Assembly (NCBI RefSeq): GCF_022846435.1
Contig: NZ_AP025627.1
Coordinates: 2,700,001-2,764,000, forward strand
Source of the DNA: Parageobacillus sp. KH3-4
GTDB lineage: Bacteria > Bacillota > Bacilli > Bacillales > Anoxybacillaceae
Length of the DNA stretch: 64,000 nucleotides
Reading direction: 5' to 3'
Shown here piece after piece: positions 1 to 64,000 of the stretch. Position numbers and translations under genes: made by a program. The first letter of the stretch is position 1. Every line of letters begins with the position of its first letter. A model generated the notes under the pieces. That model was not told where the DNA came from. It saw only the letters and a program-made list of their open reading frames with translations, and did not search any database.

Positions 1-684
1 TTGACATTCGATAAATGTGTATTGGCGAAAACGCTCTAACACACGGAAATGAGTGACCGCCTCTTTTCCGTTTTCTTCGGTGACCGCCATTTTTTTACGG
101 TCCCGTTTATCACGGCCGATCGGCGCGTCAATCGTGCCATAATCGTGCGGAATCACCCCGTGAACAATCGCTTTATATTTGCGCGTCACCGTTTTTTTCA
201 CAAGCTGATCGACAAGCGCCTGATGCGCCATATCGTTTTTGGCGACCATCAATAGCCCCGATGTATCTTTGTCAATCCGATGCACAATGCCCGGCCGAAG
301 AACGCCGTTAATTCCTGATAAATCATGGCAATGCGCGAGCAAAGCGTTAACGAGCGTGCCGCGCATATGCCCGGGAGCCGGGTGCACGACCATGCCGCGC
401 GGTTTATTGACAACGAGAACATCGGCATCCTCGTAATAAATATCTAACGGAATATTTTCCGGCTCGACATAAAGCGGCTCCGGCTCAGGGAGGCGAACGA
501 CGACAATATCGCCGGCGGAGCACTTGTAATTGGCTTTGACATGCTGATCGTTAACGGTGACAAGCTGATCTTTTATCCACTGCTGCACTTTCGAACGCGA
601 CCAGTCTTCATTTAGCGCAGCAATCACTTTATCAATTCGCTCATTGTCATATTCCTCATCAATATGAAACTGAACGACATCCAT
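1..684 (-). CDS. rluD: RluD-family 23S rRNA pseudouridine synthase (YlyB), 3' end cut by window edge
   Basis: Large-subunit rRNA pseudouridine synthase of the RluA/RluD family. The first 228 codons are in the window; the C-terminal end lies beyond position 1. An N-terminal S4 RNA-binding domain (about residues 10-75, with WSRSKVQQWIKD) is followed by the catalytic domain with HRIDKDTSG, whose Asp is the family nucleophile. The start is ATG 684-682: the T of the lspA stop is followed by an overlapping TGATG, and AAGGAG lies just upstream, so the two genes are translationally coupled. It matches B. subtilis YlyB in sequence and position. The exact uridines modified are not deducible here. Confidence 0.93.
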   Translation of the reverse strand, partial: MDVVQFHIDEEYDNERIDKVIAALNEDWSRSKVQQWIKDQLVTVNDQHVKANYKCSAGDIVVVRLPEPEPLYVEPENIPLDIYYEDADVLVVNKPRGMVVHPAPGHMRGTLVNALLAHCHDLSGINGVLRPGIVHRIDKDTSGLLMVAKNDMAHQALVDQLVKKTVTRKYKAIVHGVIPHDYGTIDAPIGRDKRDRKKMAVTEENGKEAVTHFRVLERFRQYTFIECQ

Positions 685-1148
685 CACTGACTCTCCTTTT
701 CTTTCGTTCCGGCAAAAAACGTTTTAATAAAGACAAGCGCCACTCCAATGCAAAGTGCGGAGTCAGCGATATTAAACACCGGAAAACTATATGTACCAAT
801 ATAAACATGAATAAAATCGACGACCTCTTTGCGAAAAAATCGATCAATAAAGTTGCCAAGCGCGCCCCCAAGCATAAGGCCGAGAGCAATTCCATACATC
901 CGCTCTCCGCGCGGCAACCGCTGAATATAAATGACTAATCCGACAGCAACAATGACGGTAATCAAATAAAACAGCCAAAACTGCCCTTGCAAAATCCCCC
1001 ACGCCGCGCCGCGGTTGCGATGGGATGTAATATAAAGCACGTCCGAAATAATTGGAATGCTTTCGCCAAGCCGCATATACTTTACAACAAGCCATTTCGT
1101 CCACTGGTCGATAACGATGACAGCGAGCGCAATGATATAGTATACCAC
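684..1148 (-). CDS. lspA: Lipoprotein signal peptidase II
   Basis: Membrane aspartyl protease that cleaves the signal peptide of prolipoproteins after diacylglyceryl modification. Four hydrophobic segments are visible. The catalytic Asp motifs are GNFIDR (about residue 100) and FNIADS (about residue 128), and [10 protein letters not shown] is the conserved loop. I chose the GTG at 1148, preceded by GGAGG at proper spacing; this gives 154 residues, the usual length, whereas an upstream ATG at 1244 would add 32 non-conserved residues. It overlaps the pseudouridine synthase gene by one base and probably has its own promoter, because a terminator separates it from ileS. Confidence 0.95.
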
Positions 1149-1181
1149 AATACTACCTCCACTCAACAGTATGCTTAATGA

Positions 1182-1211
1182 ATTGTAGCACAATCGGACA
1201 ATGACAGACAA
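1182..1211 (-). promoter_or_regulatory. Putative SigA promoter of lspA-rluD
   Basis: On the minus strand, TTGTCT (1211-1206) and TACAAT (1187-1182) are separated by 18 bp, about 35 bp upstream of the lspA GTG. It lies downstream of the ileS terminator, which fits an independent lspA-rluD unit. The -35 box is imperfect. B. subtilis ylyA, which sits between ileS and lspA there, is absent here. Confidence 0.5.
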
Positions 1212-1313
1212 TGATGAGTACAACCAACTAAGCAAAGTTTTCAACCGTCAGCGGCAAAACAGCTGGTGCACGCCAAGGAACTCCCATATCCTTTCTCTCC
1301 GAAAATCACCAAT

Positions 1314-1352
1314 ATAAAAAACGGCGGGACTTACCGAAATCGATAGTCCCGC
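1314..1352 (-). terminator. Rho-independent terminator of ileS
   Basis: On the minus strand GCGGGACT pairs with AGTCCCGC (plus-strand arms 1324-1332 and 1345-1352), followed by a T-run. It lies just downstream of the ileS stop codon. Confidence 0.85.
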
Positions 1353-1366
1353 GCACAGATAATACG

Positions 1367-4138
1367 TTATGCCGAATAATGTTCTTTCACGATGTGGGCG
1401 CAGCGAGGGCATAATGTCGGATGGTCGGAATCTTTGCCCACTTCCGGCGTCACCACCCAGCAGCGCTCGCACGTTTTCCCTTCCGCTTGTTTAACGATAA
1501 TCGCCACATTCGCGAATTTTTGCGCATCTTCTGGAGCTTTTTCATAGTCATCTGCGATCGTAAACTCAGATACGATAAATAACTGTTTGACATCTTCTTC
1601 AATCGATGCAAGCAATTGTCGCACTTCTTTTGTCGGATATACCGTAACGCTTGCATTTAGCGATTTGCCGATCACTTTTTCATTGCGCGCCACTTCCAAC
1701 GCTTTTAACACATCATCGCGCAAGCTCATAAACGCATCCCATTTTGCCACTAGCGCCCCTTCGCCGTCAATGTTAATTGCTTCCGGCATGTCAACAAGCT
1801 GAACGCTTTCTTCTTTTTCTTTCCGGTTTGGAATATGCTCCCATACTTCCTCTGCGGTATGCGGCAAAATCGGCGCCACAAGCTTCGTTAACGCGACAAC
1901 CGTTTCGTACAATACCGTCTGAATCGAACGGCGCGCGCGGTCGTTTGGCGCTTCGATATACAAAATATCTTTTGCGAAGTCTAAATAGAAAGCACTTAAA
2001 TCAACGGTGCAGAAATTGTTCACATCGTGATAAATGGACGCGAAATCGTACGTTTCATAAGCGTGTTTTACTTTTTCAATCAAACGGTTTAGTTTTACGA
2101 GCATGTAGCGGTCGACTTCGCGCAATTCGTTAACTGGAACCGCATCTGTCTCTGGGTTAAAGTCGAACAAGTTTCCAAGCATAAATCGGAATGTATTGCG
2201 GATTTTCCGATATACTTCCGCGACTTGTTTTAAAATGCTGTCGGAAATGCGAACGTCCGCTTGATAATCGACGGAAGCCACCCATAAGCGCAAAATGTCG
2301 GCGCCGAGCTGTTCCATCACCTTCGCCGGCACGACGACATTGCCGAGCGATTTGCTCATTTTCCGGCCTTCTCCATCAAGGACAAATCCGTGGCTCAATA
2401 CCGCTTTATACGGCGCTTTTCCGGTAACAGCGACGGCGGTTGAAAGCGAGGAGTTAAACCAGCCGCGATATTGGTCGGAACCTTCTAAATATAAATCAGC
2501 CGGACGGCGTAAATCGTCGCGTTCTACGAGCACTGCCTGATGGGAAGATCCGGAATCAAACCATACGTCCATAATGTCTGTTTCTTTCGTGAAAATGCCG
2601 TTCGGGCTCGATGGGTGTGTAAATCCTTCCGGCAATAAGTCTTTCGCCTCGCGCTCAAACCAAACGTTCGAGCCGTATTGACGGAACAAGTTAGACACAT
2701 GTTCAATCGTTTCGTCCGTAATAATCGGTTCGCCGTTTTCCCCATAAAAGACTGGGATCGGTACCCCCCACGCGCGCTGGCGGGAAATGCACCAGTCGCC
2801 GCGGTCGCGGATCATATTATGGATGCGGATTTCGCCCCATTCCGGAATCCATTTTGTTTCTTTAATGGCTTGGAGCAGTTCGCCACGAATTTTATCGATC
2901 GATGCAAACCATTGTGTCGTAGCGCGGAAAATCGTCGGCTTTTTCGTGCGCCAGTCATGCGGATACGAGTGAGTGATAAAACCAAGCTTCAAAAGCGCGC
3001 CGACTTCTTCTAGCTTTTTCGTAATCGCTTTGTTCGCTTCATCGTAAAACATTCCTTCAAAGCCTGGTGCTTCGCTTGTCATATAGCCGCGTTCATCGAC
3101 TGGACACAACACATCCAAGCCGTATTTTTGTCCGACAATAAAGTCGTCCTCCCCGTGTCCAGGCGCGGTATGAACGCATCCTGTTCCGGCGTCTGTCGTA
3201 ACATGTTCGCCGCAAACAACTAAAGAATCGCGGTCATAAAACGGATGTTTTGCCACAACGTATTCTAAGTCTTTTCCTTTGATCGTTTTCACAACTGTTA
3301 CGTCGTCCCAGCCGATTTCTTTCGCAACAGATTCTAATAACGCAGCCGCAACGACATATTTAGCACCATTTGTTTCAACAACTTGATAATCAAGGTCTGG
3401 ATGGACGGCAATCGCCAAGTTCGCCGGAATCGTCCACGGTGTTGTCGTCCAGATCACGATTTTTTCGTCCCCGTCAAGCACTCCTTTCCCGTCCTTCACT
3501 GGGAATGCGACATAAATGGAAGGTGAACGTTTATCTTTATACTCAATTTCCGCTTCCGCCAATGCCGATTCGCTCGATGGGGACCAATATACCGGCTTCA
3601 GGCCTTTATAAATCAGCCCTTTTTTCGCCATCTCGCCAAACACTTTAATTTGTTGCGCCTCATATTCACGTTTCAGCGTAATATACGGGTTTTCCCAATC
3701 GCCGCGCACGCCAAGGCGCTTAAATTGCTCGCGCTGGTTATTGATTTGTTCATACGCGTATTGTTCACAAAGCTTTCGAAATTCCGCGACGCTCATCGAT
3801 TTTCGGTCAACGCCTTTTTTCGCGAGCGCGGTTTCGATCGGAAGGCCATGCGTATCCCATCCAGGAACGTATGGAGCGCAATAACCGCTCATTGATTTAT
3901 AGCGGACGATGATATCTTTTAAAATTTTGTTTAACGCGTGCCCCATATGAATGTCGCCGTTCGCATACGGCGGTCCGTCATGCAGCACAAACAGCGGGCG
4001 GCCTTTTGTCCGTTCTTGCACTTTGCGATAAATGTCCATTTCTTCCCATTTTTTTTGAATTTGCGGCTCGCGCTTCGGCAAGTTTCCGCGCATTGGAAAT
4101 TCAGTGCGTGGCATTAACAGCGTTTCTTTATAATCCAT
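1367..4138 (-). CDS. ileS: Isoleucyl-tRNA synthetase
   Basis: Class I aminoacyl-tRNA synthetase charging tRNA-Ile in the cytoplasm. The 923-residue protein has the HIGH-type motif ([13 protein letters not shown], about residue 57), a long CP1 editing insertion, the KMSKS motif ([10 protein letters not shown], about 590), an anticodon-binding region and a C-terminal zinc finger (CERCW...CPRC). The start at ATG 4138 is preferred over upstream in-frame starts because GGGAGGA sits 7 bases before it and the protein then begins [10 protein letters not shown] as in Bacillus homologues. An Ile T-box leader precedes it and a strong terminator follows, so it is probably monocistronic. Confidence 0.97.
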
Positions 4139-4224
4139 GCTCATTCCTCCCATCCTTTTTTATTCATAAATGGAATAGACAAATTTTTTAACAAAAAATG
4201 AAAATTGAGAGACAGCAAAAACGT

Positions 4225-4475
4225 AAAAAACCGCTCTCTCCCAAAAAGGGACGAGAACGGTCTCGCGGTACCACCCTTATTGGCTATGTATGCCATAGCC
4301 CACTCTGCATTCGTAACGTGAATGACTCGCCATTGCCTACTCTTTCGTTCAGCATGGAACTCCAGGGTGATCTTCACTCTTTCGCTTATGCCAGGCTTCC
4401 ACCATCCCCGGCTCGCTGAAATAAGCGGTGAAAGAGCTACTGTCCCCTTCATCGTTAACAGCTATGTTCATTTTA
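4225..4475 (-). ncRNA. T-box leader of ileS (isoleucine specifier)
   Basis: Transcription-attenuation leader sensing uncharged tRNA-Ile. The minus strand carries the conserved T-box AAGGGTGGTACCGCGAG (4279-4263), immediately followed by a terminator whose arms lie at 4248-4260 and 4231-4242 with a T-run after it. Upstream, AGTGAAGATCACC contains a plausible ATC specifier codon at 4371-4369, matching the downstream gene. When uncharged tRNA pairs with the T-box, the antiterminator forms instead of this hairpin. The extent is set from the estimated transcription start to the end of the T-run; the specifier assignment rests on its context, not on folding. Confidence 0.93.
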
Positions 4476-4481
4476 TTCGAT

Positions 4482-4511
4482 ATTATATGCAAAAGATCCG
4501 GCTGTCGTCAA
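4482..4511 (-). promoter_or_regulatory. SigA-type promoter of the ileS T-box transcript
   Basis: On the minus strand TTGACG (4511-4506) and TATAAT (4487-4482) are separated by 18 bp. The -35 box overlaps the divIVA stop codon. The start would be near 4475, giving a leader of roughly 335 nt before ileS, normal for a T-box gene. Confidence 0.75.
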
Positions 4512-5020
4512 GATTGAGAGAGCTCTTCCTTTTCCTCTGTTTCCACGTTAGGCGCTTCATATTCCATTAAATCATCCCAATCGCTGTTATTCAACATTTC
4601 TAGCTGCGCCTCAACGAGCATGCGAAAACGCGTGCGAAACACTTTCGATTGCCGCTTTAACTCTTCGATTTCGAGAGCGATTTTCCGCGATTTCGCGAGC
4701 GCTTCGCTGATGATGCGCTCCGCGTTTTTCTCCGCTTCCTTAATGATCAGCTTTGCCTCTTTTTGCGCGTTCCGCTTCACTTCTTCCGCCGTTTCTTGGG
4801 CGACTAAAATCGATTTGTTTAATGTTTCTTCAATATTCGTAAAGTAATTTAGCTTTTCTGTCAATTCCGCTACCTTTTCCTCCAGCTGCTTTTTTTCGCG
4901 AATCACCATTTCATAATCTTTAATAACTTGATCAAGAAATTCGTTCACTTCATCTTCATCATAGCCACGAAAACCTCGGCTAAATTCTTTATTATGAATA
5001 TCTAATGGCGTTAAAGGCAC
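4508..5020 (-). CDS. divIVA: Cell-division polarity protein DivIVA
   Basis: Coiled-coil protein that binds negatively curved membrane at poles and septa and positions Min proteins and, in sporulation, the chromosome anchor. Residues 1-55 form the membrane-binding domain with FRGYDEDEVNEFLDQV. A long coiled coil follows and the C terminus is acidic. The GTG start at 5020 has GGAGG 8 bases upstream and gives 170 residues beginning VPLTPLDIHN, matching the family N terminus; the ATG at 5041 lacks a good ribosome site. Its neighbours ylmH-sepF upstream and ileS downstream are as in B. subtilis. Confidence 0.96.
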   Translation of the reverse strand: MPLTPLDIHNKEFSRGFRGYDEDEVNEFLDQVIKDYEMVIREKKQLEEKVAELTEKLNYFTNIEETLNKSILVAQETAEEVKRNAQKEAKLIIKEAEKNAERIISEALAKSRKIALEIEELKRQSKVFRTRFRMLVEAQLEMLNNSDWDDLMEYEAPNVETEEKEELSQS

Positions 5021-5095
5021 AATGGCCACCTCCGTCTGCATAATTCCTTTTCCATATCATTCGACATTTTTCTATTAATTCCTGCAGTCATTTGA

Positions 5096-5869
5096 TTATT
5101 TTTGGATTCCAACGCGAATGCGCCACCTATCCTTTTTTGTTTTTCCGTCAATCGCTATAATTTTGCAGCGTCCAAACCCGCGCGCGGAAAGAACGTCTCC
5201 CTGTCGGCATTCAAAATGTGCATGCTCGACGATTTTCCAATTAACTTTTACAAATCCATTTTCAATGAATGACTGAATTTTTTGCCGCGATGCATGAAAC
5301 GCTTGTGATAATATCGCATCTAGCCTTAATGACGAAACGGTAATCGTTGTATCTCGCCAATTTTCTTCTAATTCGATTATGTCCGTCAACGGCTTTTTTT
5401 CTATAGAAACATTCGCTTTGCCAATCGCGTGCAAATGCAAACGAATATAGTCAGCCACTTCGTTTGCTGCCAAAAATTGAATTTGCTCATCTTTCATTAA
5501 AATATCACCAAATTTGCCGCGCCTCAACCCGAGCGACATGAGCGCCCCTAGCACTTGGCGATGCCCGATCGTTACAAACTTGCTCGGATAACGGATCTCA
5601 AATAAAGCAATTTCATAATCTTCTTCCGAAGGTTGAAAATACGGCGGATATAATAGCGCCCGCTTGCGTTCCGTAAACGGCGCTCCGCCAAAAAATGAAA
5701 AATGCACTTCCTCGTCACGGCCAATGACGCTTTGCACAATTTGCTGCTCGCGTGGATCTAAAAAATCGGTAAGCTTCGGCGCGTATTGTCTCTTTACCGT
5801 TTCCTGCCACTCTAATACTTGATCAATAAAATGATGTTCTTCTTTGCGAAAATGCTGATATATTTCCAT
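5096..5869 (-). CDS. ylmH: RNA-binding S4-domain protein YlmH
   Basis: 257-residue protein with a C-terminal S4 RNA-binding domain (about residues 181-240, beginning near SSLRLDAILSQAF and containing RQGDVLSARGFGR) and an N-terminal YlmH-specific domain. Family members are associated with ribosomes; published work on B. subtilis YlmH links it to rescue of stalled 50S-peptidyl-tRNA complexes. That role is from the literature, not visible here. It sits between divIVA and ylmG in the sepF gene group. Confidence 0.93.
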   Translation of the reverse strand: MEIYQHFRKEEHHFIDQVLEWQETVKRQYAPKLTDFLDPREQQIVQSVIGRDEEVHFSFFGGAPFTERKRALLYPPYFQPSEEDYEIALFEIRYPSKFVTIGHRQVLGALMSLGLRRGKFGDILMKDEQIQFLAANEVADYIRLHLHAIGKANVSIEKKPLTDIIELEENWRDTTITVSSLRLDAILSQAFHASRQKIQSFIENGFVKVNWKIVEHAHFECRQGDVLSARGFGRCKIIAIDGKTKKDRWRIRVGIQK

Positions 5870-5893
5870 CGCTTACACCTAACTTTCATGAAA

Positions 5894-5922
5894 GAAAGGA
5901 ACCCTAATAACGGATTCCTTAC
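5894..5922 (-). terminator. Weak hairpin at the ylmG stop
   Basis: A 9-bp stem with one wobble pair (plus-strand arms 5896-5904 and 5912-5920) overlaps the ylmG stop codon and is followed on the minus strand by TCTTT. It may attenuate transcription before ylmH. Confidence 0.4.
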
Positions 5923-6188
5923 ACTAAATTGAACATATCAAAAAGAGCGTACAATCCTTTTGTCGCAAAGCGAAGCACTAAAAAGGCGACAATCGGAGAA
6001 ACGTCAATCATTCCGATTGGCGGAATAATGCGGCGAAACGGTTCTAAATACGGCTCACAAATCGCTGCCAGCATCTGCCCGATTTTCGTATCACGCGCAT
6101 TGGGAAACCATGACATCAAAATGTAAATAATGAGCGCATACGTATAAATTTGAATCAATGTCGTCAAAAACCATAGCAAACTATCCAT
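5919..6188 (-). CDS. ylmG: YggT-family membrane protein YlmG
   Basis: 89-residue protein with two hydrophobic segments flanking the conserved YggT region ([20 protein letters not shown]). It lies between sepF and ylmH, the conserved setting across Firmicutes and cyanobacteria. Plant and cyanobacterial relatives affect nucleoid or chloroplast division; the molecular role is not established. Six bases separate it from sepF, so co-transcription is likely. Confidence 0.92.
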
Positions 6189-6194
6189 AAACCA

Positions 6195-6620
6195 TTACCA
6201 CCTCTTCATTGGCGTATCAACGTCACTGTCGATGGAAATCGAACCAGTCACGTCTACGTTATCTGGAGTGCACAAAAAAATTTTCGTGCCAACTTGCTGA
6301 ATATCTCCTCCAATCGCGTATACGGTACCGCTTAAAAAATCGACGATGCGTTTCGCTTGGTCATGTTGAATTCGTTGCAAATTCACAACTACTGCGCGGC
6401 GATTTTTTAGATGGTCAGCGATTTCTTGCGCTTCCGCATACGCTCTTGGTTCAATTAACACCACTTTGGACGATTTGTGCACGCTTTGCAAACTCACCAC
6501 ATTGGATTTCGCATTTTCCTTTGCCATTTCTTGAGTTTCTTCCTCTTCCTCATACTCTTCTTCATATTCGTCATAATCTTCCTCTAAAAAATAATCTTTG
6601 AACTTTTTGATTAATCCCAT
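6195..6620 (-). CDS. sepF: Cell-division protein SepF
   Basis: 141-residue FtsZ membrane anchor. The N-terminal amphipathic helix ([11 protein letters not shown]) inserts into membrane, a Glu-rich linker spans about residues 13-32, and the C-terminal DUF552 domain (about 50-135) forms the ring-polymerising, FtsZ-binding core; [16 protein letters not shown] is the family signature. The ATG at 6620 has AGGAGGTG upstream; the in-frame GTG at 6629 lies inside that ribosome site. Works with FtsA and FtsZ encoded near 11408-13841. Confidence 0.95.
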
Positions 6621-6632
6621 TGATTTCACCTC

Positions 6633-7310
6633 CTAAAATTCTTTTCCGACAAGCGATGTGCCGAGCCGAATAAAAGTTGCGCCTTCTTCAATGGCAATCA
6701 CGTAATCGTTGGACATGCCCATCGACAGCTCCGTGCATGGAGCATTTGGAATGTGCAATGCTTGTACATTTTCTTGCAACAATTTTAATTGGCGAAAGCA
6801 CGCACGTAAAACGGATTCATCATCCGTATAAGGCGCCATCGTCATTAAGCCGATTACTTCAATACGAGAAAAATCTCGCAGCTGCTCAATAAACGGAATC
6901 ACTTCCTCTTTTGCTAACCCATGTTTCGTCGCTTCGCCGGATACGTTCACTTGGACAAAACATTTCATCCGCTTCGTTGCTCGTTTTTCGATTTCTTTCG
7001 CAAGCGACATTCGATCAAGAGAATGAATATAATCGACTTTATCAATAATATTTTTCACTTTGCGTGATTGCAGCGTACCAATAAAATGCCATGTCGGCTC
7101 GTTCCCTAACGCTGCGTATTTTTGTAGCAACCCATCATCACGATTTTCTCCCAAATCGGTAATGCCAGCTTCTAACGCCTCTTTCGCCCGTTCTACACTC
7201 ACATATTTCGTAACGGCAACAATGCGAATGTCGGCAGGGTGGCGCCCCACGCGTTGACACGCTGCTTCAATGTTTTCGCGAATGATTGCTAAATTGTCGC
7301 GGACCGTCAT
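6633..7310 (-). CDS. ylmE: PLP-homeostasis protein YlmE (YggS/PROSC family)
   Basis: 225-residue alanine-racemase-fold protein that binds pyridoxal phosphate through the Lys in VAVTKYV (about residue 35). [23 protein letters not shown] and SMGMSNDY are conserved family blocks. It has no known catalytic activity and buffers PLP and amino-acid pools. A GGGGG ribosome site precedes the ATG; the gene begins three bases after the pgeF stop region, so it is part of the ylm operon. Confidence 0.94.
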
Positions 7311-7313
7311 CGT

Positions 7314-8132
7314 TCATTCCCCCTTCCTGCCGATAAACGCCATCATTCTTCCTGTTTTTCCTTGATCACGGCGATGGGAAAAAAACAAATGATCAGCGCA
7401 ACTCGTACAATACCCGGAAACATCAATGTGTTCTTCACGAATTCCTGCCTTTATCAGTAATACTTTATTCAGCTCTTTTAAATCAAGGGCATATTGTCCT
7501 ATGCTCACTTGCTTATAAGGAGCCTGCTCACCATCCAAAACATGGTCGACGCACGTGATGACGCGATCATCGACGATATAGCAGCAAGCGCCAATCGCCG
7601 GACCGATCGCCACGTATATGTCATCAAAAGGAATATGTTCACGCTCATGCCAAAGGCGAACCATTTCTCCCGCAATGTTTTTTACCGTCCCCCTCCAGCC
7701 GGCATGAGCAAGACCTATCATGCCATGTTTCGGTGCCATAAAATAAAGCGGAACACAATCAGCAAAACATAAAGCAAGCAACAATCCGGCTTCTTTTGTA
7801 TACAAGCCGTCCGTTCCGGCAATAGCCGACTCGTAATCGGTTGCTCCTTTCCCACTTTGACTGCTCGTCACCTTCTCAACGCGAGCATCATGTATTTGTT
7901 CGCAACATACCCATCGGTCCAACGGAAATTGAAGCAGATCCGCCAGCCGCTGTCGATTGCGGCGAACAGAAGAAACTTCATCATCAATATGCAGCCCTAA
8001 ATTGAACGTCGCAAACTCCCCTTTGCTAACGCCTCCGTGTTTTGTCGTAAATCCAGCGACAAGACTAGGAAACGAACGGCGTCCTCGCAACAACAGCACT
8101 TCTTTTTCCACTTGTTGAAAAATGTCTAACAT
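7314..8132 (-). CDS. pgeF: Peptidoglycan editing factor PgeF / YlmD, laccase-fold purine nucleoside phosphorylase
   Basis: 272-residue protein of the YfiH/DUF152 family. His and Cys residues for metal binding are in TKHGGVS, CFADCVPL and GLAHAGWRG, and CTSCADHLFFSHRRD is the C-terminal signature. Family members have adenosine deaminase/purine nucleoside phosphorylase activity and have been linked to correct muropeptide composition. The start at ATG 8132 has GAGGT 8 bases upstream; the upstream GTG at 8168 would add 12 unrelated residues. Confidence 0.92.
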   Translation of the reverse strand: MLDIFQQVEKEVLLLRGRRSFPSLVAGFTTKHGGVSKGEFATFNLGLHIDDEVSSVRRNRQRLADLLQFPLDRWVCCEQIHDARVEKVTSSQSGKGATDYESAIAGTDGLYTKEAGLLLALCFADCVPLYFMAPKHGMIGLAHAGWRGTVKNIAGEMVRLWHEREHIPFDDIYVAIGPAIGACCYIVDDRVITCVDHVLDGEQAPYKQVSIGQYALDLKELNKVLLIKAGIREEHIDVSGYCTSCADHLFFSHRRDQGKTGRMMAFIGRKGE

Positions 8133-8215
8133 TTTCGTCAACCTCATGTTTTTGTTGGTTTTTATCACTTTTTTTCCTATTTTATCATAGTTTTCTTCAA
8201 CGTGATAATCATTAT

Positions 8216-8458
8216 TTATTCACTTTCATGTAATCGTACTAAAATGACATCCGCGCCAACTTTGACGATATTTTGCCACGGAATCACCGTTTCCTCTTCC
8301 CTGCCAAACAAGCCGAGCACCTTTCCCGCCCCCAAGATGATCAGCGATTGTATTTGCCCTGTCTGCAAGTCAATATCTATGTCACCGATGTTTCCTAATT
8401 TTTTCCCATTTGCAACGTTTACAACGTCTTTTGTTTGAAATTCGGAAATTCTCATCAT
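8216..8458 (-). CDS. ylmC: PRC-barrel protein YlmC/YmxH
   Basis: 80-residue PRC-barrel protein (RISEFQTKDVVNVANGKKLG and VIPWQNIVKVG are family blocks). It follows sigG as in B. subtilis, without ylmA between. The start is one of two tandem ATGs at 8458/8455 with GGGGG seven bases upstream; the upstream ATG frame adds a non-conserved leader. The paralogue YmxH also belongs to sporulating bacilli; no biochemical role is established. Confidence 0.9.
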   Translation of the reverse strand: MMRISEFQTKDVVNVANGKKLGNIGDIDIDLQTGQIQSLIILGAGKVLGLFGREEETVIPWQNIVKVGADVILVRLHESE

Positions 8459-8520
8459 CCAACATCCCCCGCTTTTTTCTCTTACCATCACTATATGAAT
8501 CTGCCTAGTAGCTTATGTAA

Positions 8521-8550
8521 AAAAGAAAAGAGCCGTAACGAACAGCTCTT
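8521..8550 (-). terminator. Terminator at the end of sigG
   Basis: On the minus strand AAGAGC and GCTCTT form a hairpin (8550-8526) that includes part of the sigG stop codon and is followed by TTCTTTT. Confidence 0.7.
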
Positions 8551-9328
8551 ATACTTGAATGTTTTTGTTCATTTGGCGTATTGCCGCTTTTTCCAGCCGC
8601 GATACTTGCGCTTGGGAAATTCCGATTTCTTCAGCAACTTCCATTTGCGTTTTTCCTTGAAAAAAACGCTTGCGGATGATCATTTTTTCCCGTTCGTTCA
8701 AACGGCGCAGCCCTTCTTTTAGGGCGATTTCTTCAATCCATTGGCTATCGCAACTGCGTTCATCGCTTAATTGGTCCATCACATAAATTGGATCGCCGCC
8801 ATCGTTATAAATCGGTTCAAATAACGAAACAGGATCTTGAATCGCATCTAAAGCAAACACCACTTCTTCATGGGGAATTCCAAGCACGTTGGCAATTTCT
8901 TCGGTCGTCGGCTCTTTCGCCGCCTCCCCCATTAATTTTTCACGCACTTGCAGCGCTTTATAGGCAATGTCACGAAGCGAGCGGGAAACGCGAATCGGAT
9001 TGTTGTCGCGCAAATATCTGCGGATCTCTCCAATAATCATTGGCACCGCATACGTAGAAAATTTCACATTTTGGCTTAAATCAAAGTTATCAATAGATTT
9101 CATAAGTCCGATACAACCAACTTGAAACAAATCATCCACAAACTCACCGCGATTGTTAAACCGCTGGATCACACTTAATACGAGACGTAAATTTCCATTT
9201 ACTAACTTTTCCCTTGCCTCTAAATCCCCTTCATGCATTCGTTTGAATAGTTCTCTCATTTCTTCGTTTTTTAGTACTGGAAGCTTTGAGGTGTCTACTC
9301 CGCAAATCTCCACTTTGTTTCTTGTCAA
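8549..9328 (-). CDS. sigG: Late forespore sigma factor SigG
   Basis: 259-residue sigma-70 factor controlling late forespore genes. Region 2 (NGNLRLVLSVIQRFNNRG, FSTYAVPMIIGEIRRYLRD), region 3 and the region 4 helix-turn-helix (TQMEVAEEIGISQAQVSRLEK) are complete. The N terminus TRNKVEICGVDTSKLP is the SigG-specific segment that contributes to anti-sigma discrimination. The TTG at 9328 with GGAGGG upstream aligns with the family start; ATG 9343 lies in the ribosome site. It has a candidate SigF/SigG promoter and an inverted repeat just upstream, so read-through from sigE may be poorly translated. Confidence 0.97.
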   Translation of the reverse strand: MTRNKVEICGVDTSKLPVLKNEEMRELFKRMHEGDLEAREKLVNGNLRLVLSVIQRFNNRGEFVDDLFQVGCIGLMKSIDNFDLSQNVKFSTYAVPMIIGEIRRYLRDNNPIRVSRSLRDIAYKALQVREKLMGEAAKEPTTEEIANVLGIPHEEVVFALDAIQDPVSLFEPIYNDGGDPIYVMDQLSDERSCDSQWIEEIALKEGLRRLNEREKMIIRKRFFQGKTQMEVAEEIGISQAQVSRLEKAAIRQMNKNIQV

Positions 9329-9344
9329 GTCTTTCCCTCCCATC

Positions 9345-9379
9345 AGGAGATGCTGAATCGTCAGTTTTCAGTATCTCCT
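9345..9379 (-). repeat. Inverted repeat between the sigG promoter and ribosome site
   Basis: Arms 9345-9357 and 9367-9379 match at 12 of 13 positions, with a 9-base loop. The 5' arm on the minus strand contains the putative SigF -10 element, while the 3' arm ends five bases before the GGGAGG ribosome site. RNA started upstream of sigE would contain both arms, whereas RNA started at the sigG promoter would lack nearly all of the 5' arm. A stem-loop of this kind has been reported at B. subtilis sigG. Confidence 0.8.
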
Positions 9380-9397
9380 CTGGAAGAAAAAATATGC
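9369..9397 (-). promoter_or_regulatory. Putative SigF/SigG promoter of sigG
   Basis: On the minus strand GCATA (9397-9393) is followed after 14 bp by GGAGATACTG (9378-9369). This fits the forespore consensus of GYATA at -35 and GGnnAnnnT at -10. The spacing to the TTG start (about 35 nt leader) is compatible. Confidence 0.7.
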
Positions 9398-9414
9398 ACG
9401 CTTGTCTAAAGCAC

Positions 9415-9445
9415 ATAAAAAACGGCAATGAAGCCATCGCCGTTA
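9415..9445 (-). terminator. Terminator after sigE
   Basis: AACGGCGATG pairs with CATTGCCGTT on the minus strand (9444-9421), followed by a T-run. It would limit spoIIG transcription from entering sigG. Confidence 0.85.
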
Positions 9446-9448
9446 TTT

Positions 9449-10168
9449 TTACATCATTTTGTTGAACTCTTTGCGAAGCCGCTTAATAATTCGCTTTTCT
9501 AGCCGAGATATGTAAGATTGCGATATGCCAAGCAAATCGGCAACGTCTTTTTGCGTTTTTTCTTCTCCTCCAGAAAGTCCAAAGCGAAGTTCCATAATTT
9601 GTTTTTCACGATCGCTCAGCTGGCGTAACGCCTTGAACAAAAGGTTCCTGTCGACGTCCGCCTCCAAATCTTTCGTAATCACGTCGTCTTCCGTTCCAAG
9701 CACATCCGACAGCAATAGCTCATTTCCATCCCAATCAATATTTAAAGGCTCATCAAACGATACTTCCGCGCGGACTTTATTATTTCGGCGCAAATGCATT
9801 AATATTTCGTTTTCAATGCAGCGGGAAGCATAGGTGGCCAGTTTAATTTTTTTTTCCGGATTAAACGTGTTTACTGCTTTAATCAATCCGATCGTTCCAA
9901 TGCTAATCAAATCTTCGATGTTAATCCCTGTATTCTCGAATTTACGCGCAATATATACAACAAGCCGTAAATTACGCTCAATAAGCAGTGACCGTGCAGT
10001 TTCATCCCCAGATGAAAGCTTTTTGATCAGCATTTCTTCTTCTTCTTTCGTCAACGGCGGCGGCAGCGCCTCACTCCCGCCGATATAATACAATTCATCC
10101 ATTTTCATTCCCAGTTTTTTTAACAGCTTATACAAGAAATAAGTGATGCGAAGTTTCCACTTTTTCAT
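9449..10168 (-). CDS. sigE: Mother-cell sigma factor SigE precursor (pro-SigE)
   Basis: 239-residue early mother-cell sigma factor, made as an inactive precursor. The N-terminal ~27 residues form a basic/amphipathic membrane-tethering pro-sequence ([20 protein letters not shown]) removed by SpoIIGA near [12 protein letters not shown]. Regions 2 ([26 protein letters not shown]) and 4 ([22 protein letters not shown]) are intact, and the length equals the B. subtilis protein. It is the second gene of the spoIIG operon, about 50 bases after its protease gene spoIIGA. Confidence 0.97.
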
Positions 10169-10219
10169 GAAAATCCCCCTTCTAAATTAGCAAATGATGA
10201 GTATGATATAGTAACAAGT

Positions 10220-11146
10220 TTATGAAGCGGTGATTCGCTTTCCCATTTGCACCATTTTCGGATGCACAATACACTCGTATTCTCCATCGACAGATAAGTT
10301 GGTTTCGTTTAATCCAACAAGCCCTTTTTCCACTTCCAACCATTGTTGTTCGTAAAACAGCATAATGCGGTCCGGCTTAATCGCCACTAAAAATCGCTGC
10401 TCGCTCCCAACAACACGATATGGAACGATGCGAAATCGATGCGCCCACTTTTCCAATTGCGCTTGATGGAGCCAATCCATCGATGTTTCAAACGGAATAT
10501 GTCTCGCTAATTCCTCCGGCAAAACTTCCTTTACTTTATCCGTCTCCACGATCATAACGGGCGCTTTGGCCAGCGGATCATACAGCTGGTTTCCGCTATC
10601 GATGAGCCCTTTTAGTTGAAGCGGCACACCATCAAACACAATAAGAACGTCGATAATGTGTTCAAACCGCAACTTTTTTTCGCGAATCCCGTTGATACGT
10701 GCCCGCGAAAAAATCCATAACGCTGGAAATCCTAATAGAACAAACATCCAACTGACCGGATCCCCCACACCAAGTGAATGTGTCGTCAGCACACCATCAT
10801 GAATATTTATTTGCTGTTGCAAAAAATAATGAACAGCAATCATCCCTCCTCCGACCATAAATGTCGCAAAATAAAAGGCAAATAAGTTCTCTAAAAAATA
10901 CTGTATTCGTCTAAATCCAAACGCAACGAAAACGATAAGAAACGAGAACATGATTTTGCTTACCGGATGCTGAACATACGTCGAAAACGGCGTAAACATC
11001 ATAACGACAAGAAATGCGCCAATGAACGCTCCAAGCAATACTCGCCACCACACGACATCCCGCTTTAACATAATCGCTGTCAGCCAAAGCAATAAACTGT
11101 CAAAACAAACGTTTAATAACCAAACCACATCCAAATAAACGGCCAA
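10220..11146 (-). CDS. spoIIGA: SpoIIGA, pro-SigE processing aspartic peptidase
   Basis: 308-residue membrane protease. Five hydrophobic segments occupy about residues 1-150. The soluble C-terminal half carries the retropepsin-like DSGN motif (GLIDSGNQLYDPL, about residue 185), a single Asp that works in a dimer. It is activated by the forespore signal SpoIIR and cleaves pro-SigE, encoded next door. I chose TTG 11146 with GGAGG 8 bases upstream, which gives the family N terminus (A-V-Y-L-D-V-V-W-L-L-N); the ATG frame from 11176 overlaps the ribosome site. Confidence 0.94.
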   Translation of the reverse strand: MAVYLDVVWLLNVCFDSLLLWLTAIMLKRDVVWWRVLLGAFIGAFLVVMMFTPFSTYVQHPVSKIMFSFLIVFVAFGFRRIQYFLENLFAFYFATFMVGGGMIAVHYFLQQQINIHDGVLTTHSLGVGDPVSWMFVLLGFPALWIFSRARINGIREKKLRFEHIIDVLIVFDGVPLQLKGLIDSGNQLYDPLAKAPVMIVETDKVKEVLPEELARHIPFETSMDWLHQAQLEKWAHRFRIVPYRVVGSEQRFLVAIKPDRIMLFYEQQWLEVEKGLVGLNETNLSVDGEYECIVHPKMVQMGKRITAS

Positions 11147-11194
11147 CGAAACAGCCTCCTTCTCCCACAACAACACGAAACAATTTCTGAAAAT

Positions 11195-11263
11195 AGTATA
11201 TAGTACATCTTATTGGAAAGTCTGTCAATTTATGATGATGAAAAGCAGAAACTTTTGTCAAAG
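11195..11263 (-). promoter_or_regulatory. spoIIG promoter: SigA boxes with 22-bp spacer and Spo0A boxes
   Basis: On the minus strand TTGACA (11228-11223) and TATACT (11200-11195) are 22 bp apart, the unusual spacing known for the Spo0A-activated spoIIG promoter. Read on the plus strand, a perfect TGTCAAA 0A-box core lies at 11256-11262 and a 6-of-7 match TGTCAAT at 11223-11229 overlaps the -35, the arrangement needed for Spo0A~P contact with RNA polymerase. An alternative 17-bp -10 (TACTAT) also exists. Confidence 0.85.
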
Positions 11264-11264
11264 A

Positions 11265-11357
11265 AACAAGAAAAGCGGAAGGCGCCTGCCTAACCACGCC
11301 GGGCAAATGTCCTTCGGCCACAGAGATCCGCCCCGAAAAGTTGGCTAGAATCCAACT
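11265..11357. repeat. Candidate dispersed intergenic repeat of Bacillaceae
   Basis: GC-rich non-coding block between the spoIIG promoter and the ftsZ terminator. It contains AAAAGCGGAAGGCGCCTGCC and TGTCCTTCGG, and ends with a small inverted repeat AGTTGG...CCAACT (11339-11357). The first motif resembles the AAGCGGAAGGCGCC-type intergenic elements found many times in Bacillus-group genomes. Only this copy is in the window, so repetitiveness is inferred from recall. Confidence 0.5.
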
Positions 11358-11362
11358 AATAA

Positions 11363-11405
11363 AAAAAGAAAAAGAGCACGAACCATGAAAGATTCGCGCT
11401 CTTTC
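11363..11405 (-). terminator. Terminator after ftsZ
   Basis: A long stem on the minus strand pairs AAAGAGC(G)CGAA with TTCGTGCTCTTT (11405-11370), followed by a T-rich tract. It ends the dcw transcript. Confidence 0.85.
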
Positions 11406-11407
11406 GC

Positions 11408-12541
11408 TTAGCGGCGGCGATTGCGATTGCGAAGAAAAGCAGGAATGTCAAGCGGATCTTCAACTTGTGCGGAACGCAGCGCTGCATAATCTTGTACAGG
11501 TTCTTCGCGCTTTTCCCGTTTAGGAGCCGCCGTTATTTTCGGAATCGTGCCAAATCCAGTGCGGGATGGACGCGATTGCGACGACTCATTTTCGTTAAAT
11601 CCAGTCGCAATAACCGTTACAATAATTTCATCTTTTAAGTTTTCGTTAATGACTGATCCAAAAATCATATTCACATCTTGGTCAGACGCAGATGCGACAA
11701 TATCAGCAGCTTCCTGTACTTCGTAAAGGCTTAAATTCGTGCCGCCGGTAATGTTCATTAACACACCTTGCGCTCCATCAATCGACGTTTCTAACAGTGG
11801 GCTAGAAATAGCTTTTTTGGCCGCTTCTGCCGCACGGTTTTCCCCGCTTGCAATTCCGATGCCCATCAGCGCAGAGCCCTTGTTGGACATAATTGTTTTC
11901 ACATCGGCAAAGTCCAAGTTAATAAGCCCTGGCACTGCGATTAAGTCAGAAATGCCTTGTACTCCTTGACGCAGAACGTTATCCGCTTCACGGAACGCCT
12001 CGAGCATCGGTGTATTTTTGTCAACAATTTCCAACAAGCGGTCGTTTGGAATGACAATCAGTGTATCGACCGCTTCTTTCATAGCGGCGATTCCGTTTGC
12101 CGCCTGCGTCGCCCGTTTTCGTCCTTCAAACGTGAATGGACGAGTCACAACACCAACCGTCAACGCCCCTAATTCACGGGCGATTTGCGCAATAACTGGA
12201 GCAGCGCCAGTTCCTGTTCCACCGCCCATTCCCGCCGTAACGAACACCATATCGGCGCCTTTCAGCGCTTCTTCAATTTGCTCCTTGCTCTCTTCTGCCG
12301 CTTTTTTTCCCACTTCCGGGTTCGCGCCTGCCCCCAGGCCACGCGTTAATTTTGCGCCAATTTGCAGCTTTATTGGTGCTTTCGACAGATTTAACGCTTG
12401 CGCGTCTGTATTCACCGCAATAAACTCAACACCTTGCACACCGTGTTCAATCATCCGATTGACGGCGTTGTTGCCGCCGCCGCCAACTCCAATCACCTTA
12501 ATTGTTGCCAATTGATCAACTGTAGTGTCAAACTCCAACAT
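11408..12541 (-). CDS. ftsZ: Cell-division GTPase FtsZ
   Basis: 377-residue tubulin homologue forming the Z ring. GTP binding is shown by [11 protein letters not shown] (about 20) and the tubulin signature [10 protein letters not shown] (about 105). The synergy-loop region ([11 protein letters not shown]) supplies the catalytic Asp. A variable linker (about 315-360) leads to the C-terminal peptide [13 protein letters not shown] that binds FtsA and SepF. It is the last gene of the dcw cluster, 25 bases after ftsA, with a strong terminator after it. Confidence 0.98.
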
Positions 12542-12566
12542 GACTAAATCCTCCCAAATTCAATCT

Positions 12567-13841
12567 CTATTCAAAGAAATAACCGAAAAACTTTTTCATT
12601 TTTTTTCCAAAAGTCGCTTCTTTCTTTTTTTGTTTCGGCTGTTGTTGTTTTTGCGGACGTTTTTCCATCGGCTCCACAACGGATGCAGCGACAGGAACCG
12701 TTTTTCCTTGCAGCGCTGCTTGACGATAGGCAAATTTGATCAGCCCGACTCCTGTCGTATATTGCGGATCGCGCACCCCTATATAATCAGGCATGGCAAT
12801 GCGAACACTGCTTCCTAATACGACATGAGCTAACTCCAATATCCCGGGCATGTTCGCTACTCCGCCAGTTAGCACATAGCCGCCTGGCAAATCGCGAAAT
12901 CCCAGCTTACGAATTTCATGTTGAACCATTTGAAAAATTTCTTCTAGTCTCGCCTCAATAATATCGGCAATTTCCAGCTGGCTAAACTGCTGATGTTGAT
13001 CAGTGCCGATGATCGGAACATCGAACACTTCTTCTTCAGAAGCAAGATCATAAAAAGCGTGTCCATGTTTCAGTTTAATTTTTTCTGCATCTTCCGTCGA
13101 CGTTCGGAGCCCGATCGACAAGTCTTTGGTAATATGATCGCCTCCAACGGGCAAAACGGAAGTTGCCTGCAAAAAACCTTGTTCAAAGATGGCGATGGTC
13201 GTGGAACCGCCGCCGATGTCGACTAAAGCCACTCCCAAATTTTTTTCATCATCTGACAGCGCAATGGAACCAGCAGCTAGCGGCTGCAGGCAAATATCGC
13301 TTATTTCCAGCCCGGCTCTTTCCACGCAACGAAGCAAGTTATGTAAAACCGTTTTCGCGCCGGTAATAATCGTTCCTTCCATTTCGAGACGAACGCCGAG
13401 CATTCCCCGCGGATCGTTAATCCCGTCTAATCCATCAACGATAAACTGCCGCGGGATTACGCCAATAATTTCCCGATCCGGAGGAATCGATACAACTTGT
13501 GCAGCGTCCATCACACGCGCAACGTCTTCATCGGTGATTTCGCGGTTTTCGCTGGAAACAGCGACAATGCCGTGGCAATCTTGAAGCTGCACATGATTGC
13601 CAGTCACACCGACAATGACCCGGCGAATCGTCAAGCCGACCATCCGTTCCGCCTGTTCAACCGCTCTTTTGATCGATTGCACCGTTTTATCTATGTCAAC
13701 GATGGCCCCTTTTTTCAGCCCTTCTGATTTTACATTTCCCACTCCAATAATGTTGAGTGACTCGTTTAACATTTCTCCGATTATGACTTTGACGCTGGAT
13801 GTGCCAATGTCAAGACTAACGACGATTTCATTGCTGCTCAT
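12567..13841 (-). CDS. ftsA: Cell-division actin-like protein FtsA
   Basis: 424-residue actin-fold ATPase that tethers FtsZ to the membrane. Phosphate-binding motifs are visible at SLDIGTSSVKV (phosphate 1), VDIGGGSTTIAIF (phosphate 2) and VLTGGVANMPGI (adenosine motif). The C-terminal amphipathic helix (GKKMKKFFGYFFE) is the membrane-targeting sequence, after a Gln/Lys-rich linker. It is followed by ftsZ and preceded by a 267-bp gap that may hold the ftsAZ promoters. Confidence 0.97.
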   Translation of the reverse strand: MSSNEIVVSLDIGTSSVKVIIGEMLNESLNIIGVGNVKSEGLKKGAIVDIDKTVQSIKRAVEQAERMVGLTIRRVIVGVTGNHVQLQDCHGIVAVSSENREITDEDVARVMDAAQVVSIPPDREIIGVIPRQFIVDGLDGINDPRGMLGVRLEMEGTIITGAKTVLHNLLRCVERAGLEISDICLQPLAAGSIALSDDEKNLGVALVDIGGGSTTIAIFEQGFLQATSVLPVGGDHITKDLSIGLRTSTEDAEKIKLKHGHAFYDLASEEEVFDVPIIGTDQHQQFSQLEIADIIEARLEEIFQMVQHEIRKLGFRDLPGGYVLTGGVANMPGILELAHVVLGSSVRIAMPDYIGVRDPQYTTGVGLIKFAYRQAALQGKTVPVAASVVEPMEKRPQKQQQPKQKKKEATFGKKMKKFFGYFFE

Positions 13842-14108
13842 TTCTTGGTACCTGCCTACTAAAATCGTATATTTACCGCTTTTCTAAAATCAACAATCCA
13901 GCTTTACATCCATTTTTGCGGTTTATTACACATTTTAGATTTTAGTAAGCAGTGACACCTCCTTTAGCTGAATTTATACATTCCGACTGACAGCTACATT
14001 AAAATCTATAACAGAACGTTCGCTTATCACCGGCAATCGTTTATATAAAAGACGATCAATCATTTTACTCATATATTCAACATTTGAAGAAACTTTCCTT
14101 TTTTCCAA

Positions 14109-14471
14109 TTAACTTTTTTCACGGTTTCGTCGCCTTTCCATCCATTCGGCAAGAAGGAGGCGGCGAATAACGGCAATATTTTGAAAAAGGCGTATCCCGA
14201 ATGCAAACACAGCTGCTAAATACAAGTCTACACCAAGATGAACACCAAGAAAAGCTAAAGATGCCGCCAAAATAATGTTAAAAAAGAATCCTGTTATAAA
14301 TACTATTTCGTCATATGTTTGCTGTAAATGAGCGCGGATGCCACCAATTAATGTATCAAATGCAGCGAGGATTGCAATAGATAAATAGTTGGAATATTCA
14401 TCAGGGACGCGCAAATCGGTCAACAGTCCTATGATTAAACCAGCCAATAAGCCGATGAGCGGAAGCCACAT
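14109..14471 (-). CDS. sbp: Small basic protein Sbp (DUF1290)
   Basis: 120-residue membrane protein with three to four hydrophobic segments and a basic C terminus (RRLLLAEWMERRRNREK). Position between ylxX and ftsA and the motif RVPDEYSNYLSIAILAAFD identify it as Sbp. A GGAGG site precedes the ATG. Its function in division is unknown; it starts one base after ylxX ends, so coupling is likely. Confidence 0.93.
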   Translation of the reverse strand: MWLPLIGLLAGLIIGLLTDLRVPDEYSNYLSIAILAAFDTLIGGIRAHLQQTYDEIVFITGFFFNIILAASLAFLGVHLGVDLYLAAVFAFGIRLFQNIAVIRRLLLAEWMERRRNREKS

Positions 14472-14472
14472 A

Positions 14473-15192
14473 TTACTTTTCCTCCTTTTCGGCTATTGCC
14501 GCTTCCATATATTTCACGCTCCCGTTTTTTTCAGACGGCGGAACAACGACCGATGCTAACGGTTTCGAAACAATGAGCTGCAAATTTTCAACGACGAAAT
14601 CATCACGAATGGTCGATACGTTTAGCCGGTTATATAGCATCTCCGCATCGTCAGCGATTACCTTTACTTCAATCGGCAACGAAGAAATTTTGCTATCTCC
14701 GATTTTCGTCGCGCCGTTAACGTCGCGAATCGCCGTCGTGTTTGTAATCCGCTCTCCGGCAACAGCAATTTCTTTCGCTCCATACATGTTTAGCTCATTA
14801 ATAAGCCGCTGCAACAGCTCTGGCGAAACCGTTTCTGTGATTGGACCTGTGTAGCGATCTGGATAAAACGATTGAATCGTTAAAACAAGGCCCGCTCCTT
14901 TGACTTCCGTCAATCCGGCCTCTTTCTGCAATTCGCTTACTGTTTCCCGCAAGACCGCTTCTTTCCGAGCGGATTGCCTTTGCTGATAGCTTCGCATCTT
15001 TTCTTCGTACTTTTCAATGTCTGACAAAAGCTGCCGCTGCAGCTGCTGTTCTTTTTCCAAATCAGCGCGCAACTCCCAAATATCACGTGTGTCGCGGACT
15101 TTAGGGTGCGATGTCGTGTGAAGTTGAACTGCTAGCATAAATCCAAAAATTGCCGTAATGCAAGTAAAATATATCGTTTTTTTCCGTTCCAA
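14473..15192 (-). CDS. ylxX: DUF881 protein YlxX
   Basis: 239-residue bitopic protein: an N-terminal hydrophobic anchor (IYFTCITAIFGFMLAVQL), a coiled coil (about 40-85) and an extracellular DUF881 domain (AGLVLTIQSF..., NELNMYGAKEIAVAGERI). It is paralogous to its neighbour ylxW. The start is TTG 15192 with GGTGAGATGA upstream. Located between divIB and ftsA, a role in divisome or cell-wall assembly is inferred from position only. Confidence 0.9.
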   Translation of the reverse strand: MERKKTIYFTCITAIFGFMLAVQLHTTSHPKVRDTRDIWELRADLEKEQQLQRQLLSDIEKYEEKMRSYQQRQSARKEAVLRETVSELQKEAGLTEVKGAGLVLTIQSFYPDRYTGPITETVSPELLQRLINELNMYGAKEIAVAGERITNTTAIRDVNGATKIGDSKISSLPIEVKVIADDAEMLYNRLNVSTIRDDFVVENLQLIVSKPLASVVVPPSEKNGSVKYMEAAIAEKEEK

Positions 15193-15223
15193 TCATCTCA
15201 CCATTCTTTCCATCCAAGACCAT

Positions 15224-15931
15224 CTATTTATGATTAGTGTGAAAGACTGGATCTAACACGATTTCATCTTTGTTAACAATCTTTACTATTATGTTATCTT
15301 GAACAAGCAGATCCTTTACCCCACCGGGAATGTTCAACGCGGAAGCGAGAACCGTCGGATTGCCGATTGCGGAAATGACAAAAGGAGCGGCATGTTGCGT
15401 ACCGTCCACTTCAATCACAGGACCGTTGCAAACGATATACGAACGGTGGGAAATTCGCTGACCATTAATCGCTATTGCTTCCGCACCGGAAATAAGCAGC
15501 TCGTGTATAACCTTAAAGACGTGTTGTTCGTGCACCATGTAGTCTGTGGCGCTTTGTTCAGAAGGAATATAGGAGGCATCGGATAACGTTATTTCAATTC
15601 CTTTTCCTTTCACTTTTGACTCTCCGACGTACATTCGTAGCTTTTCCGCCTCTTCTGCCAAATCTGTATACGCTGTCCGTTCGTCCGCCAACGTTTTTTC
15701 CATTTCGGCAACTTTGTCTTGTTTTTGCACTAATTCATTTTTTAGTTGACGATTTTCTTTTTGTATTTGAATCAATTGCTTCCGGTATTCATATTCCTTC
15801 TGCCACTGCCGGTCGGTGATATCTCGCTTTGCTGTTTCGTTTTTTGTATATTGATAAGAAAACGAAAGCATAAATCCCAGTATGAAACAGATAAAAGCGA
15901 GGATGACACGATTACCTTTCCGTTTAGCCAT
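15224..15931 (-). CDS. ylxW: DUF881 protein YlxW
   Basis: 235-residue paralogue of YlxX: N-terminal membrane segment (VILAFICFILGFMLSFSY), coiled coil (about 40-95) and DUF881 domain with GKGIEITLSDASY and ELLISGAEAIAINGQRI. GGAGG lies six bases before the ATG at 15931. It overlaps the end of divIB by eight bases. The function is unknown; the duplicated pair is conserved in bacilli. Confidence 0.9.
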   Translation of the reverse strand: MAKRKGNRVILAFICFILGFMLSFSYQYTKNETAKRDITDRQWQKEYEYRKQLIQIQKENRQLKNELVQKQDKVAEMEKTLADERTAYTDLAEEAEKLRMYVGESKVKGKGIEITLSDASYIPSEQSATDYMVHEQHVFKVIHELLISGAEAIAINGQRISHRSYIVCNGPVIEVDGTQHAAPFVISAIGNPTVLASALNIPGGVKDLLVQDNIIVKIVNKDEIVLDPVFHTNHK

Positions 15932-16703
15932 TGTCATCCTCCTTTTTCGGCTGTTTATAGGCGGTAAAATAATTGCTGACTTCTAGATGGATTACCCCTT
16001 TTACGTTTGGATCTAATTGCTGGACGATGGAGGGATACAATGACATTTTATCGGCAAAGTTTTGCACGTTCGCGCTCACTTCAAAACCATCGTTCATATA
16101 AACAGTAACATGATAACGGTTATCGTCGCTCGGTGTGTAATGAATTTCAGAAATGGCATTTAATATCGATGGGGGAAGCTGCGCCAATTGTCCCGCGATT
16201 TCTTGAATGTCCTCTCCTTTTTTCCAATTGATTAAAATCGGCGCATCGCTTGGCGCGGTTTTGGATGTACGTTTCTTCAGAATGTAACCATTCTCCAAAA
16301 GCGGGAAAAATGTTTGCTCGTCATAAATATAAGCAATTCTCCGTCGCTCGTTCACGTGGATGGTGATCGTATTCGGGAAATGTTTTTCCAATGCTACGCT
16401 CTTCACTTCCGGATGTTTCTCAATATTCCGTCGAACTTCGTCTTCCTTTACTTTCCAAAAACTTGTCCGCTTTGTGATGCCGCTTAATTGTATTACTTGT
16501 TTCTCGGAAAGATGGCGATTCCCATTTACTTGAATATGACGGACATAGCTTAACGGCGATTGAAAATAAATGATACATAAAATGAGAAGAAAAAAGAAAG
16601 AAATATACGCGATTAAACGACGATTGGCTTTTTGCCTCCGCCGTTCTTTTAATTTCGGCACCCGTTCTTCAAGAACAACGATTTTTCCTTTTTCCAAAGC
16701 CAT
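15924..16703 (-). CDS. divIB: Divisome protein DivIB (FtsQ)
   Basis: 259-residue bitopic division protein: a cytoplasmic basic N terminus, one transmembrane helix (LIAYISFFFLLILCIIYF, about 28-46), a POTRA domain (about 50-120; VRHIQVNGNRHLSEKQVI) and the beta domain. It forms the DivIB-FtsL-DivIC complex that activates septal peptidoglycan synthesis by PbpB/FtsW. It precedes ylxW with overlapping ends and lies downstream of a murB terminator. Confidence 0.95.
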   Translation of the reverse strand: MALEKGKIVVLEERVPKLKERRRQKANRRLIAYISFFFLLILCIIYFQSPLSYVRHIQVNGNRHLSEKQVIQLSGITKRTSFWKVKEDEVRRNIEKHPEVKSVALEKHFPNTITIHVNERRRIAYIYDEQTFFPLLENGYILKKRTSKTAPSDAPILINWKKGEDIQEIAGQLAQLPPSILNAISEIHYTPSDDNRYHVTVYMNDGFEVSANVQNFADKMSLYPSIVQQLDPNVKGVIHLEVSNYFTAYKQPKKEDDNG

Positions 16704-16737
16704 TCACCGCTTTCCGAATAAACTCGAAAGCACGTTT

Positions 16738-16766
16738 ATAAAAACAAACGGCACCCTGATGCCGTT
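16738..16766 (-). terminator. Terminator after murB
   Basis: AACGGCA and TGCCGTT form a stem on the minus strand (16766-16747), followed by TGTTTTT. With only ~35 bp left before divIB it may be leaky. Confidence 0.65.
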
Positions 16767-16839
16767 ATATTTCTATGTTCATAACATGGACAAACATGTT
16801 CGATCGTATCAATAATATTGTAAAATAGAGAGCTAGATT

Positions 16840-17751
16840 TTACAACTTCCGGCCAATAATTTCTACTTCTGTCTGCAAATGAATACCATACAATTCGTGA
16901 ATCGTTTTTTTCACGAAGCGAATTAAGTCCAGCACGTCTTTTGCCTTCGCTTTCCCTGTATTAACGATAAAATTGGCATGCTGTTCAGAAATTTTTGCGC
17001 CGCCAATGGTATACCCCTTTAAACCAGCCTCCTCGATCAGCTTTCCGGCGTGTTGCGGTAAAGGATTGCGAAAAATGCTGCCCGCGCAAGGTTTGTCCCA
17101 CGGCTGCGTCTTGCGGCGATAGTCTTTGTTTTCCCGCATTTTTGCCACAATTTCCTCACGGTTCCCGGAAGCAAGCCGGAGTTCAGCCGCTATGCAAATT
17201 CCACGCCGCTTTGTTTGCAACACAGAAGTGCGATACGCAAATTCCATTTCCTCGTTCGTCAGCCATTCCATTGTCCCGTCTGGAAATAAAATTAGCGCCC
17301 TTTTTACGATTTGCGACATATCGGAACCGTGCGCCCCTGCATTCATATACACCGCTCCGCCAACCGAACCAGGAATCCCGCCGGCAAATTCCAATCCGGA
17401 TAACCCTTGCTTGCTCATTAACGTGGCAAGGCGCACTAATGAATATCCTCCGCCGACCGTCACGGTTTCCCCGGCAACATGCAATTCATCCAATCCTTCG
17501 TCCATTTTGATGACAACCCCTTCGACCCCTTCGTCAGAAACAAGCAAATTGGAACCGCGACCAATTGCACGCCACGGCACTTCATACTTTTTTACAATCG
17601 CCATCGCTTTTTTCAAACTTTCTATGCTGTATGGTTCAATTAAGACATCCGCAGGACCGCCGACTTTCATTGTCGTATGGTTCGCTAAAGGCTCCCGCTC
17701 CTTTACTTTTCCAACATTAGCATTTACCAATTCCTTTATCATTGTCTTCAT
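16840..17751 (-). CDS. murB: UDP-N-acetylenolpyruvoylglucosamine reductase
   Basis: 303-residue FAD enzyme that reduces UDP-GlcNAc-enolpyruvate to UDP-MurNAc with NADPH. FAD-binding blocks are [18 protein letters not shown] and [27 protein letters not shown] holds the catalytic Ser of type IIa/IIb enzymes, and TEVEIIG is the C-terminal end with the catalytic Glu. I took the ATG at 17751; the ATG at 17760 abuts the ribosome site. It is preceded by a hairpin, so it is probably separately transcribed from spoVE. In B. subtilis murG would sit just upstream, but it is absent here. Confidence 0.96.
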
Positions 17752-17844
17752 CGCTCCCATCTCCTTTCCATAACCGCCTATGTATATACAATATGCTTAT
17801 TTCACTTCGACGTCACCGTTACGTATGTCATGAACAAAATGAGA

Positions 17845-17878
17845 GGGTGTCCCTCTAAGTCTGATTAGAGAGATACCC
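17845..17878 (-). terminator. Strong hairpin after spoVE, where murG is expected
   Basis: A 14-bp stem with wobble pairs (plus-strand arms 17845-17858 and 17865-17878) lies in the spoVE-murB gap. On the minus strand it is followed only by CTCTCATTTTG, a weak T-tract, so it may be a terminator or an mRNA-processing or protective structure. Confidence 0.55.
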
Positions 17879-17957
17879 TTCTCCAGATCAACGAAACTTG
17901 ATTACGACTTTTCCCTTACAAAGACTTTTGCGCAGTCAGCAGAATCAGCAGAGGCGA

Positions 17958-19058
17958 CTAATATCTCGCGTGTTTGCTAATATTCAGCAAAACGCCAATC
18001 GCCATTAACATCAATGTCAGCGACGAGCCGCCGTAGCTTAAAAACGGTAATGTAATTCCCGTTACCGGCATTAATCCCGTAACAACCCCGATATTAATCA
18101 TCACTTGAATCGCCACCATACAAATAATGCCGATAGCGAGAAAACTCCCGTACAGATCCGGTGCGCCAAGAGCGATGCGCACTCCGCGCCAAAGCAGCAA
18201 GCTAAATAAAAGCAACACAAGCGACCCGCCAATAAACCCAAGCTCCTCTGCCAAAATCGCAAAAATAAAGTCCGTTTGCGGCTCAGGCAAATAAAAAAAC
18301 TTTTGCCGGCTTTGTCCCAATCCTAAGCCAAACAAACCGCCAGGACCAATCGCATACAGCGATTGAATAATTTGAAACCCGCTTCCGAGCGGGTCTTCCC
18401 AAGGATTTAAAAACGAAGTGATCCGCTTCATTCGGTACGGTGCTGACAAAACAAGCGCAGCAAATCCTGCCAGTCCAAGCACTCCTAACCCGATAAAGTG
18501 ACTGACGCGCGCGCCAGCGACAAAAATCATGGCAATGCACGTGCCGACCATTACTGTGCCAGTTCCTAAGTCCGGCTGAAGCATGATCATTCCAAACGCA
18601 ATAAACAGAAGCGTCAAGGCAGGAAGCAATCCGCGTTTAAACGAGGTAATATTTTTTTGGTTTTCCGATAAATATTTCGCCAAAAAGGCGATCATGGCGA
18701 GTTTCATAAATTCTGACGGCTGAATGGAAAACGCGCCGACACCAATCCAGCTGCGCGATCCGTTGCGAACCATCCCAACTCCGGGGATTAATACAAGAAC
18801 AAGCAAGACGAAACATACGATCATAAGCGCTTTTGACCAATCACGCCACGTCCAATAATCGATATTCATAATAACGAACATCGCAATGATTCCCACGCCA
18901 GCGAACAAAAGCTGCCGCTTCGCGAAGAAAAACGAATCGTGAAACCTATATTCCGCCCAAATCGCGCTGGCACTATACACCATAATAAGCCCAATTGCCA
19001 ACAGTGAAAACGTAAGGATAATCAGCAAAAAATCAGGCGTAGACTTTTTCCGCGGCAA
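17958..19058 (-). CDS. spoVE: SEDS glycosyltransferase SpoVE
   Basis: 366-residue, roughly ten-helix SEDS (shape, elongation, division, sporulation) peptidoglycan polymerase needed for spore cortex synthesis with its partner SpoVD. Conserved blocks include VRNGSRSWIGVGAFSIQPSEF, NPWEDPLGSGFQ and GLMPVTGITLPFLSYGGSS; the Asp in LQPDLGTG is in the conserved catalytic region. The length matches the B. subtilis protein. It is next to murD, 36 bases away; FtsW, the vegetative paralogue, is at 57487. Confidence 0.95.
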   Translation of the reverse strand: MPRKKSTPDFLLIILTFSLLAIGLIMVYSASAIWAEYRFHDSFFFAKRQLLFAGVGIIAMFVIMNIDYWTWRDWSKALMIVCFVLLVLVLIPGVGMVRNGSRSWIGVGAFSIQPSEFMKLAMIAFLAKYLSENQKNITSFKRGLLPALTLLFIAFGMIMLQPDLGTGTVMVGTCIAMIFVAGARVSHFIGLGVLGLAGFAALVLSAPYRMKRITSFLNPWEDPLGSGFQIIQSLYAIGPGGLFGLGLGQSRQKFFYLPEPQTDFIFAILAEELGFIGGSLVLLLFSLLLWRGVRIALGAPDLYGSFLAIGIICMVAIQVMINIGVVTGLMPVTGITLPFLSYGGSSLTLMLMAIGVLLNISKHARY

Positions 19059-19094
19059 TGCCCAACACCTCTGCTTTTTTAATGTCCTTCCTCC

Positions 19095-20450
19095 CTATTT
19101 CAACTTATGCACGGCGTTGATAAAAATGTCCCCTCTCTGTTCAAAAGTTTTATATTGATCCCAGCTCGCGCATGCCGGCGATAGCAAAATGACGTCACCC
19201 GGTTCGGACAATCGATAGGCAACCGGCACGGCTTTTTCCACATTATCGACATATTCGATCGTTTCTATTCCCGCCTGTTTAGCGACGCGGGCGATTTTTG
19301 CCGCCGTTTGTCCAAACAATATGACCGCCTTTACGTTTCGCAAATAAGGAAGAAGGTCATCAAATTCATTGCCGCGGTCTAGCCCGCCTGCCAAAAGGAT
19401 GACAGAATCTTTTTCAAAAGCGGACAGCGCTTTTTGTGTCGCAAGAATATTTGTTGCTTTCGAATCATTGAAAAACTTTCTCCCGTCAATCGTAGCGATG
19501 TATTGAAGCCGGTGCTTCACTCCCGTAAACGTCGTCAAAACCCGAGCGATCGCTTTATTGTCTACGCCTGTTAATTTGGCGACAGCAACAGCCGCCAATA
19601 TATTTTCTAAATTATGTTTTCCAGGAAGCACAATATCGGAAATAGCAATCACTGCTTCGTCGTTCCAATAAATCCAACCATCTTTTATATAAGCGCCACG
19701 GTCCAATATTTTCGTTGCGGAAAAAATGACTTTTTGCGCACAGGAATTCTCGGCAAGCCGCATAACAAGCCCATCGTCGGCATTGACAACCGCATAGTCT
19801 TCGTTTGTCTGGTTTTTAAAAATATTCGCCTTTGCCTGCGCGTAAGCTTCTTTTGTTCCATGGTAATCTAGATGCGCATCGAAAATGTTTAATAAAACGG
19901 AAATGTGCGGACGAAAATCGCGAATTCCTGCTAACTGAAAAGAGGAAAGTTCAGTTACAAGCCAATTGTTTGCTTCCGCTTTTTGCGCCACTTCACAGGC
20001 GGCCACTCCGATGTTTCCAGCAAGCAGCGGGCGTTTTTCCCCTTCGCGCAACATTTCATAAATTAATGTCGTTGTTGTTGTTTTTCCATTAGAACCGGTG
20101 ATTCCGATAAATGGAGCTTCCGAAATATGGTACGCTAACTCCACTTCCGTGATCACCGGTAATTCTTTTTCGATTGCTTTTTTGACCATTGGATTTGTAT
20201 ATGGAATACCAGGATTTTTCACGACAAAATCAAACGGCTCATCCAAGAGCTCAAGAGGATGTCCGCCGCAAATCACCCGAATTCCCAATTGTTCTAACCG
20301 TTGCGCTTCCTCATTTTCTTCAAACGGCTTTCGATCGTTTACCGTGACGATCGCTCCAAGCTCGTGAAGCAGTTTCGCTGCGGAAAATCCGCTTTTCGCT
20401 AAACCGATGACTAACACTCGTCGTTGTTGATAAAAAGCTGTCTGTTTCAA
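19095..20450 (-). CDS. murD: UDP-MurNAc-L-Ala:D-Glu ligase
   Basis: 451-residue Mur ligase adding D-glutamate to UDP-MurNAc-L-Ala with ATP. N-terminal substrate domain ([17 protein letters not shown]), P-loop ([12 protein letters not shown], about 118), and Mur ligase motifs ([22 protein letters not shown]) are present, as is [17 protein letters not shown] near the C terminus. The TTG start immediately follows the mraY stop (TAATTG), with GAGGTG upstream inside mraY, so translation is coupled. Confidence 0.96.
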
Positions 20451-21425
20451 TTAGATCCACACCTCGATATAGATTCCTAGCATTGCAAATAATAAGCCGA
20501 CCGTCCAGAACGTGACGACAACGCGCCACTCCGACCAGCCGAGCAACTCGTAATGATGATGCAACGGGCTCATGCGAAATACACGTTTTCCCGTTGTCTT
20601 AAATGAAATGACTTGAATAATGACGGACAACGTTTCAATTACAAATACGCCGCCAATAATAACAAGCAATATTTCCAGCTTCGTTAAAATGGCCACAGTC
20701 GCGATCGCCCCGCCTAACGCAAGCGACCCGGTATCACCCATAAACACTTTCGCCGGATGGGCATTAAAGACTAAAAATCCTAGTACCGCCCCAACAACGG
20801 AGACACAAAAAATAGAAATGTCGTATTGGCCTTGGTTCCAGGCAAGAACCGCATAAGCGCCGAATGCAATGGCCGCCGTCCCAGCCAATAAGCCGTCAAG
20901 TCCGTCGGTTAAATTGACCGCATTCGAACCGCCGACAAGCATAAAAATAAGCAATAACACATAGCCCAAACCAAGATTAATAGAAAGATCTGTCCCCGGA
21001 ATATGCAAAGCAGTGGAAAAACCATTGCGCTGATACACAAAGTAAAAAACAATGGCAATGATTAGCTGCCCAATGAACTTTTGCTTGCTCGTCAAACCAA
21101 GATTCCGCTTCATCACCACTTTAATAAAATCATCTAAAAAGCCAAGCAACCCATAACCAATCGTCACAAACAGCAGTAAATACGTTTCAACGGAAAGACT
21201 CGCAAACTTTTTCGTCATCCAAATCGTTGTCGCGACGATGGAAAGTAAAATCATAATACCTCCCATCGTCGGGGTGCCCGACTTTTTTTGATGCGATTTC
21301 GGCCCTTCTTCCCGTATGCTTTGCCCGAATTTTAACCGTCTTAAAAACGGAATAAAAATCGGCGATAGTATAACAGTAATCAAAAATGAAAGAACAATGG
21401 CAAAAACAATGACTTGCTCTAGCAT
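20451..21425 (-). CDS. mraY: Phospho-MurNAc-pentapeptide translocase
   Basis: 324-residue, ten-helix enzyme that transfers phospho-MurNAc-pentapeptide to undecaprenyl phosphate, making lipid I. Catalytic residues are seen in [10 protein letters not shown] (DD pair), [12 protein letters not shown] and [20 protein letters not shown]; the terminal [11 protein letters not shown] is the HHH motif region. It overlaps the preceding small MurF-N-like gene by seven bases and abuts murD. Confidence 0.97.
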
Positions 21426-21865
21426 GATCGGTCACATCCTTCTTGTCCTTGAGCGCGTATCCATTTCTGTTGCAGCCGTTTGAGAGCATCCAGCACCGCT
21501 ATATCATATGAACGATTTTGTTCATTATGCGAAGAAATAGTAAGGTGAAACGTTGTCTTTTCCAATTGCCCATACGTATACATATCTAAAAGCTCTTCTA
21601 ACGTTTGAAGCGGCGATGAAACAAAAAAGATCGGAAATTGATTTGGAATATAGCGCGGCAATGCCTCGCCTTCCTGCCAAAGTGCGGCGATCGCTCCATG
21701 TTCGATCGCGATTTTTAACGTTTCCGTCCCACGCCCTAGCGGAACGAACAGCCCTTTCGGCGCATGCTCGTAAGGATCCACAAACACATGGCGGAATGTA
21801 ATCGCATCATCGACAATTCCGCGAACGTCTTTGCATAGCCGCTTCACCATTTCATATGTCAGCAT
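21419..21865 (-). CDS. Small protein resembling an isolated MurF/Mur-ligase N-terminal domain
   Basis: 148-residue protein overlapping murE by 7 bases upstream and mraY by 7 bases downstream, so it is tightly coupled within the Mur operon. Residues about 30-95 ([12 protein letters not shown]..., [30 protein letters not shown]) resemble the substrate-binding N-terminal domain of MurF/MurE. The P-loop (GxxGTNGKT) and all ATP and catalytic motifs are missing, and the last 50 residues look unrelated. The position between murE and mraY is where murF sits in many Firmicutes. It is therefore either a murF remnant kept as an intact reading frame or a scaffold/regulatory domain. Ligase activity is not expected. 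Confidence 0.75.
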
Positions 21866-23331
21866 GTCTTCTTCCGCTCCTTAATCGCTTCCCTAGCAAC
21901 AAGGCGGTCATCAAAAGCAATGACACGATCGCCGATGATCTGGTACGTTTCATGTCCTTTACCCGCGATTAAAACAACGTCGCCTTCTTCCGCTTGTTCA
22001 ATCGCATAATAAATCGCCTCCTTGCGATCGACAATCGTCACATAACACTCGCCGGGAACGCCTGCCTCCATGTCACGCAAAATTTGCTCGGGCTCTTCGG
22101 AACGCGGGTTGTCAGAAGTGAAAATGGCCACATCGGCGTATTTGACCGCCACTTGTGCCATCAGCGGCCGTTTTGTACGGTCTCGGTCGCCGCCGCAGCC
22201 AACAACCACATAAACTTTTTTCCGGGCAAATTGCCGAACCGTTTTTAAGACGTTTTCCAAACTATCTGGCGTATGGGCATAATCAACAATTACTGTAAAG
22301 TTTTGCCCTTCATCGACGGTTTCAAACCGTCCAGCAACCCCGGAAATTTCTTCAATCGCCTCCACAATAACAGGAAATGGGATCCCCGATACAAGGCAGG
22401 CGGAAACAGCTGCAAGTAAATTATATACGTTAAACAATCCAATCAACTTTGTTTTTACGCGAGCCGCGCCGTGCGGTGTAATGAGATCAAACGTCATTCC
22501 GTTCGGGACGATGTCAATCCGCTTTGCCATAATATCGCTGTCTGTTTTTATTCCGTATGTAATTACGGTTGCAGCCGTCATATGCTTATAATATTGTGAA
22601 GCAGGATCGTCATTGTTTAACACCGCAAACTTTGGCCGCCCATGGTCATAACGATTTCCAAGCTGGGCAAACAGCAGCCCTTTCGCATTGCGATATTCTT
22701 CCATCGTCCCATGGTAGTCGAGATGATCTTGCGTTAAATTGGTAAACACGGCAACATCATAGTCACAACCGTGCACGCGCCCCATATGAAGGGCATGTGA
22801 AGACACTTCCATGATGGCAACGTCGACTCCTTCATCCACCATCTGCTTAAACGTCCGCTGCAACAGCAACGATTCGGGCGTCGTATTTTGCGTTGGATAT
22901 GCGTCATCGCCAATTTTAATATGTACCGTCCCGATTAACCCTGTTTTTTTATTTGCCTTTCTCGCGATCTGCTCTATTATATGAGTCGTTGTCGTTTTTC
23001 CATTTGTGCCCGTAACGCCGATTAAGTGCAATCGATGGGTCGGCTGGCCGTAAAACGCATCGGCAAGCATCGCCATCGCACGCCGGCTATCGCGAACGAC
23101 AATCACAGGCACATCTACATCGAGAGGCCGTTCGGCAATGATCGCCACAGCCCCATTTTCCACTGCCTGTTTCGCAAAATCGTGTCCATCAACGGTAAAC
23201 CCTTTGATGCAAATAAACAATGCCCCTTTTTTTACTTGTCGCGAATCCATTTCAATGGAAGTAACCGTCGGGTTTTCGCCGACGTACGCTGTAAAATCAT
23301 GCAAATACGAAAGCAGCGTCTGCAGCTTCAC
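21859..23331 (-). CDS. murE: UDP-MurNAc-tripeptide synthetase (meso-diaminopimelate adding)
   Basis: 490-residue Mur ligase adding the third residue of the stem peptide. P-loop [17 protein letters not shown] (about 110), [18 protein letters not shown], and SDNPRSEEP, the motif diagnostic for meso-diaminopimelate specificity, are present; ADYAHTP-type [14 protein letters not shown] is also seen. The GTG start at 23331 follows AAAGGATGA. A terminator separates it from spoVD, so murE onward likely forms its own unit or partly relies on read-through. Confidence 0.97.
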
Positions 23332-23387
23332 TCTTATTCATCCTTTCGCTTCATAGTTCTCAATTAAAAACAAAACAACCAAAAGCG

Positions 23388-23433
23388 GAAAAAAGGGGCG
23401 AGATATAGATGACAACCTACACTAGCCGCCCCT
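23388..23433 (-). terminator. Terminator after spoVD
   Basis: AGGGGCG and CGCCCCT form a stem on the minus strand (arms 23433-23427 and 23400-23394, long loop), followed by TTTTTT. Confidence 0.75.
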
Positions 23434-23439
23434 CGAAAT

Positions 23440-25374
23440 TTATTCGCCTTCTTTCTCTGCCTTTGCTGCTAAATAAATGCGAATGGTCGAACCTTCTTTT
23501 ACTTTCACTCCAGGTTTTGGAGCTTGCTCAATAACAACGTCACCTTCTCCACTAACATCTAATTTTAAGTTAAAAAGTTGCTCTTGCAAGTCTTTTTTCG
23601 ATAAGCCGATTAAATCCGGCACTTCGATCATTTTCGGATCATTCCATTCTCTCTCTTTTTCTATTTGATCTTTCCTTGGTTTGACGCCAAGCACGCGCAA
23701 ACTGTCTTCCATAATTTTTCCAACGATTGGGGCGGAGACGACGCCGCCAAACTGCACCGTTCCTTTCGGATTGTCGACAGCAACATAAACAACAAGCTGC
23801 GGGTCATCCGCCGGAGCAAAGCCGATAAATGAAACGATATGGTTGTCTTTTAAATATCGGCCATCTTTCGCTTTTTGCGCCGTTCCCGTTTTTCCGCCGA
23901 CGCGATACCCTTCGACATAGGCACCTTTTCCTGTTCCTTGAGCAACGACGCTCTCTAGAGCATAGCGAACTTGTTTGGACGTTTCCTCGGAAATAACGCG
24001 ACGCTTCGCCTTTGGCGTATTGCGGATTACCACCTTTCCTGTCTCAGGGTCAACCCATTGTTTCGCGATATATGGCGTATACAAAATTCCGCCATTGACC
24101 GCCGCAGAAACAGCGGCAACCTGCTGAATCGGCGTCACCGACACCCCTTGACCGAAGGCCGTTGTCGCTTGTTCAACAGGCCCAACACGTTTCAAATCAA
24201 ATAAAATTCCGGTTCCTTCCCCTTGCAGATCAATTCCTGTTTTTTCACCAAAGCCGAACTGTTTTATATAATAAAATAGCTTTTCTTTTCCAAGCCGCTC
24301 CCCGAGCTCGACAAAACCCGGATTGCACGAATTTTGCACAACTTCTAAAAAGGTTTGCGATCCATGCCCGCCTTTTTTCCAGCAGCGCAACGTAGCACCG
24401 GCCACTTTTACATATCCTGGATCATAAAAATGATCTTTCAATAAGTCGACTTTTTTTTCTTCCAACGCTGCGGCAAGCGTGATAATTTTAAACGTCGAAC
24501 CAGGCTCATACGTGCTCCAAACCGGCAAGTTACGATTGTAGATTTCCGGCGGCACATTCCGATAATTTGCCGGGTCAAACGTCGGGCGGCTCGCCATCGC
24601 CAAAATTTCTCCCGTATTCGGGTTCATTGCGATCGCAATTATGCCGTCTGGATTGTACTTTGCTTCGGCAATATCAAGCTCCCGCTCCACGATCGTTTGG
24701 ATGCGCGAATCAATCGTAAGCATCAAATCTAATCCGTCTGTCGGTGGCGTATATTCGTCCGTCATATTCGGCATTCTTTTTCCTTTCGCATCCGAATAAA
24801 ATTGCACCGAACCGCGCTGGCCGCTCAATTCCTTATCGTAGTAAAGCTCCAGCCCCGTCAAACCTTGATTATCGATGCCGGTAAATCCTAAGACGTGTGA
24901 CAAATAACTACCGAACGGATAATAACGTTTTGTATCTTCCGCGATATATACCCCTTTTAGGCCGAGCGCCCGAATTTCTTTTGCTTTTTCATTCGATATT
25001 TTTCGCCCTTCCGGAATGCGTTCGATGGAGGTTTTTTTCGTAATGCGTTTGTACGCCTTTTCCACGGGCATATTTAATACTTTCGCCAATTTTTCCGCTG
25101 TTTCCACCGGGTTTTCAATTTGGCGCGGAATGACGTATACGGTTGGAGCGCTCATGTTTGTGGCGAGCGGAACGCCGTTGCGGTCCAAAATTTCCCCTCG
25201 TTTCGGTTCAAACGGAATGTTTCTGCTCCATGAATCTTTCGCCCGTTCCGTTAACATATCCCCTATCAGCAATTGAACATATCCGAGGCGAATGTCAATA
25301 ATGGCAAAAATGAGCACTCCAACGAGAAACACGATCATCAGCCGTTTGCGGACAGTGACGTGAGAAGCGCGCAT
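23440..25374 (-). CDS. spoVD: Sporulation-specific penicillin-binding protein SpoVD
   Basis: 644-residue class B PBP for spore cortex. N-terminal membrane anchor (LMIVFLVGVLIFAIIDIRLGYVQ), PBP dimerisation domain, transpeptidase motifs EPGSTFKI (SxxK, about 294), SCN (QNSCNPGF) and KTGTAQK, and one C-terminal PASTA domain (IEVPDLIGLSKKDLQEQLF...), which distinguishes it from PbpB's two. Expressed in the mother cell with SpoVE. The ATG is part of the 3' arm of a perfect 14-bp inverted repeat (separate entry). Confidence 0.96.
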   Translation of the reverse strand: MRASHVTVRKRLMIVFLVGVLIFAIIDIRLGYVQLLIGDMLTERAKDSWSRNIPFEPKRGEILDRNGVPLATNMSAPTVYVIPRQIENPVETAEKLAKVLNMPVEKAYKRITKKTSIERIPEGRKISNEKAKEIRALGLKGVYIAEDTKRYYPFGSYLSHVLGFTGIDNQGLTGLELYYDKELSGQRGSVQFYSDAKGKRMPNMTDEYTPPTDGLDLMLTIDSRIQTIVERELDIAEAKYNPDGIIAIAMNPNTGEILAMASRPTFDPANYRNVPPEIYNRNLPVWSTYEPGSTFKIITLAAALEEKKVDLLKDHFYDPGYVKVAGATLRCWKKGGHGSQTFLEVVQNSCNPGFVELGERLGKEKLFYYIKQFGFGEKTGIDLQGEGTGILFDLKRVGPVEQATTAFGQGVSVTPIQQVAAVSAAVNGGILYTPYIAKQWVDPETGKVVIRNTPKAKRRVISEETSKQVRYALESVVAQGTGKGAYVEGYRVGGKTGTAQKAKDGRYLKDNHIVSFIGFAPADDPQLVVYVAVDNPKGTVQFGGVVSAPIVGKIMEDSLRVLGVKPRKDQIEKEREWNDPKMIEVPDLIGLSKKDLQEQLFNLKLDVSGEGDVVIEQAPKPGVKVKEGSTIRIYLAAKAEKEGE

Positions 25375-25438
25375 ATAGTGGAACCTCCTTTTATGAGATA
25401 GGCTCGTTCCACTATATGCTTGTACGTTTCATTATAGA
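25371..25438 (-). promoter_or_regulatory. Putative SigE promoter and 14-bp inverted repeat covering the spoVD start codon
   Basis: Perfect inverted repeat: plus-strand arms GCATATAGTGGAAC (25371-25384) and GTTCCACTATATGC (25406-25419), with a 21-base loop holding the AAGGAGG ribosome site. The spoVD ATG (25374-25372) is inside the 3' arm. On the minus strand TCTATAAT (25438-25431) and CATATAGT (25418-25411) with 12 bp between resemble SigE -35 and -10 elements, the -10 coinciding with the 5' arm. Transcription would begin near 25404, after the 5' arm. Confidence 0.7.
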
Positions 25439-25448
25439 ACGTCCTGAA

Positions 25449-27659
25449 TCACTCAACTGGGCCATCGTTTTTCTTCCTTGAAGCTTCCTTTTGTTCTTGT
25501 TCCATTCTTTCCTGCCATTTTCTCGGTTCTTCCAGCTCTACAATTAAGTAATCTCCTTTCTTTACTGACGCGCCTGGTCGAATATTTTGGCTGACGACAT
25601 ACCCATTTCCTTTTGTGCTCGGACGAAGCTCTAGCAGTTCCGCTACTTTCATCACATCGCGCAGCGACCAGCCTCGCACGTCCGGCATCACTGTTTTTCC
25701 ATTTGTTTTTAGCATCACCCGTTCTCCAGCAATGGCCGTATCGCCGGATATTGGTATATGATCTTCAATCTGCTGTCCATCTCCGATTACAACCGGAACA
25801 AGCCCTTTTTCCTTTAATTCTTTTACTGCTTCTTCTGTTGAACGGCCTGCATAGGAACCAATTTTAATTCCTTCCGTTTTAGTTTTTGGCGTTTTCTGCT
25901 CGGAAGAAGGTTGAATATGCAAATATTGCAGGCTATTTTTCATGACGCTAGTAAAAATATGAGAAACAGGTGCTGATCCTGTCTCTGTATAAGACAGTTT
26001 TGGCTGCTGGACAGCGACATACATAATTAAGCGTGGATCTTCTTTCGGGGCCATTCCTAAAAAAGAAAAAATATAGTTTTGATAGCCGGTTAAATACCCT
26101 CCGTTTGGCGACGGAATTTGCGCCGTTCCTGTTTTTCCGGCGACCCGATACCCTTCGATTTGGTACGGACGCCCCGTTCCTTTTTCCGAAGTAACGACCG
26201 TTTCCAATATATCTAGCACTTTTTGCGCCGTTTCTTTTGTAATCGGCTGCTCCACTACTTCCGGTTCATTTTTTACAATAACTTTTTTTGTATCTGGATC
26301 GACGATGCGATCGATAACATATGGCTTCATCATTTTTCCGCCGTTTGCGATCGCAGTTGCCGCTTGAATTTGCTGGATTGGTGTCACCGATGTTCCTTGG
26401 CCGAACCCTGTCGTTATTCTTTCAATCGGATATTTATAGTGAATTTGTCCTACCGCTTCTCCCGGAAGATCTATCCCTGTTTTCCGATCAAAATGGAAAC
26501 GATGCAAATATTGCAAAAAGCGGTCTTCTCCCAATTTTTCCTTTACTAAAATCGAAAAAGCGACATTGGAAGAGCGTTGTACGCCTTCATTAAACGTAAT
26601 CGTTCCCCAGCCTACTTTGTTATGGTCGCGAATAATATTTTGCCCCACTTTATAATAGCCAGACCGATATCGCTCATTCCCGTTATACACACCTTCGTTG
26701 ATGGCAGCAGCAAGCGTAAAAATTTTCATTGTCGATCCTGGTTCATACGGATAGGAAATCGCGTCGTTGAAATAGTTTTGTATATTGCGTTTATTCGGGT
26801 CAAAGCTCGGCCTTGTCGCCATCGCCAAAATTTTTCCCGTTTTCGGATCTGCCACAATCGCGATCATTTTTTTCGGCTTATATCGTTTTTCGACGTCATT
26901 CATCGCGTCTTCCAAAAACGTTTGTATTTTTTGATCGATCGTTAAATAAACATTCGCTCCATTATCCGGCGGAACGACGGTTTCTTTCGAATTTGGAAGG
27001 CGAAATCCGCTCACGTCCCCGGCGAAAGACACATAACCGTCTTTTTCGCGCAAATATTTATCTAAGCTTTTTTCAATCCCCATTTTTCCGACTGTTTTAT
27101 TTTTGTCCTCTTTTTGCGCATAGCCAATGACGTACGAAGCAAAATCACCGTTCGGATAAAACCGTTTTGTATCACGAATAAAACCGATCCCTGGCAAATT
27201 TAACGCTTCAATTTTTTCTTTCAATTCATAGCTAATGTTTCGTCCGTTCGCGCCAAATTCCACTTGCTTTGCATCTTTTGTTAAAATTCGTTTTACTTCG
27301 TCCACATCCATTTTAAGCAATGGAGCTAATTTTTTGGCCGTCTTTTCGGGATCAACGACATGCCTTGGATGGTCAGGATCTGTCGTCATTTTCGGATCAA
27401 GAACGGCCACCACCGAATAAGATGGCACGTCTTGGGCAAGCACTTCGCCATTTCGGTCAAAAATGGTTCCGCGCTTTGCTTCGATGGTGCGCTTTTGCTT
27501 ATACTTTTCTTCCGCCTTTACCGCTAACACCTGGCCATCGGCAACGCCTGTTACCTGCAGCTGAATAAAACGAGCAAATAACACAAAAAAGAGCAGACTG
27601 AACAGGAAAAATAATATAGCTGCTCCTTTATTCGTGTTGCTATGCTTTTTCTTTTCCAT
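25449..27659 (-). CDS. pbpB: Penicillin-binding protein 2B (septal transpeptidase, FtsI)
   Basis: 736-residue class B PBP essential for septal peptidoglycan cross-linking with FtsW. Membrane anchor (AAILFFLFSLLFFVLFARFI), dimerisation domain (EAKRGTIFDRNGEVLAQD), transpeptidase motifs EPGSTMKIF (SxxK), SSN (QRSSNVAFS) and KTGTAQIP, then two PASTA domains (about 600-725). The start at ATG 27659 is preferred to the in-frame TTG at 27665, which is too close to the AGGA site; both lie just past the ftsL stop. spoVD follows after 74 bases. Confidence 0.95.
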   Translation of the reverse strand: MEKKKHSNTNKGAAILFFLFSLLFFVLFARFIQLQVTGVADGQVLAVKAEEKYKQKRTIEAKRGTIFDRNGEVLAQDVPSYSVVAVLDPKMTTDPDHPRHVVDPEKTAKKLAPLLKMDVDEVKRILTKDAKQVEFGANGRNISYELKEKIEALNLPGIGFIRDTKRFYPNGDFASYVIGYAQKEDKNKTVGKMGIEKSLDKYLREKDGYVSFAGDVSGFRLPNSKETVVPPDNGANVYLTIDQKIQTFLEDAMNDVEKRYKPKKMIAIVADPKTGKILAMATRPSFDPNKRNIQNYFNDAISYPYEPGSTMKIFTLAAAINEGVYNGNERYRSGYYKVGQNIIRDHNKVGWGTITFNEGVQRSSNVAFSILVKEKLGEDRFLQYLHRFHFDRKTGIDLPGEAVGQIHYKYPIERITTGFGQGTSVTPIQQIQAATAIANGGKMMKPYVIDRIVDPDTKKVIVKNEPEVVEQPITKETAQKVLDILETVVTSEKGTGRPYQIEGYRVAGKTGTAQIPSPNGGYLTGYQNYIFSFLGMAPKEDPRLIMYVAVQQPKLSYTETGSAPVSHIFTSVMKNSLQYLHIQPSSEQKTPKTKTEGIKIGSYAGRSTEEAVKELKEKGLVPVVIGDGQQIEDHIPISGDTAIAGERVMLKTNGKTVMPDVRGWSLRDVMKVAELLELRPSTKGNGYVVSQNIRPGASVKKGDYLIVELEEPRKWQERMEQEQKEASRKKNDGPVE

Positions 27660-27665
27660 CGTCAA

Positions 27666-28019
27666 TCATTCCTGTACAACTTTTACGTTATTTTCGTTCA
27701 GCGAAAGACCTAGTTCTTTCGCTTTTTTCAAAATCCGCTCATACGTGCTTAATTGCTGGACTTCCACGTATAAATCGTTATTACGCTTTTGCTGCTCTTG
27801 AACCGTTTCTTGCAGCTGCTGAATCTCTTTGTTGATTTGATAAATCTTCACTTGATTTGCCACAATATGAATTGCCGCGTACATAGCAAACGCGCAAAAC
27901 GATAAAAATAAAAACTTTTCACCTAATGTCAAGCGAAATTTTAACTTTCGTTTTTTTCGAACGTGTGGACGTGACGATGGACGTTGTCGTTCATGAATTT
28001 TCGCCGCTGTATTATTCAT
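27666..28019 (-). CDS. ftsL: Cell-division protein FtsL
   Basis: 117-residue bitopic divisome protein: a cytoplasmic basic N terminus, one transmembrane helix (FLFLSFCAFAMYAAIHIVANQV) and an extracellular coiled coil (NKEIQQLQETVQEQQKRNNDL). It forms a complex with DivIB and DivIC. AGGAGGGAG lies eight bases before the ATG at 28019; the earlier ATG at 28076 adds 19 residues without a ribosome site. Between rsmH and pbpB as in other bacilli. Confidence 0.93.
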   Translation of the reverse strand: MNNTAAKIHERQRPSSRPHVRKKRKLKFRLTLGEKFLFLSFCAFAMYAAIHIVANQVKIYQINKEIQQLQETVQEQQKRNNDLYVEVQQLSTYERILKKAKELGLSLNENNVKVVQE

Positions 28020-28080
28020 CGATTTTTCTCCCTCCTGCTTAGCGATACGATTTTCGGTTTCAACATCATATCCCATCTCA

Positions 28081-29013
28081 TCAAAGTTTTTCGGCGATGC
28101 GCAATTTTGCGGAGCGCGCGCGACGATTATGCGCGATCTCTTCCTCAGAAGGAACGATTGGCTTTTTTGTAATAATTTTTAAGGTCGGACGATATTGATC
28201 AGGAATAAGCGGGAGTCCAGGAAGAAGCTGCGGTCTTTGGCTTGCCTCTTTGAAAGCCGCTTTGCAAATGCGATCTTCCAATGAATGAAACGTAATCACG
28301 CTAATCCTTCCACCTGATTTCAATGCATCAATCGCCTGCGCAATCGCCTCTTGGAACGCTTGCAGCTCATCGTTGACGGCAATACGTATCGCCTGAAAAA
28401 TTCGTTTGGCTGGATGTCCTCCGCTCCTTCTCGCTGGCGCCGGAATCGCTTCTTTAATGATGTCGACCAACTCTCCGGTTGTTTCAATCCGCTTTTCTTT
28501 GCGAACTTCTTCGATTTTCCGCGCCACTTGCTTTGAAAATTTTTCTTCACCGTAATGAAAAAAGATATGTACGAGTTTTTCATACGGCCAATGATTGACA
28601 ATATCGTAAGCCGTTAATGATTGCTCTCGATTCATTCGCATGTCCAGGGGGGCGTCATGATGATAGCTGAACCCTCGTTCCGGTGTATCTAACTGCGGGG
28701 AAGACACCCCTAAGTCAAACAAAATCCCATCTACTTTATGAACTCCCCGCGCCGCCAGTTCTTCCGCAAGAAAACGAAAATTTCTGCGGATAAATGTCAC
28801 TTGCTTTTCATAACGATCCAACCTTTTTTTCGCGTACTCGATCGCCATATCATCTTGATCGAACGCAAACAGCCTTCCTTTCTCCGACAATTGTGAGAGC
28901 AAATACTCACTATGCCCTCCGCCACCAAGGGTACAATCGACATAAGTCCCATCTGGGTTTATATGAAGCCCGTCTACCGCTTCCTTTAATAACACTGTTG
29001 TATGTTGAAACAC
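28081..29013 (-). CDS. rsmH: 16S rRNA m4C1402 methyltransferase RsmH (MraW)
   Basis: 310-residue SAM-dependent methyltransferase. SAM-binding block [54 protein letters not shown] and [11 protein letters not shown] are family signatures. The GTG at 29013 (AAGGTGGTGA upstream) gives [16 protein letters not shown] as in relatives; the ATG at 29079 would add 22 non-conserved residues. It is the first gene of the dcw cluster here: mraZ, normally upstream, is missing. Confidence 0.96.
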
Positions 29014-29339
29014 GAGTTCACCACCTTCGCCGCTCATTGCTGCACATTTTTTATTTATACAAAAAGCAAATCTCGTCATGAATGACTAGGCAAGTTTCCT
29101 TGTTAAGAGCGGTTGCTTATCTATTATACCGCAAAACATAACAAAATTTTAGCTTTTTTTGTAAAAACTCGTCTTCCTCTGGTTGTTTTTGTCGCATTTT
29201 AGCAATTTGTAACAATAATTACTGAACAATTTTTTACTTTTATTTCCATACCATTTCTTTATGTCTACTATTCCTTCCAATAAAAAAAAATCCTGCATAA
29301 AACAGGATTTTTCTTTTCGACTTTTTCTTGTAAAAATGA
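29014..29339 (-). promoter_or_regulatory. Gap upstream of rsmH: dcw promoter region, no mraZ
   Basis: 326 bases without a gene. They hold the bshC terminator (29287-29311) and on the minus strand a TATAAT at 29128-29123, about 110 bases upstream of rsmH, without a convincing -35 box. No TGGG-type MraZ operator repeats were seen and the gap is too short for an mraZ of about 143 codons. Confidence 0.5.
29284..29316 (-). terminator. Terminator after bshC
   Basis: AAAATCCTG and CAGGATTTT form a stem (29287-29295 and 29303-29311) with T-runs on the minus-strand side. Confidence 0.8.
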
Positions 29340-30968
29340 TTATATATATACAATTTTATGCATGCCGTTCCATCTGTAATCAAGGCCTAAAAGTTTCTCT
29401 AAAAAATCGAATCCATATTTATTGATGTAGTAGAAAATATTCCAAATCCGCTCCTGAGGCGATTGATTCGGCATCAACGACATTTCCACGCGGGAAAACT
29501 TCCGCAATTCCGTTTCATATTTCCGCATTAATGCCTGATGCAACGTTTGCTGAAGAAAATCGATTTGCGCTTGGAGGAGATTGGCATTTTTCGTCAGCAA
29601 GCCCGCTAATCCGCGATCAATTTCCATGCCAATCTCTCGAAGTGGACGATGAATTTGTTCGATTTCCGCTTTCGCTTTCGCAAATATTTCATCGAGCGGA
29701 TAACGGGTTTGCCGCGCTAGCCACTTTTGCTTTACTTCTGCAATCCGCCCTGTGAAAACGTCCATCACGTCGACGCCAATGTCGTCCAAATCGGTTTGAA
29801 TGGAGCGTTCTACGATCGTTACGTTCATGCGCGGGACAACCGGCGGCATTTTGAAGCCAAATATCGAAAACACTTCTTTCAGTTCAGCCCAATATGCAAT
29901 TTCTCCAGGGCCGGCGACAAACGCCAACGTCGGTAGCAAAAACTCCTGCATAAGCGGGCGGGTCACGACATTATTGCTTAAATTGCTAGGGCTTCTCTTA
30001 GCAAGCTGTATTAACTCATCTTTGGAGAAAACAACCTCTCCTTTTTTACTGCGAAACACCTCTTTTTGTGGATCATGTTCGAGCAGCCGTCGCTCCCGTC
30101 CATCGTAGTAAAATAAATTGGCGCAATGTGGTTGCATATCCAACGCATTCTTATATCCGAGCTGCCGAAGCTGACGCTGCTTTTGCAAAACAGCATCCGT
30201 CACTTCGCGATGGCACTCAATCAATGACACAAAAAAGCTGCTTTCGATCGCGCGCAATGAAGCGTCGGCGGCATTGAGAACAACTAACCCTTCGGAGGCA
30301 AATAAACGCAAAACGATCGAAGCAAAAAAGTCGACAAACGTTTTCGATTCGTCTAAACATCGGAACAGAAAATCAAGCAACTTATTTGTCGTTTCTGTTT
30401 CCCCGTACGTTTTTACGATATCGTCGATCCACTTTGAACAAACTTCGCCATCTAAAAACAAATCCGAAACCATCCGTTTTTCTTGCGGAATATCCGGATA
30501 AACACGCTTTTTTATTTTTCCACTCTCTGCGACGTATACGTGATTTACTTCGGCAATGTCATGGTCTTCACCAGCAATCCAAAACAGCGGAACGACCGGC
30601 ACTCCTAATTTGCTTTCTTGTTCTTTGGCAAGCTTGATGATGGAAATGATTTTATAAATGGTATAAAGCGGCCCCGTCAATAACCCCGCTTGCTGCCCGC
30701 CGACGACCACTGCACTGTCAGGACGAAGCAGTTTCTCAATATTGTCAAATGTTTTAGGGCTCGCGTGAAATCGCTGGTGGTACGAACGCAAATATTCAAC
30801 AAGTTCGCGGCGCGGATACGCTCTTGCTTTGATGTCGTCGAGCCGCCTCCAAAACACGTCTTCCTTCTGAAACGAGTAAGAAAAGCCTTTTTCGAGCGGA
30901 AAAGTGCCGTTTATGTAATCGGTTGCTAACGGTGTTGTAGCAGCCAAAGAAATTTCCCGAACTTCCAT
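29340..30968 (-). CDS. bshC: Bacillithiol biosynthesis cysteine-adding enzyme BshC
   Basis: 542-residue enzyme adding cysteine to GlcN-malate, the last step of bacillithiol synthesis. Rossmann-like core with VVGGQQAGLLTGPLYTIYKI and PLFWIAGEDHDIAEVNHV, both family signatures, and a C-terminal coiled coil. The start at ATG 30968 is backed by AAAGGAAG eight bases upstream; the ATG at 31010 is not. In B. subtilis it is yllA, next to mraZ; here the neighbours are a DUF3397 gene and rsmH. Confidence 0.95.
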   Translation of the reverse strand: MEVREISLAATTPLATDYINGTFPLEKGFSYSFQKEDVFWRRLDDIKARAYPRRELVEYLRSYHQRFHASPKTFDNIEKLLRPDSAVVVGGQQAGLLTGPLYTIYKIISIIKLAKEQESKLGVPVVPLFWIAGEDHDIAEVNHVYVAESGKIKKRVYPDIPQEKRMVSDLFLDGEVCSKWIDDIVKTYGETETTNKLLDFLFRCLDESKTFVDFFASIVLRLFASEGLVVLNAADASLRAIESSFFVSLIECHREVTDAVLQKQRQLRQLGYKNALDMQPHCANLFYYDGRERRLLEHDPQKEVFRSKKGEVVFSKDELIQLAKRSPSNLSNNVVTRPLMQEFLLPTLAFVAGPGEIAYWAELKEVFSIFGFKMPPVVPRMNVTIVERSIQTDLDDIGVDVMDVFTGRIAEVKQKWLARQTRYPLDEIFAKAKAEIEQIHRPLREIGMEIDRGLAGLLTKNANLLQAQIDFLQQTLHQALMRKYETELRKFSRVEMSLMPNQSPQERIWNIFYYINKYGFDFLEKLLGLDYRWNGMHKIVYI

Positions 30969-31069
30969 TTTAGAAACTTCCTTTCTTATGTATGTGTAAT
31001 GTTCTTCCATGAGTATAGCATTCTTTTTGGCAAATGAAAAAACAGTTGCTCACCGTCACGCGGCGTTTT

Positions 31070-31456
31070 TTATAAGTTGCTAGATACCCTCACGATTATT
31101 CCGTAGACAAGCAGGCTAAAATAAAGAGTGGAAAATAATAAGAAGTTTGCCCGCCAAAACAAGCGAAAAACAGCGGAAAAATGAAAATCTTCTTTTTTCC
31201 GCCAATACCCGATCGCAATCAACATATGCATAATCAGCAAAAAGAAGACAATGTGCCATAAATACGATTTTCCGGAAAGAACGGCAAGCAAAAAGTGAAC
31301 GGCAATAATAAAAAAAAGCGTCGAAGCATTTACTGCCGCATAAAACGACTTTCGCTTTCTTTTTAGTAACTTACGGGCAAAAAAATAAACGAGAAAAAAC
31401 GATAATAACGGCATCGTAACAAACGCCGCAACCAGATGGGCAATCACATCATCCAT
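31070..31456 (-). CDS. DUF3397 membrane protein
   Basis: 128-residue protein with four hydrophobic segments (AFVTMPLLSFFLVYFFA, LFFIIAVHFLLAVL, IVFFLLIMHMLIAIGYW, LLFSTLYFSLLVYGIIV) and basic loops. It looks like the DUF3397 family common in bacilli between panE and bshC. It overlaps the panE stop by eight bases, so the two are probably co-transcribed. Function unknown. Confidence 0.8.
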   Translation of the reverse strand: MDDVIAHLVAAFVTMPLLSFFLVYFFARKLLKRKRKSFYAAVNASTLFFIIAVHFLLAVLSGKSYLWHIVFFLLIMHMLIAIGYWRKKEDFHFSAVFRLFWRANFLLFSTLYFSLLVYGIIVRVSSNL

Positions 31457-32348
31457 GTTTCGCTCCTCCTTCTTCCATCCCTTTTATTGCAGCAAATAGA
31501 AATTGCGAGAGCGGCAGCGAAACCCCAAGCTCTTTTCCTTTTTCCAAGACATAGCCTAAAATGGCGTCAATCTCCGTTTTTCGGTGTTGGGAAATGTCCA
31601 TGAACATGGATGAATAATTGTCTGCCGTTTTTTCACAAACATCCACAATATGGTTCCATGCCGCTTGTTCATCTTTGATCGGCAACACTTGCTTCAGCTC
31701 GGAAAACAATAACGCCATCATTTCATAATATGGTTTGACCTTAAGCAACTTGCCGTTTTTGACGCGCAAAAGCGCCGTCAACGGATTAATGACCGCATTG
31801 ACGATCAATTTTTTCACCAACACGCTTTCCCAATCATTAGCGATTTCAAACGGAAAATCGGAGATGCTTTTTTTTGCTAAATTTGCCGCTTGTCCGAACG
31901 TGCCATACAAGCTAGCAAGCACAATTTTTCCAATTCCTGTATGTTCCACCGTGTGATCATCATGTTTAAGAGCACCGTGCTCGACAGTTCCCACAATCAC
32001 ATTTTTCTTCGTAAACGAAGATAACAGCTTCACATGCGCCATCCCGTTTTGTAAAAAAACGATCGTCTCTACATGATCAAACTGGTTTTGCCGGTTGACA
32101 ATCGCCGCGACATCGTATTGCTTCACCGTTACAAAAACAAGGTCATCGTTGATATACGCATTCGTAAACGGCATAGCTTGAAGTGAAATGCGCTTTGTTT
32201 CTCCCCGTTTCACAAACCGCAATCCTTCTCTCATTAATCGTTGCGCTTGTATAGAGCGTCTTGTGTAAACAGTGACTTCATATTCACCGCTTAAATAAGC
32301 AGCGAGCAACAGTCCGATTGCACCGCCGCCAATAATTCCAATTTTCAC
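31449..32348 (-). CDS. panE: 2-dehydropantoate 2-reductase
   Basis: 299-residue NADPH-dependent ketopantoate reductase of pantothenate synthesis. Rossmann motif GIIGGGAIGLLLAAYL at the N terminus, catalytic Lys in KLIVNAVINPLTALL (about 178) and C-terminal substrate block ending TEIDAILGYVLEKG. GTG 32348 with GAGGA upstream is preferred to the ATG at 32372, which adds eight residues before the Rossmann strand. Confidence 0.92.
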   Translation of the reverse strand: MKIGIIGGGAIGLLLAAYLSGEYEVTVYTRRSIQAQRLMREGLRFVKRGETKRISLQAMPFTNAYINDDLVFVTVKQYDVAAIVNRQNQFDHVETIVFLQNGMAHVKLLSSFTKKNVIVGTVEHGALKHDDHTVEHTGIGKIVLASLYGTFGQAANLAKKSISDFPFEIANDWESVLVKKLIVNAVINPLTALLRVKNGKLLKVKPYYEMMALLFSELKQVLPIKDEQAAWNHIVDVCEKTADNYSSMFMDISQHRKTEIDAILGYVLEKGKELGVSLPLSQFLFAAIKGMEEGGAKHG

Positions 32349-32417
32349 AATTTCTTCCTCACTTTCCGCCATCCATGCTATTTCTATTTTAGCAAATAGC
32401 TAATTCATCCGTTAAGA

Positions 32418-32452
32418 AAAAAGGCTGACCTTATATATTAGGTCAGCCTTTT
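32418..32452 (-). terminator. Terminator after gerR
   Basis: GGCTGACCT and AGGTCAGCC form a stem (about 32425-32450) followed on the minus strand by TTTTTTC, overlapping the gerR stop. Confidence 0.85.
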
Positions 32453-33044
32453 ATGAGTTTTCCGCTTTTCCTAGGACAACATTTTCCGTTTGTGAGGCTT
32501 CTCGTTGTTCTTGCCCTTCTTCAAGCGCTGCCATTTTTCTCGCTCGTTCCATGATCACAAGCAACATTTTATATTCTTCTTGAACGGCGGATAGCTCCTT
32601 TTGCAGCGCTTCTTTCTCTGCTTGCAGTTTTGTAATCATTTGTTGTAACTGCTCCATGTCTTTCTTTAAAGCGCGGTTTTCATCGGCTATTCTTTGCGAA
32701 TCATATGCCGTTTGTCCATATGCCCGCAAAAACGCAATGACATCAGACCACGTTAAATTTTTTTCTGTTACTTCTTCTTTCTTTTTCTGTCCTTTTTCTT
32801 CGCTAGCAACCGCCTTTTTTCTTTCCTTTCGCTGTTTTTTCGCCAGTTCGATTTCCTCTTTATACTGTTTTCGAACATACGAGTTCCAGCGAAATCCACA
32901 CGCAGCTGCCGTGCGCGATAAACGTCGGCCTACTTCTTCAAATGCTTGAAGCTGCGTGCCTCCCTCGCGAATATAGCGCAATACGACTTCCGCTAGTAGC
33001 AAATCTTCCTCCTGCGTCCACGCATCTTGGCGCACACTTGTCAT
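32451..33044 (-). CDS. gerR: RsfA-family Myb-like sporulation regulator (GerR/YlbO)
   Basis: 197-residue protein with an N-terminal Myb/SANT-like DNA-binding domain ([19 protein letters not shown]... [16 protein letters not shown], residues 5-60), a basic charged linker and a C-terminal coiled coil (about 110-175). RsfA proteins modulate SigE/SigF-dependent sporulation genes; the position near panE/rpmF matches B. subtilis ylbO (gerR). GGAGGGGGAAG precedes the ATG at 33044. Confidence 0.88.
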
Positions 33045-33116
33045 CTTCTTCCCCCTCCATAGCCGCTTTTTCACCCTATATGTATGCAGCTAGTAGAGAA
33101 GATAGAAGGGGAAAAA

Positions 33117-33878
33117 TTACGATTTCTTTAAAAAAGACTCGATAGCTCTCTTATGTTCTTCCGCCCCCCATAACTTTGCACAACGCGCGATTTCGGCAAA
33201 AAATCTCGTCCGAAACTCGCAGTTCTTCCATTTTTCCGTGGCCGCGGCTTTATAAGCCCGTAGTACGGAAACAGATTGCGATAAGTAAGGAGCGAGCAGA
33301 CCGCGGCATTCTTCCCGCAAATTGCCGCCTGGCAACACCGCGTGAATCCATCCATACTCGCGCATTTTTTCTACGCTGATTCTTTCCGCGCGCAAAAGTA
33401 TATCAAGCGCTTGCGTGTACGGAAGCTTTTCAAAAAGTATTGTCGCGCCGCCCCATCCAGTCGTTATGCCAAGCTTTCCTTGAATAAAGCCGATTTTACT
33501 TCCACTTTTCGCATAGCGGAAATCACATGCCGATGCTAATTCGCAGCCGCCGCCGACAGCGGGGCCATTAATGAGCGCGACAGTCGGTTTAGGTAACGTA
33601 AGCAATGAATACAAAATCTTGCCCATCTTTTCTAACATTTGTTTTGCCGTTTCCGCATGTAAATGTTGAAATTCGCTTAAATCTCCCCCTGAACAAAACG
33701 CTTCATCCCCTGTTCCTGTAATAACGAGCATTTTTACATTATCATTTTTTTCTACCATCGCGATCGTTTCTTCCAACTTGTCCATTACTTCAAAATTGAT
33801 CGCGTTTCGTTTCTCTGGGCGATGAATCGTAAACCACACAACTCCATCACGGTCATGTTCTACGATCGCTACTTCCAT
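33117..33878 (-). CDS. Enoyl-CoA hydratase/isomerase family protein
   Basis: 253-residue crotonase-fold protein. Substrate-binding blocks HRPEKRNAINFEVMDKL and GTGDEAFCSGGDLSEF and oxyanion-hole loop INGPAVGGGCELASACD are present. The first catalytic Glu region (GGGCEL) is kept but the second, normally PExxLG, reads QGKLGI, so classical hydratase activity is doubtful. The ATG at 33878 with AAAGGGGAAAAG upstream is used; the reading frame extends upstream without a ribosome site. B. subtilis has no such gene between rpmF and ylbO. Confidence 0.8.
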   Translation of the reverse strand: MEVAIVEHDRDGVVWFTIHRPEKRNAINFEVMDKLEETIAMVEKNDNVKMLVITGTGDEAFCSGGDLSEFQHLHAETAKQMLEKMGKILYSLLTLPKPTVALINGPAVGGGCELASACDFRYAKSGSKIGFIQGKLGITTGWGGATILFEKLPYTQALDILLRAERISVEKMREYGWIHAVLPGGNLREECRGLLAPYLSQSVSVLRAYKAAATEKWKNCEFRTRFFAEIARCAKLWGAEEHKRAIESFLKKS

Positions 33879-33944
33879 CTTCTTTTCCCCTTTCCCTATA
33901 AAGAATTGGGCAATGATGGAGCGTTTTCCTGCTTCAATTTGCAT

Positions 33945-33990
33945 AAAAAAACAACAAGCACAAGTGCTTTTCTTCCTTGTGCTTGTTGCA
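33945..33990 (-). terminator. Terminator after rpmF
   Basis: A 12-bp perfect stem, AACAAGCACAAG/CTTGTGCTTGTT (33953-33964, 33976-33987), is followed on the minus strand by a T-run. The Ech-family gene downstream therefore needs its own promoter or read-through. Confidence 0.88.
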
Positions 33991-34000
33991 AAAAGAACAA

Positions 34001-34174
34001 TTATTTGTTCACAACTTCTCTTCCTTTGTAAGTACCGCAAGATTTGCATACACGGTGAGCCAATTTCATTTCACCGCAATTTGGACATTCTACCATGCCA
34101 GGAACTTGCAATTTGAAGTGAGTGCGGCGCAATCTTTTTCTTGTTTTCGATGTTCTTCGAAAAGGTACTGCCAT
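34001..34174 (-). CDS. rpmF: Ribosomal protein bL32
   Basis: 57-residue large-subunit protein. [21 protein letters not shown] is the conserved basic N terminus, and CPNCGE...CKSCGTY forms a zinc ribbon, so this is the zinc-binding form. GGAGGTGG precedes the ATG at 34174. It follows ylbN, the conserved yceD-rpmF pairing. Confidence 0.97.
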
Positions 34175-34238
34175 GTTTTCCACCTCCTTATCAGCACTCA
34201 AAGTATCAGAAAAACCCGGATCATTCCGGTTGCTTCGC

Positions 34239-34784
34239 TCACTCGTTTCCGCCTTTATCAAAAAACTTCGCTAATGCAGCAAGACGAGGGTCAATTTTTT
34301 GCTTTGCTCGTTCTTCGATAATAGCATTCCATTGTTCTTCCTTAATAACTTCCCAGCCTTCTCCAGACTGCGGCGCCCCGTCCTGCACCGTTTCTTCTTC
34401 CGCAAATATTTGCATTGGAATTTCCAAGAGAATAAGCTCTTTCACGATTGGCAACAAATCGACCGTGTCGTCTTTCACTAAATGCGAATCTTCCTCTGTC
34501 GACACGACATCATAATCATTCATAAAAAACGTTTCCGTCGTCTCGATGGAAAACGGATACGAAACGTCAACCAGCGTCCGCGAACAAGGCAGCACCATCG
34601 TTCCCGACACCTGTAAATGGAACGTAAATTTTGTCGAACCGATATCTGCCTTTCCATGTACATGCACAAGCGAAATATCGCGGATCAGTTTGTCGATCTC
34701 TTTTAAATCGGAAACATCGACATATTCGTCAATAGCCATTTCTTTATGACGAAATTGATGAAGTTGATGAACAGTCCATTTCAT
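34239..34784 (-). CDS. ylbN: YceD/DUF177 protein YlbN
   Basis: 181-residue DUF177 protein, conserved upstream of rpmF across bacteria and linked to 23S rRNA/ribosome accumulation in plants and bacteria. The signature block is [23 protein letters not shown]-terminal [11 protein letters not shown] is typical. ATG 34784 has GGGGTG upstream. Transcribed from a near-consensus promoter that overlaps the divergent tmcAL promoter. Confidence 0.92.
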
Positions 34785-34811
34785 AAAAATCACCCCAAGG
34801 CAACAAAGAAA

Positions 34812-34840
34812 ATTATACGTTTCGTTTTCCTATTTGTCAA
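34812..34840 (-). promoter_or_regulatory. SigA promoter of ylbN-rpmF
   Basis: Perfect consensus boxes on the minus strand: TTGACA (34840-34835), 17 bp, TATAAT (34817-34812), about 28 bases upstream of the ylbN ATG. Expected to be strong. Confidence 0.88.
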
Positions 34841-34862
34841 TATTTTTTCTTTACAGTATAAT
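34834..34862 (+). promoter_or_regulatory. SigA promoter of tmcAL
   Basis: TTGTCA (34834-34839), 17 bp, TATAAT (34857-34862), 54 bases before the tmcAL ATG. Its -35 box overlaps that of the divergent ylbN promoter by five bases. Confidence 0.85.
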
Positions 34863-34916
34863 TGTTGTCAGTTTATAGACAATTTATCACTGAAAAAATC
34901 CAGGGAGAGCAAAACG

Positions 34917-36122
34917 ATGAAGGCGGTTGGAATCATTGTCGAATACAATCCGTTTCATAACGGGCATTTATACCATTTACAAGAAACAAAAAAGCAAACC
35001 GGAGCAGATTGTATCATCGCCGTCATGAGCGGAAATTTTCTGCAACGCGGAGAACCTGCGCTTGTCTCAAAATGGGCACGAACAAAAATGGCTTTGTCAG
35101 CCGGTGTCGACATTGTCATTGAACTTCCGTACGCATTTGCGGTTCAATCGGCTGAACGGTTTGCCAGCGGTGCCGTTGCATTGCTCCATTCCTTATATTG
35201 CGAAGAAATTTGTTTTGGCAGCGAAAGCGGAAACATAAAAGCGTTCACCGATGCGGCAAAAACGCTTTTAGAACGAAAACTCCAGCATGACAGTTATGTG
35301 CAAAAAGCGCTGAAAAAAGGGGTAAGCTACCCGCGGGCGAACGCAGAAGCCTGGAAACAATTAGACGACGTCTCCCTTGATTTATCGAAGCCAAACAACG
35401 TGCTCGGTCTTGCATATGTCACAGCGATTTTGCAAAAACAAATTCCAATCACTCCGCGCACGATTCGCCGCATCGCCTCCGGCTATCATGACGAAACGTT
35501 CTCCCATCCTTCGATCGCTAGCGCAACAAGCTTACGCAAAGCGATGCAAGGATCGATTGCACAGTTAGAAACAATCGCTCCGTACATACCGGCTGCCACG
35601 AAACAAGCGCTCAAGCAATATTATGATACATACGGCATGTTTCATGAATGGGAAGCATATTTTCCACTTTTAAAGTATCGCATTATGACAGCGGAAGAGG
35701 AGGAGTTGCGCCAAATCGCCGGCGTCGACGAAGGCATCGAACACCGCCTAAAGCAGGAAATCGTCGCCGCCCCAACGTTTTCTGCCTTTATGAACGCACT
35801 CAAAACAAAACGATACACATGGACGCGCCTGCAACGAACGTGCACCCATATTTTAACAAATTTTACGAAAGAGCAACAAAAAAAAGCAGAAACGCCGACA
35901 TACATTCGCTTGCTTGGAATGAGCAGCAACGGAAGGCATTATTTGCAGCACGTGAAAAAACTGTTGCCGCTGCCGCTTGTCACAAAAATGTCCAGATTAA
36001 AACATGACCCGATTTACCAGCAAGAAAAAAAGGCGGCGTTTGCTTATGCCGCCATATTTCCTGAACCTGTCCGCACCAATGCCTTGAAAGAGGAGTACGC
36101 CACTCCTCCCATTCAACAATAA
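34917..36122 (+). CDS. tmcAL: tRNA(Met) cytidine acetate ligase TmcAL (YlbM)
   Basis: 401-residue enzyme forming N4-acetylcytidine at the wobble position of elongator tRNA-Met from acetate and ATP. Nucleotidyltransferase-like motif [18 protein letters not shown] (HxGH, about 6-24) and [15 protein letters not shown] are family hallmarks. The ATG at 34917 with AGGGAGAGC is chosen; the frame's ATG at 34746 would overlap the divergent promoters. It is one of the plus-strand genes of the ylb block. Confidence 0.94.
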
Positions 36123-36151
36123 CAGCGGGGACAAGGGGAATGGTACGCCTG

Positions 36152-37165
36152 CTATTTCATTCTTTCTAAATAACGAACGGCGTCATCAAATGTATCGACC
36201 GGGACAATTTTCATTTTCGTCCCGATTTCTTTTGCCGTTTTGACCGCTTCGCGATAGTTCGAATCTGCCGCGCCGTTTTCGTTTGGCGCAAAGAAAATTT
36301 CCGCCCCCTCTTTGTCAGCAGCGACGATTTTTTGAGAAATGCCGCCGATTGGGCCGACTTCCCCATTTATATTAATGGTGCCCGTTCCGGCAATTTTATG
36401 TCCTTTTGTAATATCATCGTCAACAAGTTGATTATAAATTTCTAGCGAAAACATCAACCCTGCCGATGGGCCACCGATTTGTTCCGAATTAATGCGGACC
36501 GGCGGATTTGTAACAACATCATAGTCAGTAGCGAGCGATATTCCTATGCCTATCTGTTTTGGATCGTGCGGAAATGGCATTAATGTAAAGGTTGCCACTT
36601 TTTTCTTTTTGCCGCGCTCAAACATAATGCGAACGTTATCCCCTTTTTTCTTCGTGCGAATGTATTGCACCATCTGCTCCGATGTATCCATCTTCTTTCC
36701 GTCTATTTCCACAATGCGGTCACCCACTTTTAACCGCCCATACGCCGGCATACGCGGAACCACGCTCATCACGTATACGCCTTTTGCCTTATAGGAAACA
36801 GGCTTGCCCGCTTTTTTATACGCAACAACAATCGCCGCTTCTTTTGACTGCTCCATAAGCTGAAACTGGCGCATCGTATATTCCTCATCTGTTTCTCCTT
36901 CTTGTTTAATCTCATCCAATGGATAAAGCTCATAAAAGGAGCGGATATGCGCAAGCAGATAAGAAATTGCATTCGCTCGTCCCATTCTCACTGTCGTCAA
37001 CATAAGCTCTCCTTCATCCTCATCTCCGTTTTCCACATGAACAAGCGGTTTTAAATCTTGCGCAGTTCCTGGCATTGTAACGTAATAAGGAAGTTTAATA
37101 AAAATAAGCAACAGCGCCACGATGACGCCCATGAAAAACGTCATCACATACACTCGTTTTTTCAT
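36152..37165 (-). CDS. ddcP: Membrane-anchored PDZ/Lon-type serine protease DdcP (YlbL, SepM family)
   Basis: 337-residue protease with one N-terminal transmembrane segment (MTFFMGVIVALLLIFIKL), a PDZ domain (about 125-200; GRLKVGDRIVEIDGKKM) and a Lon-like peptidase domain. The catalytic Ser is in GGPSAGLMF and the Lys in GGISQKIVAADKEGA. B. subtilis YlbL (DdcP) degrades the checkpoint protein YneA after DNA damage. Overlaps ylbK by one base (TGATG). Confidence 0.92.
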   Translation of the reverse strand: MKKRVYVMTFFMGVIVALLLIFIKLPYYVTMPGTAQDLKPLVHVENGDEDEGELMLTTVRMGRANAISYLLAHIRSFYELYPLDEIKQEGETDEEYTMRQFQLMEQSKEAAIVVAYKKAGKPVSYKAKGVYVMSVVPRMPAYGRLKVGDRIVEIDGKKMDTSEQMVQYIRTKKKGDNVRIMFERGKKKKVATFTLMPFPHDPKQIGIGISLATDYDVVTNPPVRINSEQIGGPSAGLMFSLEIYNQLVDDDITKGHKIAGTGTININGEVGPIGGISQKIVAADKEGAEIFFAPNENGAADSNYREAVKTAKEIGTKMKIVPVDTFDDAVRYLERMK

Positions 37166-37953
37166 CAGCGTGAATGCTCCTTCCAGTTCTCAATGACTTG
37201 GCGAATTTTTGGCACATATTTGCGCGCTTCCTGTTCACCGATGGCGATAATTTCTTGTGCGTGTGTAAATGCGCGCGGGCTATACTGTTCGACATGCGGG
37301 CGAATCATCACGTCCGAAGCGAGCTCGCGATGACGGACAATCTCATCTTGCAAAATGTCAAGGCTTTGTAAAATCACGTCAAATATTGACGCAATTTCTC
37401 CGTCCACTTTCACATGGGAAACATCGACTGCAATGACAATATCAGCGCCCATTGCTCGCGCCACAGAAACAGGGACGCGATCAACCACTCCTCCATCTAC
37501 GAGAAGGCGCCCATCCACTCTTTCAGGGACAAAAATGCCGGGAATCGAAATGCTTGCACGGACAGCACGGGCAACATCACCGCGGCGAAACACTACTTTT
37601 TGCCCTGTCTGCAAATCCGTCGCGACAATTGCCACAGGGATGGATAGTTCCTCGATTTTTTTTCCTTTTGTGAGAAGGCGAATAAATTCGGTGATTCGTT
37701 TGCCGGCGATCAACCCCATTTTCGGAATGGTAAAATCGATGTAATCATTTCGACGAAACGATCTTGCTAGCCTATATAAACGGTCGAGGCCAAGGCCGCT
37801 GGCATACAAAGCGGCAACGAGCGCCCCAATGCTGCTTCCCGCGATGCAAGCAATCGGGATTTTCTCCTCTTCCAATACTTTTATGACTCCAAGATGGGCA
37901 AAGCCTCTCGCTCCTCCGGAACCTAGCGCTAACCCAATTTTCGGAAGCACCAT
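37165..37953 (-). CDS. ylbK: Patatin-like phospholipase/esterase YlbK
   Basis: 262-residue patatin-fold hydrolase. Oxyanion-hole glycine motif (GSGGARG), nucleophile elbow GSSIG (G-x-S-x-G) and Asp of the dyad in DGGVVDRVP are all present. ATG 37953 with GGAGGGG upstream is used. Substrate unknown; the gene is translationally coupled to ddcP. Confidence 0.92.
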   Translation of the reverse strand: MVLPKIGLALGSGGARGFAHLGVIKVLEEEKIPIACIAGSSIGALVAALYASGLGLDRLYRLARSFRRNDYIDFTIPKMGLIAGKRITEFIRLLTKGKKIEELSIPVAIVATDLQTGQKVVFRRGDVARAVRASISIPGIFVPERVDGRLLVDGGVVDRVPVSVARAMGADIVIAVDVSHVKVDGEIASIFDVILQSLDILQDEIVRHRELASDVMIRPHVEQYSPRAFTHAQEIIAIGEQEARKYVPKIRQVIENWKEHSR

Positions 37954-38075
37954 TTCTCTCCCCTCCAATAACGATCTTGTTCCATCTTATGATGGTCTAA
38001 AACTTCCCCCTATACTCGTATACTAAACTATATGAGGTTGTACATCACAATACGTCGCTAAAAGGGGGAGAGAGA

Positions 38076-38108
38076 ATGTGCCGCTACCGGGAGGCTGAAC
38101 ACATATGA
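38076..38108 (+). CDS. Ten-codon leader ORF before ylbJ
   Basis: ATG at 38076 preceded by AAGGGGGAG, encoding MCRYREAEHI and ending in TGA that overlaps the ylbJ ATG (ATGA). The strong ribosome site and the coupling suggest real translation that feeds ribosomes into ylbJ, whose own site (GGGAGG) lies inside this ORF. No attenuation hairpin was seen. Confidence 0.45.
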   Translation: MCRYREAEHI

Positions 38109-39319
38109 AAACAAAAGCAAAAACCGTCTTTCTCGCTTCAACAATCACTTTGTTTGCACTGTCATTAATTTGCTATCCACAGCAATCATTGGAAGCGTCG
38201 ATCCGTGGTTTAAATATGTGGTGGGAAGTCGTTTTTCCATCGCTATTGCCTTTTTTTATCGTGTCTGAATTACTGATTAGTTTTGGAGTCGTCCGGCTGA
38301 TCGGAGTTTTATTGGAACCGCTCATGCGCCCGCTTTTTCGAGTCCCTGGAGTTGGCGGTTTCGTCTGGGCGATGGGAATGGCTTCCGGCTATCCATCAGG
38401 CGCAAAACTAACGGCACGGCTTTATCAAGAAAAGCAAATTTCCACGATCGAAGCAGAACGGCTAGCTTCGTTTACTAATTCATCGAATCCGTTATTCATT
38501 TTTGGCGCGGTATCGGTCGGATTTTTTAACAATCCAAATATTGGAATCATTTTAGCGCTTTCCCATTATATAGGAAACATTTGCGTAGGAATCATGATGC
38601 GCTTCCATGGAAAATCGCAAGAAAATTCAACAGAAAAACGACTAAATCATCCGTTTTCTCTTCCCTACGCATTTCGGGTGCTTCACGAAACACGCCTCAG
38701 AAACGAACAGCCGCTTGGAAAATTGTTAGGAGACGCCGTGCGTTCTTCCGTACAAACATTGTTGATGATCGGTGGGTTTATTATTCTTTTTTCCGTCGTG
38801 AATAAACTTCTTTATATGATGCATATTACGCAGCATATCGCCGTTATTGTCCAATACGTCCTTCACTTGTTCCAGCTTTCCAAAGAGCTGAGCGTTCCGA
38901 TCATTTCCGGGTTATTTGAAATTACGCTTGGCAGCCAAATGATCAGCCAAGCCGATGGGGCCGAACTGTTGGAAAAAGCAATGGCAACAAGTTTTATTCT
39001 TGCCTTTGGCGGATTTTCTGTGCAAGCGCAAGTAGCGAGCATTCTCGCTGAAGCAAACATCCGCTTTAAACCATTCTTTATCGCCAGAATGATGCACGGA
39101 TGTTTTGCCGCATGTTTTACATACGTATTGTGGAAACCGCTCTACCTCCATCCGGCCGCTGTAAATATGCGCGTTATTCCTACATTTTTCACGGAGCACT
39201 CGCAAAACTTGATGGCCCATTATTGGCAGCTGCTGCACCAATTCGGGCCAATGATTACGATCACCTTTTTATGTTTGTATATATGGCTTACCACCGTAAA
39301 ATGGCAAAAAGGGCAATAA
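38105..39319 (+). CDS. ylbJ: Sporulation integral membrane protein YlbJ
   Basis: 404-residue protein with about eight hydrophobic segments, of the nucleoside-recognition/Gate-domain family (SGYPSGAKLTARL, GLFEITLGSQMIS). B. subtilis YlbJ is SigE-dependent and needed for spore cortex formation. The gene is divergent from ylbK and ends at a terminator shared with coaD. GGGAGG lies ten bases before the ATG, within the leader ORF. Confidence 0.93.
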   Translation: MKTKAKTVFLASTITLFALSLICYPQQSLEASIRGLNMWWEVVFPSLLPFFIVSELLISFGVVRLIGVLLEPLMRPLFRVPGVGGFVWAMGMASGYPSGAKLTARLYQEKQISTIEAERLASFTNSSNPLFIFGAVSVGFFNNPNIGIILALSHYIGNICVGIMMRFHGKSQENSTEKRLNHPFSLPYAFRVLHETRLRNEQPLGKLLGDAVRSSVQTLLMIGGFIILFSVVNKLLYMMHITQHIAVIVQYVLHLFQLSKELSVPIISGLFEITLGSQMISQADGAELLEKAMATSFILAFGGFSVQAQVASILAEANIRFKPFFIARMMHGCFAACFTYVLWKPLYLHPAAVNMRVIPTFFTEHSQNLMAHYWQLLHQFGPMITITFLCLYIWLTTVKWQKGQ

Positions 39320-39323
39320 GGAG

Positions 39324-39879
<556 letters not shown>

Positions 39880-39882
39880 CTA

Positions 39883-40452
39883 TTATTCCCCTTTCTCTAC
39901 ATCCGTGTACCGGTAGATCGAAATCGCAGTAATTCCATATACTTCATGTTTCCACTTTACAAGACGGCCGACACGTTCGGCAAGATCCATTTCAGAAGAA
40001 TGCTCTGCAACGACAGCGCCATCTTCTTCAAGAAGTCCATGTTCATCAATAAATGAAAGAATCGACTGCAATTTTTGTTCTTTATACGGGGGATCCAGAA
40101 AAATGAGATGAAAACGAAGCCCCCGTTTTACAATCGCCCTCAATGCCCTTTCCGCATCATTTCGATATATTTCCGCCTGTTCTAACAACCGACACGTTTC
40201 CACATTTTTCTTGATCGTTTGCACCGCTTTTACGTCATGGTCCACAAAAATGACTCGGTCAAGGCCGCGGCTTAATGCTTCAATTCCGAGACCACCGCTG
40301 CCGCCAAACAAATCAAGGCCCATCCCACCAGAAAAATACGGGCCAATCATATTAAATATCGCTTCTTTTACTTTATCTGTCGTCGGTCTTGTCGACATAC
40401 CTGGAACCGCTTGCAGGCGTCTGCCTTTGCACTTTCCCGAAATCACCCTCAT
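39883..40452 (-). CDS. rsmD: 16S rRNA m2G966 methyltransferase RsmD (YlbH)
   Basis: 189-residue N-terminal-Rossmann methyltransferase. RVISGKCKGRRLQAVPG, RPTTDKVKEAIFNMIG, LDLFGGSGGLGIEALSRG and the catalytic LDPPY motif (NPPF/DPPY class) are present. The ATG at 40452 is preferred over 40464. A TATAAT on the minus strand at 40512-40507 is a possible promoter. Confidence 0.95.
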   Translation of the reverse strand: MRVISGKCKGRRLQAVPGMSTRPTTDKVKEAIFNMIGPYFSGGMGLDLFGGSGGLGIEALSRGLDRVIFVDHDVKAVQTIKKNVETCRLLEQAEIYRNDAERALRAIVKRGLRFHLIFLDPPYKEQKLQSILSFIDEHGLLEEDGAVVAEHSSEMDLAERVGRLVKWKHEVYGITAISIYRYTDVEKGE

Positions 40453-40576
40453 TACTTTCACCACGTTTTACCACAGTTTTGTACCATTTATCGTATCATA
40501 AACTTTATTATAGTAAAACAGCCGAAAAATTCATAGTAACATGTATATAAATTAGCAAACTGGACATAATGAGTAA
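40453..40576 (-). promoter_or_regulatory. rsmD upstream region
   Basis: First part of the 396-base gap between rsmD and the DUF7147 gene. It holds the TATAAT noted for rsmD (40512-40507, minus strand) with an unclear -35; nothing else was recognised here. Confidence 0.35.
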
Positions 40577-40757
40577 TGGCAACATCCATGCGGGTGTTAT
40601 TGCCAACCACGGAGAAGACTTACGTTTCCCCATAAGTTCTTCCTCCGGTTTCTCCTCTCCCTTTTCTTTTCCTTTAGTTTACTTGTTTCCTACCGATGCG
40701 CGAGGAGCAAGTAAACGTAAAGGAAACCTGCGGACGTATGCCGCAGGGTTTTTTTAT
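40577..40757 (+). ncRNA. Four-hairpin structured region ending in a terminator; possible ylbH-leader-type RNA
   Basis: Successive hairpins on the plus strand: 40577-40605; 40606-40649; a long one with arms 40668-40685 and 40708-40726; and a 7-bp GC stem (40727-40733, 40741-40747) followed by seven T's. Only the plus strand has the T-run, so the RNA is read in that direction, towards the DUF7147 gene. The location upstream of ylbH fits the Rfam ylbH-leader motif, which I recall as lying between ylbG and ylbH; the assignment is unverified. It could be a leader attenuator or an independent small RNA. Confidence 0.6.
40727..40757 (+). terminator. Terminator closing the structured RNA
   Basis: CCTGCGG and CCGCAGG arms with a 7-base loop and GTTTTTTT tail, 92 bases before the downstream ATG. 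Confidence 0.9.
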
Positions 40758-40848
40758 TTTTCCAGTGAATAAGGCAATTTCTCATTTGAAATTTCGCTAA
40801 ACAATGATTAAAGTTATGTATGGATTAACAATAATAAGGGGGATAAAA

Positions 40849-41238
40849 ATGATTCAGCGTTTTATCGAGCTAGGGGAAGGTTATTCGGATATATACGAAC
40901 TAATTGAACTTGCCAGAGCAAACCGGCATCGTCTTTCCGGGCTTTTTGCTTTTCATACGGTGAAAAACGGTCAGCCGGTGACGTCATGCGTTGTTGTTTT
41001 ACATCCAACCGATCCTGGAGATTTTCAACCGTTGTATATTTGCCGCGAAGGAATTCCCAATCCGTACGTTAAGCCAAACAAACGATATGATTTATTCGTC
41101 CAGCTCGCGAAAGAACTAGGAACAGAGATTATTCATTTAGAAGTAAAGCCTTCGACGTTTTTTGCTGACTTAGACTTATATTATCAACACTTAATCGGCA
41201 TTATGCGGATGAACCGATTTATCCCTCCGCTCCAATAA
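40849..41238 (+). CDS. DUF7147-type small protein
   Basis: 129-residue acidic protein (FIELGEGYSDIYELIELARANRHRLSG; GIPNPYVKPNKRYDLF). It resembles small proteins of bacilli found next to ylbG; I recall them as DUF7147, unverified. AAGGGGGA is placed before the ATG at 40849; the upstream ATG at 40804 is less convincing. Function unknown. Confidence 0.7.
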   Translation: MIQRFIELGEGYSDIYELIELARANRHRLSGLFAFHTVKNGQPVTSCVVVLHPTDPGDFQPLYICREGIPNPYVKPNKRYDLFVQLAKELGTEIIHLEVKPSTFFADLDLYYQHLIGIMRMNRFIPPLQ

Positions 41239-41252
41239 CCGGAATAAAAAAC

Positions 41253-41285
41253 GGCTGACTTTCCTAAAGAAAATCAGCCTTTTTA
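41253..41285. terminator. Bidirectional terminator between the DUF7147 gene and ylbG
   Basis: GGCTGACTTTC and GAAAATCAGCC form a stem with T-run on the plus side and A/T on the other, shared by two convergent genes. Confidence 0.85.
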
Positions 41286-41567
41286 TTCTGCGGAATATCC
41301 TAGCGAATAAGGAGAGTCTTTTTCTTTTTCTCCTTTTTTTGATTCAAATTCTAATTTTAAAAACGGCCGATAAGACGGTTCGACCCGTTTGACAAATGGC
41401 AAGGAAGCAAGCTTTTTCATCATTTCATCCACTTGCTCCATATCGCAATACAAAACCGCGTATTTTAACCGCTTCGAAACGTAATGAATATTGCCGAATT
41501 TGCGCAGATGTCTGCTATGCTTTAGTGAATGCAGCCAGACGATGATTCCTTGGCGTTTTGGAAACAT
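41283..41567 (-). CDS. ylbG: DUF2129 protein YlbG
   Basis: 94-residue protein ([37 protein letters not shown]) of the YlbG family, next to ylbF. Function unknown; conserved in bacilli. Confidence 0.9.
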
Positions 41568-41596
41568 ATTACCATTCCCCTTTTATAATACTATTG

Positions 41597-42043
41597 CTAT
41601 GCGCGGCAGCCACAGCTTCCCCCTGCTCCGCATCCGCCTGAACAGCCGCCCGACAAAAAATACGGATTCCCTGTCGGCACTTTTACGTTGTCGGATACCG
41701 CTTTCCCAATTAACACGCTGATTTCGTCCAACAATTGTTGCACAGCGTTTTCCGCCTTTTTAAAATCGGCAATCGTCTCGTGAAGATCAAGTTCCCGTTT
41801 TGCTTCACGCACTTCTTTCATCACCGTATGATAATCGGGATGATATTTTCCGAAGCGCTGTACTTCCTCATAACGCTCCTTTGCCTTTGTAAAACGTGCG
41901 ATAATATCTTGAGCGGCACGATCTTCTCTAAGCCGTCGAGAACAGCGGCGGTATTCTTCCGCCACTTCCGATTGCGCAATCATTTTTGCTAATGATTCTG
42001 CTTTATCTAAAATCTCGAGTCGCTCGAGAGTTGCGATAATCAC
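41597..42043 (-). CDS. ylbF: Y-complex (Ric) protein YlbF
   Basis: 148-residue helical protein (DUF964/YlbF) of the RicA-RicF-RicT complex, which with RNase Y matures operon mRNAs and stimulates Spo0A phosphorelay. The C-terminal Cys-rich tail (CSGGCGAGGSCGCRA) supplies Fe-S ligands for the complex. GTG 42043, with GGAGGTG nine bases upstream, gives the B. subtilis length of about 149; the ATG at 42112 would add 23 residues. Confidence 0.92.
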   Translation of the reverse strand: MIIATLERLEILDKAESLAKMIAQSEVAEEYRRCSRRLREDRAAQDIIARFTKAKERYEEVQRFGKYHPDYHTVMKEVREAKRELDLHETIADFKKAENAVQQLLDEISVLIGKAVSDNVKVPTGNPYFLSGGCSGGCGAGGSCGCRA

Positions 42044-42114
42044 GTTATTGGCACCTCCAATGTTATGATACCATGAGATGAATCGGAAAGAAAAGCAATG
42101 AAGACGGCACAATA

Positions 42115-42146
42115 AAAAAGATCTGACTTGCTTGTCAGATCTTTTC
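42115..42146 (-). terminator. Terminator upstream of ylbF
   Basis: AAGATCTGAC/GTCAGATCTT stem followed by a T-run on the minus strand, closing the unit of the small secreted protein gene; ylbF starts downstream. Confidence 0.8.
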
Positions 42147-42524
42147 TTATGGGATTGTCACCGTAAATTCATGGGACAATCCGGTTATTTTTCCGTCATT
42201 ATACACAAGTTCAATGCGCACCACGTGTTTTCCGGCTGGTAATCCTCGCAACATAAATGCCGCAGTATATACTTCATTCACTTTTTGCCCGTTGACATAT
42301 ACATTAACGTGCCCCCCGTCCGTTCCATTTTGAAACGGAAAACTAGGGGCAATGCATTCAATCAATACATTGTTCCCTTTCACGTCATGTTTAACATGGA
42401 AATATTTGTTTTCTTGATGAGCCATAACAGGAGCAACGCTGAAAACATTTGCTTTCGGCATCCATGCTCCCAAAACGGCGAAAAAACCCAAAAACAAAAT
42501 AATGAGCTGTTTTGGCAAAGACAT
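42147..42524 (-). CDS. Small secreted/membrane-anchored protein, unknown family
   Basis: 125-residue protein with an N-terminal hydrophobic signal (LIILFLGFFAVLGAW) and a C-terminal beta-rich domain (KYFHVKHDVKGNNVLIECI, HVNVYVNGQKVNEVYTAAFM, LPAGKHVVRIELVYNDG) suggesting an immunoglobulin-like or carbohydrate-binding fold. The start is uncertain: ATG 42524 has AAAGGGAG very close, while TTG 42518 has better spacing. No counterpart occurs at this site in B. subtilis. Confidence 0.65.
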   Translation of the reverse strand: MSLPKQLIILFLGFFAVLGAWMPKANVFSVAPVMAHQENKYFHVKHDVKGNNVLIECIAPSFPFQNGTDGGHVNVYVNGQKVNEVYTAAFMLRGLPAGKHVVRIELVYNDGKITGLSHEFTVTIP

Positions 42525-42563
42525 CACTCCCTTTAGGAAGTAGTCTTTGCTTTTTTGCAAAAA

Positions 42564-42797
42564 TTAATCACGCATCTCTTGAAACAGATGAAGCATCAAT
42601 GAAGCCATTTGCAAAGAATTGGCGATTCTCTCCACTTTGTGCGGAATCGTCTGTCCATAATAATGGAGCGCTGCAATCTCAAAAGACGGCAGCTGATGCG
42701 GATAGCGGGAAAGAAGGCGGTACCAGCGCGGCTCTTCGCGAATAAACGATTGTAGCATTTGTTTCGTTCGAATATATTGGATTACTTCGTTTCTCAT
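42564..42797 (-). CDS. ylbE: YlbE-like protein
   Basis: 77-residue protein matching YlbE in size and blocks (REEPRWYRLLSRYPHQL, HYYGQTIPHKVERIANSLQMASLMLHLF). It is between ylbD and the small secreted gene. Conserved in bacilli, function unknown. Confidence 0.88.
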   Translation of the reverse strand: MRNEVIQYIRTKQMLQSFIREEPRWYRLLSRYPHQLPSFEIAALHYYGQTIPHKVERIANSLQMASLMLHLFQEMRD

Positions 42798-42808
42798 CAG
42801 TGTTCCCT

Positions 42809-43198
42809 CTAGTCTTTGCGGAATGAAAACGGTCGTTCATCTTGTCCTGTTTGCATATGCGGTTGCTTTTGGCTCCCTTGAAATTGAACAATCATACTTT
42901 GGATGGCAGCAATCGCTTGCTGAACGTTCGCGAGATGTTTTTGCACTTCATTGGTGTCCATATTTTGCAACATATTCGCGAGTTTTTCGATCCATCGATT
43001 GCTTTTTTCCGTGTGCTTCATTGACTCTTGATTTTGTTTATAATTTTTCCAAATTTCATCATCCTCGCCAAATAAATACCAATCCTCGTAAAACTCCTTC
43101 CACGTCTTTTTGCCGCTGCGTACTTCTTGGATGATTTTTGGATGCTTCTGGACAAACCGTTTAAATTTCTCTACCGAAGGATGCAGAGGTTTTGCCAT
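42809..43198 (-). CDS. ylbD: YlbD-family (spore-coat-type) protein
   Basis: 129-residue protein (HPSVEKFKRFVQKHPKIIQEVRSGKKTWKEFYEDWYLFGEDD) of the YlbD_coat family, which is restricted to sporulating bacilli. The N-terminal motif is diagnostic; a helical C-terminal half may be a coiled coil. Direct coat localisation is inferred from the family name. Confidence 0.87.
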   Translation of the reverse strand: MAKPLHPSVEKFKRFVQKHPKIIQEVRSGKKTWKEFYEDWYLFGEDDEIWKNYKQNQESMKHTEKSNRWIEKLANMLQNMDTNEVQKHLANVQQAIAAIQSMIVQFQGSQKQPHMQTGQDERPFSFRKD

Positions 43199-43276
43199 AA
43201 ATATTCCCCCTCATCGTTTCGCGCCTATCTACCATATACTATCGCCTCTATCTGATTTGCGTGCGCCCATTTTTCG

Positions 43277-44290
43277 CTACCATGGCTTTAAAAAGTCTTG
43301 CGTATAATAATCACCAGAGACGCCGACACCAAGATAAGTAAATTGTTCATTTAATAATGTTTCACGATGACTTTGGCTGTTCAGCCACCCCTCCACCGCT
43401 TCAATGCCATCCATATGATGCGCGGCAATATTTTCTCCCGCAATTTGAAATTTAATATTTGCAGCTAATAACCGGTCTTTTAAATCGCCCTGTTTTGGGG
43501 ATTCATGCGAAAAAAAATGGTGCTCTTTCATATCTTTACTATGCATGTAGGCAACTTTCGCCGCTTCTTCATGCCAACGAACCGGCTTAACATGATAATG
43601 CTGGCGAATGATGTTTGTAATATCAAAAATTTGTTTTGCGTTTGCTGTCTCTACTTCCCGCTGTCGTTTGACAGACAAAGGCTTCGGATTTAGCAAACGG
43701 CCGCGATAAACAAGCTCATATGGCCGCATTTTTACGAATGTTTCCCCAGTCATAAGGCGAATGCTCGAAATCTTCCCAGTAAAACGGTCGACATACAACT
43801 GCGCATAGACGTTGCCGATTTTGACGATCGGCCGGGTGGCGTAATCTTGTTCGGACAGCTCAAAACGATATGTTCCCGTGTGCAACTTTATTTCAACATT
43901 TTCTAAAACAGGCATCGTCTTAAACACGTCTTGAAGCGGCTGACCAATGTAAAATGGCTTCACATTAACATCTTTTCCGCATACAAATGCCGTAACGACA
44001 CGGCCGTCCATGATCCCAATTTGAAAATATGCGCTTGGCCCTCGATGGTAAATCAACCATTCGTAATCATAAGCGGAAGCATCAATTCGAGTTGGCGAAC
44101 CAAACTTTTCTTTCACATCCCTTTCCGTTTTGCCAATCAGAGAAAGAATGCCATTCTCGACTTTCGGCTCCTTTACCATATAGTCTTTCGGTTCCGTTTC
44201 TTGTTCTTGAGGGGGGCTAAGCGGTGGCGTACTTGGCGCAAAATAATAAAATCCAATTAATAGCAACAACACAAGAAGAAACCATTTCAC
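43277..44290 (-). CDS. ylbC: CAP-domain extracytoplasmic protein YlbC
   Basis: 337-residue protein: N-terminal membrane/signal segment (MKWFLLVLLLLIGFYYFA), a CAP-associated domain (about 50-185, twin KEKFGSPTRIDASAYDYEWLIY-type repeats) and a C-terminal CAP/SCP domain (about 215-335; HSKDMKEHHFFSHESP, AGENIAAHH). Related SCP proteins of bacilli act on the spore or cell envelope. No Cys-rich lipobox is visible. Confidence 0.88.
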   Translation of the reverse strand: MKWFLLVLLLLIGFYYFAPSTPPLSPPQEQETEPKDYMVKEPKVENGILSLIGKTERDVKEKFGSPTRIDASAYDYEWLIYHRGPSAYFQIGIMDGRVVTAFVCGKDVNVKPFYIGQPLQDVFKTMPVLENVEIKLHTGTYRFELSEQDYATRPIVKIGNVYAQLYVDRFTGKISSIRLMTGETFVKMRPYELVYRGRLLNPKPLSVKRQREVETANAKQIFDITNIIRQHYHVKPVRWHEEAAKVAYMHSKDMKEHHFFSHESPKQGDLKDRLLAANIKFQIAGENIAAHHMDGIEAVEGWLNSQSHRETLLNEQFTYLGVGVSGDYYTQDFLKPW

Positions 44291-44351
44291 ACAGCAACTC
44301 TCGCTTTCCGAAAAAGATTATCCTATTGCCATTATATCCGTTTTTCTACAG

Positions 44352-44400
44352 CAAAAAAAACGGAAAAACGAATTCCCCTGCTTGCAGGGGAATTCGTGCA
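44352..44400 (-). terminator. Terminator after the CBS-domain gene
   Basis: A perfect 13-bp stem with a 4-base loop (arms 44368-44380 and 44385-44397), followed on the minus strand by T-rich sequence. Confidence 0.9.
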
Positions 44401-44420
44401 GTAATCACTTTTTCGTTTTC

Positions 44421-44849
44421 CTAATGTAAAAAATTAGGATTAGAAATTTCCGTTAATGCGCGTCCAGCACTTTCATCTGAATAGCGATTTATCGCAAGAT
44501 CGCCAAGGGAAACAATTCCCACTAGCCTGCCATGCTCCACAACGGGAAGGCGGCGAATCTGATGCTCCGCCATTTGCTTTGCAGCCTCCTGCACAGAAGC
44601 ATCAGGAGTTATTGTAATTAATTTGTCGCTCATTACTTCCGTCACTGGTGTAGAACCGGGACGCTTTTCAGCGATTCCACGCACGACTAAATCGCGATCA
44701 GTAATCATTCCGATCAATCGTCCATGATCCACAACTGGAATCGCGCCAACGTTTAAATCGCGCATTTTTACCGCTACTTCATATACGTTGTCGACAGGTG
44801 TGCAATATTCGACATCGATCGTCATCACCTCGCGCACTGTTTGCACCAT
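44421..44849 (-). CDS. ylbB: CBS-domain pair protein YlbB
   Basis: 142 residues, two CBS domains (about 1-60 and 70-130; GAIPVVDHGRLIGMITDRDLV and RRLPVVEHGRLVGIVSLGDLA). Stand-alone Bateman modules bind adenine nucleotides; the ligand is unknown. It is convergent with no other gene and is divergent from ylbA. Confidence 0.9.
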   Translation of the reverse strand: MVQTVREVMTIDVEYCTPVDNVYEVAVKMRDLNVGAIPVVDHGRLIGMITDRDLVVRGIAEKRPGSTPVTEVMSDKLITITPDASVQEAAKQMAEHQIRRLPVVEHGRLVGIVSLGDLAINRYSDESAGRALTEISNPNFLH

Positions 44850-45036
44850 TCATCTCTCCCTTCGGCCATTAGTTTTGCCAAAAATAAAAAAAAATAACGG
44901 CATATGCAAAAACTTTTATCGGCGAAATGTAAGGTATTCATTGAAAGTTGACCGCTTTCATACTATTATAAATGAGGGAGCGTCTTATTTTTTCACGTGC
45001 CAATAGCATACGTTTCGTTAAATAGGAGGAATAAAT

Positions 45037-45396
45037 ATGAGATTCGAAAATATCGGTATTGAAAATCAAACAGTGGAGCTGTCTCAATTGGACGATTTGC
45101 TTGAAAAACATGGCTTTGTGCGAGCAGGGCAATGGGACTATGAGCGCGTTACATATGATCGTAAATTTCAAATTAAAAACGACGTTTACTATCTCCGCAT
45201 CCAAGGTTACGCGGTCGAAGGGGATGTCGACTCGCGCTACGCGCTAATTAAGCTATTGACCCCAATACTTGGAAAGTATTATTACCCACATGGCGTCGAA
45301 TATGGAGAAGACGAACATTTCCCTTCATCATTAGTGAACCAATGCCAAACGATTTTAACAAAAGTGAAAGAAGGTCTAGATAAAATCCAACAATAA
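45037..45396 (+). CDS. ylbA: YugN-like protein YlbA
   Basis: 119-residue protein (LDDLLEKHGFVRAGQWDYERVTYDRKF) of the YugN/YlbA family; GGAGGA before ATG at 45037. Function unknown. Confidence 0.87.
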   Translation: MRFENIGIENQTVELSQLDDLLEKHGFVRAGQWDYERVTYDRKFQIKNDVYYLRIQGYAVEGDVDSRYALIKLLTPILGKYYYPHGVEYGEDEHFPSSLVNQCQTILTKVKEGLDKIQQ

Positions 45397-45400
45397 AAAC

Positions 45401-45435
45401 AAAACGCATGGGGAAAAACTCATGCGTTTTGTTTT
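45401..45435. terminator. Bidirectional terminator between ylbA and the Asp23-like gene
   Basis: AAAACGCATG and CATGCGTTTT form a 10-bp stem (45404-45432) between two convergent genes. Confidence 0.85.
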
Positions 45436-45695
45436 CCATCTTCCGTTGTGAACATAACGAGACGTTGCACAAACAGATGCACTTGTTCCACAATAAATGG
45501 GGTCATCGTTTCTACCTCATGAATAATTTTCTGCTGCAATTCTGTACATAAAGAGATAATTGGAGCGCCATACACCATTGTTAACGCAACCGACACTGTG
45601 CAACGGCGGTCGTTCGTAAAAAAGACATTAACCATTGTTTCTTCGCTCACGATTTCTTGTTTTTCTTGCAGGCACATCATTACAATTGTACACAC
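45420..45695 (-). CDS. Short Asp23/YloU-like protein
   Basis: 91 residues in the used frame, GTG start at 45695. The core (RRCTVSVALTMVYGAPIISLCTELQQKIIHEVETMT... VEQVHLFVQRL) resembles Asp23/Gls24 envelope-stress proteins, which usually run to 115-140 residues. The reading frame stays open about 21 codons further upstream to a TGA without a plausible start, and the family's N-terminal GKIEIS-type strand is not recognisable, so it may be a truncated or diverged copy. Confidence 0.6.
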   Translation of the reverse strand: MCTIVMMCLQEKQEIVSEETMVNVFFTNDRRCTVSVALTMVYGAPIISLCTELQQKIIHEVETMTPFIVEQVHLFVQRLVMFTTEDGKQNA

Positions 45696-45962
45696 AGTCG
45701 ACTGAGCTACAGTGCGTTTTCGGAAAGCGAACGATTTCTGTCACTCCCCCATCATTTTCATTTGATCAGCTTCGACACAACAAATAAGCGGCATGTTTCT
45801 ATTCTATACATATGCTGTTCTTTTTGGTTGTTTTCTTTGTTTTCTCGCCAAAAAGTAAAGTTCGGCTTACCTGCTATTTTCCTATATAAAAGATGTGCCA
45901 GAACACCAAAAATTATGTCCGGATGAGGCACGCACATCCAGCATGCAAACGCTCGCCATATA
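45696..45962. other. Gap between the Asp23-like gene and the DUF420 terminator
   Basis: 267 bases with no gene. A GATGTGC...GCACATC pairing (45891-45937) could form a weak long-loop hairpin. No promoter was convincing. Confidence 0.3.
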
Positions 45963-45992
45963 CAAACATCCCGACACGAAGCGTCGGGATGT
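45963..45992 (-). terminator. Terminator after the DUF420 gene
   Basis: AACATCCCGAC and GTCGGGATGTT form an 11-bp stem (45964-45992) with T-run; the 3' end touches the gene's stop codon. Confidence 0.88.
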
Positions 45993-46460
45993 TTAAAAGC
46001 CTAAAATCGCTTTAATCATCGATGTCGTTTCTCCCCCGCGGTAAAATACATACAAGAGCAAATATACAGCTATGCCGGTAACAGCCGTACAAAACCAAAT
46101 TACGCTCGTAATAGGGCCTAATCGTTTATGTCTGATGAGATTATTTTTTAATCCCGATAATATCGTAACAATTCCGAAAATAGCTCCGATCATCGCTAAA
46201 CAAATATGAAAGATTAAGAAGATCGTGTAATAAATGCGGACTCTTTCGGGACCGCCGAAGCTGGTGTTCCCAATAAATAAGGTTCTTGACATATAAATGA
46301 TAAAAAACAATAACGCAAACGATGCTGCCGATAGCATGACTTTTTTATGTGCTTCGACGTTCCGTTGCCGTATTAAGTACCACCCATACCCTACTAGCAC
46401 CGCGCTAATGACAATACAGCTTGTACTAATAGTCGGTAAAACTGGAAATGAATGCTCCAT
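45993..46460 (-). CDS. DUF420 membrane protein (CtaM/YozB family)
   Basis: 155-residue protein with four to five membrane helices and conserved His residues (FHICLA; NVEAHKKVMLSA). DUF420 proteins include S. aureus CtaM, required for maturation of the aa3 oxidase; I recall this from the literature. Adjacent to ctaG in the cytochrome oxidase cluster, which supports an assembly role. Confidence 0.82.
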   Translation of the reverse strand: MEHSFPVLPTISTSCIVISAVLVGYGWYLIRQRNVEAHKKVMLSAASFALLFFIIYMSRTLFIGNTSFGGPERVRIYYTIFLIFHICLAMIGAIFGIVTILSGLKNNLIRHKRLGPITSVIWFCTAVTGIAVYLLLYVFYRGGETTSMIKAILGF

Positions 46461-46513
46461 ATCCCGTTCCTCTCTATACTATCTTATATTGTTATGATAA
46501 TTTTCTTAAAACA

Positions 46514-47410
46514 TTACAACTCAGAAGGTTGCGGCGATACACCCGTTTTCTCCTTTTCCTGCTCTTTTCGATACCATTCCATAAAGACGAAAAAGAGCAT
46601 GGTACCATAAACGATTTCTTGAATAATTTTCATTAATATACCGCCAAGCTGCTGATCTTGAAGAAGCGGAATCGAAAAGAACATCTCCGGCCCTGTTAAA
46701 TCAAGAGAAGCTAGCGTCCCAGCGGGAACACAAAGGGCAAGCGACTCCATCCACATTTTCGGATCGTAATAAGTCGCGTACAACGGCTTACCCGCGAAAA
46801 TAATCAAAGCGCACGCTGGCGTCAACAAAACGCCATCTGCAAAAATATACCCTACCTTTTTAAGGCCGCTAAGAGACTGCCAGCCAGGCATTTTATTGAC
46901 TAGAGGCCACCACATCATCCACGCGGCGATAAAAATCATCGTCGTCATTACCGCATGATAAAGCGCATTACTTTTCACTAAGTCAAAAATAAATGGAACG
47001 TGATAAAGCGAGAACAATCCATTAAATAAAACGATCGCAACAAGCGGTTTTGTCAAAAACGTTATGGTCGCCTTTACCGGCCGAATTTGAAAAAGTCGCT
47101 CAAACAGCCAATTCGGTATTCCTAAAATCAGCAATTGCGGAACCAGCAAATTCAATACTGCCATTTGTATCATATGGGCGCTAAATATCAAATGACCGAG
47201 CAAATCGATGGGAGAACCTTGACAAACGTAAAGCAACACGATGCCCAAGACAAAATACGCTTTCTGCTTGCGCGTTGGCGGTCCCTCGTTTGTAAAACGA
47301 GTTCGCCACGGTCCGACGACCATAAAATAAAGGCACGTAACTAGCAATAGAAACGCAAGGAAATAAGGGCTCCATAACGCGACAAAGCCAAACATGCTTA
47401 ACGACGCCAT
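46514..47410 (-). CDS. ctaG: Cytochrome c oxidase assembly factor CtaG
   Basis: 298-residue membrane protein (about seven helices) of the caa3_CtaG family (FVVGPWRTRF, GSPIDLLGHLIFSAHMIQMAVLNLLVPQLLILGIP). Required for formation of active caa3 oxidase in B. subtilis, probably in copper insertion. GAGGTG before ATG at 47410. A terminator separates it from ctaF. Confidence 0.93.
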   Translation of the reverse strand: MASLSMFGFVALWSPYFLAFLLLVTCLYFMVVGPWRTRFTNEGPPTRKQKAYFVLGIVLLYVCQGSPIDLLGHLIFSAHMIQMAVLNLLVPQLLILGIPNWLFERLFQIRPVKATITFLTKPLVAIVLFNGLFSLYHVPFIFDLVKSNALYHAVMTTMIFIAAWMMWWPLVNKMPGWQSLSGLKKVGYIFADGVLLTPACALIIFAGKPLYATYYDPKMWMESLALCVPAGTLASLDLTGPEMFFSIPLLQDQQLGGILMKIIQEIVYGTMLFFVFMEWYRKEQEKEKTGVSPQPSEL

Positions 47411-47487
47411 CTTTATTCACCTCAATCTTTCACCTTTCATTATACTACATTCATCACGTTTGTCTATTGTTCAGCGCTATCATATCA

Positions 47488-47526
47488 ATAAAAAGGGAAT
47501 CAGCGAAAAAAGCTGATCCCCTTTTT
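47488..47526 (-). terminator. Terminator after ctaF
   Basis: AAAAGGGGATCAGC and GCTGATTCCCTTTT form a stem followed by a T-run. Confidence 0.85.
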
Positions 47527-47528
47527 GC

Positions 47529-47861
47529 TTACCACCAAACAATTGTCGAAAACGCCCAAACGGTCAAGAAGGCAACAAATACACCGCCATACATGAATAT
47601 AGACGGAATTTCATGTCCTTTATGGCTCATATGCATAAAATAATACAATTGGAACATCACTTGCACAACAGCAAGAAGAAAAATAAATGGAACGGAAAAC
47701 CAATGCGAAAACTTATCATAACCGACCGCAAAAAACGCAATCAACGTTAACAAAATCATCAATACAAACGAAATAACTTGATGTTTCATTTCTTCGGCGT
47801 TTTTCTTGCGGCGGTACTCCAAATTCACGTTTGGATTTTCAGAATTCGTGTGTTGTGCCAT
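47529..47861 (-). CDS. ctaF: Cytochrome caa3 oxidase subunit IV
   Basis: 110-residue subunit with three hydrophobic segments (VISFVLMILLTLIAFFAVGY, FIFLLAVVQVMFQLYYFMHM, FMYGGVFVAFLTVWAFSTI). The HMSHKGHEIP loop and adjacency to ctaE identify it. Four bases separate it from ctaE. Confidence 0.92.
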   Translation of the reverse strand: MAQHTNSENPNVNLEYRRKKNAEEMKHQVISFVLMILLTLIAFFAVGYDKFSHWFSVPFIFLLAVVQVMFQLYYFMHMSHKGHEIPSIFMYGGVFVAFLTVWAFSTIVWW

Positions 47862-47865
47862 ACCA

Positions 47866-48486
47866 TCACCCCACCATTCCCATTAAGTATACAACCGTGA
47901 AAATGAATACCCATACGACGTCAATAAAGTGCCAATAAAGGCTTGCCACATAAAACTTCGGAGCATTATAAAGATTCAAACCGCGCTTTGCGTTGCGGAT
48001 CATAAGCGTTAAAATCCATGATAATCCAAACGCAACGTGGCTACCGTGCAAACCGACTAGCGTATAAAAAGCAGAAGAGAACGCGCTTGTTGAATATTTT
48101 AAACCTTCATGCACGTACTCAGTGAACTCGAAAACTTCCAATCCTAGGAAAGCTAGGCCTAACAACACTGTAATGCCGAACCAAAGCTGCATCTTTTTAA
48201 AATCGAAGTTTTTCATGTGATGTATGGCGTAGACGCTCGTTAAGCTGCTTGTTAATAAGATCATTGTGGAAACAAATACAATCGGCAACTGGAACAGTTC
48301 CTCCGACGTCGGTCCCCCAGCCGTTTTATCCCTAAGCGCGATGAAAGTGGCAAAGAGGGAGGCGAAAAGAACCGTCTCGCCCCCTAAGAAAAACCAAAAT
48401 CCTAAAAATTTATTTTTCCCTTCGAGGGTGGCTCTTTCAGGCGCTGCCGGAAATGTTTCCGCCGTTAATTTTTCTTCAACGTGCAT
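47866..48486 (-). CDS. ctaE: Cytochrome caa3 oxidase subunit III
   Basis: 206-residue subunit III with five membrane helices (FWFFLGGETVLFASLFATFIAL, FYTLVGLHGSHVAFGL, YWHFIDVVWVFIFTVVYLMG). It has the subunit III HGSHV and WHFIDVVW motifs. It abuts ctaD with one base overlap. Confidence 0.95.
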   Translation of the reverse strand: MHVEEKLTAETFPAAPERATLEGKNKFLGFWFFLGGETVLFASLFATFIALRDKTAGGPTSEELFQLPIVFVSTMILLTSSLTSVYAIHHMKNFDFKKMQLWFGITVLLGLAFLGLEVFEFTEYVHEGLKYSTSAFSSAFYTLVGLHGSHVAFGLSWILTLMIRNAKRGLNLYNAPKFYVASLYWHFIDVVWVFIFTVVYLMGMVG

Positions 48487-50345
48487 TATGCCTTAACCCC
48501 CTTTTTCTCTGCTTCGATGACCTCATCTTTATGAATGTGGAAACCGTAGTCGTCAATGATAGAGCGCAAGAACATGGAACCAAAAGTAATCACTAATCCA
48601 AGGATCGCTACCGGCAGACCCCAAGAGTAATCTTTATGATATAAGAAACCAAAGGCAGAAATAAACAATCCAAGCGAAATGACAAACGGCAAGAAAGAAG
48701 GATTCGGCATATGAATGTCTCCAAGCGGCTCTGCCGGAGTAAGTCCTTTTTTGCCTTCCATTTTTTCTAACCAGTAAGCATCCAAACCGCGAACAAGCGG
48801 GATTTGCGCAAAATTGTATTCAGGTGCCGGAGAAGAGACAGCCCACTCAAGCGTACGCCCGACTCCCCACGCATCCGCTTCCGCTTTTTTTCCATTGACA
48901 GAACTGATCACAATGTTGATCAAAAGAATGATAACAGCCGCTGTCATGAAAAAGGCACCAATTGTACTAATGAGGTTCCCAGTGTCCAATCCTTGGTTTG
49001 GCAAGAATGTAAATACGCGGCGCGGCATTCCCATTAAACCAAGGAAGTGTTGGATAAAAAATGTCAAATGGAAACCGACAAAGAACAACAAGAATGAAAT
49101 TTTCCCTAATGTTTCATTAAGCATCTTACCGAACATTTTTGGCCACCAATAATGTGTACCGGCTAGGAGCGCAAATACAACCCCGCCGACGATAACGTAG
49201 TGGAAGTGAGCCACAACAAAATAGGTGTCATGGTATTGATAATCCGCTGGCGCTGATGCAAGCATTACACCTGTCACACCGCCCATGACAAATGACGGAA
49301 TGAACGATACCGCATATAACATCGGCGTTGTAAAGCGGATGTTTCCACCCCACATCGTAAATAACCAGTTAAAGATTTTAATACCGGTAGGAACCGCAAT
49401 CGCCATGGTAGCGACGGCAAAGATGGCGTTGGCCACAGGTCCTAAACCAGTTGTAAACATATGGTGAGCCCACACCATAAATCCTAAAAATCCGATTAAT
49501 ACGACCGCAAATACCATCGAAGAATATCCGAATAAGCGTTTTCGCGAGAAAGTCGCAATAACTTCAGAGAACACACCGAACGCCGGCAATATTAAGATAT
49601 ATACTTCCGGGTGACCGAAAATCCAGAATAAGTGCTCGTAAATAATCGTGTTTCCGCCTAATGCCGGATCGAAGAAATTGGCGCCAAACAAGCGGTCCAA
49701 CATCAGCAAAAGCAGGCCGATCGTCAATGGCGGGAACGCGAATAAAATCAACGCAGAAGCAACGAATGTCGTCCAAGTAAACATCGGCATGCGCATGAAC
49801 GTCATGCCTGGTGCGCGCATTGTAACGATCGTAACAAGAAAGTTAATGCCGCTAATTAATGTACCAAAGCCGGAAATTTGCAAACCTAACAAGTAAAAAT
49901 CAATTCCGTGTCCCGGCGATTCGAGCGATAAAGAAGCGTAAGACGTCCAACCCGCATCAGGCGCTCCCCCTAAAAACCAAGAACAGTTTAGAAACACTCC
50001 GCCGAAGAAAAACAACCAGAACCCTAATGCGTTTAAAAACGGGAACGCGACATCACGCGCGCCGATTTGCAACGGTACAACCGCGTTCATCAACGCGAAC
50101 AACAAAGGCGTTGCCGCGAAAAAAATCATTGTTGTACCGTGCATCGTCATCACTTGGTTAAACAGATCGCCACTTAGAAAATCGTTGTTGGGCTTCATCA
50201 GCTGGATGCGCATAAGAAGCGCCTCTAGACCGCCGATAAGGAAAAAGAGACCACCGGCAATCAAATAAAGAATCGCAATTTTTTTATGGTCAACGGTTGT
50301 AAGGTAGTCCCATATTAGGCTCTTTTTACGAGCTGATGTACTCAC
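48486..50345 (-). CDS. ctaD: Cytochrome caa3 oxidase subunit I
   Basis: 619-residue catalytic subunit, 12 or more membrane helices, binding low-spin heme a and the heme a3-CuB centre. Ligand motifs: MTMHGTTMIFF (low-spin heme ligand His), IFGHPEVYILILP (CuB His-Glu/Tyr region), WAHHMFTTG (CuB HH pair) and YFVVAHFHYVIVGG (heme a3 and a ligands). The length matches the Bacillus caa3 subunit. Co-directional with ctaC and ctaE. Confidence 0.97.
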   Translation of the reverse strand: MSTSARKKSLIWDYLTTVDHKKIAILYLIAGGLFFLIGGLEALLMRIQLMKPNNDFLSGDLFNQVMTMHGTTMIFFAATPLLFALMNAVVPLQIGARDVAFPFLNALGFWLFFFGGVFLNCSWFLGGAPDAGWTSYASLSLESPGHGIDFYLLGLQISGFGTLISGINFLVTIVTMRAPGMTFMRMPMFTWTTFVASALILFAFPPLTIGLLLLMLDRLFGANFFDPALGGNTIIYEHLFWIFGHPEVYILILPAFGVFSEVIATFSRKRLFGYSSMVFAVVLIGFLGFMVWAHHMFTTGLGPVANAIFAVATMAIAVPTGIKIFNWLFTMWGGNIRFTTPMLYAVSFIPSFVMGGVTGVMLASAPADYQYHDTYFVVAHFHYVIVGGVVFALLAGTHYWWPKMFGKMLNETLGKISFLLFFVGFHLTFFIQHFLGLMGMPRRVFTFLPNQGLDTGNLISTIGAFFMTAAVIILLINIVISSVNGKKAEADAWGVGRTLEWAVSSPAPEYNFAQIPLVRGLDAYWLEKMEGKKGLTPAEPLGDIHMPNPSFLPFVISLGLFISAFGFLYHKDYSWGLPVAILGLVITFGSMFLRSIIDDYGFHIHKDEVIEAEKKGVKA

Positions 50346-50377
50346 GATTGTAACCCCCTTTTTAGCAGATTTCCCTA

Positions 50378-51445
50378 TTATTCAACTTTTAAGCTCATTA
50401 AATATTTAGCCAATGCATCAATTTGTTCGTCAGTCAATTGACCGTAAGTGCCCGTCATTTTGTTTCCAGGTTTCACGCCTTCCGGATCTTTCAGCCATTT
50501 TTTCAAGTTCTCTTCATTATGCTCCAAAACGCCAGCAATGCGTTCACGATCGCCAAAGTTTCCTAAGTTCGGTGCTGTGCGCGCTTGCTCTGGGCGTTTA
50601 TCCACCGGAGTAACAGCGTGACATCCGATACAGCTTTTATTGAAAATCGCTTCCCCTTGTTTAGCAACTGGATCGGTAACGACCGGTTTGGCATTTTTCA
50701 TTTTTTCGATCCATTGATTAAATTCTTCTCTAGGAACCGCCTTTACTTTAAAATCCATCAACGCATGGGAAGGACCGCAAAGCTCCGCGCATTTTCCATA
50801 GAAAATGCCGCCTGCTTTTTCAGCATCTTTTTGGTCAAACTCCAACCAAAATTGGTTTTTGTTATCGGTATTAGCGTCCATTTTCCCACCGACTGCAGGA
50901 ATCCAGAAGGAGTGCTTCACATCGGATGCTTTTACATTAAAATACACCCGCTCGTTTGTCGGAACGACCAAATCTTGGCTTGTAATTACTCCATAATCAG
51001 GATATTCAAATTCCCACCAGTAAAGATTTGCGCGGACATTGACAACAAGCGTGTCTTTATCCCGTTTTTCTTTGTTCATCGGCTTTACATCAGCAAGATC
51101 GAACGCCGCTTTCACTGTCGGAACTGCCAAAATAATCAAAAGAATAATCGGTATGACAGTCCAAGTAATTTCCAGTTTATGGTTTCCTTCCACTTGTTTT
51201 GGAATTTTGTTTTCTTGACCTTTACGCTGCCGGAAGCGAATGACAACGTATACAAAGATAATTGTTACAACAATGACAACAAGAACCATGATGGCCGTGC
51301 TAAGCAGCATGAGCGAATACTGCTTGTCTGCCACTTCGCCGGCTGGTTGAAGCGTTGACAAAAACGGCTTACCGCAGCCGGCCAATAAAAACGCCATTGC
51401 GCTAAAAAGAGACAATAAGCGCCAACTATGTAGCCATTTTTTCAT
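50378..51445 (-). CDS. ctaC: Cytochrome caa3 oxidase subunit II (cytochrome c-fused lipoprotein)
   Basis: 355-residue subunit II. Lipobox LLAGCGK near residue 24, two transmembrane helices, a CuA domain (DVKHSFWIPAVGGKMD, CAELCGPSHALM) and a fused C-terminal cytochrome c domain with CIGCH heme-binding motif (about 270) and an axial-Met block (NKMTGTYGQ). This fusion defines the caa3 type. ctaB is upstream. Confidence 0.96.
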   Translation of the reverse strand: MKKWLHSWRLLSLFSAMAFLLAGCGKPFLSTLQPAGEVADKQYSLMLLSTAIMVLVVIVVTIIFVYVVIRFRQRKGQENKIPKQVEGNHKLEITWTVIPIILLIILAVPTVKAAFDLADVKPMNKEKRDKDTLVVNVRANLYWWEFEYPDYGVITSQDLVVPTNERVYFNVKASDVKHSFWIPAVGGKMDANTDNKNQFWLEFDQKDAEKAGGIFYGKCAELCGPSHALMDFKVKAVPREEFNQWIEKMKNAKPVVTDPVAKQGEAIFNKSCIGCHAVTPVDKRPEQARTAPNLGNFGDRERIAGVLEHNEENLKKWLKDPEGVKPGNKMTGTYGQLTDEQIDALAKYLMSLKVE

Positions 51446-51542
51446 AGCCTAATCAAACCCCTCTTTCTCTAAAATATTAAATAAAAAGTATATAAATTCT
51501 TTCTCTGTTATGGAAAGAATTATAAACGAACTGGACAAATGG

Positions 51543-52472
51543 TTAGTCAATCGTCACGATGACCATTGCAACGAACAAAATCGTTAAATAGTTCAGCGAG
51601 TACACAAACATCCATTTTGCCCATTTTAAGTCATCTTTCATTTTAAACCCGTACAGCCCCAATATGAGCCATCCTATGTTTAATAACGTAGCAACCGTTA
51701 AAAACGGCGTGCCTAATGAAAATAAATAAAACGGTAGTGGCAACAGGCACGCGACCCATATCACCATTTGCCGTTTCGTCATCGCAAAACCATGGACGAC
51801 CGGCAGCATTGGAATCCCCGCTGCCCGATATTCCTCGCATCGCTTCATCGCCAACGCCAAAAAATGCGGAGGCTGCCATAAAAACATTAATAAAAACAGA
51901 ATGAATGGGACAACATGAAAATGCGGATCGACCGCCGTCCATCCTATTACCGGAGGCATCGCACCAGAGATGCTTCCGACAACGGTATTTAACGTGTAAT
52001 TTCGCTTCGTCCACATCGTATATAAAAACACATACGTCACTACGCCAATCAATCCGAAAATGGCAGCAGCGACTGTCGTCATCAGCAAACTCAACGTTCC
52101 TACTGTTATTAAAACGATCCCTAGCCACAGCACGCGTCTCGGCTCTATCGTCCCTGTGACAGTCGGGCGCTTTTTCGTGCGCTCCATTAAATGATCAATA
52201 TCACGGTCGATATAGTTGTTAATGCTACACGAACCAGCAATAATAAGCGCGGAACCAAATAAAGCAAAAAAGACAATATGAAGATTTTCTAAAAATTTTT
52301 CCCCCATAAAATATAAAGCGAGCCATAATCCAGTGAACGTCGTAATTAAGTTGGAATGGACAATGCCTATTTTAACAACAGCTGATATTTCTTTCCAAAT
52401 CGATTTTATATTTGCACGCGGGCGCTCTTCTAATTGAATCGTCGTTTCATGCGCCGCTTTCAAATTCGCCAT
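51543..52472 (-). CDS. ctaB: Protoheme IX farnesyltransferase (heme O synthase)
   Basis: 309-residue UbiA-family prenyltransferase converting heme B to heme O. Asp-rich motifs [19 protein letters not shown] and polyprenyl block [12 protein letters not shown] are present, with several membrane helices. I chose ATG 52472 with AAGGAGG upstream; the adjacent GTG is also possible. The longer reading frame to 52565 has no ribosome site. Confidence 0.95.
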
Positions 52473-53003
52473 CACTTCGTTCCTCCTTACTGCAAGTACG
52501 CCAACGACGCTTTTCAACAATAGCATCGCAGAACGCGCACACGCCATGCAGCGATTTTTCATCATCCATCATAACGTATTGTAACACATTTAAAAAGAAA
52601 AGTATCTCCTATTTGTCACTATTTGTCATGAAAACCTGTTTTCTATATGTATATTAAATCACACTTTTTTAGCGGATTGTGAATTTTTTTTGAATAATTT
52701 GTGTCAATTTTTCGAATCGAATAAAGCAACTTGCTCACTCGCGCTGAACGAAAGCGCTTTTTACCCCATTAATATTTCTAGCAAACTTCTTAACATTATT
52801 CAATATGGAAATATGAGTTTCATAAACCCGTTATAGCCGTTGCAACGCTTAGCTGAGTTTATTTTTTGGCTGCATCCGTGTAAAATGGACAGTGGCGAAA
52901 TTGCCCTTGTCATCGCTTTCGTGTAATATTAATGGTATCAGCGCATACTTTACACTGGAATTATTGACAAAACAACATTCTTTAATACAGGAAGGTGAAA
53001 ATT
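52473..53003. promoter_or_regulatory. ctaB/ctaA divergent control region
   Basis: 531 bases without a convincing gene. On the minus strand TACAAT lies at 52584-52579, about 100 bases before the ctaB start, with no clear -35. TAAAAT before ctaA at about 52881 may be a -10. A candidate cre site (separate entry) lies in between. Nothing else was recognised. Confidence 0.45.
52749..52762 (+). promoter_or_regulatory. Candidate CcpA cre site
   Basis: CGAAAGCGCTTTTT agrees with the cre consensus TGWAARCGYTTWCW at 12 of 14 positions. CcpA represses the B. subtilis cta operon, and the site lies between ctaB and ctaA. It is nearly palindromic; the functional direction is uncertain. Confidence 0.45.
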
Positions 53004-53945
53004 TTGCAGCGTTCATTAAAATGGTTTGCCTCGCTGACGACATTGGCAATGTTATTCGTGTTGATTGGTGGAGCGTTAGTGACAAAAACGAATTCTGGAA
53101 TGGGATGCGGCCGGTCATGGCCACTTTGTAACGGTCAACTGGTCCCATCGAAAATTACGCCTGAGCTTGTTATCGAGCTCAGCCACCGCATCGTATCCGG
53201 CGCTGCTGGCATAATGGTGCTCATATTGTCAATTTGGGCGTGGCGCGCCATCGGACATATTCGGGAAACAAAGTTTTTGGCAGCTGTGTCGTTTTTATTT
53301 CTTGTTCTACAAGGCTTGATCGGCGCTGCCGCTGTCGTATGGGGGCAGTCTGATTTCGTGCTCGCTTTGCACTTCGGAATTTCGCTTATTTCATTCGCTT
53401 CCGTATTTTTGCTGACGCTATTAATTTTTGAAGTCGATAAAAAATTCGATGCTGAATCGTTAGTGATCGACTCCAAAATGAAATTTCATATTTACGGCAT
53501 TATTACCTACTGCTACATTGTCGTTTATACGGGAGCGCTAGTCCGCCATAAAGGGGCAAGCTTAGCTTGTCCAAGCTGGCCGCTCTGCGCGAAAACACGA
53601 ATTATTCCCGTACAGCTTCATGAATGGGTGCAAATGGGACATCGAATTGCCGCAGGTCTGCTTCTCGTATGGGTGATTGCAGCGACGGTTCGCGCGGTCA
53701 AGCAACATAAGCGGCAATTTGTCATTTACTGGAGCTGGATCATTTCTCTCGTTCTCGTTATATTGCAAATCGTGACAGGGGCAATGATCGTATTTACCAA
53801 TTTAAACTTATATATCTCTCTTGCGCATGCTCTATTTATTTCTTGTTTATTTGGCGTGCTAAGCTATTTGACCATGCTTGCCTTAAGAAGCGATCGGCAA
53901 AAAACCGAATCACCCCAATCGAAGCTGTCCGCAACAATGAAATAG
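53004..53945 (+). CDS. ctaA: Heme A synthase
   Basis: 313-residue eight-helix membrane monooxygenase converting heme O to heme A. Cys pairs and His are in [13 protein letters not shown] and LACPSWPLC, with [12 protein letters not shown] and [13 protein letters not shown] conserved blocks. TTG 53004 with GGAAGGTGAAAA upstream gives the B. subtilis-like N terminus; the GTG at 52995 lies in the ribosome site. It is the only plus-strand gene of the oxidase set. Confidence 0.94.
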
Positions 53946-53969
53946 GCGCTGGAAATCCAGCGCCATCAT
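53945..53969. terminator. Hairpin between ctaA and pycA
   Basis: GGCGCTGG and CCAGCGCC with a 4-base loop lie between convergent ctaA and pycA. The T-tracts are weak (ATCATTTATTT on plus). Confidence 0.65.
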
Positions 53970-56900
53970 TTATTTCGTCAGCTCGATCAATAAATCTCCT
54001 GTTTGAATGGCATCACCGTTTTTCACATAAATGTCTTTGACCACTCCGGAAAACGGTGCCTGTACCGTCGTCTCCATTTTCATTGCTTCCGTAATCATTA
54101 AATGATCGCCTTTATTCACTTTTTCCCCTTTTTCCACCAACACTTTCACTACCGTTCCCGGCATCGTCGCCGCAATATGATTCGGATTCGTGCGGTCTGC
54201 TTTAATGCGTTCCACGACTGCTGATTTAATGCTTTCATCGCGGACAATCACTTCGCGCGGCTGTCCGTTCAATTCAAAATAAACGACGCGCGTGCCGTCT
54301 GCTTGCGGCTGTCCAATGGAAACTAGTTTGACAATCAGCGTCTTCCCTTTTTCAATTTCGACTTCGATTTCCTCGCCAAGGCGCATTCCATACAGGAATG
54401 TTGGCGTATCGAGGACAGAAATATCTCCATATTTTTTCACCGTTTCCGCATATTCTAAAAATACTTTTGGATAAAGAGCATAGGCGATCACATCAAAATC
54501 AGTCACTTCGCGATCTAACGAGTGGTATAATTCTTCTCTTAATTTACGAAAATCTACCGGTTCCAATAATTCACCCGGCCGAACTGTAATCGGTTCGCGG
54601 CCTTTTAAAATAATGCGCTGCAATTCTTTCGGGAATCCGCCGTGCGGCTGCCCTAAATATCCTTCAAAAAACTCCACGACTGAATCCGGGAAATCAAGCG
54701 TATCGCCGCGTTCAAAAATATCTTGCTCGGTTAAATTATTTTGCACCATGTAAAGCGCCATATCGCCGACGACTTTCGATGACGGCGTTACTTTAACGAT
54801 ATCGCCAAACATATCGTTTACCCGGCGATACATTTCCTTCACTTCATCCCAACGATCGCCAAGCCCGACAGCTTTCGCCTGCTGTTGCAAATTGCTATAT
54901 TGCCCTCCAGGCATTTCGTGCATATATACTTCCGTATGCGGAGAGTTCATGCCGCTTTCGAACTCTTGGTAAAATTTCCGCACATCCTCCCAATATCGGG
55001 AAAGCTGCTCAAGCCCTTGTATATTGATTTCCGGTGCGCGCTTTGTTCCTTCTAGCGCGTAGTAAAGCGTGTTGGCGCTCGGCTGCGAAGTCAAGCCCGC
55101 CATCGAGCTGACGGCGACATCGACAATGTCGACTCCAGCTTCAATCGCCTTCGCATACATATAAATACCATTTCCACTCGTATCGTGCGTATGAAGATGG
55201 ATTGGAATATCCACCGTTTCTTTCAGTGCGGAAATAAGCACATATGCGGCCTCCGGCTTCAACAGGCCAGCCATATCTTTAATCGCCAAAATATGTGCTC
55301 CCGCTTGCTCCAACTCTTTGGCGATCGTTTTATAGTAATCAAGATTATATTTCGGACGGCTCGGATCTAAAATATCCCCAGTATAGCAAACGGCCGCTTC
55401 GGCAATTTTTCCGGTTTGCCGAACGGCATCAATGGCCACCGTCATCCCTTTTACCCAGTTTAAGCTGTCAAAAATGCGGAACACATCGATCCCGGCTTGC
55501 GCGGATTTTTCGACAAACTCGCGAATCACATTATCCGGATAGTTTTTATATCCAACTGCGTTGGCAGAACGCAATAGCATTTGGAATAAAATATTTGGAA
55601 TTTTTTCCCGCAATTTCAATAAACGGTCCCATGGATCTTCTTTTAAAAAGCGGTATGCAACATCAAACGTCGCCCCTCCCCACATCTCGAGGGAGAACAA
55701 ATTTGGCAATAATCGTGCTGTCGGTTCGGCGATACGAACCAAATCAATCGTGCGCACGCGCGTCGCAAGCAACGATTGATGCGCGTCGCGGAATGTCGTA
55801 TCCGTCAATAATACGCGATTTTGTTCCTTAATCCATTGTACAAGCCCTTCTGCACCTTTTTCGTCAAGAATTTGCTTCGTCCCGTTTGGAATCGGTTCTC
55901 TATGGCTCACTTTCGGAATACGCGGCTTATCAAAAACCGGTTTTTTCTTTTTGCCGATGCCTGGAAAACCGTTTACCGTAACGGTGCCGATATATGTCAG
56001 CATTTTTGTACCGCGGTCTTTTCGGCGAGGGAACACAAACAGCTCTGGCGTCGTATCAATAAACGACGTATCGTACTCCCCTGATAAAAACTTCGGATGT
56101 TGCACGACATTTTCTAAAAATGGAATATTTGTTTTAATTCCGCGGATTCGGAACTCCCGCAAGTTTCGCAACATTTTTCTTGCGGCTTGCTCAAATGTGA
56201 GCGCCCACGTGGACAATTTCACAAGCAGCGAATCGTAGTACGGTGTAATGACCGCTCCTTGGAATCCGTTACCTGCATCGAGGCGCACGCCAAATCCGCC
56301 GCCGGAACGGTATGCCATAATCTTCCCTGTATCTGGCATAAAGTTGTTTAACGGATCTTCCGTTGTTACGCGCGACTGGATCGCGTATCCGTTAATGCGA
56401 ATATCTTCTTGTTTCGGAATGCCGACTTCTTTGCTATGAAGCGAATAGCCGTCGGCGATCAAAATTTGCGATTGGACAATATCGATCCCAGTGATCATTT
56501 CCGTAATCGTATGCTCGACTTGGATGCGCGGATTGACTTCGATGAAATAAAAATCGTCGCCGGATACGAGAAACTCGACCGTTCCCGCGTTCACGTACCC
56601 TACATTTTTCATGAGTTTGACCGCAGCTTCACATATTCTTTGCCGCAGTTCAGCGGATAGCGAGACGCTCGGCGCCACCTCCACCACTTTTTGATGGCGG
56701 CGTTGCACAGAGCAGTCTCGTTCATAAAGGTGAACGATATTTCCTTCATAGTCTCCTAAAATTTGCACTTCAATATGTTTTGGTCTTTCAATCAATTTTT
56801 CTACATACACATCGTCGCTACCAAACGCGGCTTTCGCTTCCGATTTTGCCCGTTCATACGCTTCTTTCACTTCCGATTTCGAGCGGACGATGCGCATGCC

Positions 56901-57413
56901 GCGGCCGCCGCCCCCTAAGGCCGCTTTGATAATGATCGGATAGCCATATGTTTCGGCAAAATGGATGACTTCTTCTAAGCTATGTACCGGTCCGTCGCTT
57001 CCCGGAATAACAGGAATTCCTGCTAATTCTGCTTGATGCCGGGCCTTCACTTTATCACCAAACATATCTAAATGCTCTTCGTTCGGACCGATAAAGATAA
57101 TTCCTTCTTCCCTGCATCGCTTTGCAAATTGAATGTTTTCCGAAAGGAAGCCGTACCCCGGATGAATCGCATCAACCTCGTGGGTTTTGGCAATTTCAAT
57201 AATCCCTTCGATGTCTAAGTATGCTTCAATCGGTTTTTTTCCTTCACCAACTAAGTACGCTTCATCCGCTTTATAACGATGATAAGAACCAGTGTCTTCC
57301 TTTGAATAAATCGCTACGGTGCGAATGCCGAGCTCCGTGCAGGCGCGGAAGACACGAATCGCGATCTCTCCGCGGTTTGCAACAAGCACTTTATTAATTC
57401 GACGCGTTCTCAT
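53970..57413 (-). CDS. pycA: Pyruvate carboxylase
   Basis: 1147-residue biotin enzyme carboxylating pyruvate to oxaloacetate. Biotin carboxylase (about 1-455; KAALGGGGRGMRIV, EVNPRIQVEHTITE), carboxyltransferase (about 530-800; TTFRDAHQSLLATRVRT), allosteric linker, and C-terminal biotinyl domain with ITEAMKMET biotinylation motif (Lys about 1113). Replenishes TCA intermediates; likely acetyl-CoA activated. Single complete copy. Confidence 0.98.
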   Translation of the reverse strand: MRTRRINKVLVANRGEIAIRVFRACTELGIRTVAIYSKEDTGSYHRYKADEAYLVGEGKKPIEAYLDIEGIIEIAKTHEVDAIHPGYGFLSENIQFAKRCREEGIIFIGPNEEHLDMFGDKVKARHQAELAGIPVIPGSDGPVHSLEEVIHFAETYGYPIIIKAALGGGGRGMRIVRSKSEVKEAYERAKSEAKAAFGSDDVYVEKLIERPKHIEVQILGDYEGNIVHLYERDCSVQRRHQKVVEVAPSVSLSAELRQRICEAAVKLMKNVGYVNAGTVEFLVSGDDFYFIEVNPRIQVEHTITEMITGIDIVQSQILIADGYSLHSKEVGIPKQEDIRINGYAIQSRVTTEDPLNNFMPDTGKIMAYRSGGGFGVRLDAGNGFQGAVITPYYDSLLVKLSTWALTFEQAARKMLRNLREFRIRGIKTNIPFLENVVQHPKFLSGEYDTSFIDTTPELFVFPRRKDRGTKMLTYIGTVTVNGFPGIGKKKKPVFDKPRIPKVSHREPIPNGTKQILDEKGAEGLVQWIKEQNRVLLTDTTFRDAHQSLLATRVRTIDLVRIAEPTARLLPNLFSLEMWGGATFDVAYRFLKEDPWDRLLKLREKIPNILFQMLLRSANAVGYKNYPDNVIREFVEKSAQAGIDVFRIFDSLNWVKGMTVAIDAVRQTGKIAEAAVCYTGDILDPSRPKYNLDYYKTIAKELEQAGAHILAIKDMAGLLKPEAAYVLISALKETVDIPIHLHTHDTSGNGIYMYAKAIEAGVDIVDVAVSSMAGLTSQPSANTLYYALEGTKRAPEINIQGLEQLSRYWEDVRKFYQEFESGMNSPHTEVYMHEMPGGQYSNLQQQAKAVGLGDRWDEVKEMYRRVNDMFGDIVKVTPSSKVVGDMALYMVQNNLTEQDIFERGDTLDFPDSVVEFFEGYLGQPHGGFPKELQRIILKGREPITVRPGELLEPVDFRKLREELYHSLDREVTDFDVIAYALYPKVFLEYAETVKKYGDISVLDTPTFLYGMRLGEEIEVEIEKGKTLIVKLVSIGQPQADGTRVVYFELNGQPREVIVRDESIKSAVVERIKADRTNPNHIAATMPGTVVKVLVEKGEKVNKGDHLMITEAMKMETTVQAPFSGVVKDIYVKNGDAIQTGDLLIELTK

Positions 57414-57486
57414 CGTCTTTCCTCTCCTCCTTTCTAATAAAACTATAACGGTTTTTCTTTTTTGTAAATATGTTTTTGTAAAAAAG

Positions 57487-58692
57487 TCAGATCCTTTTTT
57501 GTAATTTTTCTACGACTTTCGCCTTTCTTTTATAACTTTCTTCGTATTTCGTAAACATCGATATGTTGACAAGCACTCCTAGGGAAGTCATAAATATCAT
57601 TAACGAAGAGCCTCCGTAACTAACAAGCGGCAATGGAACTCCGGTAATTGGAATGACCCCTGTTACACCGCCGACGTTAATAAACGTCTGAATGCCAATC
57701 ATGGCGGAAATGCCGATCGCAAGAAGGCTGCCAAACGCGTCATTGCATTTTCTCGCAATCCACAACCCTCGCAACACGATAAAAGCCAAAAGGCCTAATG
57801 TAAATATTACCCCAAAAAGCCCCAGCTCTTCGGCAATAATTGACATAATAAAATCAGTGTGCGACTCAGGTAAATAGCCGTATTTTTGAATGCTTTTTCC
57901 CAGCCCTAATCCTTTTATTCCTCCCAATCCAATAGCCAAATAGGAGTTAACGAGCTGAAAACCTTCGTCATTCGCGTATTTAAACGGATCCAAAAAGCTA
58001 TAAATCCGCGACATCCGCTCTTTCGAAAAAATATCATCTCCAAAAAAAGGAAAAATAATTGGGGATGCGAAAGCAAAAACAAGCATAAAAAATAGAAACT
58101 GTTTAAACAATAAACGAAGGCGCAATCCCGATGAAAAAATTAAACAAGCGGCGATCGCCAATACAATCATCGCTGTACCAAAATCTGGCTGAATAGCGAT
58201 TAAAAAACAAATGAACAACGTATAATAAATCGGAAACAAATTTCCTTTTGCAGGCTGTGCCAATCTTTTTTGTTTATTGGCAAACACCGCCGCTAAATAA
58301 ACGATTAATCCAAGTTTAACAAGCTCCGCTGGCTGTATGCTCCATGCTCCCACACGAAACCAGCTTGTTGCGTTATTTGCGGTATGCCCTAGAAAAGCGA
58401 CCGCTATTAACATGAGTGGTGACGCAAAAAAAATCGTTTTGACCAATTTTTCGGTCGCCCATATTTTATACGGGACAATCAGCGTAACGAAAAAACAAAT
58501 AAACGAGACGATCAGCCATAGCTTCTGCCGCTGATAAAAATAGTCGCTTGGCACTTCAAAGCGGATGACGGCAGAAATCATGCTTGAGCTATATACCATA
58601 ATCAACCCGAATAGCGAAAGCATCACAACCGCAATAATGAGCGGATAATCATAACATTTCATAATCTTTTTGATTAATTCCCTATCCATCAT
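57487..58692 (-). CDS. ftsW: SEDS peptidoglycan glycosyltransferase FtsW (YlaO)
   Basis: 401-residue, ten-helix SEDS polymerase for septal lipid II polymerisation with PbpB. Conserved blocks: IMVYSSSMISAV, ATSWFRVGAWSIQPAELVKLG, LAIQPDFGTAMIV with catalytic-region Asp, and PITGVPLPLVSYGGSSL. A paralogue of spoVE at 17958. Two adjacent ATGs; I used 58692, the second is at 58689. Between pycA and ylaN as in B. subtilis. Confidence 0.94.
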   Translation of the reverse strand: MMDRELIKKIMKCYDYPLIIAVVMLSLFGLIMVYSSSMISAVIRFEVPSDYFYQRQKLWLIVSFICFFVTLIVPYKIWATEKLVKTIFFASPLMLIAVAFLGHTANNATSWFRVGAWSIQPAELVKLGLIVYLAAVFANKQKRLAQPAKGNLFPIYYTLFICFLIAIQPDFGTAMIVLAIAACLIFSSGLRLRLLFKQFLFFMLVFAFASPIIFPFFGDDIFSKERMSRIYSFLDPFKYANDEGFQLVNSYLAIGLGGIKGLGLGKSIQKYGYLPESHTDFIMSIIAEELGLFGVIFTLGLLAFIVLRGLWIARKCNDAFGSLLAIGISAMIGIQTFINVGGVTGVIPITGVPLPLVSYGGSSLMIFMTSLGVLVNISMFTKYEESYKRKAKVVEKLQKRI

Positions 58693-58773
58693 TCCTCTTC
58701 CTTATTGCTAATATAGGTGTTAAATCATTAAAACAATTCGTAACAGAACGTTGTTTTCCTTCTTAAAAACAGA

Positions 58774-58813
58774 AAAACTCAAACGATTGCAGCTTTCAAC
58801 CGTTTGAGTTAAC
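58774..58813 (-). terminator. Terminator after ylaN
   Basis: AACTCAAACG and CGTTTGAGTT form a 10-bp stem (58776-58785, 58801-58810) followed on the minus strand by a T-rich tract. Confidence 0.8.
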
Positions 58814-58822
58814 ATTTATTTT

Positions 58823-59116
58823 TTATCGTACGCGCTTTTTTGTCACCGCTTCGTGGAGCGCCGAAAGCTCTCGCTCTAACCGGTCAAGCAGCGACTTACC
58901 TTTCTTCTCGTCCACAAGCCCGAGACGCACCGCAAAATCGATTTCCCGTGACAAACCAAACATTTGCGTATCAAGTACTTCTTCGTAAAGAGGACATTGC
59001 GGCATTGTTAAATTATCCATTTGCACTCGAATGAGCTTTACGATTTTATCAGCATCCGCTTGCAGAAGCGCGTACGCTTTTTCGCGATAGTTAATGGCAT
59101 CGCCTGACACATCCAT
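58823..59116 (-). CDS. ylaN: YlaN (UPF0358), Fur-linked iron-response protein
   Basis: 97-residue protein ([33 protein letters not shown]) of the UPF0358 family. Recent work in B. subtilis and S. aureus links YlaN to Fur-dependent iron regulation; recalled, not visible here. The start is ATG 59116, directly behind GGAGGG; GTG 59110 has better spacing and would give 95 residues. A longer frame runs to 59269 without support. Confidence 0.9.
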
Positions 59117-59333
59117 CCCTCCGTTCTCCCCTAATCCTTCTTTAAATCTTAACGTGAAATGCGCAATTTTGCAAGTTGAAACACTTGTCAACGCTATACG
59201 CTGCAAGCCATGTCGACTTAGGCGCTGTTTGTCAGCGTCGGCAGAACAAGAATCGCATCCATCTGACACATGACAAACTGTCCATTTATCATTATACTAA
59301 AAACAGCAGTTGCTGTAGAGGAGAGGATGGAAA

Positions 59334-59846
59334 ATGAGCGATATTATTCTTATAACAGGAAATGTAAAATTTACGATTACATTGGATCCAGGAGTATGGA
59401 TTTTTGATGACCGTAAAATCGATTTGAACACATATTTTTTGAAACCATCTCATGAACAACTTCAAAACGAGCAACAGGAAGAAGAAGGGGAAATCAAAAA
59501 ACTATCCGCTTTTTGGGATCGGGAAATTCAAGAGGGGGCCGTTTTCCCGCCGACATTGAAAACAGAAAAACGTTTTCTAAAAGAAAAAATTATTACAGGG
59601 ACATTCGCGATGCCGCTTGCTCCGTTTTTGCAAAACGCCGAACCGCTCCCGGATGCAAAAGAACTGACTATCGTCACCGAGCATAACGAAGTGACGATAC
59701 CGCTTGCACAAGCTTACGAAGCGATTCTCGGATTTTCTAAAGATGGAAAGCCGCTAAAGGAAGACGGGCCCGTTCATTTTTATTTTGGCGACGGTTCCAA
59801 CCGCGAAGCCCCGATTACTCATGTGCGCCGTTTCGTCGTCCATTAA
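59334..59846 (+). CDS. ylaL: YlaL-like protein
   Basis: 170-residue protein with a beta-rich core (DIILITGNVKFTITLDPGVWIFDDRKIDL), Glu-rich central region and C-terminal HFYFGDGSNREAPITHVRRF. It looks like YlaL by size and position beside ylaK; ylaM is missing between it and ylaN. Function unknown. GGAGAGGATGG before the ATG. Confidence 0.75.
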   Translation: MSDIILITGNVKFTITLDPGVWIFDDRKIDLNTYFLKPSHEQLQNEQQEEEGEIKKLSAFWDREIQEGAVFPPTLKTEKRFLKEKIITGTFAMPLAPFLQNAEPLPDAKELTIVTEHNEVTIPLAQAYEAILGFSKDGKPLKEDGPVHFYFGDGSNREAPITHVRRFVVH

Positions 59847-59847
59847 A

Positions 59848-59882
59848 GCTGGATGTCCCTAGATGGGACATCCAGCTTTTTT
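59848..59882. terminator. Bidirectional terminator between ylaL and ylaK
   Basis: A 13-bp stem, AGCTGGATGTCCC/GGGACATCCAGCT, with 5-base loop and T-run on the plus strand, at the 3' ends of two convergent genes. Confidence 0.88.
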
Positions 59883-61212
59883 ACAATAAATCTGCAGCGA
59901 GCTGCGCCAATGTCGAGCGCTCTCCTTTGACGAGGCGGACGTGCCCGGCGATTTTTTGATCTTTAAACTTTTCAACGACATACGTTAATCCGTTATTGTA
60001 CTCGTCCAAATACGGATGATCGATCTGTTCCGGATCTCCCATTAAAATGATTTTGCTTTTTTCTCCAACGCGCGTTAAAATCGTTTTCACTTCATGTTTC
60101 GTTAAATTTTGCGCCTCATCAATAATGATAAACTGCTCCGGCAGGCTGCGGCCGCGTATATACGTGAGCGCTTCGACTTCAATCGAGCTCATTCCTGCCA
60201 AAATCGCATCCAACTCCCCCGCTTTTTTTGTGTTGAACAAATATTCTAAATTATCGAAAATCGGCTGCATCCATGGGCGCAATTTTTCTTCTTTTTCTCC
60301 AGGCAAAAAACCGATATCTTTTCCCATCGGAACGATTGGCCTCGCCACGAGCAGCTTTTTATACGTACGTAAATCTTCCGTCTGCATCAGCCCCGCAGCC
60401 AGAGCAAGAAGCGTTTTCCCCGTTCCCGCTTTGCCAATCAAAGTCACAAGCGGGATATCATCGCGCATAAGCAGTTCAAACGCCATCGTCTGTTGCACGT
60501 TGCGCGGATGAATTCCCCATATATGTTCATGGTGAAACAAAAGTTTTTTCACTTTTTTTCCGCTATGATCGACAATACCAAGGGCAGAAGCCGAGCCTCC
60601 AAAAGCGTCTTTCATGATAATAAATTGATTTGGGTAAAACGGATGGTTAGCAATATCCGCTAAAACAAGCTCCCCTTTTTCATAAAACCGCTGCAAATGC
60701 TCCGTCCCTATGTACAGTTCAAGAAAGCCAGTATAAATATGGTCAACATCGACGACGCGGTCGCTTAAAAAGTCTTCTGCTTGCAGCCCGATCGCATCAG
60801 CCTTCACGCGGACAAGGGCATCCTTGCTTACTAAAATAACAGAACGTCCGTTTTCTTTTGCTTGTTCTTCCAGCGATAAGTTTTTGGCAACTGCTAAAAT
60901 GCGGTTATCGTTCGTTTTTTCCACAAAAATTTCTTGGAGCTGGTGAAAGGAGCGATGATTTAATTCGATGCGCAACACCCCGCCGTTTTCCAGCGGAATT
61001 TTTTCGTGCAGCTTTCCGCTTTCCCTAAGACGGTCGATCAGCTTGGATACTTGGCGCGCGTTTCTCCCCACTTCATCCATATATCTCTTTTTCGAATCCA
61101 CTTCTTCCAATACCACAGCTGGAATGACCACTTCATTGTCTTCAAACGAAAAGATGGAATACGGATCTTGCAATAGAACGTTTGTATCCAACACATATAT
61201 TTTTTTCCCCAA
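59881..61212 (-). CDS. ylaK: PIN-PhoH family ATPase YlaK
   Basis: 443-residue protein. An N-terminal PIN domain (about 1-135; VLDTNVLLQDP) probably cleaves RNA, and a C-terminal PhoH ATPase domain (about 225-440) has Walker A GKAGTGKTLLALA and Walker B IIIDEAQNLTKHE. TTG 61212 with GGGGG upstream gives the family start LGKKIYVLDTN; the frame to 61368 is not supported and runs into the divergent ylaJ promoter region. Role: RNA helicase/nuclease activity is known for PhoH2 proteins; here it is inferred. Confidence 0.92.
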   Translation of the reverse strand: MGKKIYVLDTNVLLQDPYSIFSFEDNEVVIPAVVLEEVDSKKRYMDEVGRNARQVSKLIDRLRESGKLHEKIPLENGGVLRIELNHRSFHQLQEIFVEKTNDNRILAVAKNLSLEEQAKENGRSVILVSKDALVRVKADAIGLQAEDFLSDRVVDVDHIYTGFLELYIGTEHLQRFYEKGELVLADIANHPFYPNQFIIMKDAFGGSASALGIVDHSGKKVKKLLFHHEHIWGIHPRNVQQTMAFELLMRDDIPLVTLIGKAGTGKTLLALAAGLMQTEDLRTYKKLLVARPIVPMGKDIGFLPGEKEEKLRPWMQPIFDNLEYLFNTKKAGELDAILAGMSSIEVEALTYIRGRSLPEQFIIIDEAQNLTKHEVKTILTRVGEKSKIILMGDPEQIDHPYLDEYNNGLTYVVEKFKDQKIAGHVRLVKGERSTLAQLAADLL

Positions 61213-61350
61213 ATTCCCACGCCCCCTATTTTTGCTTTTTACTTTGCTTATATTTGGACCGGGATTGTTGTTATATAGTATGAGGCAATGTATAAAGATA
61301 GAAGAATAATTGCAAAATAAAGCAAAAAACACAATAGAGGTGTAAACGGA

Positions 61351-61956
61351 ATGAACTGGAGCCGACATTTATTTATTGCGATATGCCTCGGTTTACTAAG
61401 CGGGTGCAACTTCGGAAATAACGAAGGCGCCCGCGATGCGGACCGCTCGCCTGTCCGTGTCAAAAATACGGCCGATGAAAAAACAGCCGACAAATCAGGG
61501 CAGGAAATCGCCCATCGTCTGGCGAGTTTAGCTAAGCGCGTGCCGAACGTAAACGACGCCACCGCCCTTGTTGTCGGAAAATATGCGATCGTTGGCATTG
61601 ACGTTGACGCAAATATAGATGCTTCTCGCGTCGGTACGATTAAATATTCCGTTGCGGAAACGTTGCAAAAAGATCCTTACGGGGCAAATGCCATCATCAT
61701 TGCTGACCCTGATTTATACACTCGATTAAAAAATATCGTCAACCAAGTCGACAACGGACGGCCCGTTCAAGCGTTGATGAACGAAATCGCCGATATCGTT
61801 GGACGCGTCATGCCGGAAGTTCCGAGCGATTTGTTTGAAACAACCCCACCGGAACCGACTGAACAAAATGATTCACAATTAAATCAGCGCGAAGAAAAAC
61901 AGCTTCATCACCGTCAAGAAAAACAGTCCAACGAATATTTAAATAAAAGTAAATAA
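61351..61956 (+). CDS. ylaJ: YhcN/YlaJ-family sporulation lipoprotein
   Basis: 201-residue lipoprotein: signal sequence with lipobox LLSGCN (Cys about 19), polar linker, YhcN/YlaJ domain (about 45-160; LASLAKRVPNVNDATALVVGKYAIVGIDVD) and a Gln/Glu-rich tail. Paralogues are forespore membrane proteins affecting germination. AGAGGTG precedes ATG 61351; a SigA-like TTGTTA-17-TATAAA lies upstream (about 61267-61295). Confidence 0.9.
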   Translation: MNWSRHLFIAICLGLLSGCNFGNNEGARDADRSPVRVKNTADEKTADKSGQEIAHRLASLAKRVPNVNDATALVVGKYAIVGIDVDANIDASRVGTIKYSVAETLQKDPYGANAIIIADPDLYTRLKNIVNQVDNGRPVQALMNEIADIVGRVMPEVPSDLFETTPPEPTEQNDSQLNQREEKQLHHRQEKQSNEYLNKSK

Positions 61957-61988
61957 GGAGCCTAGCCGTAGCGCTAAGCTCCTCTTTT
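61955..61988. terminator. Terminator between ylaJ and the flavin-fold gene
   Basis: AGGAGC and GCTCCT flank an inner CTAGC/CGCTAA pairing; CTTTT follows on the plus strand. It serves two convergent genes. Confidence 0.75.
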
Positions 61989-62442
61989 ACGCATTGCGCA
62001 AAGCCGTCATTACTTGATTGTCCAGTTTCGCCGCCGCTTGCGCATCGTACGTCTTTTCATATTTTGGTTCTTGTACGATTTTTGAACCGTAAAACATGAC
62101 GTCGCGCACTTCGCTAATGGCAACATCGACTAATGCCAATTTAAGCGGAACTCCTTCGATTTTCTCCACTTTAATATGCGCTTTCCCGCTGATCGAATAG
62201 ACTGATTCGTTAGCAATGATGTTCACAACAATAGACGGATTATTCCGAATGTTTTGCACAATACGAGAGCGGTTGTCAACGGCAAAATGAATGTGTTTTT
62301 CGCTAGGAGCATAAATCCATGAAATCGCGCTGACATTCGGGCCGCCCGTTTCATGGTCGATCGTCGCTATCGTCACAAATCGTTCGTTTTGCAAGGCTTG
62401 AAACAACGGTTCCGTTAATGCAGATTCCACTTTATTTGGCAT
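61987..62442 (-). CDS. Pyridoxamine 5'-phosphate oxidase-like (FMN-binding split-barrel) protein
   Basis: 151-residue protein (FVTIATIDHETGGPNVSAISWIYAPSEKHIHFAVDNRSRIVQNIRNNPSIVVNII) with the split-barrel fold that binds FMN or heme-type ligands. The substrate is unknown. The ATG at 62442 has GGAGGG seven bases upstream; the frame's extension to 62643 is unsupported. Confidence 0.85.
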   Translation of the reverse strand: MPNKVESALTEPLFQALQNERFVTIATIDHETGGPNVSAISWIYAPSEKHIHFAVDNRSRIVQNIRNNPSIVVNIIANESVYSISGKAHIKVEKIEGVPLKLALVDVAISEVRDVMFYGSKIVQEPKYEKTYDAQAAAKLDNQVMTALRNA

Positions 62443-62566
62443 TGCCATCCCTCCTAAAAAATCCTTTTCGTTTATCATACATTTTTTCTCAAAAACGGGA
62501 AAGTAAAAATGTTTCAGATTCATGATATAATAAAAATGAATTTGAAATAAAGCGACGAGGTGTACG

Positions 62567-62767
62567 ATGAGAGTCAAATGTGTTCTTTGCGACCGAATTG
62601 ACACGATCGACGATGAATCATTGCTTGCCAAACGACTGCGCAACCGTCCGATTCACACATACATGTGCGAGGAATGCTATCATCGGATCGCCGAAAGAAC
62701 GAAGGCGCGCCTAGCGACCGGAAAATTTCGCATATATCATTCGAAACTGCCAAACGATGAATGGTAA
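62567..62767 (+). CDS. ylaI: YlaI zinc-ribbon-like protein
   Basis: 66-residue protein with CxxC pairs (KCVLCDRI...YMCEECYHRI), likely a zinc ribbon, and basic tail RLATGKFRIYHS. Family DUF2197. GAGGTG before the ATG. Function unknown. Confidence 0.9.
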   Translation: MRVKCVLCDRIDTIDDESLLAKRLRNRPIHTYMCEECYHRIAERTKARLATGKFRIYHSKLPNDEW

Positions 62768-62768
62768 A

Positions 62769-62802
62769 AAACGCCGGGAAGTGATCCGCCCGGCGTTTTT
62801 CT
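62769..62802. terminator. Bidirectional terminator
   Basis: AACGCCGGG and CCCGGCGTT form a 9-bp GC-rich stem with A- and T-runs on the two sides, between ylaI and the convergent 94-residue gene. Confidence 0.9.
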
Positions 62803-63086
62803 TACAAAGGATAATTGCGGTATTTTTCAGGCGCTTCTTCAATTTGCTTCAGCACCGCCTCAATAAGCTCCGTTGGGAAACGCGCTGATTCTTCCTCGCC
62901 GTCTTTCTCGTACTCGACGATATACATTGCTTCTTTTTTTACTTTCACCTTTGTGACATTGAAATCGCGCTTTAATATTCCCATAAAAAAGGCGGCGGTT
63001 TCTTGCGCCGCCGCATCATCCGGACGCGCCTGCGCCACAACATAAATCGTTAGCCAATTATAAAGGGAATCTTGCAGCGATTTCAT
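62802..63086 (-). CDS. Conserved small acidic protein, unknown
   Basis: 94-residue protein (SLYNWLTIYVVAQARPDDAAAQETAAFFMGILKRDFNVTKVKV) with an alpha/beta pattern; I do not recognise its family. GGTGGG before the ATG. It is 12 bases from ylaH, so co-transcription with ylaH and typA is likely. Confidence 0.7.
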   Translation of the reverse strand: MKSLQDSLYNWLTIYVVAQARPDDAAAQETAAFFMGILKRDFNVTKVKVKKEAMYIVEYEKDGEEESARFPTELIEAVLKQIEEAPEKYRNYPL

Positions 63087-63098
63087 CGTCCCACCGCC

Positions 63099-63404
63099 TT
63101 ACTCATGCTTTTTCGATTGATATAAGCGAATTTTATAAACAATTAAAACGAGAGCCGCTACGACCAAACCTTCGGCGACAGGCAAAAATACCGCAAAAAA
63201 CGTTAAAATCGTGCAGCCTAACGCGAGCAACACATAGATGATAACGTTTTTCAATAGCGGTAGCTTTCTCGCAAAACCAAGACGGTAAACGACAGCGGAT
63301 AAAACGAATACGGTAATGTAAAGAAGCCACATTCCCCGTTCAGGATTTGTATGCACTTTGTATAGCGAAGCAAAAAAGGTAAGGCGCTCAATGACGTTCA
63401 CCAT
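63099..63404 (-). CDS. ylaH: YlaH-like membrane protein
   Basis: 101-residue protein with three hydrophobic segments ([58 protein letters not shown]). Matches YlaH by size, segments and position beside typA. GGGGGAAAA precedes the ATG. Function unknown. Confidence 0.9.
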
Positions 63405-63413
63405 TTTTCCCCC

Positions 63414-64000
63414 TTATTTCGCCTGCTTAGCGGCTTTCTTTTTCTTTTCCATCTTTTCTCTCTCGCTTTTATTCAATATTTTTTTGCGCAGGCGAATCGA
63501 TTTTGGCGTTACTTCACAATATTCATCGTCATTTAAATATTCCAGCGCTTCTTCGAGCGTCAACAAACGCGGCTTTTTCATCGTAACGGTTTGCTCTTTT
63601 GTCGAGGAGCGGATGTTCGTCATATGCTTTTCCCTGCAAATATTGACGACTAAATCGTTTTCGCGGTTGTGCTCGCCGACAATCATCCCTTCGTACACTT
63701 CGGTTCCAGGCTCGACAAAAATGGTGCCGCGGTCTTCTAGCTGCATAATGCCATACGCAGTCGCTTTTCCCGTTTCCATGGAAATCAATACCCCTTGGCG
63801 GCGGCCGCCTATTTGTCCGCTTTGCGCCGGCGCGTAATGATCAAATGAATGGTTTAAAATTCCGTATCCGCGTGTCAATGACATAAACTCTGTCCGATAA
63901 CCGATTAAACCGCGCGAAGGCACCATGAAGACAAGGCGGACTTGTCCATTTTCGTTATGGGTCATATCCACTAGCTCGCCTTTGCGCATGCCGATCGATT
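63414..64000 (-). CDS. typA: GTP-binding ribosome-associated protein BipA/TypA, 5' part beyond window
   Basis: C-terminal 195 codons of the translational GTPase BipA/TypA, the ribosome-binding GTPase involved in low-temperature ribosome assembly and stress. The visible part has domain V and BipA-specific C-terminal domain blocks VPSRGLIGYRTEFMSLTRG, HSFDHYAPAQSG, GGRRQGVLISMETG and EALEYLNDDEYCEVTPKSIRLRKK, then a Lys-rich tail. The GTPase domain lies past position 64000. Confidence 0.95.
   Translation of the reverse strand, partial: SIGMRKGELVDMTHNENGQVRLVFMVPSRGLIGYRTEFMSLTRGYGILNHSFDHYAPAQSGQIGGRRQGVLISMETGKATAYGIMQLEDRGTIFVEPGTEVYEGMIVGEHNRENDLVVNICREKHMTNIRSSTKEQTVTMKKPRLLTLEEALEYLNDDEYCEVTPKSIRLRKKILNKSEREKMEKKKKAAKQAK

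Follow-up and report, generated by a model that had tools for sequence, protein, structure and literature searches.

The window analyzed here, a stretch of 64,000 nucleotides from Parageobacillus sp. KH3-4, carries on its minus strand a dcw cluster comprising rsmH, ftsL, a pbpB-type penicillin-binding protein (PBP) gene, spoVD, and murE (Table 1). The name pbpB is given from the position of the gene behind ftsL. Between pbpB and spoVD there are 74 nucleotides, across which the order in the mRNA is GTTCTA, nine nucleotides, the conserved block GTACAAGCATATAGTGGAACGAGCC, the Shine–Dalgarno (SD) sequence, a spacer, and the ATG.

Table 1. Features of the pbpB–spoVD–murE region and the sigG comparison element (window coordinates).
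Feature	Position	Strand	Remarks
Large hairpin over the sigG ribosome site, comparison element	9330..9395 (approximate)	−	
Terminator-like hairpin with T-run between spoVD and murE	23389..23434	−	By eye
spoVD, sporulation-specific penicillin-binding protein	23440..25374	−	TIGR02214, 894.6 bits vs. cut-off 688
Hairpin 3′ arm, GTTCCACTATATGC	25371..25384	−	Spans the SD–AUG spacer, the ATG of spoVD, and a single nucleotide of codon 2
spoVD start codon, ATG	25372..25374	−	Within the 3′ arm
Shine–Dalgarno, AAAGGAGG	25384..25391	−	Sequence; the 3′ arm begins with its last G
Hairpin loop, 21 nt	25385..25405	−	Includes most of the Shine–Dalgarno
Conserved block GTACAAGCATATAGTGGAACGAGCC, putative promoter and perhaps SpoIIID operator	25401..25425	−	First 22 nt invariant in the family
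Inferred SigE transcription start	25404	−	About 7 nt past the −10
Hairpin 5′ arm (mRNA sense), GCATATAGTGGAAC	25406..25419	−	Contains the SigE-like −10; invariant in 29/29 distinct family sequences
SigE-like −10, CATATAGT	25411..25418	−	CATA conserved at 1.00 to two decimals (family-balanced) across the 29 block-bearing families
GTTCTA block at −35 distance	25435..25440	−	Conserved 0.79–0.93 per base, family-balanced
pbpB-type division PBP gene, expected source of read-through	25449..27665	−	PBP by family search

The inverted repeat and the putative promoter

A preliminary description of this DNA reported a perfect 14-bp inverted repeat with the spoVD ATG in its 3′ arm, and both points are borne out, the arms being complementary at 14/14 positions and 21 nt apart. 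The SigE-like −10 that it placed in the 5′ arm is found there as CATATAGT, whereas the ribosome site, said to lie in the loop, does so only up to its last G, which belongs to the 3′ arm. CATATAGT is called SigE-like by its likeness to the −10 of the SigE consensus; the GTTCTA block deviates from the −35 element of that consensus. The position of this conserved −10-like box implies that the 5′ arm would lie upstream of spoVD's own transcription start.

Within the home family, conservation reaches the expected start site: positions 25404–25425, a run of 22 nt which includes the 5′ arm, are identical in all 29 distinct sequences, and this should exceed what a SigE promoter alone needs. The −10 lies between two blocks of similar sequence, ACAAGC and ACGAGC; these may be SpoIIID sites, and two such sites would perhaps explain the additional conservation. 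A duty of this kind at the DNA level would account for the frozen 5′ arm, and constitutes the main rival to an explanation at the level of RNA. PMC517825 reports that SpoIIID is enriched at spoVD and that the gene is repressed, and cites work in the title of which two SpoIIID sites of the spoVD promoter are named.

Predicted folding of the read-through RNA and its conservation in the family

In 60 Markov-1 copies of the window, perfect 14-nt arms separated by a loop of 40 nt or less occur on average 0.017 times per copy. The window itself contains six overlapping 14-mer hits, distributed over four places including spoVD. Further perfect inverted repeats of at least 12 bases with short loops, perhaps terminators, are found at 32419, 33952, 39324, 42116, 44368, 45396, 45964, 59845, and 62767. 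The spoVD hairpin is not an intrinsic terminator, its 3′ arm being followed by GCGCTTCTCACG instead of a T-run, and it is not listed by the promoter/terminator scanner. A search of positions 25200–25600 with the Rfam covariance models returned no matches up to an E value of 1.

A 110-nt RNA from this site has a folding z-score of −4.35, with none of 200 shuffles as stable, and the stem covers the start codon in the predicted folds of read-through RNA. Of 69 genes tested in the window, spoVD is the one with the longest ungapped start-occluding stem (14, followed by 12), and its start is also the least accessible (0.11; median, 0.40). At 37 °C the modeled unpaired probability is 0.47 for the SD and 0.00 for the AUG. 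At 60 °C, where the model is extrapolated in temperature, the hairpin has an energy of −12.2 kcal/mol and the AUG is unpaired in 1% of the long RNA vs. 69% of the RNA beginning at 25404. Since the SD is modeled as about half free in both RNAs, a translational lock would act more on the AUG and the spacer than on the SD. An RNA thermometer would also have the region of the ribosome site within a structure, but the modeled unpaired probability of the AUG stays at 0.00–0.04 from 37 to 75 °C, and on these energies we reject this explanation as scarcely credible.

The region was found in all 41 of the family genomes searched. The 3′ arm forms 14 Watson–Crick pairs in five of them and 14 pairs including G–U in 12; in 17 there is one mismatch, in five the pairs are kept with a bulge, and in two the pairing is weaker. 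The minimum free energy structure of the read-through RNA nevertheless contains 11–14 arm pairs, with all three bases of the AUG paired, in 41/41. Absence of the repeat from relatives had been named as evidence against the preliminary reading; what is found is that the pairing is retained throughout the family. The compensatory changes that were to be sought in relatives are seen only between families: among the 29 distinct sequences of this one there is no covariation at the 5′ arm, because that arm never varies. Variant spacers were on average more stable than spacers carrying the same number of random substitutions (10/14 lower, p = 0.008), a comparison among related sequences in which each indel is scored as multiple substitutions; four of the 14 entries, representing two distinct spacers, were no more stable than the mutated controls.

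This distribution also bears on the idea that the repeat functions as a DNA palindrome bound by a protein. The palindrome is perfect in the window, but only the five genomes with Watson–Crick pairing throughout share that perfection, and the RNA pairing is kept better; the G–U changes break the symmetry of the DNA and keep the RNA pairs. We therefore reject a DNA palindrome as very improbable.

The 5′ arm starts at least 20 nt past the pbpB stop codon in the family genomes (the 352 nt obtained for L037 is probably a frame artefact). The footprint of a terminating ribosome does not extend as far as this arm, so ribosomes ending translation of pbpB should not melt the hairpin.

Promoter and start pairing across the order

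The search of the order covered 299 genomes, 286 of which had SpoVD, and 118 genomes of other families, among the best matches listed, were used; the sample is without some of the near-duplicates listed and without whole families of lower scores. From 16 named loci only L181 entered the tests, while L185, L186, L188, and 12 loci resembling home-family genomes already included were left out. The promoter block, defined as at least 15 of 25 matches, lies ahead of spoVD in 149/160 genomes vs. 5/160 shuffled upstream regions; the 11 genomes with a weak match, L181 among them, were excluded from later tests. The main swap test comprised 200 sequences after removal of weak or truncated entries and duplicates. 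Extra genomes of families f44, f47, f22, and f43 had been added as interesting-looking, so that the genus counts lean towards these, whereas the family count weights each family once; genera inside one family are not independent.

With the pairing fixed in the 14-bp register of the window, the swap test was null (13/29 families, p = 0.79); the exact register is lineage-specific and is not conserved across the order. With the register free, a genome's own promoter paired better with its own start than did swapped promoters in 57/73 genera (p = 2e-8), in 48/64 when the home family was removed (p = 2e-6), and in 22/29 families (p = 0.002); an earlier run with fewer genomes gave 19/29 families (p = 0.009). 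Own promoters also outperformed shuffled ones, in 57/73 genera and in 18/29 families (p = 0.019). Within a lineage, then, the promoter is matched to the start region. The preliminary reading is partly supported: the pairing is retained in relatives and is matched within lineages, but the exact 14-bp register is not an order-wide feature.

The position of the signal was examined by genus, with control windows counted in nucleotides. Neither the promoter against nucleotides 35–60 of the gene (p = 0.46) nor the promoter against the pbpB side (p = 0.73) gave a signal, while the promoter against nucleotides 9–34 gave p = 0.002, and pairing of the start region with sequence lying upstream of the promoter p = 0.039. 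The −35 side alone gave p = 0.12, and the part from the −10 to the start site, taken by itself, p = 1e-7. Around the inferred start, the sequence beat swapped pairing in 48/65 genera (p = 1e-5); SigE RNA would keep part of this stretch and may not be fully free in some lineages. Start accessibility was below that obtained with swapped promoters in 20/29 families (p = 0.005) and with shuffled promoters in 19/29 (p = 0.013), an effect absent on either control in f4, f6, f9, f20, f27, f28, f31, and f46. In 122/149 genomes, though not in all, accessibility was lower for the long RNA than for the short one.

The pairing signal peaks at the ribosome-binding site and start region and declines towards the interior of the gene. 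This argues against a hairpin whose chief role would be to tag the polycistronic mRNA for processing, or to shield its spoVD-proximal end from decay, with the hiding of the start as a secondary matter. A long stem between two cistrons, its fold z-score, and its pairing in the family would all suit such a role, to which we assign a small probability.

A more serious alternative is that the 5′ arm is fixed as promoter and SpoIIID operator DNA, and that the start resembles its complement by chance and through AT-richness. The invariance of the arm in the family and its high conservation in the order, the SpoIIID enrichment and repression cited above, and the null result in the fixed register are all congruent with such a by-product. 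The swapped promoters, however, are real promoters under the same constraint, and they pair worse in those 57 genera; in addition, changes in the 3′ arm tend to preserve pairing, and in f44, f22, and f47 matching starts go with changed promoters. On balance we regard the by-product as unlikely.

Examples of the pairing in individual lineages were picked by eye, a choice of which the swap tests are independent. In f44, GCATATATTGGAAC pairs with GTTCTAATATATGC, where a G–C pair has become U–A through changes on both sides relative to the window, and f22/g63 combines the 5′ arm of f44 with GTTCTGATATATGC. The arm of f22/g30 (GAAACGAACA with TGTTCGTTTC) reaches beyond the inferred start; measured on the promoter alone, it shows almost no gain. 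Family f47 has ATGAACGAGCC with GGTTCGTTCAT, ACATGAACG with CGTTCATGT, and TTTGAATG with CATTCAAA. In these three families the matching starts accompany changed promoters. In f43/g51, which has TTG starts, CCGTTC or TCGTTC of the −35 block pairs with GAACGG ahead of the start. A 12-bp complementarity between the −35 region and sequence upstream of the ribosome site was also seen by eye in L151 (f6), which has a long leader.

Terminators and the possible insulation of spoVD

In none of 32 distinct home-family sequences did the stretch from pbpB to the promoter contain a terminator-like site of −10 kcal/mol or better, and read-through into spoVD is therefore to be expected. The promoter/terminator scanner, a different detector from the one used for this count, lists no terminator in the pbpB–spoVD gap of the window; its silence carries little weight because it also missed the hairpin between spoVD and murE. 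The latter, terminator-like and recognized by eye, is present in 30/30 loci (L193–L222, the window's own genome included) examined in a survey that matched 39/41 family genomes. It weakens the proposition that murE depends on transcripts running on past spoVD; the gene would require a promoter of its own or leaky termination. A 2007 operon survey (PMC1808063) counts against a read-through lock, classing pbpB–spoVD in B. subtilis among the non-operon pairs.

Strong terminators between pbpB and spoVD, missing in the home family, occur in many other lineages (e.g., L056, L144, L168, L258, and L305). Over all 200 sequences a terminator between pbpB and the promoter is found in 36.5%, vs. 3% of resampled regions. 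The median pairing gain was −0.8 kcal/mol in the 29 genera with a terminator and −2.6 kcal/mol in the 44 without (p = 0.003; p = 0.056 when the home family is removed). The direction of this contrast agrees in five of the six families containing both kinds, f21 barely so, and terminator and pairing show a rank correlation of −0.27 at the genus level (p = 0.022) and of −0.18 at the family level (p = 0.34, not significant). This suggests, without proving, that terminator and hairpin are two alternative insulators. Genus f43/g51, which is B. subtilis-like, has both; f20, f26, f28, f46, and most of f16 have, by these measures, neither strong pairing nor a terminator.

From these data we probably have to do with a selected lock that silences read-through mRNA. 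The repeat itself, its folding at growth temperature, the conservation of pairing in the family, and the order-wide matching of promoter and start are computed. Messenger RNA entering spoVD from pbpB would carry both arms, fold, and hide the start codon, leaving the cortex PBP untranslated during growth. In the mother cell, SigE polymerase would start near 25404, inside the loop, and produce an mRNA in which the start is exposed for want of the 5′ arm. The start site, the read-through in growth, and the block to translation are steps that we infer. Only tentatively would we extend the lock to the Bacillales as a whole, with the spoVD promoter doubling as the antisense of its own start and silencing achieved by either a terminator or an anti-start hairpin, the letters of which turn over. 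As part of this broader proposal, the 5′ arm would be drawn from the −10 in the Geobacillus family, f44, and f22/g63, from the −35 in f43/g51, and from the boundary of the −10 and start site in f47 and f22/g30.

The window contains a further case for comparison. Positions 9330–9448 hold a terminator-like hairpin after sigE followed by a large hairpin over the sigG ribosome site, of the kind described for B. subtilis, and the start accessibility of sigG (0.17) is the fifth lowest of the 69 genes. For B. subtilis, PMC5942855 relates the proposal, with reference to its refs 9 and 52, that the large hairpin keeps read-through RNA from being translated, and states that this hairpin does not form in RNA from the gene's own promoter. 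It also describes a small hairpin in the sigG leader, where occlusion of the ribosome-binding site dampens translation, by a measured 2–4-fold; such occlusion would be common to the spoVD hairpin, but the small hairpin forms in the gene's own transcript, as that of spoVD should not. On its predicted anatomy and its conservation, the spoVD hairpin would be one that works like the large sigG (spoIIIG) hairpin, which likewise concerns a sporulation gene behind another operon. The two differ in gene, sigma factor, and compartment, and spoVD is distinguished by a 5′ arm that holds a −10-like box, an AUG in the stem, and upstream genes that serve vegetative cell division. Late genes of phage T4 such as e (lysozyme) are alike in that a promoter inside the hairpin frees the ribosome site: early read-through RNA hides this site and the late promoter exposes it, although this is a phage system with a sequence unrelated to that of spoVD. 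Judged by titles and the beginnings of abstracts, no description of the spoVD hairpin was found in the literature, where an earlier mention is possible, nor was any paper found to combine spoVD, hairpin, translation, and pbpB. The passages on spoVD in PMC3906833 contain none of the words "hairpin," "pbpB," or "transcript."

The proposed lock offers a testable reason why the gene for a cortex PBP can lie behind that for a division PBP without its product being made during growth, and spoVD becomes, after sigG, the second sporulation gene that is a candidate for insulation through RNA folding. With arms that turn over and a function that seems to be kept, such locks in other developmental genes situated inside vegetative operons would escape a search by ordinary sequence conservation.
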